DNA of 64,000 nt, taken from an uncultured Desulfobacteraceae bacterium (GTDB lineage: Bacteria > Desulfobacterota > Desulfobacteria > Desulfobacterales > UBA5852). The stretch is from assembly GCA_913060875.1 (NCBI GenBank), contig CAJXSL010000003.1, positions 335,045 through 399,044 of the forward strand, in the 5' to 3' direction. Positions 1-64,000 of this stretch are shown piece after piece. Made by a program: the position numbers and the translations under genes. Numbering within the stretch: the first letter of the stretch is position 1; each line of letters opens with the position of its first letter. The notes under the pieces are model-generated. The model ran no database searches, had not been told where the DNA came from, and worked only from the letters and a program-made list of their open reading frames with translations.

Positions 1-671
1 TTACCTGGTTAAGTCATTCCTGCCTGCTCATCGATACCGGTGATGCCAAACTTCTGGTGGATCCGTTTATCACCGGCAACCCACTGGCGCCTGTCACCCC
101 GGATGAGATCCAGGCCGATTACATCCTGGTGTCACACGGCCACGGCGATCACGTGGGGGATACGGTGGCCATTGCCCGGCGCACGGGGGCCACCGTCATT
201 TCCAATTTTGAAATCCACAACTGGCTATTGGCGCAAGGCGTCGAAAAGGCCCATCCCCAGCACATTGGCGGCGGTTTCGATTATCCCTGGGGGCGCGTCA
301 AGCTGACCATCGCCCACCACGGTTCGGCCCTGCCCGATGGCTCCTACGGCGGGAATCCCTGCGGGTTTCTTTTTTATATCCAGGGGAAGAAAATTTACCA
401 TGCCTGCGATACCGGTTTGTTCTACGATATGAAGCTCATCGGTGAAGAGGGTGTCGACCTGGCCGTACTGCCCATCGGCGATAATTTCACCATGGGCCCC
501 GATGACAGCCTGCGGGCGGTCAAGCTGATTGCGCCCACCCGCGTGCTGCCGATCCACTACGATACGTTTGATGTCATTCAGCAGGACCCCATCGCCTGGA
601 AAGAGCGGGTGGAACAGGAAACCCCGGCGAAAGTGTCCGTACTGAAACCGGGAGAAACGCTGTCACTCTGA
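1..671 (+). CDS. Metal-dependent hydrolase, MBL fold (UPF0173-like), 5' truncated by window edge
   Basis: A metallo-beta-lactamase-fold hydrolase whose start lies before base 1; the frame is open from base 3 and ends at TGA 669-671. The zinc-binding signature SHGHGDHVGD (HxHxDH) lies near bases 129-158. Later ligands are visible as AHHGSA, HACDTG and the C-terminal PIHYDTF. This order (TWLSHSCLLIDTG, VDPFITGNP, HxHxDH, H/D/H) matches UPF0173 metal-dependent hydrolases, about 225 aa long, so only a few residues should be missing. No signal peptide can be judged. The substrate is unknown; the family has not been tied to one reaction. Family call is confident, role is not. Confidence 0.85.
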   Translation, partial: TWLSHSCLLIDTGDAKLLVDPFITGNPLAPVTPDEIQADYILVSHGHGDHVGDTVAIARRTGATVISNFEIHNWLLAQGVEKAHPQHIGGGFDYPWGRVKLTIAHHGSALPDGSYGGNPCGFLFYIQGKKIYHACDTGLFYDMKLIGEEGVDLAVLPIGDNFTMGPDDSLRAVKLIAPTRVLPIHYDTFDVIQQDPIAWKERVEQETPAKVSVLKPGETLSL

Positions 672-1454
672 TACCGGGGATGCGGCTTCACCCGAAGCGC
701 TCCGTCGCCCCTGCCGATGGTCGGTTGGAATGGCCTTGGCACCACTTTCAGTGGTTCAAACCGGGGTGGCCGCTGTTCCCAGAAGCTTTTGTCCGAATGC
801 AAGACCCATATGGCCGTCGTCCACCAGGAGGACGGTTCCTCCTCCTGACCGGACAATTTCAGTTTGGGATTTTGCCGGCGCCTTGGTCTTCTTTTGCGCC
901 GGCAGGTAAATAGGAAAGTTGCCCCCGCGCATATTCTCCCGCTTTGAACGCGGATGTGGCCGCTGCGATTGCGCAGAATCCGCATACGAAGGCCAGCCCC
1001 TGACCGGCACGTTGCCCGAACCTGTCTCCGAAATCTTGACCTATAGCCCCGGCGCGAGATCCGTCGGACGATCCTCCTCATGAAGATCCAGGGTTTGACA
1101 GGGTGGTGTCCCGGGTTTTTGTGAAACGGCACGAAACTCGCAGCATGATCTGGCGAAGGCCTAAAGAACCGATGGTCATGGGCGAAATGGGCGGTGCGTC
1201 TGCCGCCGCGCATTGACGCTCATTATTGAGGTGCCTGCGGGGGATGCTTGCCTTTAGGCATGGAATCCACTATTAGGGTCGCACTTAAAATGTGCGCGGC
1301 GTTGGTTTCGGGCCGCCGATGTGGGTGGGCTTTTGGGGCACCCCCATAAAGCGTCAACCGTTGCGTCGCCGGCGACATGCCAATCACCGGGGGCGCACAA
1401 TTTAACCTTTACGTGTATGGAAAAAACGGTCGGTCGACCGTCAAGGAACAACCC
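672..1454. other. Gene-poor gap before fabH
   Basis: Apart from the kinase fossil at 756-1080, no convincing gene is seen between the hydrolase stop (671) and fabH (1455). Open frames on both strands here have no recognisable domains and poor starts. The fabH leader (1214-1454) contains small dyads such as TGCCTTTAGGCA near 1248, but no clear promoter. Confidence 0.5.
756..1080 (-). pseudogene. Decayed remnant of a hybrid histidine kinase (ATPase end plus start of a receiver domain)
   Basis: Reading the minus strand from about 1080 down to 756, short pieces appear in the order expected across the kinase-receiver junction of a hybrid histidine kinase. First comes a G-rich stretch, then SGHIRVQSG (about 985-940), FPIYLPA (about 920-897) and GTVLLVDD (about 838-814), followed by a GQKLL helix and a stop. 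The SGHIRVQSG piece lies in a different frame from YLPA and LVDD, so at least one frameshift separates them. The receiver ends after about 20 residues, and the phospho-acceptor Asp and Lys are absent. No open frame covers the region. I read it as a gene fossil and not an active gene; the outer limits are uncertain. Confidence 0.5.
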
Positions 1455-2453
1455 ATGAATGAACATCACACCACCAAAGCGGCGATTACCGGTATCCACG
1501 CCTGGGTACCGGACCATATCCTGACCAATGCGGAATTATCCACCATGGTGGATACCAGTGATGAGTGGATCACGACCCGCACAGGGATCAACGAGCGTCG
1601 GATTCTAAAAGGTGAGGACCAAGGTACCTCGGTGATCGGTATTGCGGCGGTCAGAGGCCTTCTGGAAAAAACCGGCACCGATCCGAAGACGGTCGATTTG
1701 TTGATTTGTGCCACAACCACTCCGGACATGCAATTTCCCGCCACCGGCAATATCATCGCCAATGCCGTGGGAGCGGCCAATGCCTTCAGCTTCGATCTGC
1801 AGGCCGGTTGTTCCGGCTTCATCTTTGGCCTCAGTACGGGGGCCCAGTTTATCGAAACGGGCCGCTGCCGGAAGGTCGTCGTCGTGGGTGCCGACAAAAT
1901 GTCGTCCATTGTCGATTATGAAGATCGCACCACCTGCATCATTTTCGGTGACGGCGGCGGTGCCGTTCTGCTGGAGCCGGCACGCGACGGGATGGGCATT
2001 CTCGACACGATCCTAAAATCCGATGGCTCCGGTGAAACTTTCCTGCACATGAAAGCCGGCGGCAGCCGCCGGCCGGCCACCTTCGAGACGGTCAGCGCCC
2101 GTGAGCACTATGTTTATCAGGAGGGTTCGGCCGTATATAAATTTGCGGTCAAGAACATGGCCGATGTGGCCGTGACCATCATGGCGCGCAATCATTTAAA
2201 ACCCGACGACATTGCTTTTCTCGTGCCCCATCAGGCCAATAAGCGCATCATTGACGCCACGGCGGAAAAAATGGGGATCAGTCCGGATCGGATAATGCTC
2301 AACATCCACAAATACGGCAATACCACCAGCGGAACGATTCCCCTGTGCCTTTTTGATTACAAGGATCGTCTGCGCCGGGGCGACCATCTTGTGTTGGCGG
2401 CTTTCGGGGCCGGGTTTACCTGGGGGGCCGTTTATCTTAGATGGGCCTATTGA
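1455..2453 (+). CDS. fabH: Beta-ketoacyl-ACP synthase III (FabH)
   Basis: Condenses an acyl-CoA (usually acetyl-CoA) with malonyl-ACP to start fatty-acid synthesis; cytosolic. The 332-aa length is normal for the family. The thiolase-fold catalytic triad is visible: Cys near residue 119 (QAGCSGF), His near 259 (VPHQAN) and Asn near 289 (KYGNTTSG). The N-terminal DEWITTRTGI block and the C-terminal glycine-rich GAGFTWGA are also typical. The frame stays open to 1377, but ATG 1455 follows AAGGAAC and matches the family's start. It stands alone, without other fab genes, so a role in a special starter unit cannot be excluded. Confident on family. Confidence 0.95.
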   Translation: MNEHHTTKAAITGIHAWVPDHILTNAELSTMVDTSDEWITTRTGINERRILKGEDQGTSVIGIAAVRGLLEKTGTDPKTVDLLICATTTPDMQFPATGNIIANAVGAANAFSFDLQAGCSGFIFGLSTGAQFIETGRCRKVVVVGADKMSSIVDYEDRTTCIIFGDGGGAVLLEPARDGMGILDTILKSDGSGETFLHMKAGGSRRPATFETVSAREHYVYQEGSAVYKFAVKNMADVAVTIMARNHLKPDDIAFLVPHQANKRIIDATAEKMGISPDRIMLNIHKYGNTTSGTIPLCLFDYKDRLRRGDHLVLAAFGAGFTWGAVYLRWAY

Positions 2454-2596
2454 CCCTGTCCGTGACGAGCAGATCTTATCCCTTTGGCAATACCGGATAA
2501 AAATTGGCTTCATGCAGGCCGTGATGTGGTTCCCGGATGGTGTTCGCCGGGAAGGGGCGTAACATGGGCCGGTCGGCGCCATCCGGGTTAAAGGGG

Positions 2597-2890
2597 CTAC
2601 AAATCGAGTCTTTCAATGGCCGCGACTTTGAGATTTTCGCCGAACGTTACAGCCACGCGGTCTCCGGCACCGATGTCACGGAGCGTGGCGCGGCTAAGGC
2701 CGTAAAGGGCCAGCACGGAACCGCTGTCCTGATAGATCAGAATATCGCCGGTGGCATAGCCGACCGATAAAATGGTGCCGGTAATGGCATGACGTCTGTC
2801 GCTGGTATTCGTCGGTTTTTCATCGGCCGCCGCCGGCAAGGATGCCGTCAAAATTATCGCTATCATTAAAAAAACGATTGGCTTTCCCAT
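2597..2890 (-). CDS. Small exported protein, unknown function
   Basis: A 97-aa protein starting MGKPIVFLMIAIILTASLPAAADE, a clear Sec signal peptide with likely cleavage near AAA-DE. The mature part (about 70 aa) looks all-beta: TGTILSVGY, GDILIYQDSG, GDRVAVTF, an OB-like small barrel. ATG 2890 is chosen because AGGAG sits 7 nt upstream and gives a clean signal peptide. It overlaps the end of the upstream response-regulator gene by 71 bases in another frame and is probably co-transcribed with it. No family is recognised. It resembles in layout, but not clearly in sequence, the small exported protein at 4074. Confidence 0.65.
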   Translation of the reverse strand: MGKPIVFLMIAIILTASLPAAADEKPTNTSDRRHAITGTILSVGYATGDILIYQDSGSVLALYGLSRATLRDIGAGDRVAVTFGENLKVAAIERLDL

Positions 2891-3377
2891 AGCGACGCTC
2901 CTGTTGGAAGCTGGCGGCACTCAAGGACGCCGTGCCGCATCTGACCGGATGACGCGCGGTTGATTCGCCGGTTGGTTGAGGGGGAACAGGGCGGAAAGAC
3001 ATAGGCGCGTGTGCTGACTGGATGGCAACATCGGCCACCGCCCGGAGCAGATCACTGCGCGTAAAGGGCTTGAGAATTGTTTCGGCGCCATAGTTTGCGT
3101 GTTCGCGGTCGAGGTGTTGCTGGTACGGTCCGGGATTCCCGGTCATATAGAGGGTGGCGATGTCGTATTGTTTTTGCCGGATCACCCGCATCATGGACAA
3201 ACCATCCTGCCAGGGCATTTCAATGTCCGTAATCACCATGTCCGGCAGGATCTTTACGAAGGTGTCATAGCCCTCGTGACCGTCGGAAGCGATAAAAACG
3301 GTATGCTGTTCCTGGGTCAGAATGGCTTCGACAACGGACAGGATGATGCGGGTATCATCGACAACAAGAATTTTCAT
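2820..3377 (-). CDS. CheY-like single-domain response regulator with an unusual C-terminal tail
   Basis: A 185-aa protein starting MKILVVDD. Residues 1-120 are a receiver domain: acidic pair DD near residue 7, phospho-acceptor Asp in MVITDIEMP, conserved Thr in YMTGNP and Lys in LKPFT. ATG 3377 has GGAGTC just upstream. No output domain is seen. After the receiver a low-complexity tail of about 65 residues (SFRPVPPQPTGES and onward) runs through the gap and into the start of the next gene. This suggests that the original stop codon was lost or that a frameshift occurred. No kinase is adjacent, so its partner is unknown. Receiver confident, tail doubtful. Confidence 0.8.
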   Translation of the reverse strand: MKILVVDDTRIILSVVEAILTQEQHTVFIASDGHEGYDTFVKILPDMVITDIEMPWQDGLSMMRVIRQKQYDIATLYMTGNPGPYQQHLDREHANYGAETILKPFTRSDLLRAVADVAIQSAHAPMSFRPVPPQPTGESTARHPVRCGTASLSAASFQQERRYGKANRFFNDSDNFDGILAGGGR

Positions 3378-4073
3378 GCCAGACTCCTTCCATGATTGGG
3401 CCGATATGGCCGTCCGTCTGTCGCATTTTACAGCAAAAGGCATACCATACGCACAACTTGTCGAAATAATAGTGGTTTTTCATACAGGGTGTTTTTATAA
3501 GCGGCATTGGTTGATTGTTTAACCCTACAATCAAGCGGGTCGACGCTTCGGATTTTGGCCTGTATCTAATTGAATATTAATACTATTTGTGTCTATGTAG
3601 GGTTTTTCATTCATTGCCTGTGTAGTAAAATTTACATGTGCGTCTCCCGCTTGTTTTTGGCTGCTGGCATTATATGGTGTCTTGCATGGGGCCGAACGTT
3701 GGCGTGCGGATTGGATCCATGAAGACCCCGATCGCCAGTTTCCCCAACGTCAGAGCGTTCGCCGCTATCCCCCGATGTGTCTCTCCCCCCAAATGCCCCG
3801 CATCATATTCACCTGGAGATCATGTAGGGAAAACCCTTCAGGCGCAATGGTGCCAGGGCACTTTTGCCTATCTTGATATAATAAAGAAAACAGGTAGTTA
3901 TAAAAAAATCAGGTATTGGCATCAGCTTTGCTTTGATGGAAAGTGCCCGTCAATGCGGAAGGAACCACAGTGGTTTTTTTCGGCAGGCTTCATGGACGTT
4001 GAACGCGATCCTGTGGACTGGCCATCCTGAGCCAGCGGGCTTTGAACCTAAACATTCAGAAGGAGGTTTGACA
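3378..4073. other. Intergenic stretch, no supported gene
   Basis: About 700 bases between two outward-reading gene groups. The part from 3470 to 3640 is AT-rich (ATATTAATACTATTTG and TTTTTCATTCATTG tracts) and may hold promoters for the regulator at 3377 (minus) and the exported protein at 4074 (plus). A 130-codon open frame from 3638 has no domain, no ribosome site and Cys/Trp-rich composition; I treat it as chance. Confidence 0.5.
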
Positions 4074-4370
4074 ATGAAACGCACAACAATTTGTTTGGTG
4101 ATTGGTTTGACCTTGGCCTTGCTTTGCGCCGGTACCGGGTGGGCAGCGGGCACGGCTTCCCCGGAAGAGATCGAACTTACCGGTACCGTTCTCAATGGGG
4201 GGCGCCTGGTGGATGATCAGGGGCACGAATACCAGATGACCAAAGATGAAGGCGCCCTTGAGCTGGAAGGTCAGGTGGGTCAAAAAATCGAGGTCAAAGG
4301 TACTGTCCTGGAAAACAGCGATGGGCAGAAAGTGATCAAAATCAATGATTACAAGGTCGTAACCGAATAG
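4074..4370 (+). CDS. Small exported OB-like protein, unknown function
   Basis: A 98-aa protein with N-terminus MKRTTICLVIGLTLALLCAGTGWAAG, a typical signal peptide cleaved near WAA-G. The mature part reads ELTGTVLNGG, LVDDQGHEYQM, LEGQVGQKIEVKGTVL, VIKINDYKVV. This pattern of short strands around a G-x-K-x-x-V-x-G-x-V core is typical of small OB-fold periplasmic proteins (YgiW/BOF or DUF5818-like). ATG 4074 follows AGGAGGTTTGACA, an excellent ribosome site. It is monocistronic and followed by a strong hairpin (4421-4449). Function unknown; the fold is an inference from pattern only. Confidence 0.8.
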   Translation: MKRTTICLVIGLTLALLCAGTGWAAGTASPEEIELTGTVLNGGRLVDDQGHEYQMTKDEGALELEGQVGQKIEVKGTVLENSDGQKVIKINDYKVVTE

Positions 4371-4420
4371 GGTTTGACTGTCGACCATTGGGGAATGGGA
4401 GACACCCTGACCCATCGTAT

Positions 4421-4449
4421 GTGCAGAGGGGCGGTTGGCCCCTCTGCAC
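4421..4449 (+). terminator. 12-bp perfect hairpin after the exported-protein gene
   Basis: GTGCAGAGGGGC (4421-4432) pairs perfectly with 4438-4449 around a 5-base loop GGTTG. It lies 50 bases after the stop at 4370 and before the convergent regulator gene ending at 4604. It lacks a T-run on the plus strand, so it may end transcription only weakly or serve as an mRNA 3' end. Confidence 0.5.
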
Positions 4450-4603
4450 CGATGCCAAACGGAAGGTTTGTTGTACCCCCCTCCCACGGATATTGTTCAC
4501 CCGTTCGAGACCTGCCTTAATGAACTGTTTATGGCGGATAATTCCTACGGCCCAAGCTGCCGCGGGCTACTTGGTCGTGATTCCCAAGCCGTGGTCGGGT
4601 GCG

Positions 4604-5968
4604 TTACCCGGCCGGTCTGAAATCCGCTGGATTCAGGGCGTATTTTTTCAGGAGAGCATAAAGATCGGCCCGATATTTTCCGGCCAGTTTGGCGGCTTGG
4701 CTGATGTTTCCCCGGGTCAGCTCCATCAGTTGGACCAGATATCTGCGTTCAAAGGCTTCTTTGGCGTCTTTGAAGGGCTTCAGGCTGTCATCGGCGCCGG
4801 AATGCATGGGATTGCGCAGCACAACGCCGTCTTCGATGAGATTGGCATCCGACATGGCCACGGCGCATTCGACGGTGTTTTCGAGTTCGCGCACGTTGCC
4901 GGGCCAGTCGTACGCCATCATTTTTTCCAGGGCGGCGGCCGTAAACCCTTCGATGGCCTTATTCATTTCCCGGTTGAATTTATCCAGAAAATGATTGGCC
5001 AGGAGGGGAATGTCTTCCTTGCGTTCCTTGAGGGCGGGGAGTCTGATCGGAATGACATGAATGCGGTAATACAGGTCTTCCCGGAAGTTGCCGGCATTGA
5101 TTTCCGTTTCCAGCGATTTGTTGGAGGCCGCGATAAGGCGAATATCCACCCGGACCGTCTCCCTTCCACCCAGGGGAAAAAAGGATCGCTCCTCCAGGGC
5201 CCGGAGCAGTTTGACCTGCATGGACGGTGGCATTTCCGATATTTCATCCAGAAAAAATGTTCCGCCATCGGCTTCGGATAGCAGGCCCTTTTTGGCGCGG
5301 TTGGCGCCGGTGAATGCACCTTTCGCATGGCCGAACAGTTCGCTTTCGAGCAAGGTTTCCGGTATGGCGGCGCAGTTGATGGCGATGAAAGGCCCCTCAC
5401 GCCGCGGGCTCGACAAATGGAGGGTTTTAGCAATGAGTTCTTTGCCCGTGCCGCTTTTGCCCTCGATGTAAACACTGGATTCACTATTGGCCGCCTGGGA
5501 AACCTGCTCCAGCACTTCCTGAAACGCCGCGCTGTTGCCGATCATGTTGTCAAACCGGTAGCTGTCCCGGACAAGGTTGCGCAGCCGTTTGACCTCCGAG
5601 GATAACTGGCCCTGGGCAAGGGCCTTGTCCACCTGGGCGAGAAGCGCCTGGCCGTCGAAGGGTTTGGTCAGATAGTTGTAGGCGCCCCGCTTCATGGCGG
5701 CCACAGCCGTGTCGATGGAGCCGTAGGCGGTCAGGATGATGACGGGCAAGCCGGGACTCTGATGGCGGATTTCCTCCATCAGGGTCATGCCATTTTCAGG
5801 GCCCAATTTGAGATCGATAAGCGCCAGATCCAATTGGCCCGTTCGGCACTGATGCAGCGCTGCGGCCGAATCGGTTGCCATGGCGACATGATGCCCTTGG
5901 CTTTCCAGGCGCATGCGCAGCACCTGAAGGATGTTGTTATCGTCGTCCACCACCAGTATATGGGCCAT
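4604..5968 (-). CDS. glrR: Sigma-54-dependent response regulator, GlrR/NtrC type
   Basis: A 454-aa activator of sigma-54 RNA polymerase. Order: receiver (LVVDDD, Asp in LALIDLKL, Lys in LTKPF), AAA+ domain with Walker A GKSGTGKE, the sigma-54 contact loop GAFTGA, Walker B GGTFFLDE and arginine-finger FREDLYYR, then a short C-terminal helix-turn-helix (GNISQAAKLAGKYRADLYAL). ATG 5968 is chosen over longer starts because it begins MAHILVVDDD after AGGATAATT. It is the last gene of an operon with a lipoprotein (6008-6550) and a histidine kinase (6490-7944). That order matches enterobacterial glrK-yfhG-glrR. Target genes are unknown. Confidence 0.88.
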   Translation of the reverse strand: MAHILVVDDDNNILQVLRMRLESQGHHVAMATDSAAALHQCRTGQLDLALIDLKLGPENGMTLMEEIRHQSPGLPVIILTAYGSIDTAVAAMKRGAYNYLTKPFDGQALLAQVDKALAQGQLSSEVKRLRNLVRDSYRFDNMIGNSAAFQEVLEQVSQAANSESSVYIEGKSGTGKELIAKTLHLSSPRREGPFIAINCAAIPETLLESELFGHAKGAFTGANRAKKGLLSEADGGTFFLDEISEMPPSMQVKLLRALEERSFFPLGGRETVRVDIRLIAASNKSLETEINAGNFREDLYYRIHVIPIRLPALKERKEDIPLLANHFLDKFNREMNKAIEGFTAAALEKMMAYDWPGNVRELENTVECAVAMSDANLIEDGVVLRNPMHSGADDSLKPFKDAKEAFERRYLVQLMELTRGNISQAAKLAGKYRADLYALLKKYALNPADFRPAG

Positions 5969-6007
5969 AATTATCCTTTTCAGAAGTGCGGTGATGTGCC
6001 GCAAAGG

Positions 6008-6550
6008 TCATTGCAGATCCAGATCGATCGCTTTCATTTGTTGTAACCGCTCTTCCAGCTGGATGCGCCGGTTTTCTGCGCTTTTAAGCTGCTGCTGCAA
6101 TGCCAGCGATGTGGTTTCCATTTGTTCCTTTAGCTGTCGGTGTTCTTCCAAATCGGCAATCACCGCCCGCCACGTTCGCGATGCCGCCACGAGGGACGAG
6201 TCGGGATATTGATCGATAATGCGGCGATAATACGTGTCCGCCAGTCGTAGATCCTGCCGGGGGTTGTCCGGATGGATCCAGATCATGCCCAAAAGATAGA
6301 GTGCCTGATCATCCGCCTGACCATTAAATTGGTCCAGCAGCACACAAGATTCTCTATGGGCAGCGTCATAGTCGCCGTTGCGCAACATGGTTTCGCCCCG
6401 GGACAGGTGATGGGCCGCGGATGGGGAGAGGCTGTGGTCCTGCGGCCGGGATAGGCCGGCAACGCAACTCCCCAGAACGAGACAGACCGTCAGGCAACCG
6501 GCAAGGTGAAGGCAAAGGTGCTGCCGCTTCCGTTCTGACTTGTTGCCCAT
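6008..6550 (-). CDS. Outer-membrane-type lipoprotein with TPR-like part and coiled coil (YfhG/QseG-like)
   Basis: A 180-aa lipoprotein. After a charged start, a hydrophobic stretch ends in the lipobox LGSC near residue 29. Residues 45-125 resemble tetratricopeptide helices (LSRGETMLRNGDYDAA, ALYLLGMIW, YYRRIIDQYPDSS). Residues 130-180 form a heptad-rich coiled coil (LKEQMETTSLALQQQLKSAE). It sits between the GlrK-like kinase, which it overlaps by 61 bases, and glrR. In enterobacteria the YfhG/QseG lipoprotein in this slot is needed for kinase signalling; the same role is inferred here from position. Sequence similarity to QseG itself is not claimed. Confidence 0.75.
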   Translation of the reverse strand: MGNKSERKRQHLCLHLAGCLTVCLVLGSCVAGLSRPQDHSLSPSAAHHLSRGETMLRNGDYDAAHRESCVLLDQFNGQADDQALYLLGMIWIHPDNPRQDLRLADTYYRRIIDQYPDSSLVAASRTWRAVIADLEEHRQLKEQMETTSLALQQQLKSAENRRIQLEERLQQMKAIDLDLQ

Positions 6551-7944
6551 ATTTTTCCTCCATGTGCCCTGACGATATGCTTGGCAATGGAAAGGCCGAG
6601 GCCGGTGCCTCGCTCCGTATCCTGTCCATTGTCGATACGATGGAATTTATCGAAGATGGAGTTCAATTCACTCCGGGGGATACCACAGCCGCTGTCCGTG
6701 ATTTCAACACGGAGAAAGCCATCCGTTTGGGTATCCGATTGCAGGGTGATGCGCACATCGCCACCGGAATCGGTGTACTTCAGGGCATTGCCCAGCAGAT
6801 TGTCCATCAACTGACGAAGTCGATCCTCGTCGGCGGTTACGCTTGGCAACCCACTGCAGGGGGTCAGTTCCAGCAGGACATTTTTGGCCATGGCAATGGG
6901 GGCCAGCTTCAATACGCAGGTGCGCATGAGCGTCATGATATCGATGGCTTTAAAGGCGTATGCCATCATATGGGCCTCCATGCGTGACAGATCCAGCATG
7001 CGATTGATGGAATTGATCAGCCGCTCACATTCGCCATTCACGATGGTCAACAGATGCCTCTGGCGGTCGGGCCGTTCATCGAAGCATCCTTCCAGCAGCA
7101 TGCTGGACGCTTCGCGGATAGCGGTCAATGGCGTACGCAATTCATGGGAGGCATGGGAGATGAAATCTTCCTTCATGGTGTTGAGCTCTTCCAGGCGGCT
7201 GCACATGCAGTTGAAATCGCGGGTCAGCGCTGCGATCTCCGGGGGAGATTCGATGGGCGGCAGGGTGCTGAACCGGCTGTCGGCCACATCATGGGTTTTG
7301 GCCTGCAGGCGCTTGATGGCACCATTGATCTGCCGGGCATTGAAAAACGAGATGCTGAGCCCGATCAGCCCTCCCGCCAAAATGGCCACGATGCCGACCC
7401 GGATGACATGGACGCGGATGCGGCTGGACAGAAGAATTTTTTCGTCGCGGGCCTGACGGGCCTGCACCATGATCGCCTGGAGGGACAGACGGATCTGTTC
7501 CAGGAGGTCGGCTTTGCGGTCATGGTAGATATCCGCTCTGCGGTAATTCCCTTCGCCCATAAGTTCTCTTTCCCGGTCGATCAGCTGGAAATAGGTGGTT
7601 ACGGTGCGGCCGATCCCGTCCAGGTGGGCCCGCAGACGCTCCGAATCGACATGATTTTGGAGCGTTGCGTGGTTTTCCAGAAAGCGTGCGCGAATTTCCT
7701 GAAAACGCGTGAAAAAGGCGCTATCCCCGGTCACCAGGTGTTTTTTTTCAAAACGGGCCAAGGAGCCGGTCATGCTGTCCAGGGTTTCCGCCTGCCGGAC
7801 GGTTTCGCCGTCCTGCAGGACCACGGCCCGCGTCAGCCGATTCAGATGCTTTAGCTGGAACGAGACATAGCCACCCAGTCCGATCAGCAGGATGACAAAG
7901 ACGCCGTATCCCAGGGTCAGTCTTTTAAAAATGGTAAGTTGCAT
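6490..7944 (-). CDS. glrK: Membrane sensor histidine kinase, GlrK-like
   Basis: A 484-aa kinase, starting at ATG 7944 (MQLTIFKRLTLGYG). A first membrane helix (about 10-30) is followed by an extracytoplasmic helical bundle of about 150 residues resembling 4HB/CHASE3-type sensors. A second helix (VGIVAILAGGLIGLSISFF) leads to a HAMP-like linker. The H-box is SHASHELRTPL, with the N-box LMDNLLGNALKY, DSGCGIP and GTGLGLSIAKHIV of the ATPase domain all intact. The frame extends upstream to 8142, but those residues carry no domain and the membrane helix starts right at 7944. First gene of the three-gene operon ending in glrR, its probable partner. Confidence 0.88.
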   Translation of the reverse strand: MQLTIFKRLTLGYGVFVILLIGLGGYVSFQLKHLNRLTRAVVLQDGETVRQAETLDSMTGSLARFEKKHLVTGDSAFFTRFQEIRARFLENHATLQNHVDSERLRAHLDGIGRTVTTYFQLIDRERELMGEGNYRRADIYHDRKADLLEQIRLSLQAIMVQARQARDEKILLSSRIRVHVIRVGIVAILAGGLIGLSISFFNARQINGAIKRLQAKTHDVADSRFSTLPPIESPPEIAALTRDFNCMCSRLEELNTMKEDFISHASHELRTPLTAIREASSMLLEGCFDERPDRQRHLLTIVNGECERLINSINRMLDLSRMEAHMMAYAFKAIDIMTLMRTCVLKLAPIAMAKNVLLELTPCSGLPSVTADEDRLRQLMDNLLGNALKYTDSGGDVRITLQSDTQTDGFLRVEITDSGCGIPRSELNSIFDKFHRIDNGQDTERGTGLGLSIAKHIVRAHGGKIWATSQNGSGSTFAFTLPVA

Positions 7945-8178
7945 GGTGTGACAATTTGGTCTGCAAGGATCAGGCCATGCGAGAAAGAGTAAAATATGTT
8001 GTAATATTAAATAGATTTCGTTTGTTAGGGGCAGGTTGGTTGTACGAAGTGTGTATATTTGCATACAGTTGCATGAAGGGGGCAGGACATGCCACCCTGA
8101 CATTGAATGACTATTCCGGGCCTGGCGGACATCCGCACGCAAAAGGTCTATGACGGAGATGTTTTGGGACGATTACGG

Positions 8179-9144
8179 ATGAACAAATCCTCAGGCATCC
8201 TTTGGGTGGCGATCCCCGTGGTCTTGATCCTGATGGGCTGCCCCATGCCGGTATGGCAAGGGGATTCGCCACCCGACGATCGATTGCCGCGGGTGCGTCA
8301 GGCCGGTGTTCTTGCCAATCCGGCTTTGGTTGAAACCAGCGGGCTGGTCTCTTCCACACGGGAGCCCGGTCTTCTTTGGGCGGTCAACGACGGGGGGCAC
8401 CCGCCGGTACTTTATGCGCTGAAAACGGATGGCCGTGATGATGGCCAGATTGCTGTCGAAGGGGCTGCCAATGTCGATTGGGAGGATCTGGCTGTTTTTA
8501 TCCGGGAAGATAGGGCCTACATCCTGATTGCCGATGTGGGTGACAACAAAGCGGTTCGGGATACGTGTTGTATTTATGTGGTGCCGGAACCGGTGCGCCA
8601 GGCCACGGGAAATTTCCGTGCTGCCGTCCGCGTGGCATGGCAGGTTCGCTATCGCTACGAGGACGGCCCCCGGGATTGCGAGGGCGTGGCGGTGGATACC
8701 CGAACCAGCCAGATACTGCTGATCACCAAGCGAACGAACCCGCCGCAAATTTACACGCTGCCGCTGCAGCCGCCATCGGATGCCATCGTCACGGCCCGGC
8801 GCGCCGGCGAAATCCCTTTTATGCCAGCGTCCACCCTGGAAGACATGATTCGCTATCCCGGTTTTGGCGCCGTGCTGTCCCAGCCCACGTCCTTTGACAT
8901 CCGCAGGGACAACCGCCTGGCGGTCGTGCTGACCTACAAGGATGCGTATTTATTTCAACGGGACCCGGATGAGTCCTGGGCTTTCGCTCTGGCCCGCAAG
9001 CCGTTCGCCTTGCACCTGCCCAGACTCGCTCAGCAGGAAACCGCCTGTTTCAGCTTGGACGGCCGCACCCTTTATATCTCGACTGAAAAGCGGCCGTCCC
9101 CTTTGCTGGCAATCGACGTGGCGGGTCTCCCCGGAACGCTTTAA
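8179..9144 (+). CDS. Lipoprotein with predicted beta-propeller (esterase-like/phytase-like)
   Basis: A 321-aa protein starting MNKSSGILWVAIPVVLILMGCP; the lipobox LMGC predicts export and lipid attachment. The mature part has short repeated strand motifs: SGLVSSTREPGLLWAVNDGG, NVDWEDLAVF, ILIADVGDN, DCEGVAVD, LLITKR, LYISTEK. The pattern 'SGL...LLWAvNDgg...wEDla...DvGDN' is seen in beta-propeller proteins annotated as esterase-like activity of phytase. Start 8179 is preferred to 8107 because it gives a proper lipoprotein signal. The stop codon TAA directly abuts a palindromic repeat element. Substrate unknown. Confidence 0.7.
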   Translation: MNKSSGILWVAIPVVLILMGCPMPVWQGDSPPDDRLPRVRQAGVLANPALVETSGLVSSTREPGLLWAVNDGGHPPVLYALKTDGRDDGQIAVEGAANVDWEDLAVFIREDRAYILIADVGDNKAVRDTCCIYVVPEPVRQATGNFRAAVRVAWQVRYRYEDGPRDCEGVAVDTRTSQILLITKRTNPPQIYTLPLQPPSDAIVTARRAGEIPFMPASTLEDMIRYPGFGAVLSQPTSFDIRRDNRLAVVLTYKDAYLFQRDPDESWAFALARKPFALHLPRLAQQETACFSLDGRTLYISTEKRPSPLLAIDVAGLPGTL

Positions 9145-9145
9145 C

Positions 9146-9338
9146 TAGTGTCCGCCCATAAATGGTAGATTTTGGTTCCTGGCAAGGCCCGAGCGCGTTT
9201 TCCCGCTAGACGGGACTTCCCTTCTAATCTATTCCGAACGGTGGGTGTCAACCGGAGGAATAGTCGGCTATTGCGAGGATTGAAAACGAGCGAGAACGCC
9301 GCCAGGGGCCGAAAGATGCCATTGATGGATGGACACTA
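9146..9338. repeat. MITE-like palindromic element, about 193 bp
   Basis: The ends are inverted: TAGTGTCC at 9146-9153 and GGACACTA at 9331-9338. The similarity continues inward: left TAGTGTCCGCCCATAAATGG against right arm TAGTGTCCATCCATCAATGG, then shared CCTGGC and CGTTTTC blocks, about 45 positions of imperfect inverted repeat. A central AATAGTCGGCTATT dyad lies near 9263. If the ends are AGTGTCC/GGACACT, both are flanked by AACT, a possible target duplication. The element lies between two convergent genes and supplies the stop codon of ybgC (TAG 9336-9338). No transposase lies inside. It may also end transcription from both sides. Confidence 0.65.
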
Positions 9339-9731
9339 ACTAAAGTCGATGCCGACATCGGGTATGGGTTTGAGATTTTTTCCGCGGTCCACGCACACCA
9401 GATGGATTTCGGCCCGCACAGCCGCTTTGGCCGCTCCCGGCCGCCAGGCTTCCTGCTGCCAGATCAGCCGATAGTCGCTGTCCTTGCGCACGGTCGAAAC
9501 GATATCCAGGGTGTCGCCGAACTCGGCACCGTCCAGATAGTCGATATTCGCCTTGTAAACCGCAAAACCGAGGCCCTTTTCCTTCCAGAGCGCCACCAGG
9601 GCCTCCGGCCCGATCACACCCTCCCGGGCGCGCTCGAAGTATTTGAGATAATTGGCATGATAGACCACACCGGAGTGATCGGTGTCTTCATAGTAGACTT
9701 GGACCTGCAAATGATGCCGAAGCGGGGTCAT
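9336..9731 (-). CDS. ybgC: Acyl-CoA thioesterase, YbgC/4-hydroxybenzoyl-CoA family
   Basis: A 131-aa single hot-dog-fold thioesterase. The active-site helix YYEDTDHSGVVYHANYLKYF has the catalytic Asp of the DxDxxGxxxxxxYxxx family motif. The next helix FERAREGVI is also typical. ATG 9731 follows AAGGATG. It is the last gene after metW, 78 bases downstream, and probably co-transcribed with the methionine genes, although its role (acyl-CoA hydrolysis, in other bacteria linked to Tol-Pal and phospholipid metabolism) is unrelated. Its stop codon lies inside the terminal repeat of the neighbouring palindromic element. Confidence 0.88.
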   Translation of the reverse strand: MTPLRHHLQVQVYYEDTDHSGVVYHANYLKYFERAREGVIGPEALVALWKEKGLGFAVYKANIDYLDGAEFGDTLDIVSTVRKDSDYRLIWQQEAWRPGAAKAAVRAEIHLVCVDRGKNLKPIPDVGIDFS

Positions 9732-9809
9732 GTGACCGTTTCATCCTTTCATCGTTAGGCGCATGGCCATGTATTTCTGTCGTCAGGTACGCGGTTATTC
9801 CAAAAAAGT

Positions 9810-10463
9810 CTATGAATGTCCGTCCCCGTTGCGGGTGATGACAAAGAGGCCGATATGGGCCAGCAGATTGGCCCCCAGGCGCGCGGCGGGTTGCCGGCGC
9901 CATTTGTTCATGATCAAATGGTATTCGGACACGATGCTCAGGTTTTCTTCGGCGCAAAAGGCCCTGAAATCCCGAATGGTCAGCACCCGTATATTGGGGG
10001 TGTTGTACCATTCGAAGGGCAGGGCCGGCGACTTGGGCGCCCGACCGCCAAAAAAGATGCCGGCGCGCAAGGACCAATGGCCGAAATTGGGGAAGCCCAC
10101 GATGCCGAAGCGGCCGATGCGCATCATTTCCCGCAGCACGACCTGGGGATGCTTGACCACCTGGAGGGTCTGATTGAGAATGACATAGTCGTACGCGTTG
10201 TCCGCGAAATCGGCCAGGCCGTCGTCCAGATCGCCCTGGTAGACCGGCAATCCCAATGCCATGCCCCCCATCAGCCGTGATCCGTCGATATCCACGCCCC
10301 GCCCCTGCACGTTTTTGCGGGCCACGAGTTCTCCCAGCAGAGAACAGTCGCCGCAGCCCAGATCCAGGACGCTGGCCCCCTCCGGTATGATGGCGGCGAT
10401 CATGTCCCAATCGGTTTGGGTCAGGGTATTGACGTAGTTAACGCGCCGGCGGTTTGGATTCAA
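9810..10463 (-). CDS. metW: Methionine biosynthesis protein MetW
   Basis: A 217-aa methyltransferase-fold protein. The SAM-binding glycine loop VLDLGCGDCSLL, the acidic residue in GVDIDG and the conserved FGHWSLRAGIFFGGRAP and LPFEWYNTPNIR blocks are diagnostic of MetW. The start is TTG 10463 with AGGAG 8 nt upstream; no in-frame ATG lies before the SAM motif. The gene overlaps metX by 26 bases. MetX and MetW are found together in many bacteria for homoserine acylation, and MetW is thought to assist MetX. The operon is under a SAM-I riboswitch. Confidence 0.93.
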   Translation of the reverse strand: MNPNRRRVNYVNTLTQTDWDMIAAIIPEGASVLDLGCGDCSLLGELVARKNVQGRGVDIDGSRLMGGMALGLPVYQGDLDDGLADFADNAYDYVILNQTLQVVKHPQVVLREMMRIGRFGIVGFPNFGHWSLRAGIFFGGRAPKSPALPFEWYNTPNIRVLTIRDFRAFCAEENLSIVSEYHLIMNKWRRQPAARLGANLLAHIGLFVITRNGDGHS

Positions 10464-11607
10464 GGGGCTGGCTCCTTTGGCTGCCGTCGAGGAAGGCGGA
10501 AACGGTTCGTGTGAGCTGGTCGATATCGATCAGGAAGGCGTCGTGGCCATGGGGGGAATCGATATCGACGAAAGATACGTCGCGGTCGCCGGCAATCAAG
10601 GCCCGTACGATTTCCCTGGACTGGGCCGTGGGAAAGAGCCAGTCCGAACTGTAGGAGATCACCAGAAAACGTGATTTTTTCCGGGCAAAAGCCTCTTTGA
10701 GGGGCCCATAAGTCCGTGTGATATCGAAATAGTCCATGGCCTTGGTGATATAGATGTAGCTGTTGGCATCGAAACGTTCGGTGAAGCGGGTTCCCTGGTG
10801 GTTGAGATAGGATTCCACGGCAAATTCGTTGTGAATGTCGTAGCTCAGACGATCGGCCGACTGCAGCCGGCGCCCGAACTTGCGGTTCAGTTTGAGTTCG
10901 GAAAGATAGGTGATATGAGCCACCATCCGGGCGCTGGCAAGCCCCCTGACCGGTCCGGCGGTGCCGTAATAATGCCCCCCCTGCCAGTCGGGATCCGTGG
11001 TGATGGCATGTCGTCCCACCGCATTGAAAGCGATACCCTGGGTGGATAAATGGGCGCCGGCGGCAATGCAGATAACGGTGTGGACCTGCTCGGGATAGCG
11101 CAACGACCATTCCAGGGCCTGGAATCCGCCCATGGAGCCCCCGACCACGCAAAAGAGGCGCTTGATTCCCAGGTGATCCAGCAACCGTTTCTGGGCTGTG
11201 ACCATATCACCGATGGTGATCAGCGGGAAATCACCGCCATAGGGTTTACCGCTGGCAGGATTTATGGATTGTGGGCCGGTGGAGCCCTTGCAGCCGCCGA
11301 TGACATTGGCACAGATGACCCAGAAGCGCTCCGTATCGAAGGCCTTGCCCGGGCCGATCATGTTGTCCCACCATCCCACGCGTTTGTCGTGGGGGTCGTG
11401 AATGCCGGCCGCATGGGCGTCGCCGGAAAGCGCATGGCAGATCAGAATGGCGTTGGAGCGCTCCGCGTTGGGCTGGCCGTAGGTTTCATAGACGAGCTCG
11501 ACCGGCCCTATCGTTCGGCCGGAATCCAGCACAAGGGGGGCCTCCGGGCTGCCGAAGGCATATAGCCGGGGTTCCACCAGGCCGACGGAATTCGGTTCCA
11601 TCAACAT
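10438..11607 (-). CDS. metX: Homoserine O-acetyltransferase MetX
   Basis: Acylates homoserine, the committed step before sulfhydrylation to homocysteine. The 389-aa alpha/beta-hydrolase protein shows the HALSGDAHAAG block, the nucleophile elbow GGSMGGFQALEW and the C-terminal Asp and His (SSDWLFPTAQS, DSPHGHDAFL). ATG 11607 is preferred to 11625 because AGGAGAGGG then lies at proper distance. Middle gene of metY-metX-metW. Acetyl versus succinyl specificity cannot be settled by eye, though the partner is a MetY-type sulfhydrylase, which fits O-acetylhomoserine. Confidence 0.95.
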   Translation of the reverse strand: MLMEPNSVGLVEPRLYAFGSPEAPLVLDSGRTIGPVELVYETYGQPNAERSNAILICHALSGDAHAAGIHDPHDKRVGWWDNMIGPGKAFDTERFWVICANVIGGCKGSTGPQSINPASGKPYGGDFPLITIGDMVTAQKRLLDHLGIKRLFCVVGGSMGGFQALEWSLRYPEQVHTVICIAAGAHLSTQGIAFNAVGRHAITTDPDWQGGHYYGTAGPVRGLASARMVAHITYLSELKLNRKFGRRLQSADRLSYDIHNEFAVESYLNHQGTRFTERFDANSYIYITKAMDYFDITRTYGPLKEAFARKKSRFLVISYSSDWLFPTAQSREIVRALIAGDRDVSFVDIDSPHGHDAFLIDIDQLTRTVSAFLDGSQRSQPLESKPPAR

Positions 11608-11673
11608 CTGCTTCCCTCTCCTCAAATGCGTTCACGACCAACAACGTGGGGCTTCTGCCGCGGGCGCCGGACA

Positions 11674-12972
11674 CTATAACGTGCAGGCCACGCCGGTCTC
11701 CAGGGCCTGGTGCAGATCAGCGATGATATCTTCCACATCTTCGATCCCGATGCTCAGGCGGATAAAATCCGATGTCACCCCGGCCGCCCGCTGCTCCTCT
11801 TCCGAAAGCTGTTCGTGGGTCGTGGAGGCCGGATGGATGACAAGGGTTTTGGCGTCACCGATGTTGGCCAGATGACTGACCAGCTTAAGACTCTCGATAA
11901 ACTTGACAGCGGCGGCCTGGCCGCCCTTGATGCCGAAACCCACCAAGGCCCCCTGGCCATTGGGCAGGTAGTGGTCCTTGAGATGATACGTCGGCGATGA
12001 TTCCAGGCCCGGATAGCGGACCCAGGCGACGCAGGGATGATCCTCCAGAAAGCGGGCGACCGCCAGCGCGTTTTCCGAATGGCGGGCCATGCGCAGATGA
12101 AGGGTTTCCATGCCCTGGAGGAACATCCAGGCGTTGAAGGGGCTCAAAGCCGCGCCCATGTCGCGCAGGCCCAGCACCCGCGCCCGCAGGATAAAGGCCA
12201 TGGTGCCGAAGGTCTCCACGAAACGCAGGCCGTGATAGGCGGGTTCCGGGTTATTGAAAGCCGGAAAACGTCCCGAGGCGTTCCAGTCGAATTTTCCGGA
12301 ATCCACGATCAGCCCCCCGATGGAGGTGCCGTGGCCACCGATGAACTTGGTGGCGGAATGCACCACCACGGCGGCCCCATGCTCGATCGGACGGCTCAAA
12401 AAGGGGGTGGTCACGGTGTTGTCCACCACCAGGGGGATACCGTGCCGCTGCCCCAGGTCCGCAATTTTTTGGATTTCGATGATATCGAGTTTGGGGTTGC
12501 CGATGGTTTCCACGAAGAAGGCCTTGGTGCGATCGGTGATGGCGTTTTCCCAGGCCGCGATATCGTTGGGCGGAACATAGGTGACCCCGATGCCCATCTT
12601 GCCGAAGGTATGCGTAAAAAGGCTGACCGTTCCCCCGTACAGATCGGTGGAGGCCACGATGTCGTCCCCGTTTCCCGCCAGGGTCAGTATCGCCAGGGTT
12701 TCGGCGGCCTGCCCGGAAGCCACGGCCAGGGCACCGACGCCGCCTTCCAGGGCGGCGATGCGCTGCTCCAGGGCGTCGGAGGTGGGGTTCATGATGCGGG
12801 TGTAGATATTGCCGAACTGGCGCAGGCCGAACAAATCGGCGGCATGTTGTGTATCTTCAAAGACATAAGATGATGTTTGATAAATCGGCACTGCCCGGGA
12901 GAGGGTGTCTCTGTCCGGGGAATGCCCGGCATGAATGGCGCGGGTTCCTAAGCCGTAGGTATGGTCACTCAT
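11674..12972 (-). CDS. metY: O-acetylhomoserine sulfhydrylase (MetY)
   Basis: A 432-aa PLP enzyme of the Cys/Met metabolism family; converts O-acetylhomoserine and sulfide to homocysteine, apt for a sulfide-producing cell. Visible: N-terminal [47 protein letters not shown], aspartate [11 protein letters not shown] and the PLP lysine in [16 protein letters not shown] 12972 follows AAAGGAG; the frame extends further but only into the riboswitch leader. First gene of the met operon, preceded by promoter, SAM-I aptamer and terminator. Confidence 0.95.
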
Positions 12973-13080
12973 AGTGGTTTCTCCTTTGGACCGGTAGCGT
13001 ACCTTTTTCACGATTGAGGACATTCGCAAGTCGTGCGGGCCCGCAAGTATAGCTGGTCCGCCATCCAAGGCCCCCAAAAC

Positions 13081-13105
13081 AAAAAACCTCCCATCGGAGG
13101 GAGGT
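13081..13105 (-). terminator. Riboswitch expression-platform terminator
   Basis: Read on the minus strand, ACCTCCC and GGGAGGT form a 7-bp stem around TCCGAT and are followed by TTTTTT. It lies between the SAM-I aptamer and metY, the standard position for an S-box terminator that forms when SAM is bound. Confidence 0.85.
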
Positions 13106-13127
13106 CGCTTTCCATTGGTTCGTTAAC

Positions 13128-13219
13128 CTCATGTTCCCCTTGCGGGCTGGATTTAGCACCTTGTGGATCAGGTTGCCGGGCGGTCGTCAGGCCAGTTCCC
13201 TCGCGCCTCTCAGCATGAA
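13128..13219 (-). ncRNA. SAM-I (S-box) riboswitch aptamer
   Basis: The minus strand reads, in order, GAGAGGCGCGAGGGA, CTGGCC, TGACGA, CCCGGCAACC, then GGTGCTAAATCC and GCCCGCAAGGGG. These are the conserved core blocks of the SAM-I class (k-turn, CCGGCAACC and GGTGCTAATTCC-like strand). The closing P1 helix can form between TTCATG near 13220 and CATGAG near 13128. It sits downstream of a promoter and upstream of a terminator and metY, so high SAM should stop metYXW transcription. Boundaries are approximate. Confidence 0.93.
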
Positions 13220-13231
13220 TATGTTCCGCTT

Positions 13232-13259
13232 ATTCTAAACGTTCTGCCCCCCCTGTCAA
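13232..13259 (-). promoter_or_regulatory. Sigma-70 promoter of the met operon
   Basis: On the minus strand TTGACA (13259-13254) and TAGAAT (13237-13232) are separated by 16 bases. The predicted start of transcription is just before the SAM-I aptamer. Confidence 0.75.
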
Positions 13260-13346
13260 GTCCACAAGTTGAATCCTGACGGATTGCAATCGAATTATCC
13301 GGTTGTGGATCCAAACGGGTATTAAACCGGCAGGCTCGACTTTTTC

Positions 13347-13375
13347 TTGACAAATTGAAAGTGTCACGCTACGGA
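13347..13375 (+). promoter_or_regulatory. Possible promoter of the alcohol dehydrogenase operon
   Basis: TTGACA at 13347-13352 and a weak -10 TACGGA at 13370-13375 are 17 bases apart. A palindrome-like site begins at the presumed -10/+1, which would suit repression. The -10 is poor, so this is tentative. Confidence 0.4.
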
Positions 13376-13390
13376 AGTTTAACGTTTAAT
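13375..13390. promoter_or_regulatory. Candidate LacI-type operator, upstream copy
   Basis: AAGTTTAACGTTTAAT has a central AACGTT dyad with a CpG centre, as in LacI/GalR-family operators. Its left half AAGTTTA matches the left half of the stronger palindrome at 13538-13557. It overlaps the presumed promoter end. Confidence 0.35.
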
Positions 13391-13537
13391 CATTATAATT
13401 CAATTTTATTCATATTATTACATAAATTCAATTTAGCGATTGCTTTAAATGAAAACCCAATATCCTAAAATTTTTGCATAATTCTATATCTATATACAGT
13501 TTGATATGAAATTAGTTGGTTAGTTTAACCTAAAAAG

Positions 13538-13557
13538 AAAGTTTATCGTTAAACTTT
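13538..13557. promoter_or_regulatory. Candidate LacI-type operator, perfect arms
   Basis: AAAGTTTA and TAAACTTT are perfect 8-base inverted arms around TCGT, 40 bases before the start codon of the Fe-alcohol dehydrogenase. The size and central CG fit LacI-family sites, and a LacI-family gene lies at the other end of the gene group (19570-20613). Binding is inferred. Confidence 0.45.
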
Positions 13558-13597
13558 TTGGCTGAAAAATGAAAATTTTTACAAGGAGGCAAAAGAA

Positions 13598-14764
13598 ATG
13601 AACGGAAAGCTGCTTACCCTCAAATCGGCAAACCTTCTCTTGGCCGGGTATGGCGCCCTGGACCAGATGGGTGTCGAGGCCAAAACGCTGGACATAAAAA
13701 AAGCTTTGATGGTGACCGACCAGGGTATTCTGCAGAGCGGTATCGGCGAGAAGGTCAAAGCTGTTCTGGAGGCCAATGACGTTCAGGTGGATCTGTTTGA
13801 CAGTGTGCAATCCGACCCGGATATTGCTTGCTGCCAGGCGTGCATCGATAAAGCCAAAAGTGGCGTCTATGACCTCATCGTGGGTGTGGGCGGCGGCAGC
13901 CCAATGGACATCGCGGCGATTACCTCTGTGATGTGCACCAATGAGGGTACCATACAAGACTATTTCGGGGTCAACCTGTTAAAGAAGCCGGGCATACCGA
14001 CCTTTCTGGTGGCCACGACGTCCGGTACGGGTGCCGAAGTTACCCCCAACGCCATCCTGACCGACACCGAAGCCAAGCTGAAAAAAGGAATCGTCAGCCC
14101 GTTCATTCTTCCCCGGGCCGCGGTGGTGGACCCCATGCTGACCCTATCGATGCCCTCGCGTGTGACATCGTTTACGGGGATGGACGCCCTGACCCATGCC
14201 ATCGAATCCTTCACATCGATGAACGCGACCCCCCTGACCGATATGTACGCCCGGGAGGCCATCCGGCTTATCGGCCGGAGCTTGCGGACGGCCGTTGCCC
14301 GGGGGGACAAGCTGGATGCCCGCTACGACATGTCCATCGGCAGTCTGTACGCCGGGATTTCCCTGGCCAATGCCGGGGTTGGCGCCGTGCATGCCCTGGC
14401 CTACCCGCTGGGGGGTGAATTCAATGTTCCGCACGGGATCGCCAACGGTATGCTGCTGCCCTACGTGATGGAGTTCAACATACTGGGGGATATTCCCAAG
14501 TTTGCGGAAGTGGCGGCGTTGATGGGCGAGAACGTCGAGGGGCTTTCACAGGTCGAACAGGCCTTGTGCGCGGTGGAGGCGGTCAAAGACCTCGTGGACG
14601 ATATCGACATGCCCAAAACGTTGGCGGACATCGATATCCCCAAAGAGGCGCTGCCCCGGCTGGCCGAGGCCTCCATCGATGTTACGCGGCTGATGAACAA
14701 CAACCCGCGAACGGTCAAGACCGAAGATGCCCTGCAAATTTTTGAAAATGCGTATGGGGATTAA
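13598..14764 (+). CDS. Iron-containing alcohol dehydrogenase (group III)
   Basis: A 388-aa NAD(P)-dependent dehydrogenase that interconverts an alcohol and an aldehyde or ketone. The coenzyme loop GVGGGSPMDIA, ATTSGTGAEVTPNAI and metal ligands in GMDALTHAIESF (Asp, His) and AVHALAYPLGGEFNVPHGIAN (two His) are all present. ATG 13598 follows AAGGAGG. It is the first gene of a run with a MoaD-like protein, AOR, SDR and carboxylate transporter, so it probably makes the aldehyde that AOR oxidises. The alcohol is not identifiable; relatives act on ethanol, 1,3-propanediol, lactaldehyde or sulfonated diols. Confidence 0.92.
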   Translation: MNGKLLTLKSANLLLAGYGALDQMGVEAKTLDIKKALMVTDQGILQSGIGEKVKAVLEANDVQVDLFDSVQSDPDIACCQACIDKAKSGVYDLIVGVGGGSPMDIAAITSVMCTNEGTIQDYFGVNLLKKPGIPTFLVATTSGTGAEVTPNAILTDTEAKLKKGIVSPFILPRAAVVDPMLTLSMPSRVTSFTGMDALTHAIESFTSMNATPLTDMYAREAIRLIGRSLRTAVARGDKLDARYDMSIGSLYAGISLANAGVGAVHALAYPLGGEFNVPHGIANGMLLPYVMEFNILGDIPKFAEVAALMGENVEGLSQVEQALCAVEAVKDLVDDIDMPKTLADIDIPKEALPRLAEASIDVTRLMNNNPRTVKTEDALQIFENAYGD

Positions 14765-14772
14765 GTGTCGAC

Positions 14773-15042
14773 ATGCGGTTTGTTTTTTTCGGTCCTTTGA
14801 AGAAAATCGCCGGACGAGATGGGATGACGGTCGATTGTGAGAAAACCGTGTCTTTACGGGGGTTGGCCCTCGAGCATCTCTCCGGCCCTCTGGGGAATAT
14901 TTTCCCCTATGGGAAAGCGACCATCGATGTTCAACTGTTGGCCAATTTGTCGTTCTACCGGGAGGGGAAGGTTCTCAAACTGGACGATATCATACAGGCC
15001 GAAGACACCGTAATGGTGATGCTGGCGATTGCCGGCGGGTAG
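14773..15042 (+). CDS. MoaD/ThiS-family sulfur-carrier protein
   Basis: An 89-aa ubiquitin-fold protein ending in Gly-Gly (LAIAGG), the C-terminus that is adenylated and thiocarboxylated. The start MRFVFFGPLKKIAGRDG and the middle DVQLLANLSFYREG plus DIIQAEDTVMVM fit MoaD-like proteins. It lies 8 bases after the alcohol dehydrogenase and 16 before AOR. Such small carriers are often next to tungsten AOR genes and probably supply the dithiolene sulfurs of the AOR pterin cofactor. Another target cannot be excluded. Confidence 0.85.
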   Translation: MRFVFFGPLKKIAGRDGMTVDCEKTVSLRGLALEHLSGPLGNIFPYGKATIDVQLLANLSFYREGKVLKLDDIIQAEDTVMVMLAIAGG

Positions 15043-15058
15043 TAAGTAAGGAGGCGTT

Positions 15059-16903
15059 ATGTTCGGGTATCATGGGAAGATGCTGCTGGTCGACCTGACA
15101 CATGGGCAGGTAGAGGTGCGGCCGGTCGATGAGACCGCCCTGGAACAGTATGGGGGCGGTGCCGGTTTGGCGATCGACATTTTATACGCCAAGACGGGGG
15201 TAGAGACGGATCCTCTGGGTCCCGACAATGTTCTGGTGGCCTGCACCGGTCCTTTCACCGGGACGCGGGTGCCTTCCGCCAGCCGGCATCATATTATGGC
15301 CCGCTCCCCCCTGACCGGACTGCTGGGCGAATCCAATGTCGGCGGTTCCTGGGGCGTGCATTTCAAGAGCACCGGTTATGACGGCATTGTCGTCACCGGC
15401 AAAGCGGACAAGCCGGTCTATTTATGGATTCATGACGAAGGGGTCGAAATTCGGGATGCCGGCGAGATTTGGGGCCAGGACACCATGGACGCGGCGGCTT
15501 GGTTAAAGTCCCAGACCAGTGAGAAAGCCTCGGCCGCCGTTATCGGACCGGCCGGTGAAAACCAGGTGCGCTATGCCAGTATCACCCATATCGGTACGAT
15601 CGCCCGTTCGGCCGGCCGCACGGGCATGGGGGCGGTCATGGGCTCCAAGAATCTAAAGGCCATGGTCGCCTATGGCACGCAAAAAACACCCATTGCCCAC
15701 CCCGACGCCCTGAAAGCGGATTTGAAGAAGGTCATTCCCCATATCCGCAAAGTGACCGAAGCCTTTGGCAAGTTCGGGACGGCCGGCGGTGTGGACAACT
15801 ACGAGAAGATCGGCAACTTTCCGATCCAGAACTGGCGCGGCAGCCGCTGGAAAGGGGCGGCCAAGATATCCGGTGCGGCCATGCACGATTCGGTTTTGGT
15901 GGGGCGCACGGCCTGCCTGATGTGCCCGATTGCCTGCGGGCGGCACGTCAAAGTCACCGAAGGGAAATGGGCGCCGGTGGACGGCGAGGGGCCCGAGTAC
16001 GAAACCATGGGCACCATGGGCGGGGAATGCCTGGTCGACGACCTGGCGGCCATTTGCAAGGCCAACGATCTGTGCAACCGCTACGGGCTGGACACCATGT
16101 CAACCGGGTCGACCATCGCCTTTGCCATGGAATGTTTCGAGAAGGGCATTTTGACCGTTGAAGACACCGATGGCATCGAACTGACCTGGGGGAATGCCGA
16201 TGCTTTGGTGGCCATGGTGCACAAGATTGCCAAGCGTGAAGGGGTCGGCAATCTCCTGGCCGAAGGCTCCCAACGGGCGGCTGAAAAGCTGGGCAAAAAC
16301 GCCATCGAATATGTCGTGGCGGTGAAAGGAATGGAGCCGTCGGCCCACGATCCGCGCCGGTTCTGGAGCCAGGCTCTTTCTTATGCGACAGCGGCGCGGG
16401 GGGGTGATCACAATGCCAGCTGGTGCCACGCCTACGAGTTGGCCCTCTACATGGAGGAACTCGGTATCCCCAAACCATATCCGTCCTATTCTTTAGATGA
16501 CATGAGCCGCTTTGTGGCCACCATGCAAAACTATCAGTGCATGAACGACGCCATGATCATTTGCCGTTTTACCCAGGTGGGTAAAGCGGTGACCGCCACC
16601 AATGTCCTGAATTGGTACAACATGATCACCGGCCGCGAGGTGGGGATCGAAGAATTGATGACGGTCGGAGAGCGGATTTTCACCCTCAAGCGGCTTTACA
16701 ATACGCGTCTGGGCATCAGCCGCAAGGACGATACCCTGCCCCCGCGGTTCCAGACCCTGAACCGCAAGGACCCGGAGCTCACCAACCAGCTGCCGCCCAT
16801 CGGCCGCATGGTGGGGGATTATTACGAATACCGGCAGTGGTCCGAGGAGGGAATCCCCACGGAGAGTAAATTGTCGGAACTGAACCTGAATCCTTCAGTG
16901 TAA
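15059..16903 (+). CDS. aor: Tungsten-dependent aldehyde:ferredoxin oxidoreductase (AOR)
   Basis: A 614-aa enzyme oxidising aldehydes to carboxylic acids with ferredoxin. N-terminal MFGYHGKMLLVDLTHG and YGGGAGLA, pterin-binding SGRTGMGAVMGSKNLKA-type block (here RSAGRTGMGAVMGSKNLKA), the cluster cysteines CLMCPIACGR near residue 285 and the later GLDTMSTG with an upstream Cys, and KGMEPSAHDPR are all standard. ATG 15059 follows AAGGAGG. Length matches the AOR/FOR family. It sits behind a MoaD-like gene and an alcohol dehydrogenase. Aldehyde specificity cannot be read by eye. Confidence 0.93.
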   Translation: MFGYHGKMLLVDLTHGQVEVRPVDETALEQYGGGAGLAIDILYAKTGVETDPLGPDNVLVACTGPFTGTRVPSASRHHIMARSPLTGLLGESNVGGSWGVHFKSTGYDGIVVTGKADKPVYLWIHDEGVEIRDAGEIWGQDTMDAAAWLKSQTSEKASAAVIGPAGENQVRYASITHIGTIARSAGRTGMGAVMGSKNLKAMVAYGTQKTPIAHPDALKADLKKVIPHIRKVTEAFGKFGTAGGVDNYEKIGNFPIQNWRGSRWKGAAKISGAAMHDSVLVGRTACLMCPIACGRHVKVTEGKWAPVDGEGPEYETMGTMGGECLVDDLAAICKANDLCNRYGLDTMSTGSTIAFAMECFEKGILTVEDTDGIELTWGNADALVAMVHKIAKREGVGNLLAEGSQRAAEKLGKNAIEYVVAVKGMEPSAHDPRRFWSQALSYATAARGGDHNASWCHAYELALYMEELGIPKPYPSYSLDDMSRFVATMQNYQCMNDAMIICRFTQVGKAVTATNVLNWYNMITGREVGIEELMTVGERIFTLKRLYNTRLGISRKDDTLPPRFQTLNRKDPELTNQLPPIGRMVGDYYEYRQWSEEGIPTESKLSELNLNPSV

Positions 16904-16916
16904 TTGAGAGGTTAGC

Positions 16917-17693
16917 ATGGAAGAAAAAAAAGAAAAAAGTGCCTTCGATCTGACGGGCAAAGTTGCCCTGGTGACGGGTGCCGGCCGCGGGATGGGCGCC
17001 CATATTGCCGAAGCCCTGGCTAAGTACGGGGCCGATGTGATCATTTGCAGCCGGACGGTGTCGGAGTTGGTAGACACCGCCCGCAAGATTGAAAACCATG
17101 GGAAAAAGGCCATGGTCTATCCCATTGATCTTACCCGCATCGACGCCATTGAAAAGATGGTTGCCGACGGTGAAGCGGGAATGGGGGCAATCGATATCCT
17201 GGTGAACAATGCGGGCATCAACATTCCCCAATGGGCCGAGGAGGTGACCGAGGAGGCTTGGGACAAGGTGATCGCGATTAACCTAAAGGCCCAGTTTTTC
17301 TGCGCCCAGGCAGTTGGCCGGAAAATGATCGAACGCAAAGAGGGCAAAATTATCATGGTGTCCTCCCAGGCCGGGAGCGTTGGCTTGATAAAACGGGCGG
17401 CCTACTGCAGCAGCAAAGGGGCCATCAACCAATTGACCCGAACCCTGGCCATTGAGTGGGCCAAGCACAACATCAAGGTCAACGCCATTGCTCCAACGTT
17501 TGTCGAGGGGCCGTTCACCGAGCCCATGTTCAAGGACAAGGAATTCAAAGACTACGTGCTGGGAAACATACCCCTGGGGCGGATCGGGCAGCCGGAGGAT
17601 GTTACCGGAGCCGTGGTTTACCTTGCGTCAGATGCCGCCAACCTGGTGACCGGTTCGATTCTGGCCATCGACGGAGGGTGGACGGCGCAATAG
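16917..17693 (+). CDS. Short-chain dehydrogenase/reductase
   Basis: A 258-aa classical SDR. The dinucleotide site TGAGRGMGAHIA, NNAGI, the catalytic Ser (IIMVSSQAG), Tyr and Lys (AAYCSSKGA) and the C-terminal LVTGSILAIDGGWTAQ are intact. It most resembles gluconate 5-dehydrogenase / 3-oxoacyl reductase-like SDRs. It begins 13 bases after AOR and precedes a carboxylate transporter, so it should work on the same substrate set, perhaps oxidising a secondary hydroxyl. The substrate is unknown. Confidence 0.9.
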   Translation: MEEKKEKSAFDLTGKVALVTGAGRGMGAHIAEALAKYGADVIICSRTVSELVDTARKIENHGKKAMVYPIDLTRIDAIEKMVADGEAGMGAIDILVNNAGINIPQWAEEVTEEAWDKVIAINLKAQFFCAQAVGRKMIERKEGKIIMVSSQAGSVGLIKRAAYCSSKGAINQLTRTLAIEWAKHNIKVNAIAPTFVEGPFTEPMFKDKEFKDYVLGNIPLGRIGQPEDVTGAVVYLASDAANLVTGSILAIDGGWTAQ

Positions 17694-17802
17694 GTCGACT
17701 TTTGATTGGCCGCTACGGGAGGAAACGGCCGGGGCGAAAATCGCGTGTTTAAACCGTTGTATTCAACGACCATCAAGAGCCACATGAAAAGGGAGAGGTA
17801 TT

Positions 17803-19161
17803 ATGAGTTTGATCAGTACGGCAGGAAGCAAGTTGTCCGATTTTTCCGAAAGAAACATGCCGAATCCATATCTGTTCGCAATTCTGCTGAGCTTCATTGT
17901 TTATTTCGCCGGGATTTTGGCCACTGACAGCGGCCCGTTGCAAATGGTCGTTCATTGGTATGATGGCTTTTGGAAATACCTGAAGTTTTCCATGCAGATG
18001 GTTATGATTCTCGTAACCGGGCATGCGCTGGCCATCGCCCCGGGGGTTCGAACCGGTATCAAGCGTCTGGCTGGAACACCAAATTCGTGTTCCCAGGCGA
18101 TCCTTTTGACCTCCTATGTTTCCTGCATGATCCACTACGTCCACTGGGGTCTTGGCCTAATCGTGTCAGCCTTTTTTGCCCGGGAGGTCGCCAAGGAGGC
18201 TCATCGCCGTGGCGTGCTGATCCATTATCCCTTGCTGGTGGCGGCGGCATTTTCAGGCCATATGCTTTGGCACGTCGGTCCTTCGACATCCGCTGGCCTG
18301 CTGTCAGCGACCAAGGGGCATGTATTTGAGAGCATTTTCGGTATCGTTCCGATGACCGACAGTGTTTTCAGCATTTATGCCATCATGATCGCCATCATGC
18401 TGGGTGGCTTTGTCATTCCGATCACCATGTGGAGAATGACACCGAAGGAATCAGGGACTTATCGTGGCATCGATCAGTACGCGCCACAGTTCCTGAAACC
18501 CGAAGACGACGATGCGGGGCCTGTTGAGCGCAGAGGATTGGCCGATATGCTGGAAAACAGCACGCTCATTTCATACGTTATTGGCCTGGCTGGTATCGTT
18601 TACGTGATTTACTTCTATGCCACCAAAGGCTTCAAACTCGATTTGAATCTGTTCAATTTTATCTTCCTGATCGCCGGGATTATCCTGCACAAGACACCCA
18701 TCCGTTACGTACGGGCCATCAATGAGGCCACTGTTGGCGCTTCGGGCATTATCCTCCAGTTCCCATTCTATGCAGGTATCATGGGCATGATGACCTATTC
18801 CGGTTTGGCAAGCAGTGTCGCTTCCGGGATTCTCAATGTTGCTACGGCGAACACCTTTCCCGTGATCTGCTGGCTCACCGGCGGCCTAGTCAACGTTTTC
18901 ATTCCCTCCGGGGGCGGTGAGTGGGGCGTGCTTGGAGGGATCGTTGGCAAGATATCGGTCGAACTTGGTGTGCCGATCGGCAAATCCATCGTGGCTTTCG
19001 GATGCGGTGATATGTGGACCAACATGTTCCAGCCTTTCTGGGCCATTGCGTTGCTGGGCATTACGGGGCTTCGCGCTCGGGATATCATGGGGTATTGTAT
19101 GACCCTTGGCCTGGTGGGCATTCCTTTTTTCTTTATCGCGCTGTATTTTTTTCCTTACTAA
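17803..19161 (+). CDS. Short-chain fatty acid transporter, AtoE family
   Basis: A 452-aa polytopic inner-membrane protein with about 10-12 hydrophobic helices. The N-terminal ERNMPNPYLFAILLSF and the C-terminal VNVFIPSGGGEWGV are characteristic of AtoE-type carriers. ATG 17803 follows GGGAGAGG. Placed after alcohol dehydrogenase, AOR and SDR, it could import a carboxylate or export the acid made by AOR; direction cannot be told. It is the last structural gene before the LacI regulator. Confidence 0.88.
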   Translation: MSLISTAGSKLSDFSERNMPNPYLFAILLSFIVYFAGILATDSGPLQMVVHWYDGFWKYLKFSMQMVMILVTGHALAIAPGVRTGIKRLAGTPNSCSQAILLTSYVSCMIHYVHWGLGLIVSAFFAREVAKEAHRRGVLIHYPLLVAAAFSGHMLWHVGPSTSAGLLSATKGHVFESIFGIVPMTDSVFSIYAIMIAIMLGGFVIPITMWRMTPKESGTYRGIDQYAPQFLKPEDDDAGPVERRGLADMLENSTLISYVIGLAGIVYVIYFYATKGFKLDLNLFNFIFLIAGIILHKTPIRYVRAINEATVGASGIILQFPFYAGIMGMMTYSGLASSVASGILNVATANTFPVICWLTGGLVNVFIPSGGGEWGVLGGIVGKISVELGVPIGKSIVAFGCGDMWTNMFQPFWAIALLGITGLRARDIMGYCMTLGLVGIPFFFIALYFFPY

Positions 19162-19328
19162 GAACAAGAAGGGCTATCTGCAAATTTTCAATCGACTGCG
19201 TTCGGTGATCCTGGAACTGTCGCAATGTTGAGAAACAATACGTTTACAATGAATTTTGAGTATGAGAGTATCTATGAATTACCGATCGCAGATGGAAAGA
19301 AGTCGAGCCATTAGAAGCCCATAACAAA

Positions 19329-19438
19329 AAATCTTTTCATTCCTTATCGGCGTTGTGCCTTCGTCTTAAGCCCTCCACATACCTTAGTATGCCCGTGGGT
19401 TGACTCTCGGCCTCGCCTTGATTTGGAATGAAAATCTT
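19329..19438. repeat. Palindromic intergenic repeat, copy A
   Basis: Outer inverted arms TTTTCATTCC (about 19334-19343) and GGAATGAAAA (about 19425-19434) enclose ATCGGCGTTG on the left and CGCCTTGAT on the right. A central dyad CATAC-CTTA-GTATG lies at 19378-19391. The layout (arms, CGGCGTTG block, central RTAC dyad, CGCCTTGAT block) matches the repeat at 27219-27341, so both belong to one family. No gene inside. Confidence 0.6.
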
Positions 19439-19474
19439 AATGTTGAGACGGTTCCTATCATTCTCAAAAAGAGT

Positions 19475-19498
19475 GGCCGGCCCTGACAGGGGCCGGCC
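19475..19498 (+). terminator. GC-rich hairpin between transporter and LacI gene
   Basis: GGCCGGCCC (19475-19483) pairs with GGGCCGGCC (19490-19498) around TGACAG. It is preceded by CAAAAAGAG and followed by TAAATTTATCC, so it may act as a terminator in front of the regulator gene. Confidence 0.45.
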
Positions 19499-19569
19499 TA
19501 AATTTATCCATCTTAATCTGCCATAATATTTCTTTATTTTTCCCCCTTCGATGTAATGGAAGATTAATC

Positions 19570-20613
19570 ATGGCGACAAAAAGACATACTTCTCGCGTGC
19601 GGCTAAAAGATGTAGCTCAGGTTGCCGGAGTTTCTCCCACAACGGTATCGATTGTGCTCAAGGATCCCGAAACTTCCCGCGTAGGGCGAAAAACGGCCGA
19701 GCGCATATTAAAGCTTGCTAAAGAACTCAACTACCGCCCCAACTATTCGGCCCGTTCTCTAGTTACCAGCAGAAGCCATACCATTGGTTTGGTCATTACA
19801 ACGCTGGACAACCCATTTTATGCCGAGATCGCCCATGACATTATCCAACGCGCAAAAGAGGCCGGCTACAGCGTAATTCTGAGTTCGGCGCCTGGAGGAA
19901 TTGAGGACGAACGTCATTCGGTCCATGACTTATTGGACCGCGGTGTGGATGGCCTGATCCTCTGCTCGGTCATGCGCCAGGATCCTGTCGTCGATGAGCT
20001 TATCGCAGAGGATGTTAATTTTGTGACAGCCCTGCGAACGGTTGAAACGGATCTTTCCTCACCGCCGCTTGATTTTATCGGTGTGGATAATGACCGTGGG
20101 GCCTATATGGCCGTGGATCATCTGATTCGTTTGGGGCACCAGCGGATCGCCATTTTAACCGGAGATTTAGATACTTCCACAGGCTTTAATCGTTTGTCGG
20201 GCGTTCAGGCGGCGCTCAAGGCAAATGTTATTCAACCTGATCCCAAGCTCATTTTCAAAGGTGATTTCCATCGCAAGACCGGTTATCAACTGACCAAGCA
20301 GATATTAGCATTGGAAGCTCTTCCGACAGCGGTGTTCGCCCATAGCGACCATATGGCCATCGGAGTGCTTGAGTGCTTGCGTGACAATGGTGTGAAGGTG
20401 CCGCAAGATATGGCGGTGGTGGGTTTCGACGATATCGAGATGGCAGGGTTGCCGGGCGTGGACTTGACGACTGTATCCCAGAAAAAGGCAACCATGGGGC
20501 GATTGGCCATGGACCGGCTTGTGGAAAAAATTCACGGGGATTCAGAAAACTTGGTGAAACAGATTTTGCTTGAACCCATCCTGAAAGTCCGCAAAACATG
20601 CGGCGCTAATTAG
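19570..20613 (+). CDS. LacI/PurR-family transcriptional regulator
   Basis: A 347-aa repressor-type protein. The N-terminal helix-turn-helix and hinge read VRLKDVAQVAGVSPTTVSIV and LNYRPNYSARSLVTSRSHTIG. The rest is a periplasmic-binding-protein-like ligand domain (NPFYAEIAHDI, DGLILCS, HLIRLGHQRIAILTG, VFAHSDHMAIGVLE, VVGFDDIEMA). It lies downstream of the alcohol dehydrogenase/AOR operon and is a natural candidate for its control, with the palindromes near 13375 and 13538 as possible sites. The effector is unknown; the family usually senses sugars or related small molecules. Confidence 0.93.
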   Translation: MATKRHTSRVRLKDVAQVAGVSPTTVSIVLKDPETSRVGRKTAERILKLAKELNYRPNYSARSLVTSRSHTIGLVITTLDNPFYAEIAHDIIQRAKEAGYSVILSSAPGGIEDERHSVHDLLDRGVDGLILCSVMRQDPVVDELIAEDVNFVTALRTVETDLSSPPLDFIGVDNDRGAYMAVDHLIRLGHQRIAILTGDLDTSTGFNRLSGVQAALKANVIQPDPKLIFKGDFHRKTGYQLTKQILALEALPTAVFAHSDHMAIGVLECLRDNGVKVPQDMAVVGFDDIEMAGLPGVDLTTVSQKKATMGRLAMDRLVEKIHGDSENLVKQILLEPILKVRKTCGAN

Positions 20614-20695
20614 GCATGCTTTTCCCCCTTTGGTCCTCTGTCAGCATTCCGCATCGCTATAGAATTTCCTCGCGATTTGGTTTGAGGCTCTAACT

Positions 20696-21208
20696 TTATT
20701 CAGCCATCAATCGGGCCTGCATTTCCTTGACCAACTCCTGGTGCCGGAAATTGTCCGGATCCTTGTCCAGGGCCTGCTGGCCCCAGTGCAGGGCCATGGC
20801 AAAATCTTGCTTCTGGCGGTAATTTTCGGCAATGGCATAGAGCAGGTGCTGCACCGGGGCCCGCCGATGTTTGGCCGGGATGGCCAGGGCTTTTTCAAAA
20901 TCCGCAATGGCCCGGTCTTGTTGGCCGGTCACCGACAGGCAACTGCCCCGTCCGATCAGGCTTTCCTCATCCCAGGGGTCATTGGCCAGCCCCTGTGAAT
21001 AGAACGCGATGGCATCCTTGTAACGGCTTTCCACTTCACAGATTTTTCCGAGGTAAAAATAGGGATTGTCCCCGTCGGGATGGCGATAGGCCGGATCCAG
21101 ATCGATCACCTTTTCCAGCGCCCGCACGGCACCAAGGCCGTCCGGTTTGTGGAAACAGCGCCGGCCTTCTTCGAACAGTGCGGCAATATCGGTTGGTTCA
21201 TCGGCCAT
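20696..21208 (-). CDS. Tetratricopeptide-repeat protein
   Basis: A 170-aa soluble protein with about four TPR units: GLGAVRALEKVIDLDPAY, NPYFYLGKICEVESRYKDA, ESLIGRGSCLSVTGQQDRA, LLYAIAENYRQKQDFAMA. No signal peptide or catalytic motif. It is convergent with the LacI gene and stands alone. Probably a protein-interaction module; the partner is unknown. Confidence 0.8.
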   Translation of the reverse strand: MADEPTDIAALFEEGRRCFHKPDGLGAVRALEKVIDLDPAYRHPDGDNPYFYLGKICEVESRYKDAIAFYSQGLANDPWDEESLIGRGSCLSVTGQQDRAIADFEKALAIPAKHRRAPVQHLLYAIAENYRQKQDFAMALHWGQQALDKDPDNFRHQELVKEMQARLMAE

Positions 21209-21504
21209 GGTTGGGCTCCGGGGTTGCAGGGGTTGCGGAGGGAAATACCTGGCTCAACCCTAATGGAATTATCCCGCGAAGTCCAATGGTTTTACACGCC
21301 CAATTTCGGCGGTGATGCGTATGGCTAAATGGAACCATGCCGTTAGAAAGGGTTTTTGCATTGGGTGACGTTCTTGACGCCGGGTTGGCATCTTTATGCC
21401 CGGCCATTAAAGTTTTTGGCTTTAGGGGCGATAACTTCACAGGGGTATGCCATCAACCAGTGTATAGGATGACATGAGGCGCGTGGTACAATGCCCCCAA
21501 CAGC
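21209..21504. other. Divergent gap before the hybrid kinase
   Basis: About 296 bases between divergent genes. I see no gene, clear promoter or strong hairpin. Confidence 0.4.
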
Positions 21505-24339
21505 GTGCCGACTAAGCGAAACCATATGCCATTTGAAACCATTACCATATCATCCGCGGGCTCGATAGCGGTAGCGGTTCTCTGCCTCACATTTGCTCTA
21601 TTTCAGGGGCTTGTGGCTTGCCGACGGCCGGAATTCACCTGGAACCGCTGGGGGGCGATCCTCTCCTTTCTGACGGCCGTCTATGCGGTGGCGGTCTTTT
21701 TTCAATCCAATCTTCACGCCGGGACCGGAACCTGGCTATGCGAAAAAGTCCAGTTTACGGTATTCCCACTCATGGTTTTGGCGATTTATCGGTTTACCGA
21801 TGGGTTTCTGGGCCGCCGAAATCGCTGGGCATCTGTCGTTCTGACGCCCCTGACAGGACTCTATTTGGTCTTGATTTGCTTTACCGACCTGATCATTGAC
21901 GTCACGTTTGTCAAACGTTCCTTTCTTTGGAGTTCGCGGCCTTATATTGAACCGGAACTCGGTCCCCTGGGCATCGCTTTTTTTATAATGGTTTTCATCC
22001 AGGCGGTGGCGGTTGTTTTTATCTGGTGGCCGGCCGCGCGCCGCAGGGTCGTCGGGGCACGGGCGCTGGTGGCCGGTTTTTTTGTCTGGTTCCTTCTGGC
22101 GCTTCACGACATTCTGGCAACCCTCGGCATGCCCACGGTCCAGTTTTTGATGGAATATGGCGTTTTCGGTTTTTCTCTGGCGATGATTTCCATCACCATT
22201 CAAAAATATACCCGGTTGATGCAGACGGTTGAAGAAAATGAACAGGCGCTTCAAAAAGCCAAAGAGAATCTGGAACAACGGGTGACGGAACGCACGGCCA
22301 TCATCGCTCAATCCAATCAGGAACTCAAAGCGGAGATCAATGATCGCAAACGGGTGGAAAGCGCCCTGCGCGAGAGTGACGAAAAATTCCGCACTCTGAT
22401 TGCCAATATTTCCGATGTCATTGCGATTCTGGATGCAAAGGGCATCATTCGCTACAACAGCCCCAGCATTACGCACCGTTTTGGCTGGAAACCGGAAGTG
22501 TTATTGGGAACGGACAGCCTGGATCTCATCCACCCGAAAGATCAAGCCCGTGTCCGCCGGAAAATGAAGCGACTGCTGGAATCTCCGGGTGCATCCCGTA
22601 CCATCCGCTGCCGCATACGTGCCCAAGATCGCACCCACCGCTATATCGAGATGATCGCGGTCAACATGCTCGATGCGGAGCGCATTAACGGCATCCTGTT
22701 GAATTTCCGGGACATCTCGGAACGGATTGCGTCCGAACAAGCCCTCCGGGCCAGCGAACAGCGCTTGCGCAAGGCCCAGGCAATGGCCCATGTGGGCCAT
22801 TGGGAGTTTGACCCCGCGACCCAAACCATCCGGGGCTCCGAGGAGTGGTTCCGGCTATACGGCCTCGAAAGGAAAGCCGCAACTGTTTCCCTGAAGACCG
22901 TACGGTCAATCATTCTGGAGGAGGACCGCGCCCGAATGGGCCAGGCGCTCGATGCCCTGCTGCATCGCAATGTGGAATACGATGTTGTTTTCCGGATTCG
23001 GCGAGTTGGCGACAATCCGACCGTATGGCTGCACTCCAAAGCGGAGCTCATATTCAGGGGGGACGGTCATGAACCTCTGGTTTCGGGGGTTGTTCAGGAC
23101 ATCACCGCGTCCAAACGTGCCGAGGAAGAAAAGCTGCAACTCGAAAACCAACTCCGCCAGGCCCAGAAAATGGAATCCATTGGAACTTTAGCCGGCGGCA
23201 TTGCCCACGATTTCAACAATATTTTGTCGCCGATTATCGGGTTCACCGAGATGACCGCCGGGGAATTGCCTGAAAACAGCCAAACCCGGGCCAACCTGGA
23301 AGAAGTTCTTGCGGCTGCCCATCGGGCCAAGGAGATGGTGCGCCATATCCTGACCTTCAGCCGTCAGGGCAGCCAGGAAATGAAGCCCATGAGCCTGCGG
23401 CCCGTGGTGCAGGAGTCCATGAAGCTCCTGCGCTCTTCACTGCCGTCGACGATCGATATCCAGGTGCGGCTTGACGATGAGACCGGCTCGGTGATGGGGG
23501 ATTCCACCCAGATTCACCAGTTGGTGGTCAATCTCTGCACCAACGCCTACCAGGCCATGCGTGAACAGGGCGGGCGGCTTGACGTCACGTTGTCCCAGCA
23601 GGTCTTCGACAAGACGACGGAATTGCCGCCCCGGGACGTGCTCCCCGGCGCCTATGTCTGCCTTCGCGTCGAAGATACCGGTCACGGCATCGATCAGGCG
23701 ATTATCGATCGGATATTCGAGCCCTATTTTACCACCAAGGGGCCGGCCGAAGGTACCGGCATGGGGCTTTCCATGGTGCACGGCATCGTCAAACGCCACC
23801 AGGGGCACATCGCGGTCGCCAGTACGCTGGGCCAAGGCACCACCTTTCGTGTGTACTTTCCACGGTTGGAAAGGGTGCACGAAACGACCCTCCATGAAAC
23901 CACGGACGTCATCCCTTTGGGTCATGAGCATATCCTGCTGGTGGACGACGAGCCGCAGCTTTTGGGCATGCAGAAACAGATATTGGAGCGTCTGGGGTAT
24001 GACGTCACGGCCATCAACAGCAGTTCCGATGCCCTGGACGCCTTCCGGCAGGCGCCGGATACCTTTGATATGCTCATTACCGATCAGACCATGCCCCATA
24101 TGACGGGCGCTGAACTGGCCACCGAAGTCCTCAAGCGGCGCCCGGGTCTACCCATCATTCTTTGTACCGGGTTCAGCGAGGCGCTGTCACCAGAGGCGGC
24201 GGCGGATATCGGCATCCGACACTACCTCCAAAAACCGGTTTCATTAAAAGCCCTGGCACGAGCCGCCCGGCTGGCCCTGAACGAGGCCTTTGACGCCGCG
24301 GATTCGTCCCCTGATCTCCAGAGGGCGGCCGCGTCCTGA
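21505..24339 (+). CDS. Multidomain hybrid sensor histidine kinase
   Basis: A 944-aa membrane kinase. About seven hydrophobic helices span residues 10-235. A coiled coil (AKENLEQRVTERTAI) follows, then PAS 1 (about 290-415, EKFRTLIANISDVIAILD), PAS/PAC 2 (about 425-540), HisKA with H-box GIAHDFNNILSPI, ATPase motifs (NLCTNAYQAM, VEDTGHGID, GTGMGLSMVHGIVKRH) and a C-terminal receiver (ILLVDDEPQ, Asp in DMLITDQTMP, Lys in LQKPV). The start is GTG 21505 or ATG 21526; neither has a strong ribosome site. The partner regulator is not adjacent. Confidence 0.9.
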   Translation: MPTKRNHMPFETITISSAGSIAVAVLCLTFALFQGLVACRRPEFTWNRWGAILSFLTAVYAVAVFFQSNLHAGTGTWLCEKVQFTVFPLMVLAIYRFTDGFLGRRNRWASVVLTPLTGLYLVLICFTDLIIDVTFVKRSFLWSSRPYIEPELGPLGIAFFIMVFIQAVAVVFIWWPAARRRVVGARALVAGFFVWFLLALHDILATLGMPTVQFLMEYGVFGFSLAMISITIQKYTRLMQTVEENEQALQKAKENLEQRVTERTAIIAQSNQELKAEINDRKRVESALRESDEKFRTLIANISDVIAILDAKGIIRYNSPSITHRFGWKPEVLLGTDSLDLIHPKDQARVRRKMKRLLESPGASRTIRCRIRAQDRTHRYIEMIAVNMLDAERINGILLNFRDISERIASEQALRASEQRLRKAQAMAHVGHWEFDPATQTIRGSEEWFRLYGLERKAATVSLKTVRSIILEEDRARMGQALDALLHRNVEYDVVFRIRRVGDNPTVWLHSKAELIFRGDGHEPLVSGVVQDITASKRAEEEKLQLENQLRQAQKMESIGTLAGGIAHDFNNILSPIIGFTEMTAGELPENSQTRANLEEVLAAAHRAKEMVRHILTFSRQGSQEMKPMSLRPVVQESMKLLRSSLPSTIDIQVRLDDETGSVMGDSTQIHQLVVNLCTNAYQAMREQGGRLDVTLSQQVFDKTTELPPRDVLPGAYVCLRVEDTGHGIDQAIIDRIFEPYFTTKGPAEGTGMGLSMVHGIVKRHQGHIAVASTLGQGTTFRVYFPRLERVHETTLHETTDVIPLGHEHILLVDDEPQLLGMQKQILERLGYDVTAINSSSDALDAFRQAPDTFDMLITDQTMPHMTGAELATEVLKRRPGLPIILCTGFSEALSPEAAADIGIRHYLQKPVSLKALARAARLALNEAFDAADSSPDLQRAAAS

Positions 24340-24484
24340 TTCGTCAGGCACCTGCGGTTACCCTGGTGAACGCCAGGGTGCCACCTATCGTCGGTTCAGG
24401 GCGTCGGGCCGGGGAGCGTTTGTCTTTATGGAAAATTGTGCGTCGTTTTACCGACGCCGACGATGACGCCCGCCGTATTCATTA

Positions 24485-24521
24485 CATTATATACATTATA
24501 TTTACATTTACATTGACATTG
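24485..24521. repeat. Five ACATT direct repeats upstream of lexA
   Basis: ACATT occurs at 24485, 24494, 24505, 24511 and 24517, the last three exactly 6 bases apart, in an AT-rich island within GC-rich DNA. The repeats overlap the presumed -35 of the lexA promoter and could be binding sites for LexA itself or another regulator. This is inference. Confidence 0.5.
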
Positions 24522-24543
24522 AGGGCGCGGCCCCCTATTGTTT
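24514..24543 (+). promoter_or_regulatory. Candidate promoter of the lexA mutagenesis operon
   Basis: TTGACA (24514-24519) and TATTGT (24538-24543) are 18 bases apart. Transcription would start about 25 bases before the lexA ATG at 24576. Confidence 0.45.
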
Positions 24544-24575
24544 GTTAGGCAGGGTTTATGCCAGGGGGAGGCACC

Positions 24576-25208
24576 ATGCGACCGGACTATACCGTAAAAC
24601 AGCAGCAACTGCTTGATTACCTGGACCAGCAAATCAAACAGCACGGCCGTGCCCCGAGTCTGCGGGAGGCCGCCGCGGATCTCGGCGTCAGTCACGCGGC
24701 CGTAGCCCAGACCCTGAAAGCGTTGGAACAGAAAGGCGCCGTGCGACGCGAGGGCCGTTACAGCCGGAATCTGCTGTTGCTGAACCGGGCGCGGGGAATC
24801 GCCGGCAGCCAGCGTTGGCGGGAGGTGCCCCTGATCGGACGGATTACAGCCGGTCGGCCCATGTATGCCCAGGAGGAATGGGACGGCAGCGTGGTGATCG
24901 ATGCGGCCCTGTTCCCAGGGCACGACCTGTTTGCCCTGCGGGTGAAAGGGGACTCGATGCGGAACGCCGGTATTCTGGATGGGGATCTGGTCATTTGCGA
25001 ACCCCGGCAGTATGCCCGCAACGGTGAAATTGTGGTGGCCCTGATCGATCGGGAGGAAGCCACGGTCAAACGGTTTTTCCTCCACGGGGACCATGTTGAA
25101 CTGCGGCCGGAGAACAGCGCTTATCCGGTGCTGCGGTACACGTTTAATGAGGTGCTGGTACAGGGCAAGGTGATCGGGCTGCAGCGGGGGCCCGCATCGA
25201 TTCGTTGA
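24576..25208 (+). CDS. lexA: LexA-family SOS repressor
   Basis: A 210-aa self-cleaving repressor. Residues 1-70 are a winged helix (LREAAADLGVSHAAVAQTLKALEQKG). The linker carries the Ala-Gly cleavage pair in GRITAGRP. The peptidase dyad is Ser near residue 126 (GDSMRNAGILDGD) and Lys near 163 (ATVKRFF). ATG 24576 follows GGGGGAGG. The recognition helix differs from that of E. coli LexA, so its operator probably also differs. It heads a cassette with DUF72, ImuB and DnaE2 genes, and probably represses that cassette until DNA damage. Confidence 0.92.
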   Translation: MRPDYTVKQQQLLDYLDQQIKQHGRAPSLREAAADLGVSHAAVAQTLKALEQKGAVRREGRYSRNLLLLNRARGIAGSQRWREVPLIGRITAGRPMYAQEEWDGSVVIDAALFPGHDLFALRVKGDSMRNAGILDGDLVICEPRQYARNGEIVVALIDREEATVKRFFLHGDHVELRPENSAYPVLRYTFNEVLVQGKVIGLQRGPASIR

Positions 25209-25225
25209 AGAGGAACAGGAAGACC

Positions 25226-26080
25226 ATGCAGCCACGGGAATCCGCCGCCGGCCCTGTGCGGGTGGGCACCAGCGGTTATTCCTATCCGGAATGGGCGGAT
25301 GCCGGATTTTATCCGCGCGGCACCCGGCCGGGGGGAATGCTGACGTTGTATGCCCAGCGGTTTGCCGCCGCCGAGTTGAACTACACCTGGTACCAGATGC
25401 CGAGGGCTCCGGCCATCGATCGCATGCGGCGTCAGGTGCCGGCGGATTTTCGGTTTGCGGTGAAACTGACGCGAACCATGACCCACGAGGTGGATCGCGG
25501 CCAGTGGCGCGGGCAGGTGGCCCTTTACCGGGATGGATTGGCGCCCCTGGTTCTGGCCGGGCAGCTGGCGGCGGTTTTGCTGCAACTGCCGGCCTCGTTC
25601 GAGCGGACGCACCCGCGCCGCCACTACCTGGCCGCCCTGCTGGACGAACTTGCCGGACTGCCCCTGGCGGTGGAGTTCCGGCATCGTTCGTGGGCCGCGG
25701 ACCGGGTGTTCGCGGAGTTGGAAAAACGCCGGGTGACCCTCGTGGCCGTGGATGCCCCGCCGCTCCCTCATCTTTTCCCTTCGTTGGATGTGGTCACCAA
25801 CCCGGAGCTGTTTTACGTGCGGTTTCACGGCCGCAACGCGGCGGGCTGGCGTTCGGGCAACATGCAGAAACAGTTCGACTACTGTTACGGCCTGTCGGAG
25901 CTGAAAGACTGGGCGGAAACGCGTTTCGTCGCCATGACCGGACACGCCCGCCGCGGGCTGGTATTTTTCAACAACCACGTACGGGCCCAGGCACCGGCCA
26001 ACGCCCGACAGCTGACGGCTTTGCTGGCCGAACAGGGCCTGACGGGGGATCCTGCGTGGGTCGACACATCATCCATATAA
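25226..26080 (+). CDS. DUF72/YecE-family protein in the mutagenesis cassette
   Basis: A 284-aa TIM-barrel protein of the DUF72 (YecE) family: VGTSGYSYPEW, FAAAELNYTWY, FRFAVKLTRTMTHE, LPLAVEFRHRSW, YVRFHGRN and FFNNHVRAQAPANA are the usual blocks. ATG 25226 follows AGGAAGACC. It begins 17 bases after lexA and its end overlaps imuB by 25 bases, so it is tightly coupled. The biochemical role of DUF72 is not established. It occupies the place where imuA would stand in a classical lexA-imuA-imuB-dnaE2 cassette, but shows no RecA-like motif and is not an ImuA. Confidence 0.88.
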   Translation: MQPRESAAGPVRVGTSGYSYPEWADAGFYPRGTRPGGMLTLYAQRFAAAELNYTWYQMPRAPAIDRMRRQVPADFRFAVKLTRTMTHEVDRGQWRGQVALYRDGLAPLVLAGQLAAVLLQLPASFERTHPRRHYLAALLDELAGLPLAVEFRHRSWAADRVFAELEKRRVTLVAVDAPPLPHLFPSLDVVTNPELFYVRFHGRNAAGWRSGNMQKQFDYCYGLSELKDWAETRFVAMTGHARRGLVFFNNHVRAQAPANARQLTALLAEQGLTGDPAWVDTSSI

Positions 26081-27231
26081 ATGTGGCCGATTTTGCCGTG
26101 GCGGTGGAACGTGCTCTGGACCGACGCCTGCGGGAACGCCCGGTTATCGTTGCGCCCGAAGGTGTCGCCCGGGCGGTGGTGTATGACATGAGCGAGGAAG
26201 CCTACCAAGCCGGCGTTCGCAAGGGCATGGCCCTGCGCCAAGCGGAACGGTTGTGCGCGGACGCCCATGTTTTGCCGCCCCACCCGGCCCGCTACGAACA
26301 GGTCATGCAGGCGCTTGTCCGCCGGGCACAGCCCTATTCGCCGCTGATCGAACCGGGCGAGGCGGACGGTCACCTGTTTATGGACGTTACCGGAACCAGC
26401 CGCCTTTTCGGGCCGCCGGTGGATGTGGCCTGGCGTCTGCGCCGTCAGGCCCGGACGGATTTGGGCCTGGAGCCCGTATGGGCTGTCGCGCCCAACAAGC
26501 TTGTGGCCAAGGTTGCCACCCGGCTGGTGAAGCCGGATGGAGAATGCATTGTCGACGCCGGTCAGGAGGCGCGGTTGCTGGCCCCGGTGCCCCTTTTGCT
26601 GGTGCCGGGCATCGAGCGCCAGGATCTGGTGCGGCTGGGGGATTTCAATTTCCGCCAGGCCGGCCAGGTGGCCGCTCTGGAGCTGGAGGCGTTGCAGGTG
26701 CCCTTCGGCCGGCGGGCCTTTGGTCTGTACGAGGCGGTTCGGGGCATTGACCGGTCGCCGGTCCGGCCCGCGGGTCAAAAACCGCCCCGCGTGGTGCGGG
26801 ATCATGTCTTTGACGAAGATGCCCACGGGGTTCCCGTGATCGAGGGCGCTCTTTATGCCCTGGTGGAAAGCGCCGGGCATACCCTGCGGCGCCGATGCCT
26901 TGCAGCCCGGCGGGTGGCTGTCGGGCTGGATTTTTCCGACGGCCGGCGCTGCATCCGTCAGCGTGCGGTGCAGCCGGCCACCGCGAACGACATGAGCCTG
27001 TTCGCAACCGCCCGCGCCGTGCTCTATCTGGCCTGGCGCCGCCGGGTACGGATCCGCCACCTGCGATTGATCTGCGACCGGCTGACTTTTCCGCCGGCCC
27101 AACGGGAATTGTTTCCGACCGATACCGCCGTGGATGGCCGACAAGCGCAGCTGGTGGCCGCACTGGACAGCATCCGCCAGCGATTCGGGAGGGATGCGGT
27201 AAGTGTCGGCCGCACCCTGGCGGCTTCGTAA
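26056..27231 (+). CDS. imuB: ImuB-like Y-family polymerase homolog, catalytically inactive
   Basis: A 391-aa member of the DinB/UmuC fold. The first active-site motif reads IIHINVADFAVAVE where active enzymes have HIDMD, so both acidic residues are lost. The SIDE motif region reads EADGHLFMDVTGT, without the Asp-Glu pair. Finger, palm and little-finger blocks are otherwise present (ERPVIVAPEGV, YSPLIEPGEADG, PNKLVAKVATR, LLLVPGI). A clamp-binding-like motif QRELF lies near residue 352. Start is GTG 26056 behind GGGGGAT, overlapping the DUF72 gene. ImuB proteins act as inactive scaffolds linking the clamp and DnaE2. The last residues and stop come from a palindromic repeat. Confidence 0.85.
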   Translation: MGRHIIHINVADFAVAVERALDRRLRERPVIVAPEGVARAVVYDMSEEAYQAGVRKGMALRQAERLCADAHVLPPHPARYEQVMQALVRRAQPYSPLIEPGEADGHLFMDVTGTSRLFGPPVDVAWRLRRQARTDLGLEPVWAVAPNKLVAKVATRLVKPDGECIVDAGQEARLLAPVPLLLVPGIERQDLVRLGDFNFRQAGQVAALELEALQVPFGRRAFGLYEAVRGIDRSPVRPAGQKPPRVVRDHVFDEDAHGVPVIEGALYALVESAGHTLRRRCLAARRVAVGLDFSDGRRCIRQRAVQPATANDMSLFATARAVLYLAWRRRVRIRHLRLICDRLTFPPAQRELFPTDTAVDGRQAQLVAALDSIRQRFGRDAVSVGRTLAAS

Positions 27232-27341
27232 AATGGCCAATCTCGGCGTTGCACGGCGCTCTTCGTCGCTGCGGCGTACGGATGTACGCCTCACTCCTCA
27301 GAGCTTGTGCGCCTTGATCTTGACCATTTTACGAAGCCGCC
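27219..27341. repeat. Palindromic intergenic repeat, copy B
   Basis: Perfect 18-bp inverted ends: GGCGGCTTCGTAAAATGG (27219-27236) and its reverse complement (27324-27341). Inside are CGGCGTTG, a central dyad GCGTAC-GGAT-GTACGC (27274-27289) and CGCCTTGATC. The same plan is found in copy A at 19329-19438. The left arm contains the end and stop codon of imuB; the right arm ends 36 bases before dnaE2. The RNA would fold into a long hairpin between the two cassette genes. Confidence 0.75.
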
Positions 27342-27377
27342 GAAGTTTTTGCCGAAAGGCGAGAAAGGCGTGTTTCC

Positions 27378-30300
27378 ATGGTGCCGTTGACCGTACGATC
27401 CCATTATTCCCTGATGTGGGGCACCGCTTCGGTGGGCCGGCTCGTGCGGGCGGCGCGGCGCATGGGCTATACACGTCTGGCGCTCACGGATACCGACAAT
27501 CTGTACGGATTGTGGCCTTTTCTGGCGGCCTGTCGGCGGGAAGGCCTTCAACCCATCGTGGGGGCGGAGGTGACGGATCCCGGCCGCCGGGGTCGGGCGG
27601 TTTGCCTGGTGGCCAACGCGGTCGGCTACAGCAACCTCTGTCGTCTCCTGACGGCCCGGCACATGGATCGCGGATTTTCGCTGGCGGCCGCTCTGCCGGA
27701 TCGGGCCGAGGGCCTGGTGGTGCTGACCCGGGATCCCGGCCTTTTGGCGGCCTGGCATGATGCCGGGGTCCGGGTGGCGGCGGCCATGCCGCGGCAACCG
27801 CTGGCGACATCCCATCCCTTGCGGCGGCTGGCCCGGCGCCGGGGAGTGCCGGTGGTGGCGACACCGGGGAGTTTTTTCCTGGAGCCGGACACGCATTCCG
27901 TCCATCGGCTTCTGCGGGCCATTGACCGGAGAACATCCCTAAGCCGCCTTCCGGCCGATCAGGTTGCGCCGGCCGACGCCTGGCTGGCGCCACCCGAGCG
28001 CTACCGGCAGCGGTTTGCCACCTGTCCCGAAGCCCTTGCGGTGACGGCAACCCTGGCCGAGGAACTGTCTTTTACCGGTCCGGAGTTCGGCCTGGTCATG
28101 CCGCCCTGGCCGTCCAAGGGTGATCGCCGCATCGATCCGGACGCCGCCTTGCGCCGGGCCGCCTATCGGGGGGCCCGGCGCCGCTACGGCGAGGAATTGT
28201 CCGAGCCGGTGGTGGAGCGGCTGGAGCATGAACTGCAGGTGATCGCCCGGATGGGGTTTTCCGCCTATTTTCTCGTGGTGCGCGACATCGTGCGGCCCAG
28301 TTCGCGAACCTGCGGCCGGGGCTCGGGGGCGGCTTCGCTGGTGGCTTACTGCCTGGACATCACCAACGTGTGTCCTATCAAGCACAACCTTTATTTCGAG
28401 CGCTTCCTGAATCCCGGCCGCAGCGATCCTCCCGATATTGATGTGGACTTCGCCTGGGACGAGCGTGATGCGGTCCAGGCGTCCGTGCTGGCCACCTACG
28501 GGCGTCACGCCGCCATGGTGTGCAATCATATCCGCTTTCAGCCCCGCATGGCCGTGCGGGAAACGGCCCGGGTGTATGGTTTGACTGAGGGGGAGATCGG
28601 TCGGGTGACCCGCCGCCTGCCCTGGTACTGGCGGGTGGATGGTCCTTCAGAAGCGCTGCTGACCGCGGTTCGGCGCCGGCCGGAGGCCAGGGCGCTGGGG
28701 TTTCCGGAACCCTGGCCGGAAATTCTGTCCTATGCCGAGCGTCTTGTGGGCATTCCCCGGTATCTGTCGGTGCACGCCGGCGGAGTGGTGATTACCCCGG
28801 AGCGGGTCGACCGTTACGTTCCGGTGCAGCGGGCGGCCAAAGGGGTGCCGATCATCCAGTGGGAAAAGGATGCCACCGAAGACGCCGGTCTGGTCAAAAT
28901 CGATTTGCTGGGCAACCGTAGCCTGGGGGTGATCCGGGATGCGTTGGCCCATGTCCGGGCCGGTGGGAGCCATTTCGACGAGCGGCAATGGGAACCGGAA
29001 GATGATTTTGCCACCCAGGAAGCCGTGGCCCTGGGCAAGACCATGGGCTGTTTTTATATTGAAAGCCCGGCCATGCGGCTTCTGCAAAAAAAAGCGGGGG
29101 TGGGCGATTTCGATCATCTCGTCATTCACAGCAGCATCATTCGCCCGGCAGCCAATGAATTCATTCAGGAGTATATCCGACGCCTTCACGGCGGGGCCTG
29201 GGATCCCATCCATCCCCTGCTGACCGATGTGTTGGCCGAAACCTTCGGCATCATGGTGTATCAGGAGGACGTATCCCGGGCCGCGGTCGCCCTGGCGGGT
29301 TTTTCCCATGCCGAGGCGGATCGCCTGCGCAAGGTGATGTCCAAAAAGGATCGCGCTTACCATCTAAAGGATTTCCGGTCGCGGTTTTTTGCCGGTGCCC
29401 GGGCCCGGGGCATCGTCGCTTCCACGACCCAGGCAATATGGGACATGATGATGAGTTTCAGCGGCTATTCGTTCTGCAAACCCCACAGTGCATCCTATGC
29501 CCGGGTATCGTTTCAAGCCGCCTATCTCAAGGTGCACCACCCTGCCGAGTTCATGGCGGCGGTCATCAGCAATCAGGGGGGCTATTATGCCACCTTTGCC
29601 TATGTGTCCGAGGCGCGGCGGATGGGACTGAACATTCTGCCGCCGGACGTGACCGCGAGTGATCGGCAATGGATCGGCCGGGGGCAGACCGTGCGGGTGG
29701 GCCTGCAGGCCGTTGGCGGGCTGGGGATTGCCACGGCAGACCGCATCGTTGCCGCCCGCCGAAGCCGACCGTTTCGCGATATCATGGATTTTCTGATGCG
29801 TGTCCGCCCGGACGAAGCCGAGGCCCGGGCCCTGATACGCTGCGGGGCGCTGGATGCCCTGGCGTCGGACGGCGGCCGTGCGGGATTGATGTGGACACTG
29901 GCCGAATGGCAGGGCCGTTGTGCGCGGGAGCCGCGGCGGGACGCCCTGTTTGATTTCCCGGCACGGAATGTTCTACCCGACTTGCCGGATGAAGATCCCT
30001 TGGCGCGCCTCCGGCGGGAATTTGCCGTTCTGGGCTTTTTGTGCGACCGACACCCCATAACCCTTTACAGCGACATGCTGGCAGCCCGGCAAACCGTCAA
30101 AGCCATCGATATGGGCGGCTGGCAAGGGAGCCGGGTCCATTTTGGCGGCTGGTTTGTTGCCGGCAAGGTGGTGCACACCAAGCAGGGTGATCCCATGGAG
30201 TTTCTGACGTTCGAGGATGAAACCGATATCATTGAAACCACGTTTTTCCCGGCGGTCTACCGCCGGTTCTGCCACATGCTGGATTGGGGCCGACCCTATC

Positions 30301-30545
30301 TGCTGACCGGTCGGGTGGAGACGGATTGGGGCGCGTTGACCCTCACCGTGGATCAAGTGGCACCGCTGCCGCCGGTGCGGTCGGTCAGGGATCAACCGTT
30401 GGAGGCCTTGCCCTGGCGCACGGAACGATCTAATCTGGTTCATCTGACGGACGGTGCGGCCATTGTGGACACGGAGTTGCCCGCGGCGTCTGCCCTTGAC
30501 GTTGAAAAGGAGATGCTCACATGCGTGAACAATTGCGGCCAATGA
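27378..30545 (+). CDS. dnaE2: Error-prone DNA polymerase III alpha subunit (DnaE2 type)
   Basis: A 1055-aa C-family polymerase, the usual DnaE2 length and shorter than replicative DnaE. Order: N-terminal PHP domain (VRSHYSLMWG, LALTDTDNLYG), palm with GRGSGAASLVAYCL and catalytic acidic motif PDIDVDF near residue 352, fingers with SVHAGGVVITP, VYQEDV, SYSFCKPHSASYA, a helix-hairpin-helix part (AVGGLGIATADRIVAARR) and a C-terminal OB domain (VHTKQGDPMEFLTFEDET). ATG 27378 has only a weak ribosome site. Works with ImuB in damage-induced translesion synthesis in other bacteria; that role is inferred here from the cassette. Confidence 0.9.
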   Translation: MVPLTVRSHYSLMWGTASVGRLVRAARRMGYTRLALTDTDNLYGLWPFLAACRREGLQPIVGAEVTDPGRRGRAVCLVANAVGYSNLCRLLTARHMDRGFSLAAALPDRAEGLVVLTRDPGLLAAWHDAGVRVAAAMPRQPLATSHPLRRLARRRGVPVVATPGSFFLEPDTHSVHRLLRAIDRRTSLSRLPADQVAPADAWLAPPERYRQRFATCPEALAVTATLAEELSFTGPEFGLVMPPWPSKGDRRIDPDAALRRAAYRGARRRYGEELSEPVVERLEHELQVIARMGFSAYFLVVRDIVRPSSRTCGRGSGAASLVAYCLDITNVCPIKHNLYFERFLNPGRSDPPDIDVDFAWDERDAVQASVLATYGRHAAMVCNHIRFQPRMAVRETARVYGLTEGEIGRVTRRLPWYWRVDGPSEALLTAVRRRPEARALGFPEPWPEILSYAERLVGIPRYLSVHAGGVVITPERVDRYVPVQRAAKGVPIIQWEKDATEDAGLVKIDLLGNRSLGVIRDALAHVRAGGSHFDERQWEPEDDFATQEAVALGKTMGCFYIESPAMRLLQKKAGVGDFDHLVIHSSIIRPAANEFIQEYIRRLHGGAWDPIHPLLTDVLAETFGIMVYQEDVSRAAVALAGFSHAEADRLRKVMSKKDRAYHLKDFRSRFFAGARARGIVASTTQAIWDMMMSFSGYSFCKPHSASYARVSFQAAYLKVHHPAEFMAAVISNQGGYYATFAYVSEARRMGLNILPPDVTASDRQWIGRGQTVRVGLQAVGGLGIATADRIVAARRSRPFRDIMDFLMRVRPDEAEARALIRCGALDALASDGGRAGLMWTLAEWQGRCAREPRRDALFDFPARNVLPDLPDEDPLARLRREFAVLGFLCDRHPITLYSDMLAARQTVKAIDMGGWQGSRVHFGGWFVAGKVVHTKQGDPMEFLTFEDETDIIETTFFPAVYRRFCHMLDWGRPYLLTGRVETDWGALTLTVDQVAPLPPVRSVRDQPLEALPWRTERSNLVHLTDGAAIVDTELPAASALDVEKEMLTCVNNCGQ

Positions 30546-31147
30546 GGTTGGCGTTAGGGGTGGCCCTGGCGCTGTTGTTGGGTGCCTGCGCCACTCCCAT
30601 CACCCATCCGGTGCAGATGGCGTATCGTGGCGCTGTTCAGCCGGAAACGGATCAAGTGACGTCCGTCGGCATCCAGCCGTTTTATGACCGGCGCAACGAA
30701 GCCGATCGCCATGTGATCGGTTATCGTCAATTGGGGCACGGTGAGCGAGAGCGGTATGTGTCGAGTCCGGACGACGTTGCCCGTGCGGTGACCCGCATGG
30801 CCACAGAACTCGTCCGGCAGAAGGGCGGTGAACCCGGTGATTTAAAGGGATGGGATTTTTCGCCGGACCGGATGCTGACCCTTTCCGATGCCTTCGATGT
30901 CTTTATCGGGGGCGAGATCGAGCGGCTGCGTTGCGATGCCGAAAAACGCCTCATGCATACCCGCATGGTCCTGGAACTGGACATCGTGGTCTATGTGGGC
31001 AAGGTTCGGGAAGGGATTGTGCACCGTCGTCCTGTCAGCATGCGCACCGAACGGGTTGCGGCCACCTTCGGTCCCCGCGAGCTGCAGCAGTTTTTGAATG
31101 ACATGCTGTCCCGGGGGCTCGAAAGGGGCTGCAAAGGCGTTCCCTGA
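30521..31147 (+). CDS. Lipoprotein, unknown function (YajG-like layout)
   Basis: A 208-aa lipoprotein with lipobox LLGAC near residue 22. The mature part is an alpha/beta domain: VTSVGIQPFYDRRNEAD, VIGYRQLG, VARAVTRMATELVRQKG, FDVFIGGEIERL and RMVLELDIVVYV. This recalls YajG/DUF-type lipoproteins that pair 'D.R' and 'G.i..l' segments. ATG 30521 has AGGAG 9 nt upstream and overlaps the end of dnaE2 by 25 bases, so it could be translated with the cassette, though a link to mutagenesis is unlikely. Confidence 0.75.
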   Translation: MREQLRPMRLALGVALALLLGACATPITHPVQMAYRGAVQPETDQVTSVGIQPFYDRRNEADRHVIGYRQLGHGERERYVSSPDDVARAVTRMATELVRQKGGEPGDLKGWDFSPDRMLTLSDAFDVFIGGEIERLRCDAEKRLMHTRMVLELDIVVYVGKVREGIVHRRPVSMRTERVAATFGPRELQQFLNDMLSRGLERGCKGVP

Positions 31148-31173
31148 AGTCCGCTACGGGAGTGGTGCCTGAA

Positions 31174-31971
31174 TCAGAGCAATTTTTTCAGGCAGCGATT
31201 GACCTGGGCAAAAAGCGCGGTTGGCACGGCAAGCAGATGGATATCGGCGGTCTGGCCATCCAAGTATTCGGCGATGGGGAATTTCGAGCCGTCCAGGCGC
31301 ATGAAATGCCCGCCGGCCGCTTCCATGATAACCCGCACGGCAGCCAGGTCCTGGTAGGATTCATTGGCGATGAGAGCGGCCTCCGCGCACCCCATGGCCA
31401 CGTAACAGATATGGGCGGAAGTGCAGCCGAGGTTGAGCTGTTTGCCGGGGAATCCATTCTGGTAGTACTGGTGAAAGCGTGAAAACGTCAGCAGCACACT
31501 TTCGTCGTTGATACTCTCCTGGGATGAGACATGAATGGCCTGGGTGCCGCGGAATGCTTCCTGACCGGCTAAAGCGTGGAACAAATCGCCGGTGGCCGGC
31601 ATATAAAAGGCGCCCAAAACAGGCCACTTGTTGTCCAGCAGTGCAATAGACATGCCCCAAACCGGAATGCCGGCCATAAAGTTGGACATGCCGTCCAGGG
31701 GATCGAAAATCCAGACATAGCGTTTGGCTTCGTGCGTGTAAGCTTCGTCCGGGCTTTGGCCTTCATAGAAAGCGTGTTCAGGGAATCGGGCTTTAAGGGC
31801 CTGTTGGAAAAGCTGGTTCAGGTGCAGCTCCGCCTTGGTGATGAGCGTTTCGTCGAATTTGACCTGGGGTGCCCCCCGGCCGTAGAATTCAAGGGCTTCC
31901 TCCCCGGCCTTCTGGATAAAATCAATCGCAAACGATTTCAGGTCTTCGATTGGCACGTAGTCTTTATCCAA
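31174..31971 (-). CDS. Inositol monophosphatase-family phosphatase
   Basis: A 265-aa lithium-sensitive-type Mg-dependent phosphatase. The metal-binding motif appears as WIFDPLDGMSNFMAGIP, and the C-terminal GCAEAALIANESYQDLAAVRVIMEAAGG matches the family's second site. The upstream Glu of the usual GEE motif is replaced in the stretch EHAFYEGQSPDE, so the metal site may differ. The start is taken as TTG 31971 because AGGAGG sits 6 nt upstream and the length then fits the family; a frame open further upstream has no domain. Substrate may be an inositol phosphate, a sugar bisphosphate or PAP. Confidence 0.82.
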   Translation of the reverse strand: MDKDYVPIEDLKSFAIDFIQKAGEEALEFYGRGAPQVKFDETLITKAELHLNQLFQQALKARFPEHAFYEGQSPDEAYTHEAKRYVWIFDPLDGMSNFMAGIPVWGMSIALLDNKWPVLGAFYMPATGDLFHALAGQEAFRGTQAIHVSSQESINDESVLLTFSRFHQYYQNGFPGKQLNLGCTSAHICYVAMGCAEAALIANESYQDLAAVRVIMEAAGGHFMRLDGSKFPIAEYLDGQTADIHLLAVPTALFAQVNRCLKKLL

Positions 31972-32197
31972 TAGCGTCCTCCTCGGTTGATGGTCGACAG
32001 GCCCCATGCGGCCCGTATTCACCATAATATATCGTTCTGTTGGGATCAAGCCGGAGAGAAAGGCTCCCCCGGAGACCGTGCACGCCTGAAAACAGTTTGA
32101 CATCAAGGGATTCAGCTTTAACTTGATCTTTGGGCCGAACTGGTCGATAGTTGCAATTTTTGCTACCGGAGTGAATACTGAATCGGAGGTTTTACAA

Positions 32198-32875
32198 ATG
32201 GCATTCGAGACCCGCGAACAAGTGCTCGAGCGCGTGATAAAGTTGAAAAAACCCCTGTGTCCCCACTGCAAGGTTGAGATGAGCCTGTGGGAGGTGCCGC
32301 CCATCAATTTCAGTGATGGTCTGGGATGGGGCGAACCGTTCCTGTTTGTGTGCTTCAACGATGAATGCCCGGCCTATGTCAACGGCTGGGAGCATATGGA
32401 GGAAACCTATGCCCATCGGGCATCCTACCGCTGCATGAATTACCCGGGCACCGAGGTATTCGAGTTCATGCCGGTCTTCAGCCCCCAAGGGGGCACCGGT
32501 CAGATGATCGACGATCAGGTGCTGGCCCAGGAAGAGGCCTTAAAGGCGGCCACCAAGAAAGGGTTCAATATCCTGGCGACCTGCTATGTGGAAAAAGACG
32601 GCCCCACCATGTTGCGGTTGCTCTTGGACCCGGCCGAACCGCCGCGGGTGCGCATGAAGGCGGCCGAGATGCTGGGAGATGTCGGCGAGCTTGAAGTCAT
32701 CGAGCCCCTGCGCAGTTTCAAGGTGGGCAACGAGCTGATCCAGCAGCAGGTCGATGAAAGTGTGGCCAAGATCCACGCCCGTTTTTTTACCCGGGAGTGC
32801 CCCTTCTGTGCGGAGATCATCAAACAGCGGGCCAAGGTTTGCAAACATTGCGGGAAAGATGTTGCCGGCGAATAG
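32198..32875 (+). CDS. Zinc-ribbon protein with HEAT-like middle, unknown function
   Basis: A 225-aa soluble protein. An N-terminal zinc ribbon is suggested by CPHCKVEM and CFNDECPAY. A middle helical part looks like one HEAT repeat (RMKAAEMLGDVGELEVIEPL). A second zinc ribbon closes the protein (CPFCAEIIKQRAKVCKHCG). ATG 32198 follows CGGAGG. It is monocistronic and ends at a strong bidirectional hairpin. No family name is recognised; protein-protein or nucleic-acid contact is plausible. Confidence 0.75.
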   Translation: MAFETREQVLERVIKLKKPLCPHCKVEMSLWEVPPINFSDGLGWGEPFLFVCFNDECPAYVNGWEHMEETYAHRASYRCMNYPGTEVFEFMPVFSPQGGTGQMIDDQVLAQEEALKAATKKGFNILATCYVEKDGPTMLRLLLDPAEPPRVRMKAAEMLGDVGELEVIEPLRSFKVGNELIQQQVDESVAKIHARFFTRECPFCAEIIKQRAKVCKHCGKDVAGE

Positions 32876-32910
32876 GCACATTCCCGGGCTGTTTCCTGTG
32901 AACAGCATGA

Positions 32911-32954
32911 AAAAAGCCGATCTGGATTAAGGGTGAATTCCGGGTCGGCTTTTT
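32911..32954. terminator. Bidirectional terminator hairpin
   Basis: AAAAAGCCGA (32911-32920) pairs perfectly with TCGGCTTTTT (32945-32954) across a 24-base loop. The T-run and A-run on either side let it work for the zinc-ribbon gene (plus) and the convergent gene ending at 32983 (minus). Confidence 0.75.
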
Positions 32955-32982
32955 GTATCGTGTGCTTTGGCCTCTTCCGTGC

Positions 32983-33534
32983 CTATGGTTTGGCCTCCGG
33001 GCGAATGATATTGACATTGTCCAGGTCGTAGGTGCGAAAGATCAGTTTTTCCCGTTTCATTCGGTCTGGCGGATAGGGCGCCGGGGTCATGTCGGCCAGC
33101 CTCTTTTCCGCTTCCCGGGGCGCAGGCAAGCTTTTTAAACCGCGAGAAATGGATTTGCCGCTGGCCGTGTCCAGGACAATGGCGTCCTGTCCGTCCGAAA
33201 CCACGGCCAAAGGAATCGGTGTCGGGCCGAAAATCCTGGCAGCCGCCACAATCTCCCTCTCCCGGGATCCCAGGGAGCCGGCACAGCACTTGAAGGCCAT
33301 GAACGGCGCCGGTGGATCGCCGGCCTGCACGATCAGATCAATTTTAGCATGATAGGGGCTGCCGGCGATGGTGATACGGATCGGCGCATCCACCCACAAG
33401 GTGTTCCGGGCATATCCTTTTTCCTCGACGAGAAACCGGAGCAGGGTTTGGCGGTGGCTTTCGGCCCCCACGTCGGGAATGAGATTGCCGGTGAGGTAAT
33501 CCTCTATGGTCGGTGGCGGTGATGATGGTGTCAT
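32983..33534 (-). CDS. HsdR-N-domain protein (restriction-endonuclease-like fold), possibly inactive
   Basis: A 183-aa protein resembling the N-terminal nuclease-like domain of type I restriction subunit R: TIEDYLTG, LLRFLVEEKGYARN, AKIDLIVQ (the Asp of the PD-ExK core), FMAFKC and AVVSDGQDAIVLD. In active relatives the second core motif is a V-E-x-K type; here it reads M-A-F-K, so the catalytic Glu is missing. It lies directly behind rsfS and nadD and is not near any restriction system. Its function outside restriction is unknown. Confidence 0.72.
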   Translation of the reverse strand: MTPSSPPPTIEDYLTGNLIPDVGAESHRQTLLRFLVEEKGYARNTLWVDAPIRITIAGSPYHAKIDLIVQAGDPPAPFMAFKCCAGSLGSREREIVAAARIFGPTPIPLAVVSDGQDAIVLDTASGKSISRGLKSLPAPREAEKRLADMTPAPYPPDRMKREKLIFRTYDLDNVNIIRPEAKP

Positions 33535-33560
33535 GCGGTCCTTGTCGTCGGGTAAGCGGG

Positions 33561-33959
33561 TTATTCAAAGGGCCTATCCACGTCGGCCTGCTGCCGATTC
33601 CAGTCTTCCAGTGCCGGCGTGCTGATGCGGGGCGCATCCGCCCAGAGGCCTTCGAGATCATAAAAGCTGCGTACCGGGTCGTAGAAAACATGAATGACCA
33701 CGTTGCCATAGTCCATCAACACCCAATGTCCCTCTTTAAGGCCTTCGATGCTGAGGGGGGCGATGCCCTGCTTTTTCAGATCCGTTCGAACGTGCTCGGC
33801 AATGGCGGTAACCTGGCGGTTGGACCGGCCGCTGCAGATGATGAACGTGTCGGCCAGAGACGTAAGGTCTCCGACGTTCAGCATCACGACGCTGAGTGTT
33901 TTCTTCCCCAGCACGGCTTTCACGAAGTGGTTCAGTTGGGGATCATGAATGTCACTCAT
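33561..33959 (-). CDS. rsfS: Ribosomal silencing factor RsfS
   Basis: A 132-aa protein of the RsfS/Iojap family, which binds uL14 and blocks subunit joining in starved cells. The blocks DLTSLADTFIICSGRSNRQV, EGHWVLMDYGNVVIHVF and RSFYDLEGLWADAP are typical. ATG 33959 overlaps the stop of nadD by 4 bases. The nadD-rsfS pair is widely conserved in bacteria. Confidence 0.95.
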   Translation of the reverse strand: MSDIHDPQLNHFVKAVLGKKTLSVVMLNVGDLTSLADTFIICSGRSNRQVTAIAEHVRTDLKKQGIAPLSIEGLKEGHWVLMDYGNVVIHVFYDPVRSFYDLEGLWADAPRISTPALEDWNRQQADVDRPFE

Positions 33960-34627
33960 TGGTAGAGTCCTTTAGCCTGGATATACGTACGGACCGTTTC
34001 GGGGACGAGGAAGTCGATCGCCTGGCTGTGACGAATCATTTCGCGAATCCGGGTCGATGAGATTTCCATGGCGGTCACGTTATAGACAAATATGGGTTGT
34101 TTTTCGCAATGCGTAAAGCAGGGCGTGTCCATGGAACATTCATAGCCCTGCAAGGTGCTATGTTCCAGCAGGGTCGACACGGCATTGCTGACGGACGGTT
34201 TTAGCCGGCCCTGATGGTCGGGACGATTGATGACGATCAGGGGGATGATGTGGAGCAGGTCCTGATAGGACTTCCAGGTCTCAATTTCCAAAAAAGCATC
34301 CAGGCCCATAATCAGGTAGAGCCAGGCGTCTTCCGACAGATGTTTGCGAAAGGCGCACACCGTGTCGATGGTAAAAGACGGTCCCTGTCGTTTGAGTTCG
34401 ATATCAGAGACCCGCAGCCCGGCATGACCTTTGATGGCCTGTCGTACCATTTCCATGCGATCACGGGCAGGCGCCAGTTCGGCCGTCCCTTTATGGGGCG
34501 GGCTTGCCGAAGGGATCAGGTAGACAGCGTCGAGACCAAATCCGTCGCGAAGTTCAATCGCCGAGCGCAGATGCCCCAGATGAATGGGGTTGAACGTTCC
34601 CCCAAAGATACCGATTTTTTTGGTCAT
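33956..34627 (-). CDS. nadD: Nicotinate-nucleotide adenylyltransferase NadD
   Basis: Transfers AMP to nicotinate mononucleotide in NAD synthesis. The 223-aa protein has the nucleotidyltransferase signature GGTFNPIHLGHL near residue 9 and the C-terminal ISSTRIREMI. LIPSASPPHK and WLYLIMGLDAF are also typical. It lies between proB (73 bases away) and rsfS (4-base overlap). Confidence 0.95.
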   Translation of the reverse strand: MTKKIGIFGGTFNPIHLGHLRSAIELRDGFGLDAVYLIPSASPPHKGTAELAPARDRMEMVRQAIKGHAGLRVSDIELKRQGPSFTIDTVCAFRKHLSEDAWLYLIMGLDAFLEIETWKSYQDLLHIIPLIVINRPDHQGRLKPSVSNAVSTLLEHSTLQGYECSMDTPCFTHCEKQPIFVYNVTAMEISSTRIREMIRHSQAIDFLVPETVRTYIQAKGLYQ

Positions 34628-34700
34628 AATGGTTTGCCGAAGCGATCAGCCCAATAACTTTCAAGGCTTTCCGGTATCCTGTTCCAGGAAAGCCCTGGTA

Positions 34701-35849
34701 TTAGTTGGTGGTTGTTTCCGTAAGCACCAGGTTGTCCCGGTGTATGACTTCGTCATAGGGCTTTTCGCCCAAGCAGTCCATGATTTGGCTTGTTTTCAAC
34801 CCCTGGATTTTCCGAATGTCACCGGCGCTGTAGTTGACCAGTCCGTTGCCGAGAATTTGTCCGGCACCGTCTATGAGCTGGACAGGGTCGCCGACACCGA
34901 ATTCTCCGATAACACGCTCGATGCCACTGGGCAACAGACTCTTGCCCCTTCCTTTGATGGCCTTTGTGGCACCGTCATCGATGATAATGGCCCCTTTGGG
35001 TTTCAGCGAAAAGGCCAGCCAGCATTTACGGCTGGAAAGGCGCTCTTGGCGGGGGATGAAAAAGGTTCCGGTCGACGTTCCCCTGAAAAGGCGTTGCAAT
35101 ATCTCGGGATGCGTGCCGTTGGCAATGACCATGGGAATACCGGCGGCCGTCACCTTGCGGGCCGCTTTTATTTTGGTCAGCATGCCGCCAGTGCCGAGGG
35201 TGCCGGGGATATCGCCGGCATACCGTTCGATATTCTTTCCGATGGTGTTGACTTCCGGCAGCAGTTCGGCATCGGCAAAGACCCGTGGGTCTTTATCATA
35301 GAGGCCATCGATGTCCGTCAGATTGATCAACAGATCGGCATCCATGAGGAGAGCGATAACGGCAGCTAAATTGTCGTTGTCGCCGAACTTGATCTCCTCT
35401 ACCATCACCGTGTCATTTTCATTGATGACGGGTACGACGCCCCATTCCAAAAGTGTGTTGAGGGTATTGCGGGCATTCAAATAGCGTTTGCGGTTGGTCA
35501 TATCATCGGCGGTGAGAAGGATCTGGGCGACCTTCATGTCATCCCGGGCGAAAGCCTCTTCATAGGCCAGGATCAATCCGGCCTGGCCCACCGCGGCCGC
35601 CGCCTGCCGGGCCGGGATGGCTTCCGGGCGTTTGGCCAGGGCCATTTTGCGCATACCGGCGGCCATGGCGCCGGAGGAGACCAGGATGACTTCGCGGCCG
35701 GAATCGATCAACCGGCAGATTTCGTGGCTGATCGATTCGATGACCGGTAGGTTCAAGCCCTGATCCCGCGTGAGAACGTTGCTGCCGATTTTAACGACGA
35801 CGCGGCGGGCTGCGGTAAAAGGGCGCGTGCGATTCACGGTTCTATTCAC
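34701..35849 (-). CDS. proB: Glutamate 5-kinase ProB with PUA domain
   Basis: First step of proline synthesis. Residues 1-260 are the amino-acid kinase domain (VVKIGSNVLT, LVSSGAMAAG, VINENDTV, FGDNDNLAA, GTGGMLTKIKAA), and residues 280-370 a PUA domain (GAIIIDDGATKAI, VNYSAGDIRKIQG). It overlaps obgE by 8 bases. In many related bacteria proA follows at this spot, but here only 73 bases lie before nadD, so proA must be elsewhere or absent. Confidence 0.95.
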   Translation of the reverse strand: MNRTVNRTRPFTAARRVVVKIGSNVLTRDQGLNLPVIESISHEICRLIDSGREVILVSSGAMAAGMRKMALAKRPEAIPARQAAAAVGQAGLILAYEEAFARDDMKVAQILLTADDMTNRKRYLNARNTLNTLLEWGVVPVINENDTVMVEEIKFGDNDNLAAVIALLMDADLLINLTDIDGLYDKDPRVFADAELLPEVNTIGKNIERYAGDIPGTLGTGGMLTKIKAARKVTAAGIPMVIANGTHPEILQRLFRGTSTGTFFIPRQERLSSRKCWLAFSLKPKGAIIIDDGATKAIKGRGKSLLPSGIERVIGEFGVGDPVQLIDGAGQILGNGLVNYSAGDIRKIQGLKTSQIMDCLGEKPYDEVIHRDNLVLTETTTN

Positions 35850-36837
35850 TGTCCAGAAGTTGTGTGATTTTGGATTTCAGCTGATCGAGACCCTCCGCAT
35901 TTTGTGCGGAAATCAACAGGATTTCTCTGTCCGGCAAGGCGTTTCGAAAGCACGCGGCTTTCTGTTCGGCGCCGGGGCGGTCCATTTTACTGAGAACCAC
36001 GATCTGGGGTTTGCCGCCGAGGGACGCTTTATAGAGGGCCAGCTCCCGATTGACGGTTTCCAGGGCGGCCAGCGGCTGTTCGGGATCAATGCCATCCGCA
36101 TCAATTAAATGGACGAGAATCCGGGTGCGTTCGATGTGTTTCAGAAAGCGATGACCCAGACCGGCGCCCTGGTGCGCGCCGTCAATCAGGCCGGGAATGT
36201 CGGCCACAACAAACGGCTCGGCCCATTCGGTTCGAACGACGCCCAGATGGGGATTCAGCGTGGTAAATGGGTAGTCGGCAGTTTTGGGGCGGGCGGCTGA
36301 GATGGCACGGACAAGGGTCGATTTCCCGGCGTTCGGCAAACCGATAATGCCGACATCGGCCAGCAGCTTGAGTTCCAGTTTGATCTTCAGGCATGTGCCG
36401 GGTTCACCCGGTTGGGCGTGTCGGGGGGCCCGGTTGGTGGAAGATTTGAACCGCGTATTACCAAGCCCGCCGCGACCGCCCCGGGCAAGAATGAACCGTT
36501 CATCCGCCCGGGCCATATCTGTGATCAGCATTCCGGTATCCGCATCCAGTATGAGCGTGCCCGGCGGTATTTCAAGAATGAGGTCGGCGCCGTTGCGGCC
36601 GGTTTTTTGGGATCCCTGACCATGGCCACCGTTGGCGGCTTTGAATTGACGTTTGAATCGAAATTGCTGCAGCGTGCGTTTGCGGTGGCTCGTGACCAGA
36701 ACGACATCGCCACCTTTGCCCCCGTCACCACCGTCCGGTCCGCCGCGGGGAACGAACTTTTCGCGCCGGAAGCTCAGGCATCCGCGCCCCCCGTCCCCGG
36801 ACTGAACGGTAATGGTTGCTTCGTCAATGAATTTCAC
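35842..36837 (-). CDS. obgE: GTPase ObgE/CgtA
   Basis: A 331-aa ribosome-assembly GTPase. The glycine-rich Obg fold ([21 protein letters not shown]) covers residues 1-158. The G domain follows with P-loop [11 protein letters not shown], switch [18 protein letters not shown] and the base-recognition motif near LSKMD. There is no C-terminal OCT extension. ATG 36837 overlaps the stop of rpmA by 4 bases. Part of the rplU-rpmA-obgE set. Confidence 0.97.
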
Positions 36838-37088
36838 GCGTCATAAACGCTGACTTTTTTCCTGGCCCGTCCTAGACGTTCGTAAGCCACAATGCCGTCT
36901 ATTTTGGCAAACAGGGTATAATCCTTGCCCATCCCCACGTTGTTACCGGGATGAATTTTGGTTCCCAACTGACGAACCAGAATATTGCCGGCCCGAACCT
37001 TTTCACCCCCATAACGTTTAATACCGCGCCTTTGGGCGTTACTGTCGCGGCCGTTTTTGGAACTACCACCTGCTTTTTTATGTGCCAT
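36834..37088 (-). CDS. rpmA: Ribosomal protein bL27
   Basis: An 84-aa protein starting [20 protein letters not shown], the invariant bL27 N-terminus near the peptidyl-transferase centre. It is 38 bases downstream of rplU and overlaps obgE by 4 bases. Confidence 0.98.
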
Positions 37089-37126
37089 GCGTGCTACTCC
37101 TTACGCCGAGTCGATTCGATGAAGGA

Positions 37127-37441
37127 CTAATTGGACGTGATGCTGTCGACTTTGACCGCGGTATACTGCTGACGATGTCCCTGCTTACGGCGATACCGTT
37201 TACGGCGTTTGTATTTGAAAACGATAACCTTTTTGGCCTGCCCCTGCTCGACAACGGTGCCTTTGACCGTGACATTTTCGAGAGTCGGGGTGCCGACCTG
37301 CACATTTTCTCCGTCGGAAAACATCAATACATCGTCGAAAGCGATTTCGGCACCGACTTCACCGGCAAGCTTCTCCACGCGGAGGGTTTCACCTTCCTGG
37401 ACTTTATATTGTTTTCCGCCTGATTTGACCACAGCGTACAT
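37127..37441 (-). CDS. rplU: Ribosomal protein bL21
   Basis: A 104-aa protein starting MYAVVKSGGKQYKV and ending with the basic KYKRRKRYRRKQGHRQ region typical of bL21. AAAGGAGG precedes the start. First gene of the operon rplU-rpmA-obgE-proB-nadD-rsfS, with a strong promoter at 37551-37578. Confidence 0.98.
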   Translation of the reverse strand: MYAVVKSGGKQYKVQEGETLRVEKLAGEVGAEIAFDDVLMFSDGENVQVGTPTLENVTVKGTVVEQGQAKKVIVFKYKRRKRYRRKQGHRQQYTAVKVDSITSN

Positions 37442-37550
37442 GAACGCCTCCTTTTACCATGCGAGCCGGTACAGGCTCTTCCTCATGCCGGTCGCTTTGT
37501 AAAACCGTGCTTCCGGTAAAAATACTTTTTAACGATCTCAAAATCAGGGA

Positions 37551-37578
37551 ATATTACTTTATTCGCGAGTCTTGTCAA
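37551..37578 (-). promoter_or_regulatory. Promoter of the rplU-rpmA-obgE operon
   Basis: On the minus strand TTGACA (37578-37573) and TAATAT (37556-37551) are separated by 16 bases. The leader to rplU is about 100 bases. Confidence 0.75.
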
Positions 37579-37739
37579 GCAAAAAGTGAGATAATCGCGC
37601 CCTGTGCAGGGCAATCCAGGTTGAGGCCGCGATTGCGCAGTCGTCGTTGACAATTATCGGACAACAGGCTTAAAACCTCTGGCCATTATGGCTTGCAACG
37701 ATCCAACGGTTTGGTAAACAGAATTAAAGGAAACATGGC

Positions 37740-38549
37740 ATGTGTCGTTTTGCTGCTTCCACGGTATTGTCTTGGTCATCCGGGACCCGGACGGTCGAAT
37801 CTGAAAACCTGGAGATGATCGCCGAAGAACCCCTTTCCATTCGGGTGCAGGGCCGTCCTTACGTGGTCATTATGCGGACGCCCGGGGATGAACTGGCCCA
37901 TGCCGCAGGTCTTTGCCTGGGAGAGGGGCTTGTGCGTGAACCGGCAGATATTGCCCAAATGGCATTCTGTGACGGATCTGATACCAATACCGTCACCGTG
38001 ACCCTTACGGAAGACGGCGCTCTTCGGCTGGATCAAAAAGGCGATCGGCGGGCTTACATCAGCCAGACGGGCTGCGGCCTGTGCGGCAAAGAGCTCATCC
38101 AGGATCTTAACACGGAGATCCGGCCGATGGCCGATGCCGTGCCCCTTCCCATTGCGCGGGCCGCAGAAGCGTTATCCAGCCTTCATCGTCATCAGCCCCT
38201 GCGTGACAAGACCAGGGCGGCCCACGCCGCCGCCATTCATGACGGTACTGGCGAACGTCTGGTTGCTGCCGAGGATGTCGGCCGCCATAATGCCCTGGAT
38301 AAAGCCATCGGCCGGTTGTTTCTCGATCACCGGTTGCCGGAGGCGGCCGTGGTCGTCCTTTCCTCGCGCATCAGTTACGAGCTCGTCCAGAAGGCGGCCT
38401 GTGCCCGCATTCCTATTATCGTGGCCATTTCAAGACCGACCGCGCTGGCGGTGGCCCTCGCCGAGAGCCTGAACATGGCCCTGGCGTCACGCAGGCCCGG
38501 CGGAGGCCTTTGGATCTATACCGGAGTCCACCGATTTAAGATGGATTAA
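37740..38549 (+). CDS. fdhD: Formate dehydrogenase accessory sulfurtransferase FdhD
   Basis: A 269-aa protein that moves sulfur from a cysteine desulfurase to the molybdenum or tungsten cofactor of formate dehydrogenase. The CxxC motif GCGLCGKE near residue 120, EEPLSIRVQG, TPGDELAHAAGLCLGEGL, EDVGRHNALDKAIG and SSRISYELVQKAA are standard. ATG 37740 follows AAAGG. No formate dehydrogenase gene is in the window; the target must be elsewhere. Divergent from rplU and convergent with the dsr operon. Confidence 0.95.
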   Translation: MCRFAASTVLSWSSGTRTVESENLEMIAEEPLSIRVQGRPYVVIMRTPGDELAHAAGLCLGEGLVREPADIAQMAFCDGSDTNTVTVTLTEDGALRLDQKGDRRAYISQTGCGLCGKELIQDLNTEIRPMADAVPLPIARAAEALSSLHRHQPLRDKTRAAHAAAIHDGTGERLVAAEDVGRHNALDKAIGRLFLDHRLPEAAVVVLSSRISYELVQKAACARIPIIVAISRPTALAVALAESLNMALASRRPGGGLWIYTGVHRFKMD

Positions 38550-38581
38550 GATGCCCCCCATGGCTGAAGATGGGGGCTATG

Positions 38582-38621
38582 GAAAAAAAACGGGCGCCAT
38601 TCCAAACTGGAATGGCGCCCG
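38582..38621 (-). terminator. Intrinsic terminator of the dsr operon
   Basis: CGGGCGCCATTCCA (38591-38604) pairs perfectly over 14 bases with 38608-38621 around a 3-base loop. Read on the minus strand it is followed by eight T residues, a textbook terminator 27 bases after dsrP. A second hairpin (CCCCCAT/ATGGGGG, 38555-38576) beside it probably serves fdhD on the plus strand. Confidence 0.9.
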
Positions 38622-38647
38622 CGATGGTTTGTAAATGATGTGAATGT

Positions 38648-39805
38648 CTAGGCCCGGACTTCTTCCTTTACACCGATGGTTACTTTGTAAAGGATGGTCA
38701 GGACAAGGGCACCGATGGCGTAGACACCGATGGTGATCATGACCTCCGGAAAAGTCGGCATGTATTCATTGACCTCGTGCAATGGATTGGGCACGAAGCC
38801 AGCCGAGATCAGGCCAAGGCCTTTGTCGATCCAGGCGCCAATGAACAGCATGACGCAGGCCACCGCCAAAACACTTTCGTTATGGCGGGTGATGGGTGGA
38901 ATCAGCAGAATGAGGGCCAGCACCATCAGAGCCATGGAGGTCCACATCCAGGGCACCAGAACCCCATGGCCATGCATACCGACAAACAGATATTTGATGT
39001 GGTCCATATGGCCGGGGATGTTGCTGTAAAACGCGACAAAGATCTCACAGCCGAAGAAAAACAAATTGGCGATGAGGGCATAGGTAATGATTTTAGCCAG
39101 CGTCTGGATCTGTTCCCGGCCGGGGTCGAAATTCGACACTTTACGGATAATGAGGCTCAACAGAACCAGCAGGGCCGGTCCGGCCGCAAAAGCCGAGGCC
39201 AGAAAACGCGGGGCCAGGATGGCTGTCAGCCAGAAATGGCGTCCGGGCAGGCCGCAGTAAAGAAACGCTGTCACCGTGTGGATGCTGATGGCGAACGGAA
39301 TGGAAAGGTAAATCAAGGGCGTCACCCATTTGGGATAGTGGGTGCCGTTGCGTTCGGCCTGCAGCACATTCCAGCCGATGACCAGATTCAGAAACAGGTA
39401 GCCGTTGAGGACGATCATGTCATAGAACAGCATGGAATGGGGCGAGAAATGGATGATCACGTTAAAAAGCCGCATCGGCTGCCCCAAGTCGACCACAACG
39501 CTCAGCATGCAGACGATCAGGGAGGCGATGGCCAGGAATTCACCCAGGATGGTGATGCGGCCAAACGCCTTGTAGTCGTGCAGGTAATAGGGCATCACCA
39601 CCATCACACCTCCGGCAGCCACACCCACCATATAGGTCAGCTGGGCGATGTAGAAGCCCCAGGAAACATCCCGGCTTAAGCCGGTGATGCCGAGACCGAA
39701 TTTCAACTGCCACAGATAAAAGCCGAAACCCACTCCGATCAGACCCAGCAGGACGGCGATCCATCCGTAGTATTTTTTGTCGCCTTTTATCGCATATTCA
39801 AGCAT
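38648..39805 (-). CDS. dsrP: DsrP, membrane quinone-interacting subunit (NrfD/PsrC family)
   Basis: A 385-aa integral membrane protein with about ten helices, NrfD-like. YYGWIAVLLGLIGVGFG, SWGFYIAQLTYMVGVAAGG, DLGQPMRLFN and SIPFAISIHTVTAFLY are typical of DsrP/HmcC. ATG 39805 is used, with GAGGTG just before; a GTG two codons upstream is too close to the ribosome site. It exchanges electrons between menaquinone and DsrO/DsrJ in the DsrMKJOP complex. Last gene of the operon, ending before the intrinsic terminator. Confidence 0.95.
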   Translation of the reverse strand: MLEYAIKGDKKYYGWIAVLLGLIGVGFGFYLWQLKFGLGITGLSRDVSWGFYIAQLTYMVGVAAGGVMVVMPYYLHDYKAFGRITILGEFLAIASLIVCMLSVVVDLGQPMRLFNVIIHFSPHSMLFYDMIVLNGYLFLNLVIGWNVLQAERNGTHYPKWVTPLIYLSIPFAISIHTVTAFLYCGLPGRHFWLTAILAPRFLASAFAAGPALLVLLSLIIRKVSNFDPGREQIQTLAKIITYALIANLFFFGCEIFVAFYSNIPGHMDHIKYLFVGMHGHGVLVPWMWTSMALMVLALILLIPPITRHNESVLAVACVMLFIGAWIDKGLGLISAGFVPNPLHEVNEYMPTFPEVMITIGVYAIGALVLTILYKVTIGVKEEVRA

Positions 39806-39812
39806 AGCCACC

Positions 39813-40616
39813 TCATATGATGTAGTAGACCGCAGGACCGGTCCCGAGGGAGGCCTTGCGGCGAATGGTGTGATGTTCTCTCAGGACTTCCCGGATTTCA
39901 GAATGGGGGTCTTCCAGGTCACCGAAGATGATGGCGCCTTCAGAGGCCTCCACACAGGCCGGGGGCTTACCGACGGCCAGCCGTTCCGCACAGAAGTTGC
40001 ATTTTTCAACGACGCCCTTGGTGCGGGTGGGAAACGCCAGGTTGGTCTCCTTGATGAAGGGCCGGGGATCGCGGAGATTGAAACTGCGTGATCCGTACGG
40101 ACAGGCCGCCATGCAGAAGCGGCACCCGATGCAGCGGTGAAAGTCCATGATGACGATGCCGTCGGGCCGTTTGAAGGTCGCCTCCGTGGGGCAGGCCTGT
40201 ACACAGGGCGGCTCTTCACAGTGGTTGCAAAGCACCAGGAAGGGGCGCTCTTCAACTTCTTCACTGATATATTTAGAGGGCTGATCGGTGAAGGCATTGT
40301 GGAAGTGGGTTTCCCAGATCCACTTGATCTCGTGCCGAACAGCCGTTTTTTCACCGACCTTTTCGGCGGAGATATCGGGGACATTGTGGGTTTTGTGGCA
40401 GGCCTCGACGATGCGCTCGATCTTTTCGTGGTCCAGCTTGGTGGTATCGATGACCAGGCCCCACTGTTTCGCGGTAAGGGCGTCTGCACCCTTGCGAACA
40501 TGCGGTTGCGCACCATGGCCGCCGGAAGCGGCAACGGCGCTGATCGCCGGAGCTGCACTTAGGCCCACGGCAGCGGTACCGGCAACTTTTAGAAATTGTC
40601 TTCTGCTGTCTTCCAT
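39813..40616 (-). CDS. dsrO: DsrO, periplasmic Tat-exported ferredoxin-like subunit
   Basis: A 267-aa protein. The N-terminus [13 protein letters not shown] is a twin-arginine signal. Iron-sulfur binding follows in four Cys clusters, including [28 protein letters not shown] and [16 protein letters not shown], matching DsrO/HmcB-type proteins with several [4Fe-4S] centres. ATG 40616 overlaps the dsrJ stop (TGATG) and has AAGGAG upstream. Passes electrons between DsrJ and DsrP on the periplasmic side. Confidence 0.95.
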
Positions 40617-41008
40617 CACTTGGTCTCCTTCGGATTATCGATATGGCAATCCCAGCAGTAAGGTTCGATAGATGCATAGTCGTGGCAGCGGTCACAGAAT
40701 TCGGCCTTGTTGGAATGGCAGTCCAGGCAGGTGTTGGACAGACTCATGTTGAATTCCTTGCCTTCGGCATTGACATAGATCCGTTCCGCCTTGCGCACGA
40801 CCGTATCCCGCCATTCGTCCAGCAGCTGCATGTGGTTGGCTGTCATGAATTGCGTATCGCGCACACATTTTTCCGCTGCCTTGGCCTTGGGTGTCAGCAC
40901 CAGTTCGGGCGCCGGACCCTTCTCCAGGAACATATTCAACCAGAAGGGAAACGATGCCACGACGAAAAAGATCACTATTCCCGCGATAATTTTGCCTTTA
41001 TCATTCAT
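40616..41008 (-). CDS. dsrJ: DsrJ, triheme cytochrome c
   Basis: A 130-aa protein with an uncleaved N-terminal membrane anchor ([21 protein letters not shown]) and three CxxCH heme sites: CLDCHS, CDRCHD and CWDCHI, all in the last 45 residues. A Cys in [15 protein letters not shown] is the likely axial ligand of the unusual His/Cys heme known in DsrJ. ATG 41008 overlaps the dsrK stop by 8 bases. Confidence 0.95.
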
Positions 41009-42635
41009 CAGCCTCTTCCTCCATTCCCGGCAGGGGCTCCCCGCGCAGATCGGTCTCTCGCTTCTTTTCACCCGGTAGGATCAGAGCGTTGCCCACCAGT
41101 TCGTGAACACCGGTGACGTCCGCCCCGGTTTCCCAGTAGTTCATCAGGTCCGGCAGGGCCGCACGGTCGATGGCGCAGACACAGGCCAGCATGTTGACGT
41201 CGAATTTATCGGCGACGTGTTTAACGGCATTGGCCCGCGGAAGGCCGCCGCACATGCGTAGCTCCATGTCTTCACCGGCGTTGAGACCGGATCCGCTGCC
41301 GCAACAGAAGGTGTTTTCGCGGATGGTATTGGCGGGCATTTCATAAAAATGGTTGGCCACGTTGTTGATAATATAGCGCGGTTCTTCCAGCAGCCCCATG
41401 CCCCGTGCCGGGTTGCAGGAGTCGTGGAAGGTGATTCTCTGATTGTCGTTGCGGCTGGGGTCCAGTTCCAGTTTGCCGTGTTTGATCAAATCGGCCGTAA
41501 ACTCGGTGATGTGGACCATTTTGGTGGAGGCCGCATTCTCGAATTTTGTTCCGGTGATCGGGTTGACCGGCACTTCCAGGTGATCGGCCGGCCCATTCAT
41601 GGTATCCATGTACTGATGGATCACGCGCCACATGTGGCCGCATTCACCCCCCAGGATCCATTTGACCCCCAGGCGTTTGGCTTCCGCGTACATCTTGGCG
41701 TTCAAGCGCTTCATGGTCTCGTGGGACGTGAAGAAACCAAAGTTACCGCCTTCCGAGGCGTAGGTGCTCCAGGTGACATCCAGCCCGTATTTGTCTTTGA
41801 GGTACTTGAACAGGATCATGTACCCCATGCAGGTGTAGGTGCCCGGGTCGGCAAAGACATCCCCCGAAGGGGTGATAAATAGGATGTCCGCCCCTTTTTT
41901 ATTATAGGTGGGCTCGCAATTGACACCGGTGATATCCTCGATGTCCTCGACGAAGAAATCGAGCATGTCTTTAAAGGCGTGGGGTTGGATACCCAAGTGG
42001 TTGCCGGTCATGTAGCAGTTCGACACCGGGGTGGCGATCCAGTCGATGTTGAGGCCGAGCAGGTTGAGCAGTTCACGGCCCATGATGGTGATTTCGGCCG
42101 TGTCGATGCCGTAGGGGCAGAACACCGAACAGCGCCGGCATTCCGAGCACTGGAAGAAATAATACCACCACTCCTTGAGTACATCGAGGGTCATCGGGCG
42201 GGCGCCGGCCAGGCGGCCAAAGATTTTACCGGCCGTGGTGAAATCGTTGCGGTAGACCGAGCGCAGCAATTCCGCCCGGAGGACCGGCATGTTTTTGGGA
42301 TCACCGGTGCCGATAAAATAATGGCACTTGTCGGCGCAGGCGCCGCAGCGCACACAGATGTCCATGAACACTTTGAAGGAACGGAATTTTTCAAGACGTT
42401 CCTTGATGCCGTTGTGGATGATTTCCTGCCAGTTGTCGGGCAGCAGCCAGTCGTCCTCCATCGGATTCCATTTGCGCGCGTTGGGGGCACTCAGGGTTTC
42501 CATGCTTTTGGGGTTGGCCGAGTAACAGTACATCCCCGGGCGGATGTCCACCGGGATGTCCATCCAGTCTTTTCCTTTGGGCGGCCGATGATCTATGTGG
42601 GAAAATAGCTCATCGCTTTTGGGCAGATCGCTCAT
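41001..42635 (-). CDS. dsrK: DsrK, HdrD-like catalytic iron-sulfur subunit
   Basis: A 544-aa cytoplasmic protein. Two [4Fe-4S] motifs (CVRCGACADKCHYF, CSECRRCSVFCPYG) are followed by two CCG-type domains (HDSCNPARGMG and NTFCCGSGSGLN) that build the special [4Fe-4S] centre of heterodisulfide-reductase-like enzymes. It is thought to reduce the DsrC trisulfide made by dissimilatory sulfite reductase. AGGAG precedes ATG 42635; it lies 6 bases after dsrM. Confidence 0.96.
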   Translation of the reverse strand: MSDLPKSDELFSHIDHRPPKGKDWMDIPVDIRPGMYCYSANPKSMETLSAPNARKWNPMEDDWLLPDNWQEIIHNGIKERLEKFRSFKVFMDICVRCGACADKCHYFIGTGDPKNMPVLRAELLRSVYRNDFTTAGKIFGRLAGARPMTLDVLKEWWYYFFQCSECRRCSVFCPYGIDTAEITIMGRELLNLLGLNIDWIATPVSNCYMTGNHLGIQPHAFKDMLDFFVEDIEDITGVNCEPTYNKKGADILFITPSGDVFADPGTYTCMGYMILFKYLKDKYGLDVTWSTYASEGGNFGFFTSHETMKRLNAKMYAEAKRLGVKWILGGECGHMWRVIHQYMDTMNGPADHLEVPVNPITGTKFENAASTKMVHITEFTADLIKHGKLELDPSRNDNQRITFHDSCNPARGMGLLEEPRYIINNVANHFYEMPANTIRENTFCCGSGSGLNAGEDMELRMCGGLPRANAVKHVADKFDVNMLACVCAIDRAALPDLMNYWETGADVTGVHELVGNALILPGEKKRETDLRGEPLPGMEEEADE

Positions 42636-42641
42636 TATGTC

Positions 42642-43652
42642 TTACTCCTTTTTATCCACAGGCAGTCCAGCCTCGATCATTTTTTCCCTGAAATCATCTT
42701 CATACTCTTCGTAGGTATGAACGTTTACCGGGTAATTCCACGGGTTCACATGGCGAACCGCGCGGGAGTTGTTGGCCATATTACGCGTCGGGCTCAGGAA
42801 AATGCCGCCCATGTGCATCAGCTTGCTCCAGGGGAAATAGGCCAGCAGTACGCTGACAAAGAATACGTGGATATAGAAAATGCTGCCGATTTCCTGCATC
42901 CGGGCCATGGTCGGCAGACTGAAGGACACCAGGCCGTAGGTCAGCTCCTTGGCCGCGACCACGTCGATTTTCGTGAAATAGCGCATCAGGATACCGGTAA
43001 GCGCGATGCCGAAAATCAAGAACAGGGGGAAGAAATCCGAGGCCAGGGAGATCATCCGGATATTGGGTAGGTAGACCCGCCTAAAGAACAAAAACAAAAC
43101 CGTGCCCAGCAATACGAAGCTCGACATGGAAATGATCGGGTGACCGATTTGGATGAAGGTATCGATTTTTTCCAGGATTTCAAAGGGCAGGGGCAGGGGC
43201 TCCAGAAAAAAGCGGGCATGGCGCAGAATGACCACCAGGAAGGTGTAATGAAAGGCCAGGGCAAATAGCCACAGCCAGAGCTCCAGGTCGTAGCTGATGC
43301 GCCCATCCGGGTTGACCCGCATGCGCGTATTCCGAAATAAGGACCGGAAGGTCACCACTTCGAAAAACATCCGGGCCACCACGGCCCCTGTGGTATACGG
43401 GCTGTCAATCTTGTTGGGTTTAATCCATGGCAGGGATTTGGCCTGGCCGGCCGTGGTGGGGATCCGAAACGGCACGGTCGAGCGCGCCCAGTCCATCATG
43501 CGGATGAAAAAGCCGACGAAAAAAACTACCACCGCGACGTAGGGCAGGATTACGCCGAAGAGCACTTGCAACCCGAGGAGGTCACATCCCACCCAGGCGA
43601 TCAGCGCCAGAGCCGCAACGGCTAGAAAGGAATAGAAATACTTAACATTCAT
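42642..43652 (-). CDS. dsrM: DsrM, membrane cytochrome b subunit (NarI-like)
   Basis: A 336-aa membrane protein with about six helices. His residues for heme b are in LAFHYTFLVVILRHARFF and IGHPIISM, and the C-terminal LMHMGGIFLSPTRNMANNSR is characteristic of DsrM. It takes electrons from menaquinol and passes them to DsrK. It follows the RsbRD-N gene after 86 bases and starts the dsrMKJOP block. Confidence 0.96.
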   Translation of the reverse strand: MNVKYFYSFLAVAALALIAWVGCDLLGLQVLFGVILPYVAVVVFFVGFFIRMMDWARSTVPFRIPTTAGQAKSLPWIKPNKIDSPYTTGAVVARMFFEVVTFRSLFRNTRMRVNPDGRISYDLELWLWLFALAFHYTFLVVILRHARFFLEPLPLPFEILEKIDTFIQIGHPIISMSSFVLLGTVLFLFFRRVYLPNIRMISLASDFFPLFLIFGIALTGILMRYFTKIDVVAAKELTYGLVSFSLPTMARMQEIGSIFYIHVFFVSVLLAYFPWSKLMHMGGIFLSPTRNMANNSRAVRHVNPWNYPVNVHTYEEYEDDFREKMIEAGLPVDKKE

Positions 43653-43738
43653 TGACCTTTACCTCACTTTAGGGCTCCGGGAAGGGTCTTTATAACGCCT
43701 GTTCCAGAAACCGTCATTAAAATTAAAAGGTTATGACA

Positions 43739-44278
43739 TTAAGATGCCCCGGAATCCGGTTTGCTATCCGGATTTTCTCGTACCAGTCCGGCACGTGCAA
43801 AAGCGCGATAAAATTTGCTTTGCTCCTCGGTTGCCTTCATGCTGTAGATTTTCTCACGGCAACGCACAAATATATCGAAAGCGATCAATAGCAGTCGGTC
43901 GATGCGTTCTTCAAATGCCAGCAACTGCGCATACATATCAGCATCTTGCAGGTCGCTTTTCAGCGTGTTGCGGATGATCTTTTTAAGATCGAGAATGAAG
44001 GCGGTGGCTTGAGAGGGGGTAAACATGGTCTGGACGGCGCGGATCCGGATGAGTGGATCCAGTTCGCGGGCAAGGTGTTCCGGCGTGGCATCTTCGAGGA
44101 GGCCGTCCAGAACCGCCTCGAGCGTGCGGTGTGATGTTCCGCCCACCGGATTGCTGAACGTATCCTTGACGGATTTAAGGAAACGGGTCGTATCGGGGGG
44201 ATAGGTGCCGGCCAGGATGGCAAACCAATCATTGGCGATTTGCCGTTTGGATTTTGCTATTCGACGTTCCAGTCTCAT
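43739..44278 (-). CDS. RsbRD N-terminal domain protein at the head of the dsr operon
   Basis: A 179-aa helical protein with the RsbRD-N pattern (RIAKSKRQIANDWFAILAGTYP, DGLLEDATPEHLARELDPLIRIRAVQ, PSQATAFILDLKKIIRN). In the stressosome family such domains sense signals, but here no STAS domain follows. A gene of this kind stands before dsrM in several sulfate reducers. ATG 44278 has no ribosome site, because its upstream bases form the arm of a perfect hairpin (44281-44315). Function unknown. Confidence 0.82.
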   Translation of the reverse strand: MRLERRIAKSKRQIANDWFAILAGTYPPDTTRFLKSVKDTFSNPVGGTSHRTLEAVLDGLLEDATPEHLARELDPLIRIRAVQTMFTPSQATAFILDLKKIIRNTLKSDLQDADMYAQLLAFEERIDRLLLIAFDIFVRCREKIYSMKATEEQSKFYRAFARAGLVRENPDSKPDSGAS

Positions 44279-44280
44279 CT

Positions 44281-44315
44281 GAGGGGATGGCTCGGTTTCA
44301 AGGGGCCATCCCCTC
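44281..44315 (-). promoter_or_regulatory. Perfect 11-bp leader hairpin at the start codon of the dsr operon
   Basis: GAGGGGATGGC (44281-44291) and its exact reverse complement (44305-44315) form an 11-bp stem with a 13-base loop. On the minus-strand RNA the 3' arm ends only 2 bases before the ATG at 44278, filling the usual ribosome-binding position. It could control translation of the operon. Confidence 0.6.
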
Positions 44316-44398
44316 GAAAACGGCTTGGTTACTCCTTTTGCACCGTTGGTTGGTCAAAGCAGACTCCGGCAGGAGAATGCCCGATTTTGAATCAAAAT

Positions 44399-44427
44399 TC
44401 TATAGTCAAGTTGGAAATTTCTGTCAA
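44399..44427 (-). promoter_or_regulatory. Promoter of the RsbRD-N/dsrMKJOP operon
   Basis: On the minus strand TTGACA (44427-44422) and TATAGA (44404-44399) are 17 bases apart, an almost ideal sigma-70 promoter. Transcription would begin near 44392, leaving a leader of about 115 bases. Confidence 0.75.
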
Positions 44428-44727
44428 GGAGATTTGGAGCGATATCGAAGGGTTGTTTTTGGAATTCCAAAATTTATACCGAGTTCCAAAATTTTCTCGG
44501 AGCCGAGTCTGGAAACCGTTTGTTGTATACCAATCGAAGGGAAGCGCGCATGAAATCTGTCCGGTTTTGGCAGAGGGCATGAGGGTGGTTGTGGAAACGG
44601 GGAACGGCCTTTGATGGGGCTGTGCGTTCACCTGATGGCCAGGCGTTTCCCGAATGGCTTTGCGCTGAATTTCCCCTGAAGGCAGACGCCCCTATTGGTA
44701 AAAGCGCGGTAGGACGGTCTCTGCCCG

Positions 44728-45165
44728 TCAGGCTTTACGCTGATAACAGGCTTTCCAATCCTTGCCGCCGTTTTGACGGTAGGCGGTGAGGGCTTTGTAG
44801 AACGCACCGACAGCCAGTTCGGCACAGTGATAGTGGTCTTCCGGCAGTGTCTGGAGGTAATGCGCCACCATGTCGGGGGTGATCTGCCAGGCGGCGTCCA
44901 GATCGTGATTTTCGACCATTTCGGCCACAGCGTTGGCGCAGGCATTGGTATGCAAGCATCCATCCAGTTCGTAGGCCACTTCCTGAATCACATTTTCCCG
45001 GATCACCACGAACATGGTGATGCTGTCCTGGCAGCTGCCCACGTTGTGCCCCACCCCGGAGGGTTGGGCCGGCCGCTGTTGCCGGTCGGTTCGAAAAGCC
45101 ATTTCCAGGAAGGTGAGGCTGTGTTCCTGCCAGAAATCATTGGTTTCGTTGTTTGTATCGCCCAT
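44728..45165 (-). CDS. Iron-sulfur cluster scaffold protein, IscU/NifU-N family
   Basis: A 145-aa protein of the NifU N-terminal fold. All three cluster cysteines are kept: GSCQDSI, DGCLHTNACANAV and DHYHCAEL with the conserved His before Cys. The usual CGD motif is CQD and the second site is DGC rather than FGC, so it is a divergent branch. ATG 45165 fits the family start (NDFWQEHSLTFLEMAF); a TTG at 45201 is less likely. Its neighbour is the dsr operon, whose proteins need many iron-sulfur clusters, but a dedicated role is only inferred. Confidence 0.8.
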   Translation of the reverse strand: MGDTNNETNDFWQEHSLTFLEMAFRTDRQQRPAQPSGVGHNVGSCQDSITMFVVIRENVIQEVAYELDGCLHTNACANAVAEMVENHDLDAAWQITPDMVAHYLQTLPEDHYHCAELAVGAFYKALTAYRQNGGKDWKACYQRKA

Positions 45166-45296
45166 GAGGGTTCCGTAGCGAATGGGATTGACGATGAGCA
45201 ATGGCCGGCCGGTAAGATAAGTGGAACCGACGGGGCTGTCAACAAGGGTTGGTCCGATGCCCGACCCAGGCAGCGTTAGGCCGTGTTGGACGATCT

Positions 45297-46484
45297 TCAG
45301 GCCTGCGGGTGCGGTTTGCGTCGTTGTCGCAGCAGGAAGGCAAGCCCTCGCGGGCTTAGCACGTAGCGATAAAGCTGGTGATACGTCATCTGTCCCAGAT
45401 AGACGGCCATGTGCTTGGCGCCGATCGTATCCCCATAGCGTTCCAGAATGCGATTGCTCCAGGCCGGGCAGCGGTACAGAAGACGGGCCAGCAGGTCGGC
45501 TTTGAGGGTTTCGGCTTCGATTTCGTTTTTCAACAGGCGGTTATAATAATCGCGGATTGACGCGCTGCCCTGCGTTCCCTTTTGAATGGCCCTTGCCGCG
45601 ATCCGGGCGCTTTTAAGAGCGTAAAAAATGCCTTCACCGGTTACGGGGTCCACCAGCCCCGTCCCGTCCCCAACGATCAAACCGCGCTCATCGGCATACT
45701 GATTGCGGCGGTCGGGTCGGCAGGGTATCGGGTGGAGTCGTAGGGGCCGAATGGTATTCCCCGGCGGAAGTCCGTTGGCTTCCAGATAATGCCTCAGAAA
45801 CGGCTTGAGATCTTTGGCCGGGCGTCGGCGGGCTAAAATGCCGGCGGAGATATGGTTTTTTTTGGGAAAAATCCAGGCGTAGCCACCGGGAATGACGCCA
45901 AAGTCGAAGTGAATGGAACCGGCAAAGCGCTTCAGGGTGGTTTCGGGCACGGCCAGTTCGGCCTCGAGAGCCGGCATGACGCGATAGGCCAGGGGAAGCC
46001 CAAGGGCCCGCGCCGTCCGGCTGTGAACCCCGTCTGCGCCGACGATCAGGCCTGCCCGCAAGGTACCGGCGGTGGTCTGGATCGTCAGACGGCCCGGGGC
46101 ACCCTCTACGGACAGGAAGCGGGTTCGATCCCGGAGCAGAGCGCCCGCGGCAATGGCCTGTTCGGCAAGAAAGTGGTCCAAGCGGTCGCGCATGAACAGG
46201 TGAACGGCAGGATCAGGCCGGGTTTGCTCAAAAATGGTTCGATGGTGAACCCGTAATCGGATTGTATGGGCACGATCCTCGATCAGCGGGTCCAGATTGA
46301 AAGGGATGAGGCTTAATGCCCGCCGGGTCAGACCGCCGCCGCAGGTTTTGTAGCGCGGTAGGTCCTTTTTCTCCAGGAGAACGACAGATCTGCCGGTGCG
46401 GGCCAGTTCATAGGCCAACAGGCTCCCGGCCGGCCCGGAACCGACAATAGCGACATCGTAGCGTTGGGAGGGTGTGATCGTCAA
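45297..46484 (-). CDS. FAD-dependent oxidoreductase, geranylgeranyl reductase family
   Basis: A 395-aa flavoprotein. The Rossmann FAD site VAIVGSGPAGSLLAYELAR, LEKKDLPRYKTCGGGL and the late GLIVGDGTGLVDPVTGEGIFYAL block are diagnostic of the GGR branch of the p-hydroxybenzoate hydroxylase fold. PGGYAWIFPKK is also typical. Members reduce prenyl chains or hydroxylate lipids and quinones; a role in menaquinone or lipid side-chain saturation is possible. It lies 131 bases upstream of the scaffold gene on the same strand. Confidence 0.9.
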   Translation of the reverse strand: MTITPSQRYDVAIVGSGPAGSLLAYELARTGRSVVLLEKKDLPRYKTCGGGLTRRALSLIPFNLDPLIEDRAHTIRLRVHHRTIFEQTRPDPAVHLFMRDRLDHFLAEQAIAAGALLRDRTRFLSVEGAPGRLTIQTTAGTLRAGLIVGADGVHSRTARALGLPLAYRVMPALEAELAVPETTLKRFAGSIHFDFGVIPGGYAWIFPKKNHISAGILARRRPAKDLKPFLRHYLEANGLPPGNTIRPLRLHPIPCRPDRRNQYADERGLIVGDGTGLVDPVTGEGIFYALKSARIAARAIQKGTQGSASIRDYYNRLLKNEIEAETLKADLLARLLYRCPAWSNRILERYGDTIGAKHMAVYLGQMTYHQLYRYVLSPRGLAFLLRQRRKPHPQA

Positions 46485-46726
46485 AACGAGGCGGTATCCG
46501 GTTCTGTGAATTTATGCGGCTTCTATCATGTGGGGCCCTGGCATTGCGGCCCCGCAGACAAAATATTTAGCAGTAAGTCCGTATGGCGGGCAATAGAGGA
46601 ACGCTCATTTTGACCATGTACGGGCAGAGATGGTAAACGATCTTGCGCAGGCGTGCAAACGAAAACCCAGGCATCAAGCGAAAAGAATGACGTTGATGCC
46701 AATCCCTTGTCATGGAGGTCGATGTC

Positions 46727-47533
46727 ATGCCGCGAGACTATGTCCATGGATACACGGAGTCCGAAGCCGTCCGGTTGAACGAACAGGCTCGAACCCTGGC
46801 GGATTTGCTGCACCATGACACGCGTTTCCCCGAAGATAGCCGCGTATTGGAAGTGGGCTGCGGCACGGGTGCGCAGACCGAGATTCTGGCTTGCCGCAGT
46901 CCCCGGGCTCAAATTACGGCGGTGGATATGTCCGCAGCCTCCCTCAGGGAAGCGGATAAACGTATCCGGGCGAAGGCGATTGGCAATGTGCGATTTGAGC
47001 AGGCCGATTGCCGCCGACTGCCCCATGCCGAAAACCATTTTGATCACGCATTCGTTTGCTTCCTGTTGGAGCACCTCGCCAACCCGGATGCTGTGCTCAA
47101 AGAGCTTCGACGTGTTTTGAAGCCCGGCGGCACCATGACGGTGATCGAGGGCGACCACGGATCATTCTATTGCTATCCGGAAACCGAGGCGGCCAGGCAG
47201 ACCGTTCGCTGCCTGATCGACCTCCAGGCCGAAACCGGTGGAAACGCCTTGATCGGTCGGCGTTTGTATCCCCTGCTGAAACAGGCGGGCTTTGAAGATG
47301 TGCGGGTCTCACCAAGGGTGGTGTATGCCGATCCCAGCCGACCGGAGTGGGAGCAAGGTTTCTCCCGGGATACATTCATCGCTATGGTAGAAGGTGTGGG
47401 GCCCATGGCCGTCCAACGAAAGATGATGACCCTCTCGGCCTGGCAACGGGGCATCGACGATCTCAAGGCCACCATTGGACGAGGCACCTTTCATTATACC
47501 TTTTTCAAGGCGGTCGCCCGTAAAGCGAATTGA
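46727..47533 (+). CDS. Class I SAM-dependent methyltransferase
   Basis: A 268-aa methyltransferase. Motif I is VLEVGCGTGAQTEI, followed by TAVDMSAASL, FEQADCRRLPHAENHFDHAF and LKPGGTMTVIEGDHG. ATG 46727 is chosen with GGAGG 10 nt upstream; ATG 46712 has none. The C-terminal part (YPLLKQAGFEDVRVSP) gives the methyl-11 family look. Substrate unknown; divergent from the GGR gene. Confidence 0.88.
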   Translation: MPRDYVHGYTESEAVRLNEQARTLADLLHHDTRFPEDSRVLEVGCGTGAQTEILACRSPRAQITAVDMSAASLREADKRIRAKAIGNVRFEQADCRRLPHAENHFDHAFVCFLLEHLANPDAVLKELRRVLKPGGTMTVIEGDHGSFYCYPETEAARQTVRCLIDLQAETGGNALIGRRLYPLLKQAGFEDVRVSPRVVYADPSRPEWEQGFSRDTFIAMVEGVGPMAVQRKMMTLSAWQRGIDDLKATIGRGTFHYTFFKAVARKAN

Positions 47534-47572
47534 GGCCGGGCATGTCGATAGGGCTGCGGGCGCCCTGCTGTT

Positions 47573-47815
47573 TTATTCCACTTTGTGGATCATTTCATGT
47601 TTCTGTGACAGGCCTGTACCGGCCATATCCATGGCCAGCATGAAGCCATAAACAGCGACGGCCAAAGCCAGAACGATGCCGGCCGTCTTGAGAAGAGCTT
47701 TGGGGCGCAAGCAAATCAGGAGAAAAAGCACAACACCCGCCGCTATGGTAGGGATGGTGTGGTTATAATAGATATTGGTAAGCTGGGCAAAGAGGCTTTC
47801 AAGATCAATCGGCAT
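47573..47815 (-). CDS. Small membrane protein, unknown function
   Basis: An 80-aa protein with two predicted membrane helices (IPTIAAGVVLFLLICL and AGIVLALAVAVYGFMLAMDMAG). ATG 47815 is preceded by AAAGG at a moderate distance. It is convergent with the methyltransferase. No family is recognised. Confidence 0.6.
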   Translation of the reverse strand: MPIDLESLFAQLTNIYYNHTIPTIAAGVVLFLLICLRPKALLKTAGIVLALAVAVYGFMLAMDMAGTGLSQKHEMIHKVE

Positions 47816-48040
47816 GGTCGGAGAACCTTTCCGGATGGCACCGGCCGAATGGCGTCTTCGGAAGTCGGCCAATTATGGGCCGGATACAAACCCTTGAACG
47901 ATACGATAGCATGATCCGGGTCGCCTGCCAACGGGCACCCGTCGGGCGTCATTTATGCCAAAGTGCCCAGATTGAAGGGCAGCCAGTTTATATCCATCAA
48001 GAAATCAACTATATATCTTTTTCCCCATAACACCAGGGGT

Positions 48041-49396
48041 TCAGGATTTTTTAATCCCCAGCTCTTTGGTTTTACTCAAGAGGGTGTTGCGATGGATTCC
48101 CAGCCGGCGGGCGGCTTCGGTTTTATTGCCATTGGCGGCTTCCAGAGCGCTTTCAATATACTGCTTTTCAAAGGCCTGGGTGGCTTCCCGCAGCGGGCGC
48201 TGGTGTTTTGGCGAAGCGATGGCCGCCAGTGGCGGCAGGTTGCCCAATCGAATGGTGCGTTCCGGATTGATGGTGCAAATGCGCTCGACCAGATTCTCCA
48301 ACTCCCGGACGTTGCCCGGCCAGTCATAGGCGGCCAGATGCTCAATGGCGGCCGGCGTCAACTGCTTGGTGGGGGTTCCATTACGTTTGGCATAGATTTG
48401 CAGAAAGTGTTTCAGAAGAAAGGGAATGTCATCCCTGCGTTCCCGCAGCGGGGGCAGCACAATCGGCAGGACATTGAGGCGATAGTAAAGGTCTTGCCGA
48501 AATCGATTTTGGGCGACAAGCGCCAGCAGATCCTGGTTCGATGATGCGATAATTCGGATATCCGCTCTAATAAGGCGATGCGTCCCAAGACGTTCAAACT
48601 CTTTTTGCTGAATGACCCGCAGGAGTTTGGCCTGCATTTTAATCGAGAGGGAGTCGATATCATCGAGAAAGATCGTGCCCGTGTTGGCGATTTCGAGTTT
48701 ACCGGGGCAATCTCTGGATGCCCCGGTAAACGCGCCCCGACGATGGCCGAAAAGTTCACTTTCCATAAGGGTAACCGGGATGGCGGCACAATTGATGACG
48801 ACAAATGGATTTTGGGCGCGGCCGCTTTGGTTGTGGATCGCGCGGGCGACGAGTTCCTTGCCGGTACCGCTTTCGCCCTGGATAAGCACGGTTCCTTCGC
48901 TGGGGGCTATGGTGGCAATCATCCGGAAGACTTTTTTTATCTCGGGATTCTGGCCCACCATGGTTTCAAACGGCCGACAATGGCCGATTTCGTGCTTCAG
49001 GAGAAAAACTTCTTTCTGCAGGGTTTTCTTCTTGACAGCCCGCGCTACGATGGCTTTGACATTGTCGATATCGAAGGGTTTGACCAAGTAATCTTGGGCG
49101 CCGTTTTTCATGGCCTCTATGCCGGATTGGAGATCTTGGAGCGCCGTAACCATTATGATTTCGACGCCTGCGTCAATCGCTTTAAAATCTGGAATCAGCC
49201 GACGACCGTCGGTGTCCGGCAGCATAATATCGAGGAGGATGATATCGACCGACCGGGATTCGAAAAATGCCAGTGCTTCGGCACCGTTGCGGGCCATGTG
49301 GAGAACGTAATGATCTTCTAAGGCCATCCGAAGTGATTCACGGACATATTTCTCATCGTCGACAATCAAAATTGAAGAACTGTGCCCTCTGGTCAT
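48041..49396 (-). CDS. Sigma-54-dependent response regulator (NtrC family)
   Basis: A 451-aa activator. Receiver: ILIVDDE, phospho-Asp in IILLDIMLP, Lys in LVKPF. AAA+ domain: Walker A GESGTGKE, sigma-54 loop GAFTGA, GTIFLDD, arginine finger RQDLYYR. The C-terminal Fis-type HTH (GNKTEAARRLGIHRNTLLSK) binds DNA. ATG 49396 gives MTRGHSSSILIVDDE; the frame extends upstream without similarity. Its most likely partner is the divergent histidine kinase at 49811. Sigma-54 targets were not identified. Confidence 0.92.
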   Translation of the reverse strand: MTRGHSSSILIVDDEKYVRESLRMALEDHYVLHMARNGAEALAFFESRSVDIILLDIMLPDTDGRRLIPDFKAIDAGVEIIMVTALQDLQSGIEAMKNGAQDYLVKPFDIDNVKAIVARAVKKKTLQKEVFLLKHEIGHCRPFETMVGQNPEIKKVFRMIATIAPSEGTVLIQGESGTGKELVARAIHNQSGRAQNPFVVINCAAIPVTLMESELFGHRRGAFTGASRDCPGKLEIANTGTIFLDDIDSLSIKMQAKLLRVIQQKEFERLGTHRLIRADIRIIASSNQDLLALVAQNRFRQDLYYRLNVLPIVLPPLRERRDDIPFLLKHFLQIYAKRNGTPTKQLTPAAIEHLAAYDWPGNVRELENLVERICTINPERTIRLGNLPPLAAIASPKHQRPLREATQAFEKQYIESALEAANGNKTEAARRLGIHRNTLLSKTKELGIKKS

Positions 49397-49810
49397 GGGT
49401 GCAATCTCTCCGTTACTACCTCTCCCTTTGTTATGATTGAAAATTGCCGGCGGAGAGATTGCACCATATTTTGGAACATTCGTCAAATCCTATGGGCTGG
49501 TAGAATGCACAGTTTACTGTGCATCATGCACGAAGTTCTGGGCACATCTACAGCCGATTCAGGGATGCCGCTATGATGCCATCGCGGTCCTGAGGCCGGG
49601 ACCCCAGACCAAATAGTGGACTTGTCATAACGGCCAAAGTATTCTTATATTATCGTCCGGTTCGACAGTAGAACCCGCCTGTTTGTCTTCTAACGAGATC
49701 GGTTGAAGAAAAGGTGAAATGAGAAGCCTTGGGTCTAGTGTGCATATTAATGGGTATTATTATCGGCGGCAATGTGATCTTTCTCACCATTTAACATCGA
49801 TATTGGATGG
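49397..49810. other. Divergent regulatory gap with a perfect palindrome
   Basis: About 410 bases between the divergent regulator and kinase genes. A palindrome ATGCACAG-TTTA-CTGTGCAT lies at 49505-49524, with further TGCAC half-sites around 49526 (ATCATGCACG). It may be the binding site of the adjacent regulator. No gene seen. Confidence 0.55.
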
Positions 49811-51121
49811 ATGGAAATGACCCTCAAAGGACGCCAACGTGACGAAGTTTTACAATTGGCCTTTAAAGAATTGGGAAGAATTCAGGTCTCTGACCTGGCG
49901 ATGCTGACGGCGGGAGGCGTAGAAGAACGACGAGGTGCGATCAGGGCCTTATGTTCGCGCTTGCCAACCATCGATGCTGTCCATGTTCATCTTGTCCATC
50001 CGGGTGCGAATCCACAAGCGCATTATAGCGACAAAGCCCCTGGCATCTCGGGTGCTCCGGAACATTCCGAAAACGCATGTGTCCCCTATTCGGCTGGCGA
50101 CCCTCTGAGGCAGGTGAGAATTTCCGGTCGTTCTCTGTATGTGGATTGCGGGATGGAGGGTGTGCCCGCTGGAAAAGCTGGCCGGGATGGGGATGATCCT
50201 ATGATGGCGGCCTATTTCGTCCCCCTGGCTGTCCAAAAAAGGGTCATCGGCGTGGTGCAGGCGGCGACGGCCGATCCGCGGGGCATCCCGAGTGCTGTTC
50301 GGGAGGTTTTTGATTTGCTGGCGACACCATTTGCATTGGCGATCGAAAATGCTTGGCACCCCCAGGCGCAAACCTCACAGGCTGCAAACGCCTGCAAGGG
50401 GCCGGACCCACCGGACCCTGAAGGCACGCCCGAGGGACCCGAATACAACGTGGCGCGTCTGGCCCATGACATAAAAAACGCCATGACAACCATTTCAACC
50501 TTCATGCAACTTTTGCCGGAAAAATGGGATGATCTGCATTTTCGCACGACATTTTACCCGATCACCAGTGAAGCCACCCACCAGGTCAATCATCTGATCA
50601 GTGCCCTTTTGGATTGTAGCAAAACGTTGCAGATGCGACGGGTGGCTGTTGATATCCGAAAGTTGGTCACGCATCTTGTGGCTTCGAAAGCGCCCCTGGC
50701 TGACCAGAGAGGCCTGTTGCTGAAAACACGGTTTTCTCTGACATCAACGCTTACCCGGATCGATGAGACCGCTATAAGTGAGGCCCTGACCAACCTCCTC
50801 AATAATGCCCTGGAAGCAACCCCGGATGCCGGCGTGATTACCATTCGTTTGGAAAATATGGTGCTTCCGGCCGGCCGGCCGGCGATCAAACTGGAAATCC
50901 AGGACAGCGGACCGGGCATCGATAAGGAAATGCAAGCCACCCTGTTCGAGCCTTACACGACGTCGAAAACCGGTGACCAGATCGCGACGGGGACCGGACT
51001 GGGGCTGTACATCGCCCAGCGGCATATTCAGGCCCACGGCGGGCTGATCGAGGTGGAAGATGCCAAGGCGTCAGGAGCGCTTTTCAGGGTGATTTTGCCG
51101 GTTGAGAGACGAGGGGCATAG
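49811..51121 (+). CDS. Soluble histidine kinase with GAF-like sensor
   Basis: A 436-aa kinase without membrane helices. Residues 20-190 look like a GAF domain (RAIRALCSRLPTIDAVHVHL, AAYFVPLAVQKRVIGVVQ, ATPFALAIENA). The H-box is LAHDIKNAMTTISTFMQLL, and the ATPase motifs are NLLNNALEATP, IQDSGPGI, and GTGLGLYIAQRHIQAHGG. The start may be 49811 or 49817. Divergent from a sigma-54 regulator, its probable partner. The signal is unknown. Confidence 0.88.
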   Translation: MEMTLKGRQRDEVLQLAFKELGRIQVSDLAMLTAGGVEERRGAIRALCSRLPTIDAVHVHLVHPGANPQAHYSDKAPGISGAPEHSENACVPYSAGDPLRQVRISGRSLYVDCGMEGVPAGKAGRDGDDPMMAAYFVPLAVQKRVIGVVQAATADPRGIPSAVREVFDLLATPFALAIENAWHPQAQTSQAANACKGPDPPDPEGTPEGPEYNVARLAHDIKNAMTTISTFMQLLPEKWDDLHFRTTFYPITSEATHQVNHLISALLDCSKTLQMRRVAVDIRKLVTHLVASKAPLADQRGLLLKTRFSLTSTLTRIDETAISEALTNLLNNALEATPDAGVITIRLENMVLPAGRPAIKLEIQDSGPGIDKEMQATLFEPYTTSKTGDQIATGTGLGLYIAQRHIQAHGGLIEVEDAKASGALFRVILPVERRGA

Positions 51122-51205
51122 ATCCCGCACGGCGGGTAACATGGCCATTGACGCGGTAAGGGTGACCGTTGTATGGCATAGGCCAATGATCCCAGCGGTA
51201 GGCCT

Positions 51206-51958
51206 ATGACCAATAAACTGACCATTGCATTCAGCCGCCGGGAGGCCGAACTCTATCGCTCCCACGGCCTTCTGGAAGAGGCGCGTCAGCTCTATCATCA
51301 GGTCCTGGAAGAGGCCGGTTCCCTGGGGCCCAGCCTGACATCCTCCCTGCAGGACACGATTGGCAAGCTCGAAGCCGAACTGGCGGAACTGGAAATTGAT
51401 CTTACCGATGTGGTTTCCGAGCGGGAACTCTGTATTCTGCGGGACGGCTGGGGGGATGCCCAGAGCCCGTCCGATATCCATACCTGTGCGACGGCGTTGG
51501 GCAGCATCGGTTTGTATGAGGCGGCGATCGAAGAGTATCGGAGGCTTGTCCGTCTGAAACAGCCCCTGGCCGATTTCCTGGCCGGCCTGACCGATTGCCT
51601 GCTGGCCGTCTATTCCCCGGATTCGGTTTTAGCGGCCATCGAGACCATCATCGATCAGGATCAGCCCGAGACAGCCCACCCCAACAGTTTGCGTATCGCC
51701 TTTGCCATGGAGCTGGCCCGCCGGGATGCCGATCGTCCCGCTTTGGCTTTGTACAAAGCCGCCCGGCAAATACAACCCTTGCCCCGGCAGGTCGATGCCA
51801 TGGCCCTGTCCCTTGAAAAACGGATGCAGGCGCGTGCCTCCCGGGATTTGGCCCCCACCGGCACCCCCCGGAGCAATCCCACCCATCAACTCAAGCTACG
51901 CCTTGCCAACCGCCTGGCCCGACTGCGCGGTCTGATGCGAAGGCTACGCAAAGCCTGA
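51206..51958 (+). CDS. TPR-like helical protein
   Basis: A 250-aa soluble protein with helical repeats: REAELYRSHGLLEEARQLYHQVL, CATALGSIGLYEAAIEEYRRLV, LRIAFAMELARRDADRPALALYKAAR. A basic C-terminus (RLARLRGLMRRLRKA) could touch membrane or nucleic acid. It follows the kinase by 84 bases and may belong to the same transcript. Function unknown. Confidence 0.72.
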   Translation: MTNKLTIAFSRREAELYRSHGLLEEARQLYHQVLEEAGSLGPSLTSSLQDTIGKLEAELAELEIDLTDVVSERELCILRDGWGDAQSPSDIHTCATALGSIGLYEAAIEEYRRLVRLKQPLADFLAGLTDCLLAVYSPDSVLAAIETIIDQDQPETAHPNSLRIAFAMELARRDADRPALALYKAARQIQPLPRQVDAMALSLEKRMQARASRDLAPTGTPRSNPTHQLKLRLANRLARLRGLMRRLRKA

Positions 51959-52465
51959 TGGCCAAATCGCCATTTCCGCTTTCGTGCGTCTGCTGAAGAT
52001 GCTCTCGGTGATGGTTTGGCGCTGGCGGCCCAAAAGGATAACGGTTATCCGCTGTGCGGATAACCGTTAAGGAGGAAAACTTATAAAAAAGGTTAGGTTA
52101 GGTTGACATTAGGAATAAGCAATCATCATGCCAAATAAAGCAACCGATAAGATGAAAGTTAATATTGCCTTTAAATTCAAAAGTATAAAGTGCTTTAAGG
52201 GCTTGTTTGTTTTGTGGCATTGAAGGCTCTTACCATCTTGTGGGCCCTCCGAAATTCAAAATTATTAACCCATGACGACGTAAAAATATGTATCTATCTG
52301 TATATATTGGTAAAGTTAAGATATTTGGAAAGTTTAAAATTTTGAACCGTCCGGGCTATTTCGGTTGTGTATGTATTAACGATTTGAAAATATTGCCTAA
52401 TATGCTTTTTCAGAATCTGAATGGCCCGATCAATTGGCAGTCCGACGGCCGCTGAGGATGGTCCC
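51959..52465. other. AT-rich gap upstream of the MFS gene
   Basis: About 500 bases. Besides the palindrome at 52036-52069, the part from 52080 to 52400 is strongly AT-rich and gene-free. A 31-codon frame from ATG 52128 has no good ribosome site and is probably chance. Tandem AGGTTAGGTTAGGTT lies at 52090-52104. The MFS promoter must lie here but is not clear. Confidence 0.5.
52036..52069. repeat. Nested palindrome with two GGATAACSGTTA copies
   Basis: TAACGGTTATCCGC (52039-52052) pairs perfectly with 52056-52069 around TGT, a 14-bp stem. The left part is itself a palindrome (GGATAACGGTTATCC, 52036-52050), and GGATAAC-S-GTTA recurs at 52058, exactly 22 bases later. It may be a terminator of the upstream gene or a double operator. 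An AAGGAGG follows at 52069 without a usable start codon nearby. Confidence 0.6.
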
Positions 52466-53611
52466 ATGAAGAAGGTGATCCGGCAGGATCCCATGTATCG
52501 TTTCCTGGTTGTGTTGACGGTGGCCTCCGCAATTGGTCTGCAGGGCTGGCGCACCCTCTTCAATAACTTTGCCGTGGAACTGGCCGGTCTCAACGGTAGC
52601 CAGGTGGGCATCATTCAGTCCGTGAGGGAAATTCCCGGTTTCCTGGCGCTTTTGGCGGTTTATGTTTTGCTGATTATGCGCGAGCATCGGCTTTCCGCCC
52701 TGTCGATTCTTGTCTTAGGCGTTGGCGTGGGGATCACCGGACTGCTGCCCACCATGGGAGGCCTGGTGATTACGACCCTTATCATGAGTTTTGGGTTTCA
52801 CTACTACGAAACCACCAACCAGTCCCTGACCCTTCAATATTTCGACCAGGAGACGGCGCCGGTGGTATTCGGTCGCCAGCGCAGTTATGCGGCGGCCACC
52901 AATATCATCGTGGGCATGGCTATCTTCGGGCTGGCGTCTTTCCTGACCTATAAGGCCATGTATCTGCTGATGGGCATATTGCTCTGTGGTCTGGGGCTGT
53001 GGGGCTTTGCGCAAAAGCCGGATCGCCACAACCTGCCGCTTCAGCGCCGGCAGATGGTCCTGCGGCGGCGCTATGGGCTCTATTACCTCTTGACCTTTTT
53101 GGCCGGGGCGCGCCGGCAGATTTTCATGGCCTTTGCCGTCTTTCTCATGGTGAAGCGGTTCGATTTCTCCGTCCAGGAAATCACCCTGCTTTTTGTTGTC
53201 AACAACGGCATCAACTACTACGTGAGTCCTCTGATCGGGAAAGCCATTGTCCGCTATGGTGAACGCCGTGTCCTGTCCATGGAATATGCCAGCATGGTCC
53301 TTATTTTCCTGGCATACGCCCTGGTCCAGTCCAAATGGATGGTGGCCGCCCTGTATATCCTGGATCATATTTTTTTTAATTTTTCCATTGCCATCCGTAC
53401 CTATTTTCAAAAAGTCAGCGATCCCCGCGACATTGCCCCCAGCATGGCCGTCGGTTTCACCATCAACCATATCGCGGCGGTTGTATTGCCGGCTTTGGGG
53501 GGGATGCTGTGGATGGTGGATTATCGCATCCCGTTCGTGGGCGGAGCCGTTTTGGCGTTCTTGTCCCTTCTGTGTGTGCAATTGATTCGCCTGCCCGCCA
53601 AAAGCGCCTAA
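52466..53611 (+). CDS. Major facilitator superfamily transporter
   Basis: A 381-aa membrane protein with about 11-12 hydrophobic helices (FLVVLTVASAIGLQGW, GLVITTLIMSFGFHYYET, ALGGMLWMVD). The pattern is MFS, lacking a clear substrate signature. The conserved loop residues GRQRSYAAAT and RRVLSMEYA are present. ATG 52466 follows GAGGATGG. It stands alone; the substrate is unknown. Confidence 0.82.
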   Translation: MKKVIRQDPMYRFLVVLTVASAIGLQGWRTLFNNFAVELAGLNGSQVGIIQSVREIPGFLALLAVYVLLIMREHRLSALSILVLGVGVGITGLLPTMGGLVITTLIMSFGFHYYETTNQSLTLQYFDQETAPVVFGRQRSYAAATNIIVGMAIFGLASFLTYKAMYLLMGILLCGLGLWGFAQKPDRHNLPLQRRQMVLRRRYGLYYLLTFLAGARRQIFMAFAVFLMVKRFDFSVQEITLLFVVNNGINYYVSPLIGKAIVRYGERRVLSMEYASMVLIFLAYALVQSKWMVAALYILDHIFFNFSIAIRTYFQKVSDPRDIAPSMAVGFTINHIAAVVLPALGGMLWMVDYRIPFVGGAVLAFLSLLCVQLIRLPAKSA

Positions 53612-53787
53612 AAAAAGCGCAAGCTCAGAGCGTCAAACTGAAAGGGAGGAGGTTTCTCGGTGACCGCGAATCGATTCGCCAAGCCCGTCTCCGTGCACCG
53701 GAATTCGTTTCATGATGTTTTAAACCGGCCCCGGCCAGCTGGGCTAAACGCCGCCCGGAGCACTTGGATTAATAATCAGAATACGTT

Positions 53788-54804
53788 TCAGAAGATTCCG
53801 TCGATAACGTGGTTGCAATAGGCACAGTGATTGGCGTCGATCAGGTTGGTTCGGCTGCGGTACTGGAAGCGGTTGACCACGATGTTGCCGCAACCGGGGC
53901 AGATTGTGTTTTCGCCGCTGGCACCGCCGGGGACGTTACCGATGTAAACGTAGCGCAAGCCGGCGGCCATGCCGATTTCCCGGGCCCTGGTCAGGGTATC
54001 GACCGGTGTCGGGGGGCAATCGGTCAGGCGGTAAGTCGGGTGAAAGCGGCTGATATGCCAGGGGGTTTCAGGGCCTAAATCCTCCACAAGGAACCGGGCG
54101 ATGGCCTCCAGTTCGGCTTTGGAATCGTTGCGGCCGGGGATGACCAGGGTGGTGACCTCCACCAGAATCCCCGCTTTTTTCATCCGTTTCAGGGTCTCTT
54201 TCACCGGAGCCAGCCGGGCGCCGCAGGTTTGGTGGTAAAAGTCTTCGGAAAAGGATTTCAGGTCAACATTGGCCGCATCCAGGACCGGCAGGAGGATATC
54301 CAACGCTTCAGACGTCATGTAACCGTTGGTGACAAAAATATTGCGCAACCCGTCGGCGTGGGCCATACGGGCGACATCCAGGGCAAATTCAAAGAAAACG
54401 GTGGGCTCGGTATACGTATAGGCAATACTGTCGCAGCCTTTGGCTATGGCGTCGGCTACGATCGTCTCGGGTGTGGCGTCACTGCCGACGATCGTCCCTT
54501 CGTGGTCGGCGGGCATCTGGGCGATATCCGCGTTCTGGCAGAAACGGCATTTGAAATTGCATCCCACGGTGGCGATGGAGTAGGAACGGCTGCCGGGGAG
54601 CATGTGAAAGATCGGTTTTTTTTCGATGGGATCGACATGCTGGGCGATCAGTTTGCCATAGACCAGCGAGACCAGGGTGCCGTTCCGGTTCTCCCGCACC
54701 TGGCAGATGCCGCGCTTGCCATTCGCGATTTTGCAACGGTGGGCACACAGGGCGCAGCTTACGGCATCATTTTCAAGCGGTGTATACAACAGTGCTTCGA
54801 TCAT
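53788..54804 (-). CDS. amrS: AmmeMemoRadiSam-system radical SAM enzyme (AmrS-like)
   Basis: A 338-aa radical SAM protein. The cluster motif CNFKCRFCQN (CxxxCxxC) lies near residue 82. An N-terminal zinc-like CALCAHRCKI and a C-terminal CPGCG plus CAYC pair flank the barrel. Conserved blocks YTEPTVFFEFALD and WHISRFHPTYRL match the AmmeMemoRadiSam family, which also resembles pyruvate-formate-lyase activase. The partner AmmeMemo proteins are not nearby. It begins 9 bases after a methyltransferase gene and probably shares its transcript. The substrate of the system is not established. Confidence 0.9.
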   Translation of the reverse strand: MIEALLYTPLENDAVSCALCAHRCKIANGKRGICQVRENRNGTLVSLVYGKLIAQHVDPIEKKPIFHMLPGSRSYSIATVGCNFKCRFCQNADIAQMPADHEGTIVGSDATPETIVADAIAKGCDSIAYTYTEPTVFFEFALDVARMAHADGLRNIFVTNGYMTSEALDILLPVLDAANVDLKSFSEDFYHQTCGARLAPVKETLKRMKKAGILVEVTTLVIPGRNDSKAELEAIARFLVEDLGPETPWHISRFHPTYRLTDCPPTPVDTLTRAREIGMAAGLRYVYIGNVPGGASGENTICPGCGNIVVNRFQYRSRTNLIDANHCAYCNHVIDGIF

Positions 54805-54813
54805 AGGGTTTCC

Positions 54814-55584
54814 TCAAGGATCCAAAGGTGACAGCGGCAGTCCCGGCAAGGGGTGGTTGGCTTTGCCGGCTTTGTAGCGAAGGGTCAGGGGCCTTGTCCT
54901 AAATCGCGGCACCAGGGAAACGACGACACCGGCAAAGGTGCCAAACGGGCATCGCTGCACCAGCCGCGAACGCTCCAGACGCGAGAGCAGGCCATTGGGT
55001 GTGGCGGGTAGCTGGCACACCGTTCGCCAGGACATGGGGGTGTCGCCCAGATGGGCGCTGAACATCTGTTTGATTTCCCAGACGCTGAAAAAGCGGGCCT
55101 TATTGAAAATGGTCGGCGAGAAGATGCCTTTCACACGGCGTTGCAACCCCTTGATGGCGTAGCGGTTCAACACCCCGAGAAAGACGCGGTCCTTCGCGAC
55201 CCGGCAGGCTTCTTCAATGGCTTTGAGCGGGGTTTCCACGAATTCAAGGGTGGTGACAAGGATGGCATAGTTGAACGAATTGTCACCGAAAGGCAGGTCT
55301 TCCGCGAATTCACGATAGAAATCGACCCGGTCCTTAACCTGACCGATGGCGATATCCAGCATATAGGGCGAAGGATCGATGCCGGTGACCTGAAGGCCGA
55401 AATCCAGGAAGGGCTTCAGGCTGGCCCCTGTACCGCAACCAATATCGAGCAGGGTTTCACCGGGAAGCGGATTGAGCATGTCGAGCATCAGACGGTTTTC
55501 GAGCTCGGCCGCAAATTGACGGTTCGGGCTGTTCAGCCACCGGTCGTAGTCTTTGGCATCGTTGAAGTCGAAAACGTGGCCCAT
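54814..55584 (-). CDS. Class I SAM-dependent methyltransferase
   Basis: A 256-aa methyltransferase. Motif I LLDIGCGTGASLKPF, VTGIDPSPYMLDIA, AEDLPFGDNSFNYAILVTTLEFV and AIEEACRVAKDRVFLG are typical of the methyl-11 group. The C-terminus RFRTRPLTLRYKAGKA is family-specific but not recognised. It is followed after 9 bases by the AmrS-like gene, suggesting a shared pathway. Substrate unknown. Confidence 0.87.
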   Translation of the reverse strand: MGHVFDFNDAKDYDRWLNSPNRQFAAELENRLMLDMLNPLPGETLLDIGCGTGASLKPFLDFGLQVTGIDPSPYMLDIAIGQVKDRVDFYREFAEDLPFGDNSFNYAILVTTLEFVETPLKAIEEACRVAKDRVFLGVLNRYAIKGLQRRVKGIFSPTIFNKARFFSVWEIKQMFSAHLGDTPMSWRTVCQLPATPNGLLSRLERSRLVQRCPFGTFAGVVVSLVPRFRTRPLTLRYKAGKANHPLPGLPLSPLDP

Positions 55585-55689
55585 GATGGAAAGGTAGTCA
55601 ACCCCAAGGAAAGATCAAGGGGGTTTCGCCGGCATATCGTCAGAAGGCCAATCGATCGTCTTCCCGGGTTGATGGATGGGCCTGAGGCC

Positions 55690-57309
55690 TTAATCCGCGG
55701 TTGGCGGTGCTCCGTTTTCCCGCGGTTGGGCCGCATGATCTTCGGACGGTTTTTTTTGCGAAGGCGTGCCCCCGGTTTCAGTTGCCGTCGCGCCCGATTG
55801 ATCTTTATGCGCCGCCGTCTTTTTCTTGCGCCGCCATCGGCGTCGCTTTTTTTTGGCGGGTTCGGGGCCGGAGGCTTTGACCGTTTCGGGCGGGGTTTCG
55901 GCGGTGTCCTCGGGCGGTGCAAATCCGAAAAAGGATCCCGGAAAATAATTGGGCGGCCGGTTTTTTATTTTGGCCAAATAGCGGCTCGCAGCTGTTTTGC
56001 GCGGCCCGCGGCCACCGGTTTTGCCATTGCGGGGGCGCGACGGTTTGCGGGCAGCGTGTTTGGGCTTGGCCCGGCGTGACGACTTGACCGGTCCGGCCTT
56101 GTCTTCGCTGAACCAGTCATCTTCGGGCCAGATCACCGGTAGTTTATATCCCAGCATATCTTCCAGAGGCTCCAGGTGGAAGACATAGTTTTCGCAGGCC
56201 AGCGAAATGGCTTTGCCGGTTTTGCCTGCCCGGGCCGTTCTTCCGATCCGGTGGACATAGCTTTCCGAGTCCTGGGGCAGGTCGTAATTAAAGACGTGGG
56301 AGATGTCTTCGACATGAATGCCCCGTGAGGCTACATCCGTGGCGACCAGGATTTTGACCTGGTCGTTTTTGAACTGCTCCATTAATTTAAAGCGTTTGCG
56401 TTGGGGCAGGTCTCCGGTGATGCCTTCCGCCGGAAAGCCGTTGCGTTTTAGTTTTTCCGACAGCCATTCCACACCGGCTTTGGTATTGGCAAACACCAGC
56501 ACCCGGTGCCATTCCTCCCGGTTGAGAAGCCCAAGCAGCAAGGACAATTTGCTTTCCAGGCCAACGTGAATCAGCGATTGGTCGATGCGTTCGACCGTCA
56601 CCTCTTCCGGCGTCACCGAGATGAATTCCGGGAGATTCATGTATTCGTAGGTCAGTTCCAAAACCCGGTGGGACAGTGTGGCGGAGAACAGCATGGACTG
56701 ACGTTTTTCATAATGAGGCAGTTTGCGCAGGATAAAGCGCATGTCTTTGGCAAAACCCAGGTCCAGTAAACGGTCGGCTTCATCGATGACCACGATTTTA
56801 ATGTCGCCCGTCTTGAAAATGCCTTGTTTGAAGTAGTCGATGATGCGGCCCGGTGTGCAGATAACGATATCCACGCCCTTTTTAAGGGTTTCGGCCTGTT
56901 TTTGATAGTCCACGCCGCCAACGATCTGGGCGCAGGTGAGACCGGTGTGGCCCCCCAGTAAAAGCGCTTCTTCGTGGATCTGAAAAGCAAGCTCACGGGT
57001 GGGGGCTACAATAAGGGCCGCCGGCGTCTGTGGTTTTCGGTCCGTCATTTGGAGCAGGCGTGTAAAAATGGTTACCAGAAAGGCACCGGTTTTCCCGGTG
57101 CCGGTCTGCGCCTGTCCGGCAATATCCTTGCCGTCCAGCGCTACCGGCAGGACCTGCGCCTGAATCGGAGTGCACTGTTTGAACTGGGCCTCATCGAGAC
57201 CGGCCAGTAGGTTTTCCGGCAGATCAAAGCTGCCAAAGGTCGTTTGGGTCAGAAAAGCCGGTTTATCGGCGCGCTCCTGCGGGGTTGGCGCGTCCGGAGT
57301 GTCGGTCAT
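55690..57309 (-). CDS. DEAD-box RNA helicase (RhlB/RhlE-like)
   Basis: A 539-aa helicase. Q motif FKQCTPIQAQVLP, Walker A AQTGTGKTG, DEAD box VVIDEADRLLD, SAT in LFSATLS and the C-terminal HRIGRTARAG are complete. A long basic, low-complexity tail (from about residue 390: KSSRRAKPKHAARKPSRPRN, KKKRRRWRRKKK) probably binds RNA. ATG 57309 follows GAGGATCCT; longer starts give no similarity. Probably aids RNA decay or ribosome assembly. Confidence 0.93.
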   Translation of the reverse strand: MTDTPDAPTPQERADKPAFLTQTTFGSFDLPENLLAGLDEAQFKQCTPIQAQVLPVALDGKDIAGQAQTGTGKTGAFLVTIFTRLLQMTDRKPQTPAALIVAPTRELAFQIHEEALLLGGHTGLTCAQIVGGVDYQKQAETLKKGVDIVICTPGRIIDYFKQGIFKTGDIKIVVIDEADRLLDLGFAKDMRFILRKLPHYEKRQSMLFSATLSHRVLELTYEYMNLPEFISVTPEEVTVERIDQSLIHVGLESKLSLLLGLLNREEWHRVLVFANTKAGVEWLSEKLKRNGFPAEGITGDLPQRKRFKLMEQFKNDQVKILVATDVASRGIHVEDISHVFNYDLPQDSESYVHRIGRTARAGKTGKAISLACENYVFHLEPLEDMLGYKLPVIWPEDDWFSEDKAGPVKSSRRAKPKHAARKPSRPRNGKTGGRGPRKTAASRYLAKIKNRPPNYFPGSFFGFAPPEDTAETPPETVKASGPEPAKKKRRRWRRKKKTAAHKDQSGATATETGGTPSQKKPSEDHAAQPRENGAPPTAD

Positions 57310-57652
57310 AGGATCCTCATTGCCTGCGGTTGATTTTTCATCTGAATTTAGGGGATTATACCCTCTTTTCAAGAATTTGCAAGTAATAGCATGGACAGCC
57401 CGAAGGAGGGTGCGCATTGTTTATCCTTCAACGAATTTCAAAGAGGGGTGGCCATAGGCGACGGCCATGGTTTTCCCAAAAAACAGCTTGCGTTTTTAGA
57501 AACGTTCGATGGATAAAACCACTTTATGGCCTGCCGAAAACAAAAGCAAGTCGTTCGGATAATATTGAAGGCGTTAATATAACTCTGAAAGATCCATGTT
57601 GTGACGACAAGGCGGGTTGGTTCTTGATGGATTCATGGGGGTATGGGAAGCG
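57310..57652. other. Divergent gap between helicase and moeA
   Basis: About 340 bases. Short dyads (CGTTTTTAGAAACG near 57492; TGGCC/GGCCA near 57447-57466) are present, but I see no convincing Moco riboswitch. No gene supported. Confidence 0.4.
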
Positions 57653-58882
57653 ATGAAAAACTTTTTCAAGGTGGTCGACATCGATACGGTTTTGGCCCAT
57701 CGGACGGTTTTTCCGGTGGTGGATGTAGAAAGGCTGCCGCTGGCATCCGCCGTGGGGCGCCTTTTGGCCGAAGATGTCACCGCCGACCTTGATATCCCTG
57801 GTTTTGCACGGTCCACCATGGATGGTTATGCCGTGCCGGCAACGGCCACTTTTGGGGCTACGGAGAGCAATCCGGGCTATTTGAATGTCGTGGGCTCGGT
57901 GGCCATGGGCGAGTCGCCCGGATCCGGGGTCGGTCCCGGGGAGGCCGTGCGGATTGCCACGGGAGGTATGCTGCCCCCGGGCGCCGATGCGGTTATGATG
58001 ATCGAGCACACCGAAGCGATCGACGACCATACGATTGAGGTCTATAAAAGTGTCGCGCCGGGTCAGCATGTCGTGGCGCAGGGCGAAGATATTGCCAGGG
58101 GTGAAACGCTTTTGTTCCGGGGCCAACCCATCCGCCCGCCGGAAGCCGGACTGCTGGCTGCGCTGGGCTGCGAGGTGGTGCCGGTTTTTCGTAAACCCCG
58201 GATTGGTATCATATCCACCGGCGATGAAGTGGTGCCCATCGAGGCCACACCGGGTCCGGGGCAGATCAGGGACGTGAATTCCACGACCCTGGCCGCCATG
58301 ACGATTGCTGCCGGTGGTGAATCCAAAGCCTATGGCATCGTTCAGGACAACGCCGATGTGTTGGAAAAAACATGCGCCCAGGCCCTGGCGGAAAACGACA
58401 TGGTGCTGGTTTCCGGCGGCAGTTCCGTGGGGATGCGGGATTTTACCATCGAGGCCTTCGAAGCCCAGCCGGATGCCGAGCTCATGGTGCACGGGGTATC
58501 CATCAGCCCGGGCAAGCCGACGATTTTAGCCCGCTCCGGCAGCAAACCCCTGTGGGGCATTCCCGGCCACGTGACGTCCGCCATGGTGGTCTTCAAGATT
58601 TTGGTGCAGCCCTTTATCACGTATCTGGGCGGGTTGGATGACCGGTTCCGCCGTGTTTTTGCGGTACCCTGCCGCCTGGCGCGCAACCTGCCCTCGGCCC
58701 AGGGGCGGGTTGATTTTGTACGGGTGCGCCTGGTGAACCGTGATGGCGAGTTTCTGGCCGAACCCCTGCTGGGGAAATCCGGCCTCATCCACACCATGGT
58801 CAAGGCGGACGGGCTGGTGCGCATTGAAGCCCCTGTGGAAGGGCTCGACAAGGGCGACCTTGTGGCCGTGGAAATCATTTAG
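57653..58882 (+). CDS. moeA: Molybdopterin molybdenumtransferase MoeA, copy 1
   Basis: A 409-aa MoeA that inserts molybdate (or tungstate) into adenylated molybdopterin. Conserved blocks: DIPGFARSTMDGYAV, ATGGMLPPGADAVMMIEHTE, GIISTGDEVVP, DVNSTTLAAM, VLVSGGSSVGMRDFT and PLWGIPGHVTSAMVVF. ATG 57653 follows GGGAAG. A second, fused moeA follows 190 bases later. Tandem copies are common in organisms that use both Mo and W, which fits the AOR gene in this window. Confidence 0.95.
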   Translation: MKNFFKVVDIDTVLAHRTVFPVVDVERLPLASAVGRLLAEDVTADLDIPGFARSTMDGYAVPATATFGATESNPGYLNVVGSVAMGESPGSGVGPGEAVRIATGGMLPPGADAVMMIEHTEAIDDHTIEVYKSVAPGQHVVAQGEDIARGETLLFRGQPIRPPEAGLLAALGCEVVPVFRKPRIGIISTGDEVVPIEATPGPGQIRDVNSTTLAAMTIAAGGESKAYGIVQDNADVLEKTCAQALAENDMVLVSGGSSVGMRDFTIEAFEAQPDAELMVHGVSISPGKPTILARSGSKPLWGIPGHVTSAMVVFKILVQPFITYLGGLDDRFRRVFAVPCRLARNLPSAQGRVDFVRVRLVNRDGEFLAEPLLGKSGLIHTMVKADGLVRIEAPVEGLDKGDLVAVEII

Positions 58883-58933
58883 GACCGTCCGGGACCGCCT
58901 TTTCCCGACCCGCCACTTGCCCCCGCAATAGCG

Positions 58934-58953
58934 TTAACCGTATGGACGGTTAA
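58934..58953 (+). terminator. Short hairpin between the two moeA genes
   Basis: TTAACCGT pairs with ACGGTTAA around ATGG and is followed by ATTTATC. It is a possible weak terminator after the first moeA. Confidence 0.4.
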
Positions 58954-59074
58954 ATTTATCGAATTGAGAATTGAAAACGTCGTGGGGCCGTTCTAAAGCT
59001 TCGATCGGCCAAGAATACTTCCGTCAGAAACCGTGTCCCTTCGGTGCGACATCTGAAATTAGGAGCCTGTTGAC

Positions 59075-61006
59075 ATGCCCAACCAGCGCAATATCTATCT
59101 CAAAATGAAGCCTCTGGAAACCGCCCGCGAAATCGTTTTCAAACGGTTTGCGGCACCTGCATCCCCAGCCATCGAAACGGTGTCCGTGCCGGAGGCCGTC
59201 GGACGCGTTCTGGCCGCCCCGGTCTTCGCCCGGCTCTCGTCGCCCAATTTTCACTCGGCGGCCATGGACGGCATTGCCGTAACCGCGGAGCAGACCTTCG
59301 GCACCAGTGAAACCAGCCCCCGGCAGTTGCGCATTGATCAGGATGCCTTTTTCGTGAACACGGGCCACGTGCTGCCCGGAGATACCAATGCCGTCATCAT
59401 GATCGAGCATGTCAACGACCTCGGTGACGGCCGGGTGGAAATCGAAGCGCCGGCCTTCCCCTGGCAGCATGTGCGACGCATGGGGGAGGATATTGTCGCC
59501 ACCGAACTCCTTTTTCCACGTAACCATGTCGTGACACCCTATTGTGTCGGCGCCCTTCTTTCCGGTGGGATTTTTGACGTCCAGGTCCGCGCCCGCCCAC
59601 GTGTGCTGATCATTCCCACGGGATCGGAACTGGTGGATTGGCGCACGCCGAATGCTGCCAACCTGAAACCGGGACAGGTTCTGGAGACCAATTCCTTTGT
59701 CCTCGGCGGTCTGGTGGAGGCGGCCGGCGGCTGCTTCGAGCGGTACGATATCGTTGTCGATGACCCGGAGCATATCCGGGCGGTCGTCGATCAGGCGGTA
59801 AAGGGTGATTTCGACATGGTCATGACGGTGGGCGGGTCTTCGGCCGGATCCGAGGATTATGCCAAACGCGTGGTTTCCGACCTGGGTGAGATCCTGGTTC
59901 ACGGTGTTACGATTATGCCCGGAAAACCGCTTCTGGTGGGGGATGTGGCCGGGAAACCGGTTTTCGGTATCCCCGGCTATCCGGTCTCCGCGATCATCGC
60001 CTTCGAACAGTTCGTGCGGCCCCTCCTGCGGCGCTACATCGACCAGCCGGACATCCAGCCGGAAACCCTGGCCGTGGAAACGGCCCGCAAGATCCCGTCC
60101 AAACTGGGTACCGAGGAATTCCTGCGGGTCAAACTGGGCCGGGTGGGCCATCGTGTCGTGGCCGCGCCCCTGCCCCGGGGGGCGGGTTGCATCACCACCA
60201 TCACCGAGGCGGACGGCATTCTGCGCATCCCCCGTAACGTGGAGGGGCTGCGCGAGGGGGAGCCGGCGACCGCGGAGTTGATTCGGCCATCCGGGTCCAT
60301 CGACAAGACCCTCATGATTGTTGGCAGCCATGACAACAGCCTGGACATCCTGGCCGACGAGATTCGCCGGGGTGGCTCGGGCCTGACCCTCTCGTCAAGC
60401 CATGTGGGCAGCATGGGGGGGCTGATGGCCATCAAACGGGGGGTTTGCCATCTGGCCGGATCCCACCTGCTCGATACCGCCGACGGTTCCTACAACCGTT
60501 CGTATATCAAAAAATACTTGCCGGATGAAGATGTCCGCCTTGTTCACCTGGTCATGCGCGATCAGGGCCTTATCGTGCCCAAGAGCAACCCCAAGGGCAT
60601 TCACGGTCTGGAGGATCTTGTCCGGGAGGACGTGCGCATGATCAATCGCCAGGGGGGGGCGGGGACCCGCATCTTGCTGGATTTCCGTCTGAAGGAACTC
60701 GGTATCGACCCGGGCACCATTGCCGGGTATACGGATGAAGAGTTTACGCACATGGCCGTGGCGGTCGCCGTGCTCAGCGGCACCGCCGATGTTGGTTTGG
60801 GGATCCAGGCGGCGGCCAACGCCCTGAATCTGGACTTTCTGCCGGTGGTGACGGAACAATACGACCTGGTGATTCCGGGCCATTTTTTTGATGGATTCGG
60901 TATCCAGATCCTTCTGGAGACGATCCGGACCGATCGTTTCCGGCAGCGTGTCGAGGCGCTGGGGGGGTACAGCACGGAGATGACCGGCAAGATCCTTCCG
61001 GTTTGA
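59075..61006 (+). CDS. moeA: MoeA fused to a C-terminal PBP-like domain
   Basis: A 643-aa protein. Residues 1-410 are a second MoeA (SSPNFHSAAMDGIAV, NTGHVLPGDTNAVIMIEHVN, LIIPTGSEL, VMTVGGSSAGSEDY, VFGIPGYPVSAIIAF). Residues 420-640 resemble a substrate-binding-protein-like domain (LMIVGSHDNSLDILADEI, GSMGGLMAIKRGVCHLAGSHLL, INRQGGAGTRILLDFRL, AVLSGTADVGLGIQAAANAL). This fusion is known in several anaerobes and may sense or bind molybdate or tungstate. ATG 59075 follows TTAGGAGCC. It differs from copy 1 in sequence, so the two may handle different metals. Confidence 0.93.
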   Translation: MPNQRNIYLKMKPLETAREIVFKRFAAPASPAIETVSVPEAVGRVLAAPVFARLSSPNFHSAAMDGIAVTAEQTFGTSETSPRQLRIDQDAFFVNTGHVLPGDTNAVIMIEHVNDLGDGRVEIEAPAFPWQHVRRMGEDIVATELLFPRNHVVTPYCVGALLSGGIFDVQVRARPRVLIIPTGSELVDWRTPNAANLKPGQVLETNSFVLGGLVEAAGGCFERYDIVVDDPEHIRAVVDQAVKGDFDMVMTVGGSSAGSEDYAKRVVSDLGEILVHGVTIMPGKPLLVGDVAGKPVFGIPGYPVSAIIAFEQFVRPLLRRYIDQPDIQPETLAVETARKIPSKLGTEEFLRVKLGRVGHRVVAAPLPRGAGCITTITEADGILRIPRNVEGLREGEPATAELIRPSGSIDKTLMIVGSHDNSLDILADEIRRGGSGLTLSSSHVGSMGGLMAIKRGVCHLAGSHLLDTADGSYNRSYIKKYLPDEDVRLVHLVMRDQGLIVPKSNPKGIHGLEDLVREDVRMINRQGGAGTRILLDFRLKELGIDPGTIAGYTDEEFTHMAVAVAVLSGTADVGLGIQAAANALNLDFLPVVTEQYDLVIPGHFFDGFGIQILLETIRTDRFRQRVEALGGYSTEMTGKILPV

Positions 61007-61011
61007 GGGGA

Positions 61012-61374
61012 TCAGTTCAGATTCTCTTCCCAAATGCGGTCCGAAGCCGTTTCCGTCGCCATCAGCGGCGGCGATTCCGGGCAGCGGTAGGCCTGGGCCG
61101 CGGCCGCCACACTGTAGGCGTGCAGCCAGACGATGTGGGTGGCGCCGGCCATGGCAGCCCGTCGGTATACGCGTTGTTTGACGCCGGTTGTATCCACGTA
61201 ATGCTTGACGATACCGCCGTCTTCCCGTCCCGGATTGGCGGTTTCGGCGAAGGTGCCGATGCAGTCGCATTCCGCCATCAGGGCGGCATCCGTTTCCACC
61301 AGACCGTAATGGCGCGCGCAACCGGCAATGGCCATAAGAGCGGCCGCCAGGACCGCCGCCAGATATCGGGACAT
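61012..61374 (-). CDS. Small lipoprotein, DUF4156-like
   Basis: A 120-aa lipoprotein with lipobox AIAGC near residue 19. The mature part has ECDCIGTF, VKQRVYRRAAMAGATHIVWL and a further Cys in YRCPES. This C...A...GA pattern recalls DUF4156 lipoproteins. It is convergent with the moeA gene. Function unknown. Confidence 0.7.
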   Translation of the reverse strand: MSRYLAAVLAAALMAIAGCARHYGLVETDAALMAECDCIGTFAETANPGREDGGIVKHYVDTTGVKQRVYRRAAMAGATHIVWLHAYSVAAAAQAYRCPESPPLMATETASDRIWEENLN

Positions 61375-61493
61375 ACGTCAGTTTCCTTTCCCAACGCGTT
61401 AGGGTGACCCTCGTGGTCAGGGTGATTGGGAGGGTTATTGGCCGTTTGGGACAGAAACTTTAGCCCTTTGCTTTACGACGAAGGAGACACCCG

Positions 61494-62069
61494 GTGAATA
61501 TCCTGCGGACCGAAAAATTGACCGACTTGCCTCACCTTAACCTTTACCGTACCCGCTATGAAGATCGCAACGGCGATCCGAAGAACTGGGTTTTTGCCTC
61601 CCGCCAGGACCCGCCCCGCCTGCTGTCCGGGGCTTGGCAGCAACCTGACGCCGTTGTCATCGTCCCCTTCCACGTAACCCGTCAAAAACTGGTGGTCATC
61701 GAGGAGTTCCGGGTGGTTCTCGGCGGCTACCAGTATGGATTCCCGGCCGGCCTGGTGGATCCCGGTGAAACGGTTGAAGATACCTGTGGTCGTGAGCTTT
61801 TCGAGGAAACCGGGCTTTCCCTGGCGCGCGTGTTGCGGCAGAGCCCGCCGGTCTATTCTTCTTCGGGGATGACGGACGAATCGGTTTCAATGGTTTACGT
61901 GGAATGTGACGGCATGCCGTCCAACGCCGCCAACGAAAGCTCGGAGGACATCCGTACCGTGCTGGTGGATCGAGAGGCGGCTGCGGATTTGTGCATGGCT
62001 GCCGATCGACGTATCGATGTCAAAACCTGGTTGGTCTTGTCGCATTTTGCCCGTTTCGGGACCATCTGA
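61494..62069 (+). CDS. Nudix hydrolase (ADP-ribose pyrophosphatase-like)
   Basis: A 191-aa hydrolase with a perfect Nudix box GLVDPGETVEDTCGRELFEE followed by TGL. The start is GTG 61494, with AAGGAG upstream. The preceding VVIVPFHVTRQKLVVIEEFR matches ADP-ribose pyrophosphatase type proteins. The exact substrate is not determinable. Confidence 0.92.
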   Translation: MNILRTEKLTDLPHLNLYRTRYEDRNGDPKNWVFASRQDPPRLLSGAWQQPDAVVIVPFHVTRQKLVVIEEFRVVLGGYQYGFPAGLVDPGETVEDTCGRELFEETGLSLARVLRQSPPVYSSSGMTDESVSMVYVECDGMPSNAANESSEDIRTVLVDREAAADLCMAADRRIDVKTWLVLSHFARFGTI

Positions 62070-62097
62070 TGGACCCTTATGACAGGCGCCGTCAGTG

Positions 62098-62125
62098 TTG
62101 ACATTGGAACTTTGGGACCTATACT
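62098..62125 (+). promoter_or_regulatory. Promoter of the EEP-fold gene
   Basis: TTGACA (62098-62103) and TATACT (62120-62125) are 16 bases apart. The RNA would begin just before a perfect 9-bp hairpin, ATCGCCGCC/GGCGGCGAT (62140-62163). Confidence 0.65.
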
Positions 62126-62194
62126 GGGAAACATGTGCAATCGCCGCCAGGCTCGGCGGCGATGTTTGAATAACCATCTATATCTGTGAGGGGT

Positions 62195-62956
62195 ATGCGA
62201 TTTCTCTTATATAATATTCGATACGGCGCCGGCACCGGTTGGAAAGTCCATTTCCCGGTGCCTTTCAGCGGTTATCTGAAACGCACGGGTGACAATTTTC
62301 GCCAGATTGCGGATTTCATCAAATCCGTCAATCCGGACATCACCGGACTTATCGAGATCGACAGCGGTTCTTTTCGGGCGGACCGCAGCAACCAGGCCCG
62401 GTTGATTGCCGAAGAAATTCAACATCACCATATTTTCAAAAACAAATACAGCGGAAAATCCATGGTGCGTAAACTGCCCCTGTTCAACAAACAGGGCAAT
62501 GCCTTCCTGACCAACCAGGATATCCGCAACCTGCAATTCCATTACTTCAACCGCGGTTTCAAGCGGTTGGTGATCGAAGCGGAGTTGAAGGAATTTAAAA
62601 CGTTTATCGTCCATTTGTCCCTTCAGTACCGCCATCGCCAGGAGCAACTGCGCGACCTGAATGCCCTGGTGTGCGCCTCGGGCAAGCCGGTGATTGTGGC
62701 CGGCGACTTCAACGTATTCCGTGGTGAAAAGGAGCTGGAACATTTTCTGGCGGCCACCGGTTTGTTGAACGCCAACGCGGCCGGGGAGCCGTCTTACCCC
62801 AGTCGTGCACCCCGGCGTCAGCTGGATTTCATCCTCCACAGCCCGGAAATTCAGGCGCATCGGTTTGAAGCGCCCCGGGTTCCGTTCTCTGACCATATTC
62901 CGTTGATCTGGGATTTTGAAATTCGCCATCGCGCCGGCCTTGCGCGTGCCGCCTAG
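62195..62956 (+). CDS. Endonuclease/exonuclease/phosphatase-fold hydrolase
   Basis: A 253-aa EEP-superfamily protein. Catalytic pieces are visible: LLYNIRYG (Asn), LIEIDSGSF (Glu), VHLSLQYR (His), AGDFNVFRG (Asp-Asn) and SDHIPLIW (Asp-His). ATG 62195 is taken, since the family begins MRFLLYNIRYG; a GTG at 62186 is possible. No signal peptide. Substrates in the family range from nucleic acids to phospholipids; not determinable here. Confidence 0.87.
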   Translation: MRFLLYNIRYGAGTGWKVHFPVPFSGYLKRTGDNFRQIADFIKSVNPDITGLIEIDSGSFRADRSNQARLIAEEIQHHHIFKNKYSGKSMVRKLPLFNKQGNAFLTNQDIRNLQFHYFNRGFKRLVIEAELKEFKTFIVHLSLQYRHRQEQLRDLNALVCASGKPVIVAGDFNVFRGEKELEHFLAATGLLNANAAGEPSYPSRAPRRQLDFILHSPEIQAHRFEAPRVPFSDHIPLIWDFEIRHRAGLARAA

Positions 62957-63008
62957 CACAGCACAGTTGACCCAATGTACCACCCCTAAACCGATCCGGA
63001 GGGCGGCC

Positions 63009-63572
63009 ATGTCCACATTGGCAAACGGTTACCGAAGAGGAATCGGCCTTGTCGCCGCCGTTATGCTTTGTGTCTGCACAGGGGGTATGACCGGTTGTGT
63101 TTCCGGTATATCGGACTATTCGCGCGCCATGGTAACCTACCAGGGCCCATTTGACGATTTGCAGCGAGCGCCCGACCGCCACCGCGGTCAGGTGGCCATC
63201 CTGGGGGGGCGGATTGTGGAAACAACCCCGTCGGCCGCAGGGACTGAAATCATGGTCTTGCAACTGCCCCTGGGCACCAGGGATAAACCCGCCCTGGACA
63301 AGGCGTCCGAAGGACGATTTCTCATCGTTTCGCCCGAATTCCTTGATCCGGCCGCCTACCGGAAACTGACGCTGATTACCGTCGTCGGCGAGGTTGCCGG
63401 TCACGAGGTTCGTCAGGTGGGGGACTATGCCTATACCCTGCCGGTCCTGCAACCGATTGAAATCAAACAATGGGCATCGAATGACGGCGGTGGTGGGCCG
63501 GCCGTGCACTTGGGCATCGGCCACGGTACGCGGGGCAGCGGTGGTGGGGCCGGTTTCGGGATATCATTTTAA
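63009..63572 (+). CDS. Slp-family outer-membrane lipoprotein
   Basis: A 187-aa lipoprotein with lipobox MTGC near residue 30. The mature part (VTYQGPFDDLQRAPDRHRGQ, VAILGGRIVETTP, GTEIMVLQLPL, EGRFLIVSPEFLDPAAYR, LITVVGEVAGHEV) follows the Slp/YeaY starvation-lipoprotein pattern. The C-terminus is Gly-rich (HGTRGSGGGAGFG). ATG 63009 lies 52 bases after the EEP gene. Probably an outer-membrane surface protein; function unknown. Confidence 0.85.
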   Translation: MSTLANGYRRGIGLVAAVMLCVCTGGMTGCVSGISDYSRAMVTYQGPFDDLQRAPDRHRGQVAILGGRIVETTPSAAGTEIMVLQLPLGTRDKPALDKASEGRFLIVSPEFLDPAAYRKLTLITVVGEVAGHEVRQVGDYAYTLPVLQPIEIKQWASNDGGGGPAVHLGIGHGTRGSGGGAGFGISF

Positions 63573-63615
63573 GAACCGCGGCCACATGGCCGGGGCAGCG
63601 GGCCGTCCCGCAGAA

Positions 63616-63912
63616 CTATTCGGTATCGAAACCGTTATTGATCCGCTCTTTGAGGGCTTTGCCGACTTTAAAATTCGGTAATCGCTTGGGGGCAACCTTT
63701 ACAGCGGTACCGGTTTTGGGATTGCGCCCCACATAACCCTCGTACTGTTTGACCTTGAAGGTGCCGAACCCTCTGATATCGACACGATCGTCCATGGCCA
63801 GGGAATTCGACATGCTGTCAAAGATGATATCCACGATTTCTTTGGCCTTCTTCTGTGAAATATCCTCTTCTTGAGCCAGTATCCGGTGTAACTGCTCTCC
63901 GGTCAACTGCAT
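63616..63912 (-). CDS. HU/IHF-family DNA-binding protein
   Basis: A 98-aa histone-like protein. The beta-arm region RGFGTFKVKQYEGYVGRNPKTG and the C-terminal FKVGKALKERIN are typical. Residue pattern lies between HU and IHF-beta, so I leave the symbol open. AGGAGG precedes the start. A weak dyad (ATTCGC/GCGAAT, 63952-63973) lies in its leader near the window end. Confidence 0.93.
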   Translation of the reverse strand: MQLTGEQLHRILAQEEDISQKKAKEIVDIIFDSMSNSLAMDDRVDIRGFGTFKVKQYEGYVGRNPKTGTAVKVAPKRLPNFKVGKALKERINNGFDTE

Positions 63913-64000
63913 GGCTTACAATTCCTCCTGATTGATCTTGGTTGCCGCCCGATTCGCATTACCAAAAGCGAATTTATATAATAATGTCTGTTAGAAGTGT

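Follow-up and report, generated by a model that had tools for sequence, protein, structure and literature searches.

The only DUF72/YecE gene of an uncultured Desulfobacteraceae bacterium (one match in the genome) lies in a cassette with lexA, an imuB-like gene and a second dnaE. The DUF72 family has solved structures and no agreed function. We propose, with about even confidence, that the cassette is a self-contained SOS mutagenesis module in which DUF72 serves as an accessory lesion-recognising enzyme and not as a substitute for ImuA. In the window, the whole stretch of 64,000 nucleotides that was analysed, lexA occupies positions 24576-25208 (TIGR00498, 173.6 bits against a cut-off of 110.95), the DUF72 gene 25226-26080, the imuB-like Y-family gene 26056-27231 (PF00817 and PF11799) and the second dnaE, a dnaE2-like gene assigned to the C-family polymerases by its domain matches, 27378-30545, all on the forward strand. 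The DUF72 start is likely the ATG at 25226, 17 bases past the end of lexA, since an AGGA Shine-Dalgarno sequence precedes it; the TTG at 25205 is merely the start of the longest open reading frame. The original prediction described a tight one-directional run of four genes with a 25-base overlap between DUF72 and imuB. The common strand was confirmed and the overlap is exact (26056-26080), but the run is not seamless because a palindromic element of ~115 bp (27223-27337, unstranded; exact inverted arms, DNA fold z -6.7) separates imuB from dnaE. The left arm of this element supplies the imuB stop codon, and at locus L126 an element of similar kind separates DUF72 from imuB.

Comparison of loci shows the four genes to be one conserved operon, with a predicted direct-repeat operator over the -35 box marking its promoter. 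The predicted LexA operator is a direct hexamer repeat, TTTACATTTACATTGACATT, at 24501-24520 of the forward strand. This direct repeat (TTTACATTGACATTTACATT) overlies the -35 box TTGACA (24513-24518), which is followed 17 bases on by a weak -10 box, TATTGT (24536-24541). Its 12-mer core was found in 54 of 87 lexA upstream regions, compared with 0.015 expected. A palindromic LexA box was also considered and was rejected, as no dyad was shared. The operator accompanies the first gene of the unit: where lexA is absent (loci L129 and L168) it precedes DUF72-imuB, in genome G038 it lies upstream of imuB-dnaE, in the split cassette of G073 it stands ahead of each half, and at L193, which has two inserted genes, a second operator stands ahead of imuB. 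No operator was found at three stand-alone DUF72 genes (L088, L109 and L130). The source genome and three named relatives have one operator site each, always at the cassette, and in the source genome this is the only site without mismatch. A LexA box upstream of recA was looked for and not found. The 20-mer of the operator also has exact copies in viral contigs, none of which carried cassette genes, and several of these sites were in repetitive sequence. The cassette encodes the sole LexA of the genome (a single match), in which the Ala-Gly cleavage site and the catalytic Ser and Lys are readable. The shared operator upstream of the unit is presumably bound by this LexA, which seems to serve a single operon by way of an unusual direct-repeat operator.

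The ImuB-like protein, 391 aa in length, has a Y-family fold (AlphaFold model with Y-family PDB matches; Foldseek E 1e-30 to DinB) and has lost the catalytic carboxylates, so that it is classed as an inactive Y-family member. Where DinB has what we take to be the motifs HVDMDCF and SIDEAYLDVT, it reads H(I/L)N(V/I)ADF and DGHLFMDVT. Two features are conserved, the clamp motif QRELF and, at the C-terminus, a RecA-NT-like helix; the protein ends after this helix, without an ImuB-C domain, and matches a Burkholderia plasmid ImuB at only 27% over 78 aa. The second DnaE has a degenerate PHP metal site and no C-terminal tau-binding domain, and DnaE1 of the source genome is encoded on a different contig. 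In a tree with few outgroups the cassette DnaE forms its own clade (100/100), apart from three classical DnaE2 proteins (support 100/99). By sequence comparison and tree, the originally proposed names imuB and dnaE2 therefore denote analogues of the classical genes, not orthologues.

The operon has no imuA, as had been predicted, and none was found elsewhere in the source genome or in cassette-bearing relatives of the order using NF033429 and a profile of three ImuAs. NF033429 matched only RecA and RadA in the source genome. It is a weak ImuA detector, its cut-off being reached in no control genome; consequently the profile built from three plasmid ImuAs is the better test, and this gave no match at E <= 0.001. 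The cassette thus has the form of an ImuA-less PolY-DnaE system, with a RecA-NT-like Y-family member beside a second DnaE. Variants of this kind have already been described, and RecA was proposed to substitute for ImuA in them (PMC6511836). RecA, acting through the RecA-like helix of ImuB, is a likelier stand-in for ImuA than DUF72 is.

Membership of the DUF72 protein in its family rests on the profile match (PF01904, E 2e-56) and on its fold, modelled as an XI-like TIM barrel with Z 31 to TM1631 (1vpq). The family-wide site residues are all kept in cassette DUF72, with E57, H94, E157, D183, H208 and N257 conserved. An invariant Trp-Tyr pair, W62-Y63 in the numbering that begins at 25205, is encoded at 25388-25393 of the forward strand and aligns to Tyr47-Tyr48 of TM1631. 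W62 is cassette-specific: it is Trp in 99 of 99 cassette DUF72 proteins, while 20 other DUF72 proteins have Y or F there; Y63 is invariant in both sets. Cassette DUF72 also forms its own clade (100*). We know of no DUF72 protein for which endonuclease activity has been shown.

We also examined how widely DUF72 keeps company with such genes. The adjacency extends to more than 30 families and is not limited to one genome. All 80 nearest DUF72 relatives are in the cassette context or a remnant of it; 78 adjoin lexA or imuB, and in 55 all four genes are present in order. Of the 116 genomes compared from the order, 38 carry DUF72 and ImuB of the cassette type together, one DUF72 alone and six ImuB alone. 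All four genes also occur on a mobilizable plasmid of Desulfosarcina ovata. All DUF72 cassettes fall within one ImuB clade, and distant Desulfobacterota have lexA-imuB-dnaE without DUF72, the slot being empty in most. As polymerase parts are not of classical descent and these outgroups have a three-gene cassette, it is most likely, judging from sequence comparison, that DUF72 entered, in a single event, a cassette in which imuA had never been present, was retained by most descendants and later dropped out several times without replacement. The cassette persists with an empty DUF72 slot in about four lineages, and DUF72 is therefore dispensable. The earlier view of DUF72 as a working part of damage-induced mutagenesis is upheld in so far as it is a stable, co-regulated cassette member; the suggestion that it replaces ImuA is not.

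Retention of DUF72 in a damage-switched cassette across dozens of families of sulfate reducers and on a plasmid points to a role in the handling of damaged DNA. It could instead be a passenger, a TIM-barrel enzyme unrelated to damage that became locked in the operon by chance, as DUF72 is common outside such cassettes (from Escherichia coli to archaea in the control genomes), sugar epimerases have the same fold (Z 13-14 to the DUF72 model) and stand-alone copies have no operator. We consider this unlikely, given that the gene is kept beside imuB in so many families, travels with the cassette on a plasmid, has its own operator where lexA has been lost and retains its site residues, and that DUF72 is independently enriched beside PolB2 mutasomes (PMC11791011). 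Rather improbable, too, is that DUF72 is a core mutasome subunit which contacts ImuB or DnaE and is required for error-prone synthesis. Its gene lies directly before imuB at a median gap of 14 bp, with the exact 25-bp overlap in 12 of 90 distinct loci, and the pair remains intact without an adjacent dnaE or lexA (L124, L129, L168 and L192). However, DUF72-less cassettes persist, and no DUF72-ImuB fusion was seen. ImuB proteins from DUF72-less cassettes retain 93-100% of the residues invariant elsewhere and thus give no sign of a contact surface; a search for contact sites as residues relaxed after DUF72 loss found none.

The fold class of DUF72 is that of UV damage endonuclease and endonuclease IV, and a UVDE-DNA complex (4gle, Z 14.7) is among the best matches to the model outside the family. 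For TM1631, a lesion-probing Tyr-Tyr and a lesion-incising, endonuclease-IV-like activity have been proposed (PMC3828134). DUF72 might accordingly act in an error-free repair branch, incising lesions for later excision in competition with the mutagenic branch, but a shared step would explain its tight link to the error-prone polymerase genes just as well, and we judge a competing branch distinctly improbable. A role in lesion recognition or nicking, co-induced with the other proteins, fits best, the chemistry being a prediction. That DUF72 functionally replaces ImuA is barely credible: it occupies the classical imuA slot upstream of imuB and overlaps it as imuA does, but an ancestral-type cassette has neither gene, ImuA is RecA-like and DUF72 a TIM barrel, the RecA-NT-like helix of ImuB predicts a RecA partner (PMC6511836), and DUF72 loss left the ImuB invariants in place. 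No match to anti-phage defence systems was found with PADLOC.

With DUF72 as an accessory lesion-recognising enzyme, RecA filaments would trigger LexA self-cleavage and so the joint induction of all four proteins. As a platform, the inactive Y-family protein may then bind the beta clamp by its clamp motif and RecA by its C-terminal, RecA-like helix, which would make ImuA unnecessary. This platform would load the second DnaE, presumably proofreading-deficient, for error-prone synthesis. In the same response DUF72, as a TIM-barrel enzyme, may bind or nick the damaged DNA by means of its Trp-Tyr wedge and its conserved site for phosphate binding.

Like the classical imuA-imuB-dnaE2 system, the cassette is a LexA-linked operon with an inactive Y-family protein carrying clamp and RecA-NT motifs and a second DnaE that has a degenerate PHP site and no C-terminal domain. 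Unlike it, the cassette has DUF72 and lacks imuA and ImuB-C, its ImuB is barely similar and its DnaE forms a separate clade. The ImuA-less PolY-DnaE2 variants of the Streptomyces coelicolor DinB2, Kyrpidia and Geobacter types (PMC6511836) share the absence of ImuA and a RecA-NT Y-family member, which is inactive or active, and lexA and dnaE2 are often present; the main text of that report does not mention DUF72, and in the Desulfobacterota cassette ImuB-C is absent both as a fused domain and as an operon neighbour. PolB2 mutasome operons (PMC11791011) likewise combine mutasome genes with bacterial lexA, nearby DUF72 and an inactive RecA-family partner, but they use a B-family polymerase, iRadA and PPB2, and DUF72 is enriched "to some degree" and is not a fixed member. 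TM1631 has the same fold and identical aligned phosphate-site residues, but Tyr-Tyr in the proposed probing loop instead of Trp-Tyr. UV damage endonuclease (4gle, 2j6v) resembles the modelled XI-like barrel, but identity in the alignment to the 4gle DNA complex is ~8% and no metal has been seen in solved DUF72 structures (PMC3828134).

A role for DUF72 here was originally thought undescribed. Its link to mutasomes is less new than that, because the ImuA-less variants (PMC6511836) and the enrichment beside PolB2 mutasomes reported in 2025 (PMC11791011) precede it. Open-licence papers yielded none joining COG1801 with DNA damage and none joining DUF72 with ImuB, save a prefix match that may refer to other DUF72x names. 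It is a tentative possibility, which we would sooner doubt than accept, that two unrelated mutasome systems, PolB2 and Y-family/DnaE, each took up DUF72 independently as a factor that recognises lesions; if true, this would give the very widespread DUF72 family its first role, in damage-induced mutagenesis. In the cassette, a mutasome free of ImuA has been reached by a route of its own. Here the sole DUF72 of the genome comes coupled with a dedicated LexA, a second DnaE and an inactive Y-family platform, so that its function can be tested directly, and cultured Desulfosarcina and Desulfatitalea species are hosts in which this could be done.

The four genes of the cassette run on the same strand: lexA (24576-25208), DUF72 (25226-26080), the imuB-like gene (26056-27231) and a second dnaE (27378-30545). 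Gene calls in the window confirmed the coordinates and the 25-base overlap of DUF72 and imuB given in the original prediction. From the sequence, the DUF72 start appears better placed at the ATG at 25226, with AGGA ahead of it and 17 bases past the end of lexA. The genome encodes one LexA, one DUF72 protein and two DnaE proteins, the replicative copy lying on a different contig from the cassette. A palindromic element of ~115 bp (27223-27337; DNA fold z -6.7) occupies the imuB/dnaE junction, with the imuB stop codon inside its left arm. A similar element lies at the DUF72/imuB junction of a related locus (L126), so such elements may be mobile repeats that insert at the junctions of operons. 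A small lipoprotein-like gene (30521-31147) overlaps the end of dnaE; it had no Pfam or NCBIfam match and its relatives were seen only among the closest genomes, and it probably does not belong to the cassette.

The imuB-like protein is predicted by its structure model and structure matches to have a Y-family polymerase fold, and its catalytic motifs are gone (sequence motifs HINVADF and EADGHLFMDVT). Near the C-terminus is a clamp motif, QRELF in this genome and typically QLELF. The protein ends in a conserved IDxIRxRFG-type helix that corresponds to the RecA-NT motif of PMC6511836 and gives a weak match to DUF4113. The ImuB-C domain is absent from this protein. In the cassette DnaE the PHP metal site is degenerate and the C-terminal domain is missing, two traits shared with DnaE2 proteins (PMC3919608). 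In the tree it forms its own clade (support 100/100), and a branch (100/99) splits it from classical DnaE2, with DnaE1 of this genome on the cassette side. Because of this separate clade, and because the imuB-like protein is barely alignable with classical ImuB (27% over 78 residues), the names imuB and dnaE2 describe what the parts resemble in function, not family membership.

In line with the original prediction, no imuA was found. A search of this genome with NF033429 returned RecA and RadA only, and no ImuA. Since no control genome reached the NF033429 cut-off, more weight is given to a profile built from three annotated plasmid ImuAs, and that profile gave no match in this genome (E <= 0.001). 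Across the order this profile matched almost exclusively RecA-length frames; the sole 230-aa match was in a genome without the cassette (G040).

The association of DUF72 with the cassette proved real and more general than the original prediction knew. Among 116 genomes of the order, cassette-type DUF72 and ImuB occurred together in 38, DUF72 only in 1 and ImuB only in 6 (Fisher p 4e-23, not corrected for phylogeny). The 80 DUF72 genes closest to this one in 84,980 species genomes all lay in the cassette gene order or in what is left of it; all four genes were present in 55 cases, and two (L130, L189) stood alone. Among the named carriers are Desulfatitalea alkaliphila, Desulfosarcina widdelii and Desulfosarcina alkanivorans, and all four genes are on the mobilizable plasmid Do28_1 of Desulfosarcina ovata subsp. 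sediminis. The DUF72-imuB gap had a median of 14 bases in 90 distinct loci, 12 of which had the exact 25-base overlap. The cassettes L124 and L192 (G043) consist of lexA-DUF72-imuB with no dnaE within several kb downstream.

Every DUF72 cassette fell inside one 92-row clade of the ImuB tree (support 100), and the cassette DUF72 proteins grouped together as a clade (support 100), apart from 20 others of Desulfobacterota. The ImuB tree alone cannot separate gain from loss, and outgroup gene order decides. Distant cassettes of the same phylum (32-39% identity) are lexA-imuB-dnaE without DUF72, the slot being empty in most of them, which indicates a gain. These outgroup cassettes do not support the proposal that DUF72 replaced ImuA. 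The simplest history from these sequences would be a single acquisition of DUF72 by a cassette already without imuA, followed by several losses (L090, L091/L092, L099 and the whole family f88, which is also without lexA beside imuB). Apparent losses at L076/L077, L078/L079 and L087/L088 were contig breaks or relocations. At the f88 loci L210-L213, imuB and dnaE of the same clade stand as a pair, and DUF72, an adjoining lexA and the operator are all missing. In G092, an intact cassette-type DUF72 (L109) accompanies only a lexA remnant, and cassette imuB is absent from the genome; here DUF72 has outlived its cassette. Beside an intact lexA, DUF72 is broken and imuB missing in G083 (L112), and both are broken in G080 (L111); this hints at joint decay, and assembly error may lie behind the broken genes.

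A direct hexamer repeat, TTTACATTGACATTTACATT, lies upstream of lexA (24501-24520); TTGACA within it is the -35 box, with the -10 box 17 bases further. The 12-mer core of this predicted operator was present in 54 of 87 distinct upstream regions, versus 0.015 expected from shuffles, and was not found on the opposite strand of the same regions. The operator goes with whichever gene comes first in the unit. It is ahead of DUF72-imuB where lexA is missing (L129, L168), ahead of imuB-dnaE in G038, ahead of each half of a split cassette (L076, L077), and present as a second copy ahead of imuB where two genes are inserted (L193). It thus behaves as a site for a trans-acting repressor, presumably the cassette LexA. 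One copy, at the cassette, was found in this genome and in each of three named relatives of 5.1-7.3 Mb, and none in the recA upstream region. Cassette LexA may therefore control one operon only, even where the genome has no other LexA (24501-24520 here; L129, L183 and L184 in relatives). Direct-repeat LexA boxes are known in Alphaproteobacteria, but differ in sequence and spacing (PMC8565304).

The DUF72 structure model (pLDDT 86.6) matched solved DUF72 structures with Z 30-31. Outside the family the model scored best with MbnB (Z 15), followed by a UV damage endonuclease on 6-4 photoproduct DNA (4gle, Z 14.7) and sugar epimerases (Z 13-14); since these score nearly alike, the predicted fold alone is not decisive on the role. 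All family-wide conserved residues are retained. Position 62 (counted from 25205) is invariantly Trp in the cassette clade versus Tyr or Phe in other DUF72 proteins. By alignment, W62-Y63 corresponds to Tyr47-Tyr48 of the DUF72 protein TM1631, proposed as a wedge for lesions in which two nucleotides are unpaired, and R159 and R206 correspond to its phosphate-binding arginines; the endonuclease activity of TM1631 is itself a prediction (PMC3828134). The biochemical step of DUF72 in the cassette is one that we infer. DUF72 also has an independent link to translesion synthesis: in a 2025 study, both DUF72 and SRAP genes were enriched in the neighbourhood of PolB2 mutasomes (PMC11791011).

That DUF72 belongs to the LexA-type cassette is well supported by these sequence comparisons. 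Several observations speak against a core role: DUF72-less cassettes persist with the slot empty, 93-100% of the residues invariant elsewhere are retained in the ImuB of those cassettes, and the stand-alone DUF72 genes L088, L109 and L130 have no operator ahead of them. DUF72 therefore looks like a favoured yet dispensable accessory of the cassette.

Follow-up and report, generated by a model that had tools for sequence, protein, structure and literature searches.

A candidate two-state RNA leader ahead of the RsbRD_N gene of a dsrMKJOP operon

Does the RNA stem that closes against the first start codon of a dsr operon control translation and, if so, of which gene? The question was raised by a locus of an uncultured Desulfobacteraceae bacterium (assembly GCA_913060875.1, contig CAJXSL010000003.1), studied within a window of 64 kb, the whole stretch of DNA that was analysed (positions 335,045 to 399,044 of the contig). 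Coordinates are those of the window, and the promoter, leader and genes described all lie on the minus strand.

Operon and promoter

The initial annotation had placed the stem at the head of the sulfite-reduction operon. The operon is a dsr operon, although it encodes the electron-transfer complex dsrMKJOP and not dsrAB: dsrM (42642–43652; NF038037), dsrK (41001–42635; NF045796), dsrJ (40616–41071; NF038038; the listed ORF starts with GTG and the true start may be further in), dsrO (39813–40619; NF045797) and dsrP (38648–39811; NF045798), followed by an intrinsic terminator (38583–38621) with a perfect 14-bp stem and then eight T. The gene directly behind the stem encodes no Dsr subunit. Its product is a 179 aa RsbRD_N-domain protein (43739–44278; PF14361, 54.9 bits; start conserved), and dsrM starts 86 nt past its end with a Shine–Dalgarno (SD) sequence of its own (−9.2 kcal/mol). 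Since the stem precedes the RsbRD_N gene and dsrM has its own SD, direct translational control of the Dsr subunits does not follow.

RsbRD_N is a stressosome-type N-terminal domain, and a gene of this type heads dsrMKJOP. Matches to the protein (P0001) were found in 346 of 389 genomes of the order, and the gene's family was present in 127 of 198 genomes of the phylum. dsrM lay downstream on the same strand in 52 of the 53 distinct loci with enough sequence (this locus included), 39 further loci being too short to judge. The RsbRD_N gene is maintained by selection, its identity with that of the nearest relative being 0.92 at second codon positions and 0.64 at third positions. Its product may regulate the Dsr membrane complex or assist in its assembly.

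The promoter reported at 44399–44427 is real. Its −35 box (TTGACA, 44427–44422) and −10 box (TATAGA, 44404–44399), separated by 17 nt, were read in the sequence and confirmed by comparison among loci of the order; it heads the RsbRD_N–dsrMKJOP unit and is a member of a promoter family conserved throughout the order. A plain sigma-70 scan left it unlisted because that scan accepts only −10 boxes that end in T. The comparison used 94 loci of the order (30 + 21 + 3 of 6, and 40 hand-picked from the better-scoring matches listed), a non-random sample that leans to closer relatives. L001 (the same place as the present locus) and L053–L055 (the same contigs as L003–L005, with L004 = L054 and L005 = L055) had been left out beforehand, and two duplicates (L056 = L032 and L067 = L057) reduced the promoter counts to 92 distinct loci. 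In all 92, TTGACA lay no more than 320 nt before the RsbRD_N gene, with the consensus TTTaTtCTTGACAtgAatttgcAAnTTGntTATAgg and a spacer of 17 nt in 83, 18 nt in eight and 16 nt in one. The −10 box never ended in T (its sixth base was G in 43, A in 36 and C in 13), which is unusual for sigma-70 and suggests an activator or another sigma factor.

Elsewhere in the phylum, nine of 20 loci had CTTGACA at the best-scoring place. CTTGACA-N16–18-TATAG occurred four times in the present genome, the other three copies having neighbours without an evident link to sulfate reduction (by eye). Among the matches listed for 76 genomes of the order, a tighter pattern with one mismatch allowed gave 51 places, compared with seven for a control pattern, and most of the 51 coincided with the dsrMKJOP operon when set against the known places of homologues. 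Nine places were inspected by eye, of which two were the operon, six lay before unrelated genes and one (L142) had too short a sequence. These counts across the order indicate a promoter that is largely operon-specific. A heat-shock sigma-32 promoter in the leader was considered and rejected: the published form is CTTGAAA-N11/16-CCCCAT (PMC545781), the CTTGAAA of the leader is spaced at about 9, and in relatives the sequence reads CTTGGAA or CTTGGAT.

Two mutually exclusive folds in the leader

Counted from the −10 box, the RNA is expected to start at about 44392, giving a 5′ leader of about 114 nt (44279–44392), in agreement with the 115 bases first estimated. The perfect 11-bp stem was likewise found as described. 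In stem A the 5′ arm (44305–44315, GAGGGGATGGC) pairs with the 3′ arm (44281–44291, GCCATCCCCTC) across a 13-nt loop, and the dinucleotide AG separates it from the ATG at 44278. The local fold has a free energy of −23.1 kcal/mol (z −4.7), and the pair of arms occurs once in the genome. The window holds five perfect inverted repeats of at least 11 bp (loop 3–20), whereas eight dinucleotide shuffles gave 0–2 each (mean 0.5). Other perfect inverted repeats of 12–14 bp in the window lie at 4421–4449, 48697–48731 and 52039–52069, and the window also contains a SAM riboswitch (RF00162, 51.6 bits) at 13126–13221 on the minus strand.

Leaders were compared within the family using this leader, those of three congeners (L053, L054 and L055) and that of one further family member (L006), all of which share ancestry. 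As a perfect stem, A is largely not conserved among them, a finding that the initial annotation had named as telling against its reading. Of the 11 pairs, 11 are kept here, 10 in L053, 10 in L055 (with one bulge) and eight in L054 (with gaps). Stem A is absent from L006, which has another hairpin against its ATG; that hairpin (GGGGC-AGG/CCUGCCCC; genome G005) is flush with the start codon and holds the SD partly in its loop. A structured leader was not found as an order-wide feature, and a mean z of −0.09 over 89 leaders (duplicates and leaders outside 40–300 nt removed) leads to rejection of a general structured leader in the order. The leader of L038 (G278) is 233 nt long and has a long inverted repeat (z −5.8), as though a small element had been inserted there between promoter and gene. 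Judged by these comparisons, the deeply conserved, order-wide element is the promoter and not the stem.

A second hairpin, B, is conserved within the family. It spans 44293–44322, CG(U)UUUCGAGGGG-AUGG-CCCCUUGAAA(C)CG, with 12 pairs and one U–C mismatch. Its 5′ arm and loop overlap the 5′ arm of stem A, and the two folds share the GAGGGG strand and exclude one another. Hairpin B can form in all five family leaders. It is identical to that of the nearest relative at 31 of 31 positions, compared with 37 of 40 in the promoter, 37 of 53 in the 5′ leader, 109 of 242 far upstream and 0.64 at third codon positions of the gene. Against a more distant congener the values were 26 of 31 for B and 21 of 53 for the 5′ leader, and between L054 and L055 the contrast was weaker (24 of 31 and 35 of 53, respectively, with third codon positions at 0.60). 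By alignment, then, the conserved part of the leader is hairpin B.

A covariance model of hairpin B (R1), built from this leader and the three congeners, gave one strong match in each of these four genomes (G000–G003) and recovered the leader hairpin of L006 in the same place with 20.9 bits. No strong R1 match occurred in G004, a congener in which the RsbRD_N gene was not found. Weaker R1 matches (L108–L112) were considered as copies of a dispersed repeat; they lacked mutual homology and were taken as chance. In this leader and the three congeners 95.8 % of cells pair, and no pair has changed on both sides, so the case for B rests on conservation and not on covariation. The outer stem of B in L006 appears by eye to have C–G for G–C. 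At the gathering threshold there was no Rfam match in the leader, and one weak match below it belonged to an unrelated family. CsrA-type GGA loops were also considered and rejected, since the B loop of L055 has no GGA (by eye). Hairpin B is probably functional.

In the core of 58–68 nt, the energies of A and B were −25.3 and −22.4 kcal/mol in this leader, −26.2 and −22.7 in L053, −24.1 and −22.5 in L055, and −22.2 and −21.6 in L054, A thus lying below B by 0.6–3.5 kcal/mol in all four. The corresponding ensembles of the whole leader were −49.3 and −45.8 kcal/mol here, −46.6 and −45.0 in L053, −41.8 and −42.4 in L055, and −42.2 and −45.0 in L054, where A lies 2.8 kcal/mol above B; B in L006 reached −55.7 kcal/mol. 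The favoured fold is predicted to be A in this leader (P 0.997 on thermodynamics alone) and in L053, and B in L055 and L006, with B at 0.44 in L054. A competing fold as good as the actual one was reached by only eight of 1000 shuffles of the spacer between B and the ATG in this leader and nine in L053, the spacers of these two being nearly identical, and by 42 in L055, 232 in L054 and 127 in L006; A is unsupported in the last two.

For the growing transcript, B is predicted to form first and A to take over once its 3′ arm is complete. The barrier between them (findpath) is about 20 kcal/mol, so free switching would be slow. As A and B are close in energy in the four congeneric leaders, a two-state leader, open as B and closed as A, is tentatively preferred as the best single account. 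The model is moderately supported.

Initiation at the first gene and competing explanations

Under the two-state model, hairpin B would form first during transcription and represent the open state, in which a ribosome could dock on the presumably single-stranded AAGGAG region, accommodate B (−44 to −15) and reach the ATG, much as at a split ribosome-binding site. After synthesis of the 3′ arm (44291–44281), B could give up its 5′ arm and loop to a new pairing as stem A, which would end 2 nt short of the ATG and close the ribosome site. The direct effect would be confined to the RsbRD_N gene, dsrM–P beginning from their own sites. We infer the switching of the RNA, its trigger and its effect on translation.

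That translation starts elsewhere, as had been suggested, is unlikely. ATG 44278 is the only ATG, GTG or TTG from the last in-frame stop upstream to the start of the gene, and in the N-terminal alignment it matches the start of the homologues. The reported lack of an SD outside the stem holds, in that the best anti-SD pairing in the 19 nt before the start is only −2.2 kcal/mol. This pairing is given by CGAG (44291–44294), a degraded SD, at a place where relatives have GGAG; it is the same in L053, compared with −5.8 kcal/mol in L054 and L055, and GGAG stands 10–11 nt before the ATG in these two and in many loci of the order. An SD kept by relatives is, on this alignment, lost in the present species and its sister species. 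Of 51 long ORFs in the window, eight lack a good SD whichever candidate start is taken, so absence of an SD is uncommon and not unique; a few other loci of the order have one as poor. In 29 of 92 rows the 30 nt that precede the start contained a mini-repeat GGR-N4-YYC around the SD, compared with a mean of 3.2 and at most 9 in shuffles. It perhaps reflects inheritance and, being shared within families, was given no weight.

Closure of the start region was no greater than chance. Opening −18 to +13 costs 12.6 kcal/mol in this leader compared with a shuffled mean of 12.4, 43 of 100 shuffles cost at least as much, and the leader ranked 20 of 92 rows (these rows, like those of the mini-repeat count, keep the duplicate pairs in full and omit L031 and L093, whose start codon was not found near the aligned position, and thus represent 90 distinct loci). 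The cost is presumably no higher than in shuffles because hairpin B re-forms when A opens. Of the proposed translational control there remains a candidate for the RsbRD_N gene through the two-state leader, and the opening cost, which matches that of shuffles, speaks against it.

A reading that comes close behind, and is itself plausible though somewhat less probable than the two-state model, is that B alone is functional, as a standby or stability hairpin by the ribosome site, with stem A as a by-product. In that case the 3′ arm of A would be an inherited C-rich SD spacer that fits the G-rich arm of B by chance, and it does correspond to the order-wide spacer between SD and ATG (GGAGCCATCCCGAAT-ATG in L016). 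B is also more conserved than A, a single base change in the nearest relative costs A one pair and leaves B unaltered, and A is the fold that finds no support in L054 and L006. Against this, A-type pairing beats shuffled spacers in this leader, L053 and L055, and pair 7 of stem A is A–U in this leader and L053 and C–G in L055 and L054, a compensatory change that is one event and hinges on the placement of a one-base gap.

It is improbable that the inverted repeat of B works as DNA, as an operator of a dimeric regulator some 70–100 bp past the transcription start. Its CAAGGGG/CCCCTTG-type arms are near-palindromic in DNA; the imperfect pairs, however, include a few G–U and U–G, which can form in the sense RNA alone, the element lies deep within the leader, and a convincing second copy, which a wider regulon would predict, was not found in the genomes searched.

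Still less probable is a split ribosome-binding site in which AAGGAG is the actual SD and hairpin A or B just bridges the gap. The AAGGAG noted near 44335 does lie upstream of both hairpins, at 44337–44332. It is conserved in the genus (AAAGGAG in this leader, L053 and L055; AAAGGGAG in L054), a good proximal SD is missing from this leader and from L053, and the hairpin of E. coli thrS at −48 to −14 offers a precedent (PMC3936740). With the hairpin excised, however, AAGGAG and the ATG would still be 18 nt apart in the case of A and 23 nt apart in the case of B, and L054 and L055 keep an AAGGAG-like stretch despite an SD after the hairpin. A leader peptide behind AAGGAG was rejected, no ATG, GTG or TTG being seen by eye at a usable distance in this leader.

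A transcription attenuator acting by early termination, or a wrong gene model, is very improbable: the leader does contain a stable hairpin, but no T run follows A or B, no intrinsic terminator was found on the minus strand between 43700 and 45200, and the gene model has no in-frame start upstream and an N-terminus that aligns with homologues.

Returning to the two-state model, it is doubtful, though conceivable, that a hitherto undescribed leader of this sulfate-reducer genus, with an 11-bp closed fold set against a conserved open hairpin, sets the amount of RsbRD_N protein. The leader hairpins may tune the RsbRD_N gene only and are a modest candidate regulatory element.

Relation to known regulatory systems

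In dissimilatory sulfate reduction the membrane complex is encoded by dsrMKJOP, on whose regulation little has been printed according to the records retrieved in a literature search. Judged by the titles and abstract openings of the matches listed, literature on the dsrMKJOP promoter and RsbRD reports no such leader, and a search for papers on RsbRD in sulfate reducers found none. In Desulfovibrio, the HcpR regulon has the operator TTGTGA-N6-TCACAA at sat and apsAB, so that regulatory sites have been proposed at sulfate-reduction operons there as well; unlike the present case, that account, in its available part, does not name dsrMKJOP or mention a leader RNA of that operon (PMC545781). At the present locus a near-invariant, order-wide promoter precedes dsrMKJOP and, first in the operon, an RsbRD_N gene whose translation start is perhaps RNA-controlled in a single genus. 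Should the switch prove real, it offers a handle on the RsbRD_N protein; otherwise the promoter stays a target for study.

The present leader can be set beside several classes of regulatory RNA. In two-state leaders of the riboswitch or attenuator type, two folds share one strand and one of them closes the start site. The same arrangement is predicted here, A and B sharing one strand and A closing the start site; unlike such leaders, the present one has no recognised aptamer, Rfam family or terminator, and the arrangement was seen in a single genus. In translational-control hairpins that sequester the SD, the stem adjoins the start codon, as stem A does; here, in contrast, it is the spacer that lies in the stem, the SD is degraded and the opening cost is that of shuffled sequence.

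The thrS gene is regulated by its own synthetase. In E. coli its hairpin at −48 to −14 forms part of a split ribosome-binding site (PMC3936740). Unlike thrS, the present leader has a second, exclusive fold and no recognised ligand, and the SD between hairpin and ATG is degraded to CGAG here and in L053, although it is present in L054 and L055. What the two leaders would have in common is the succession of a single-stranded region, a hairpin (here B, −44 to −15) and a short stretch that carries the start codon.
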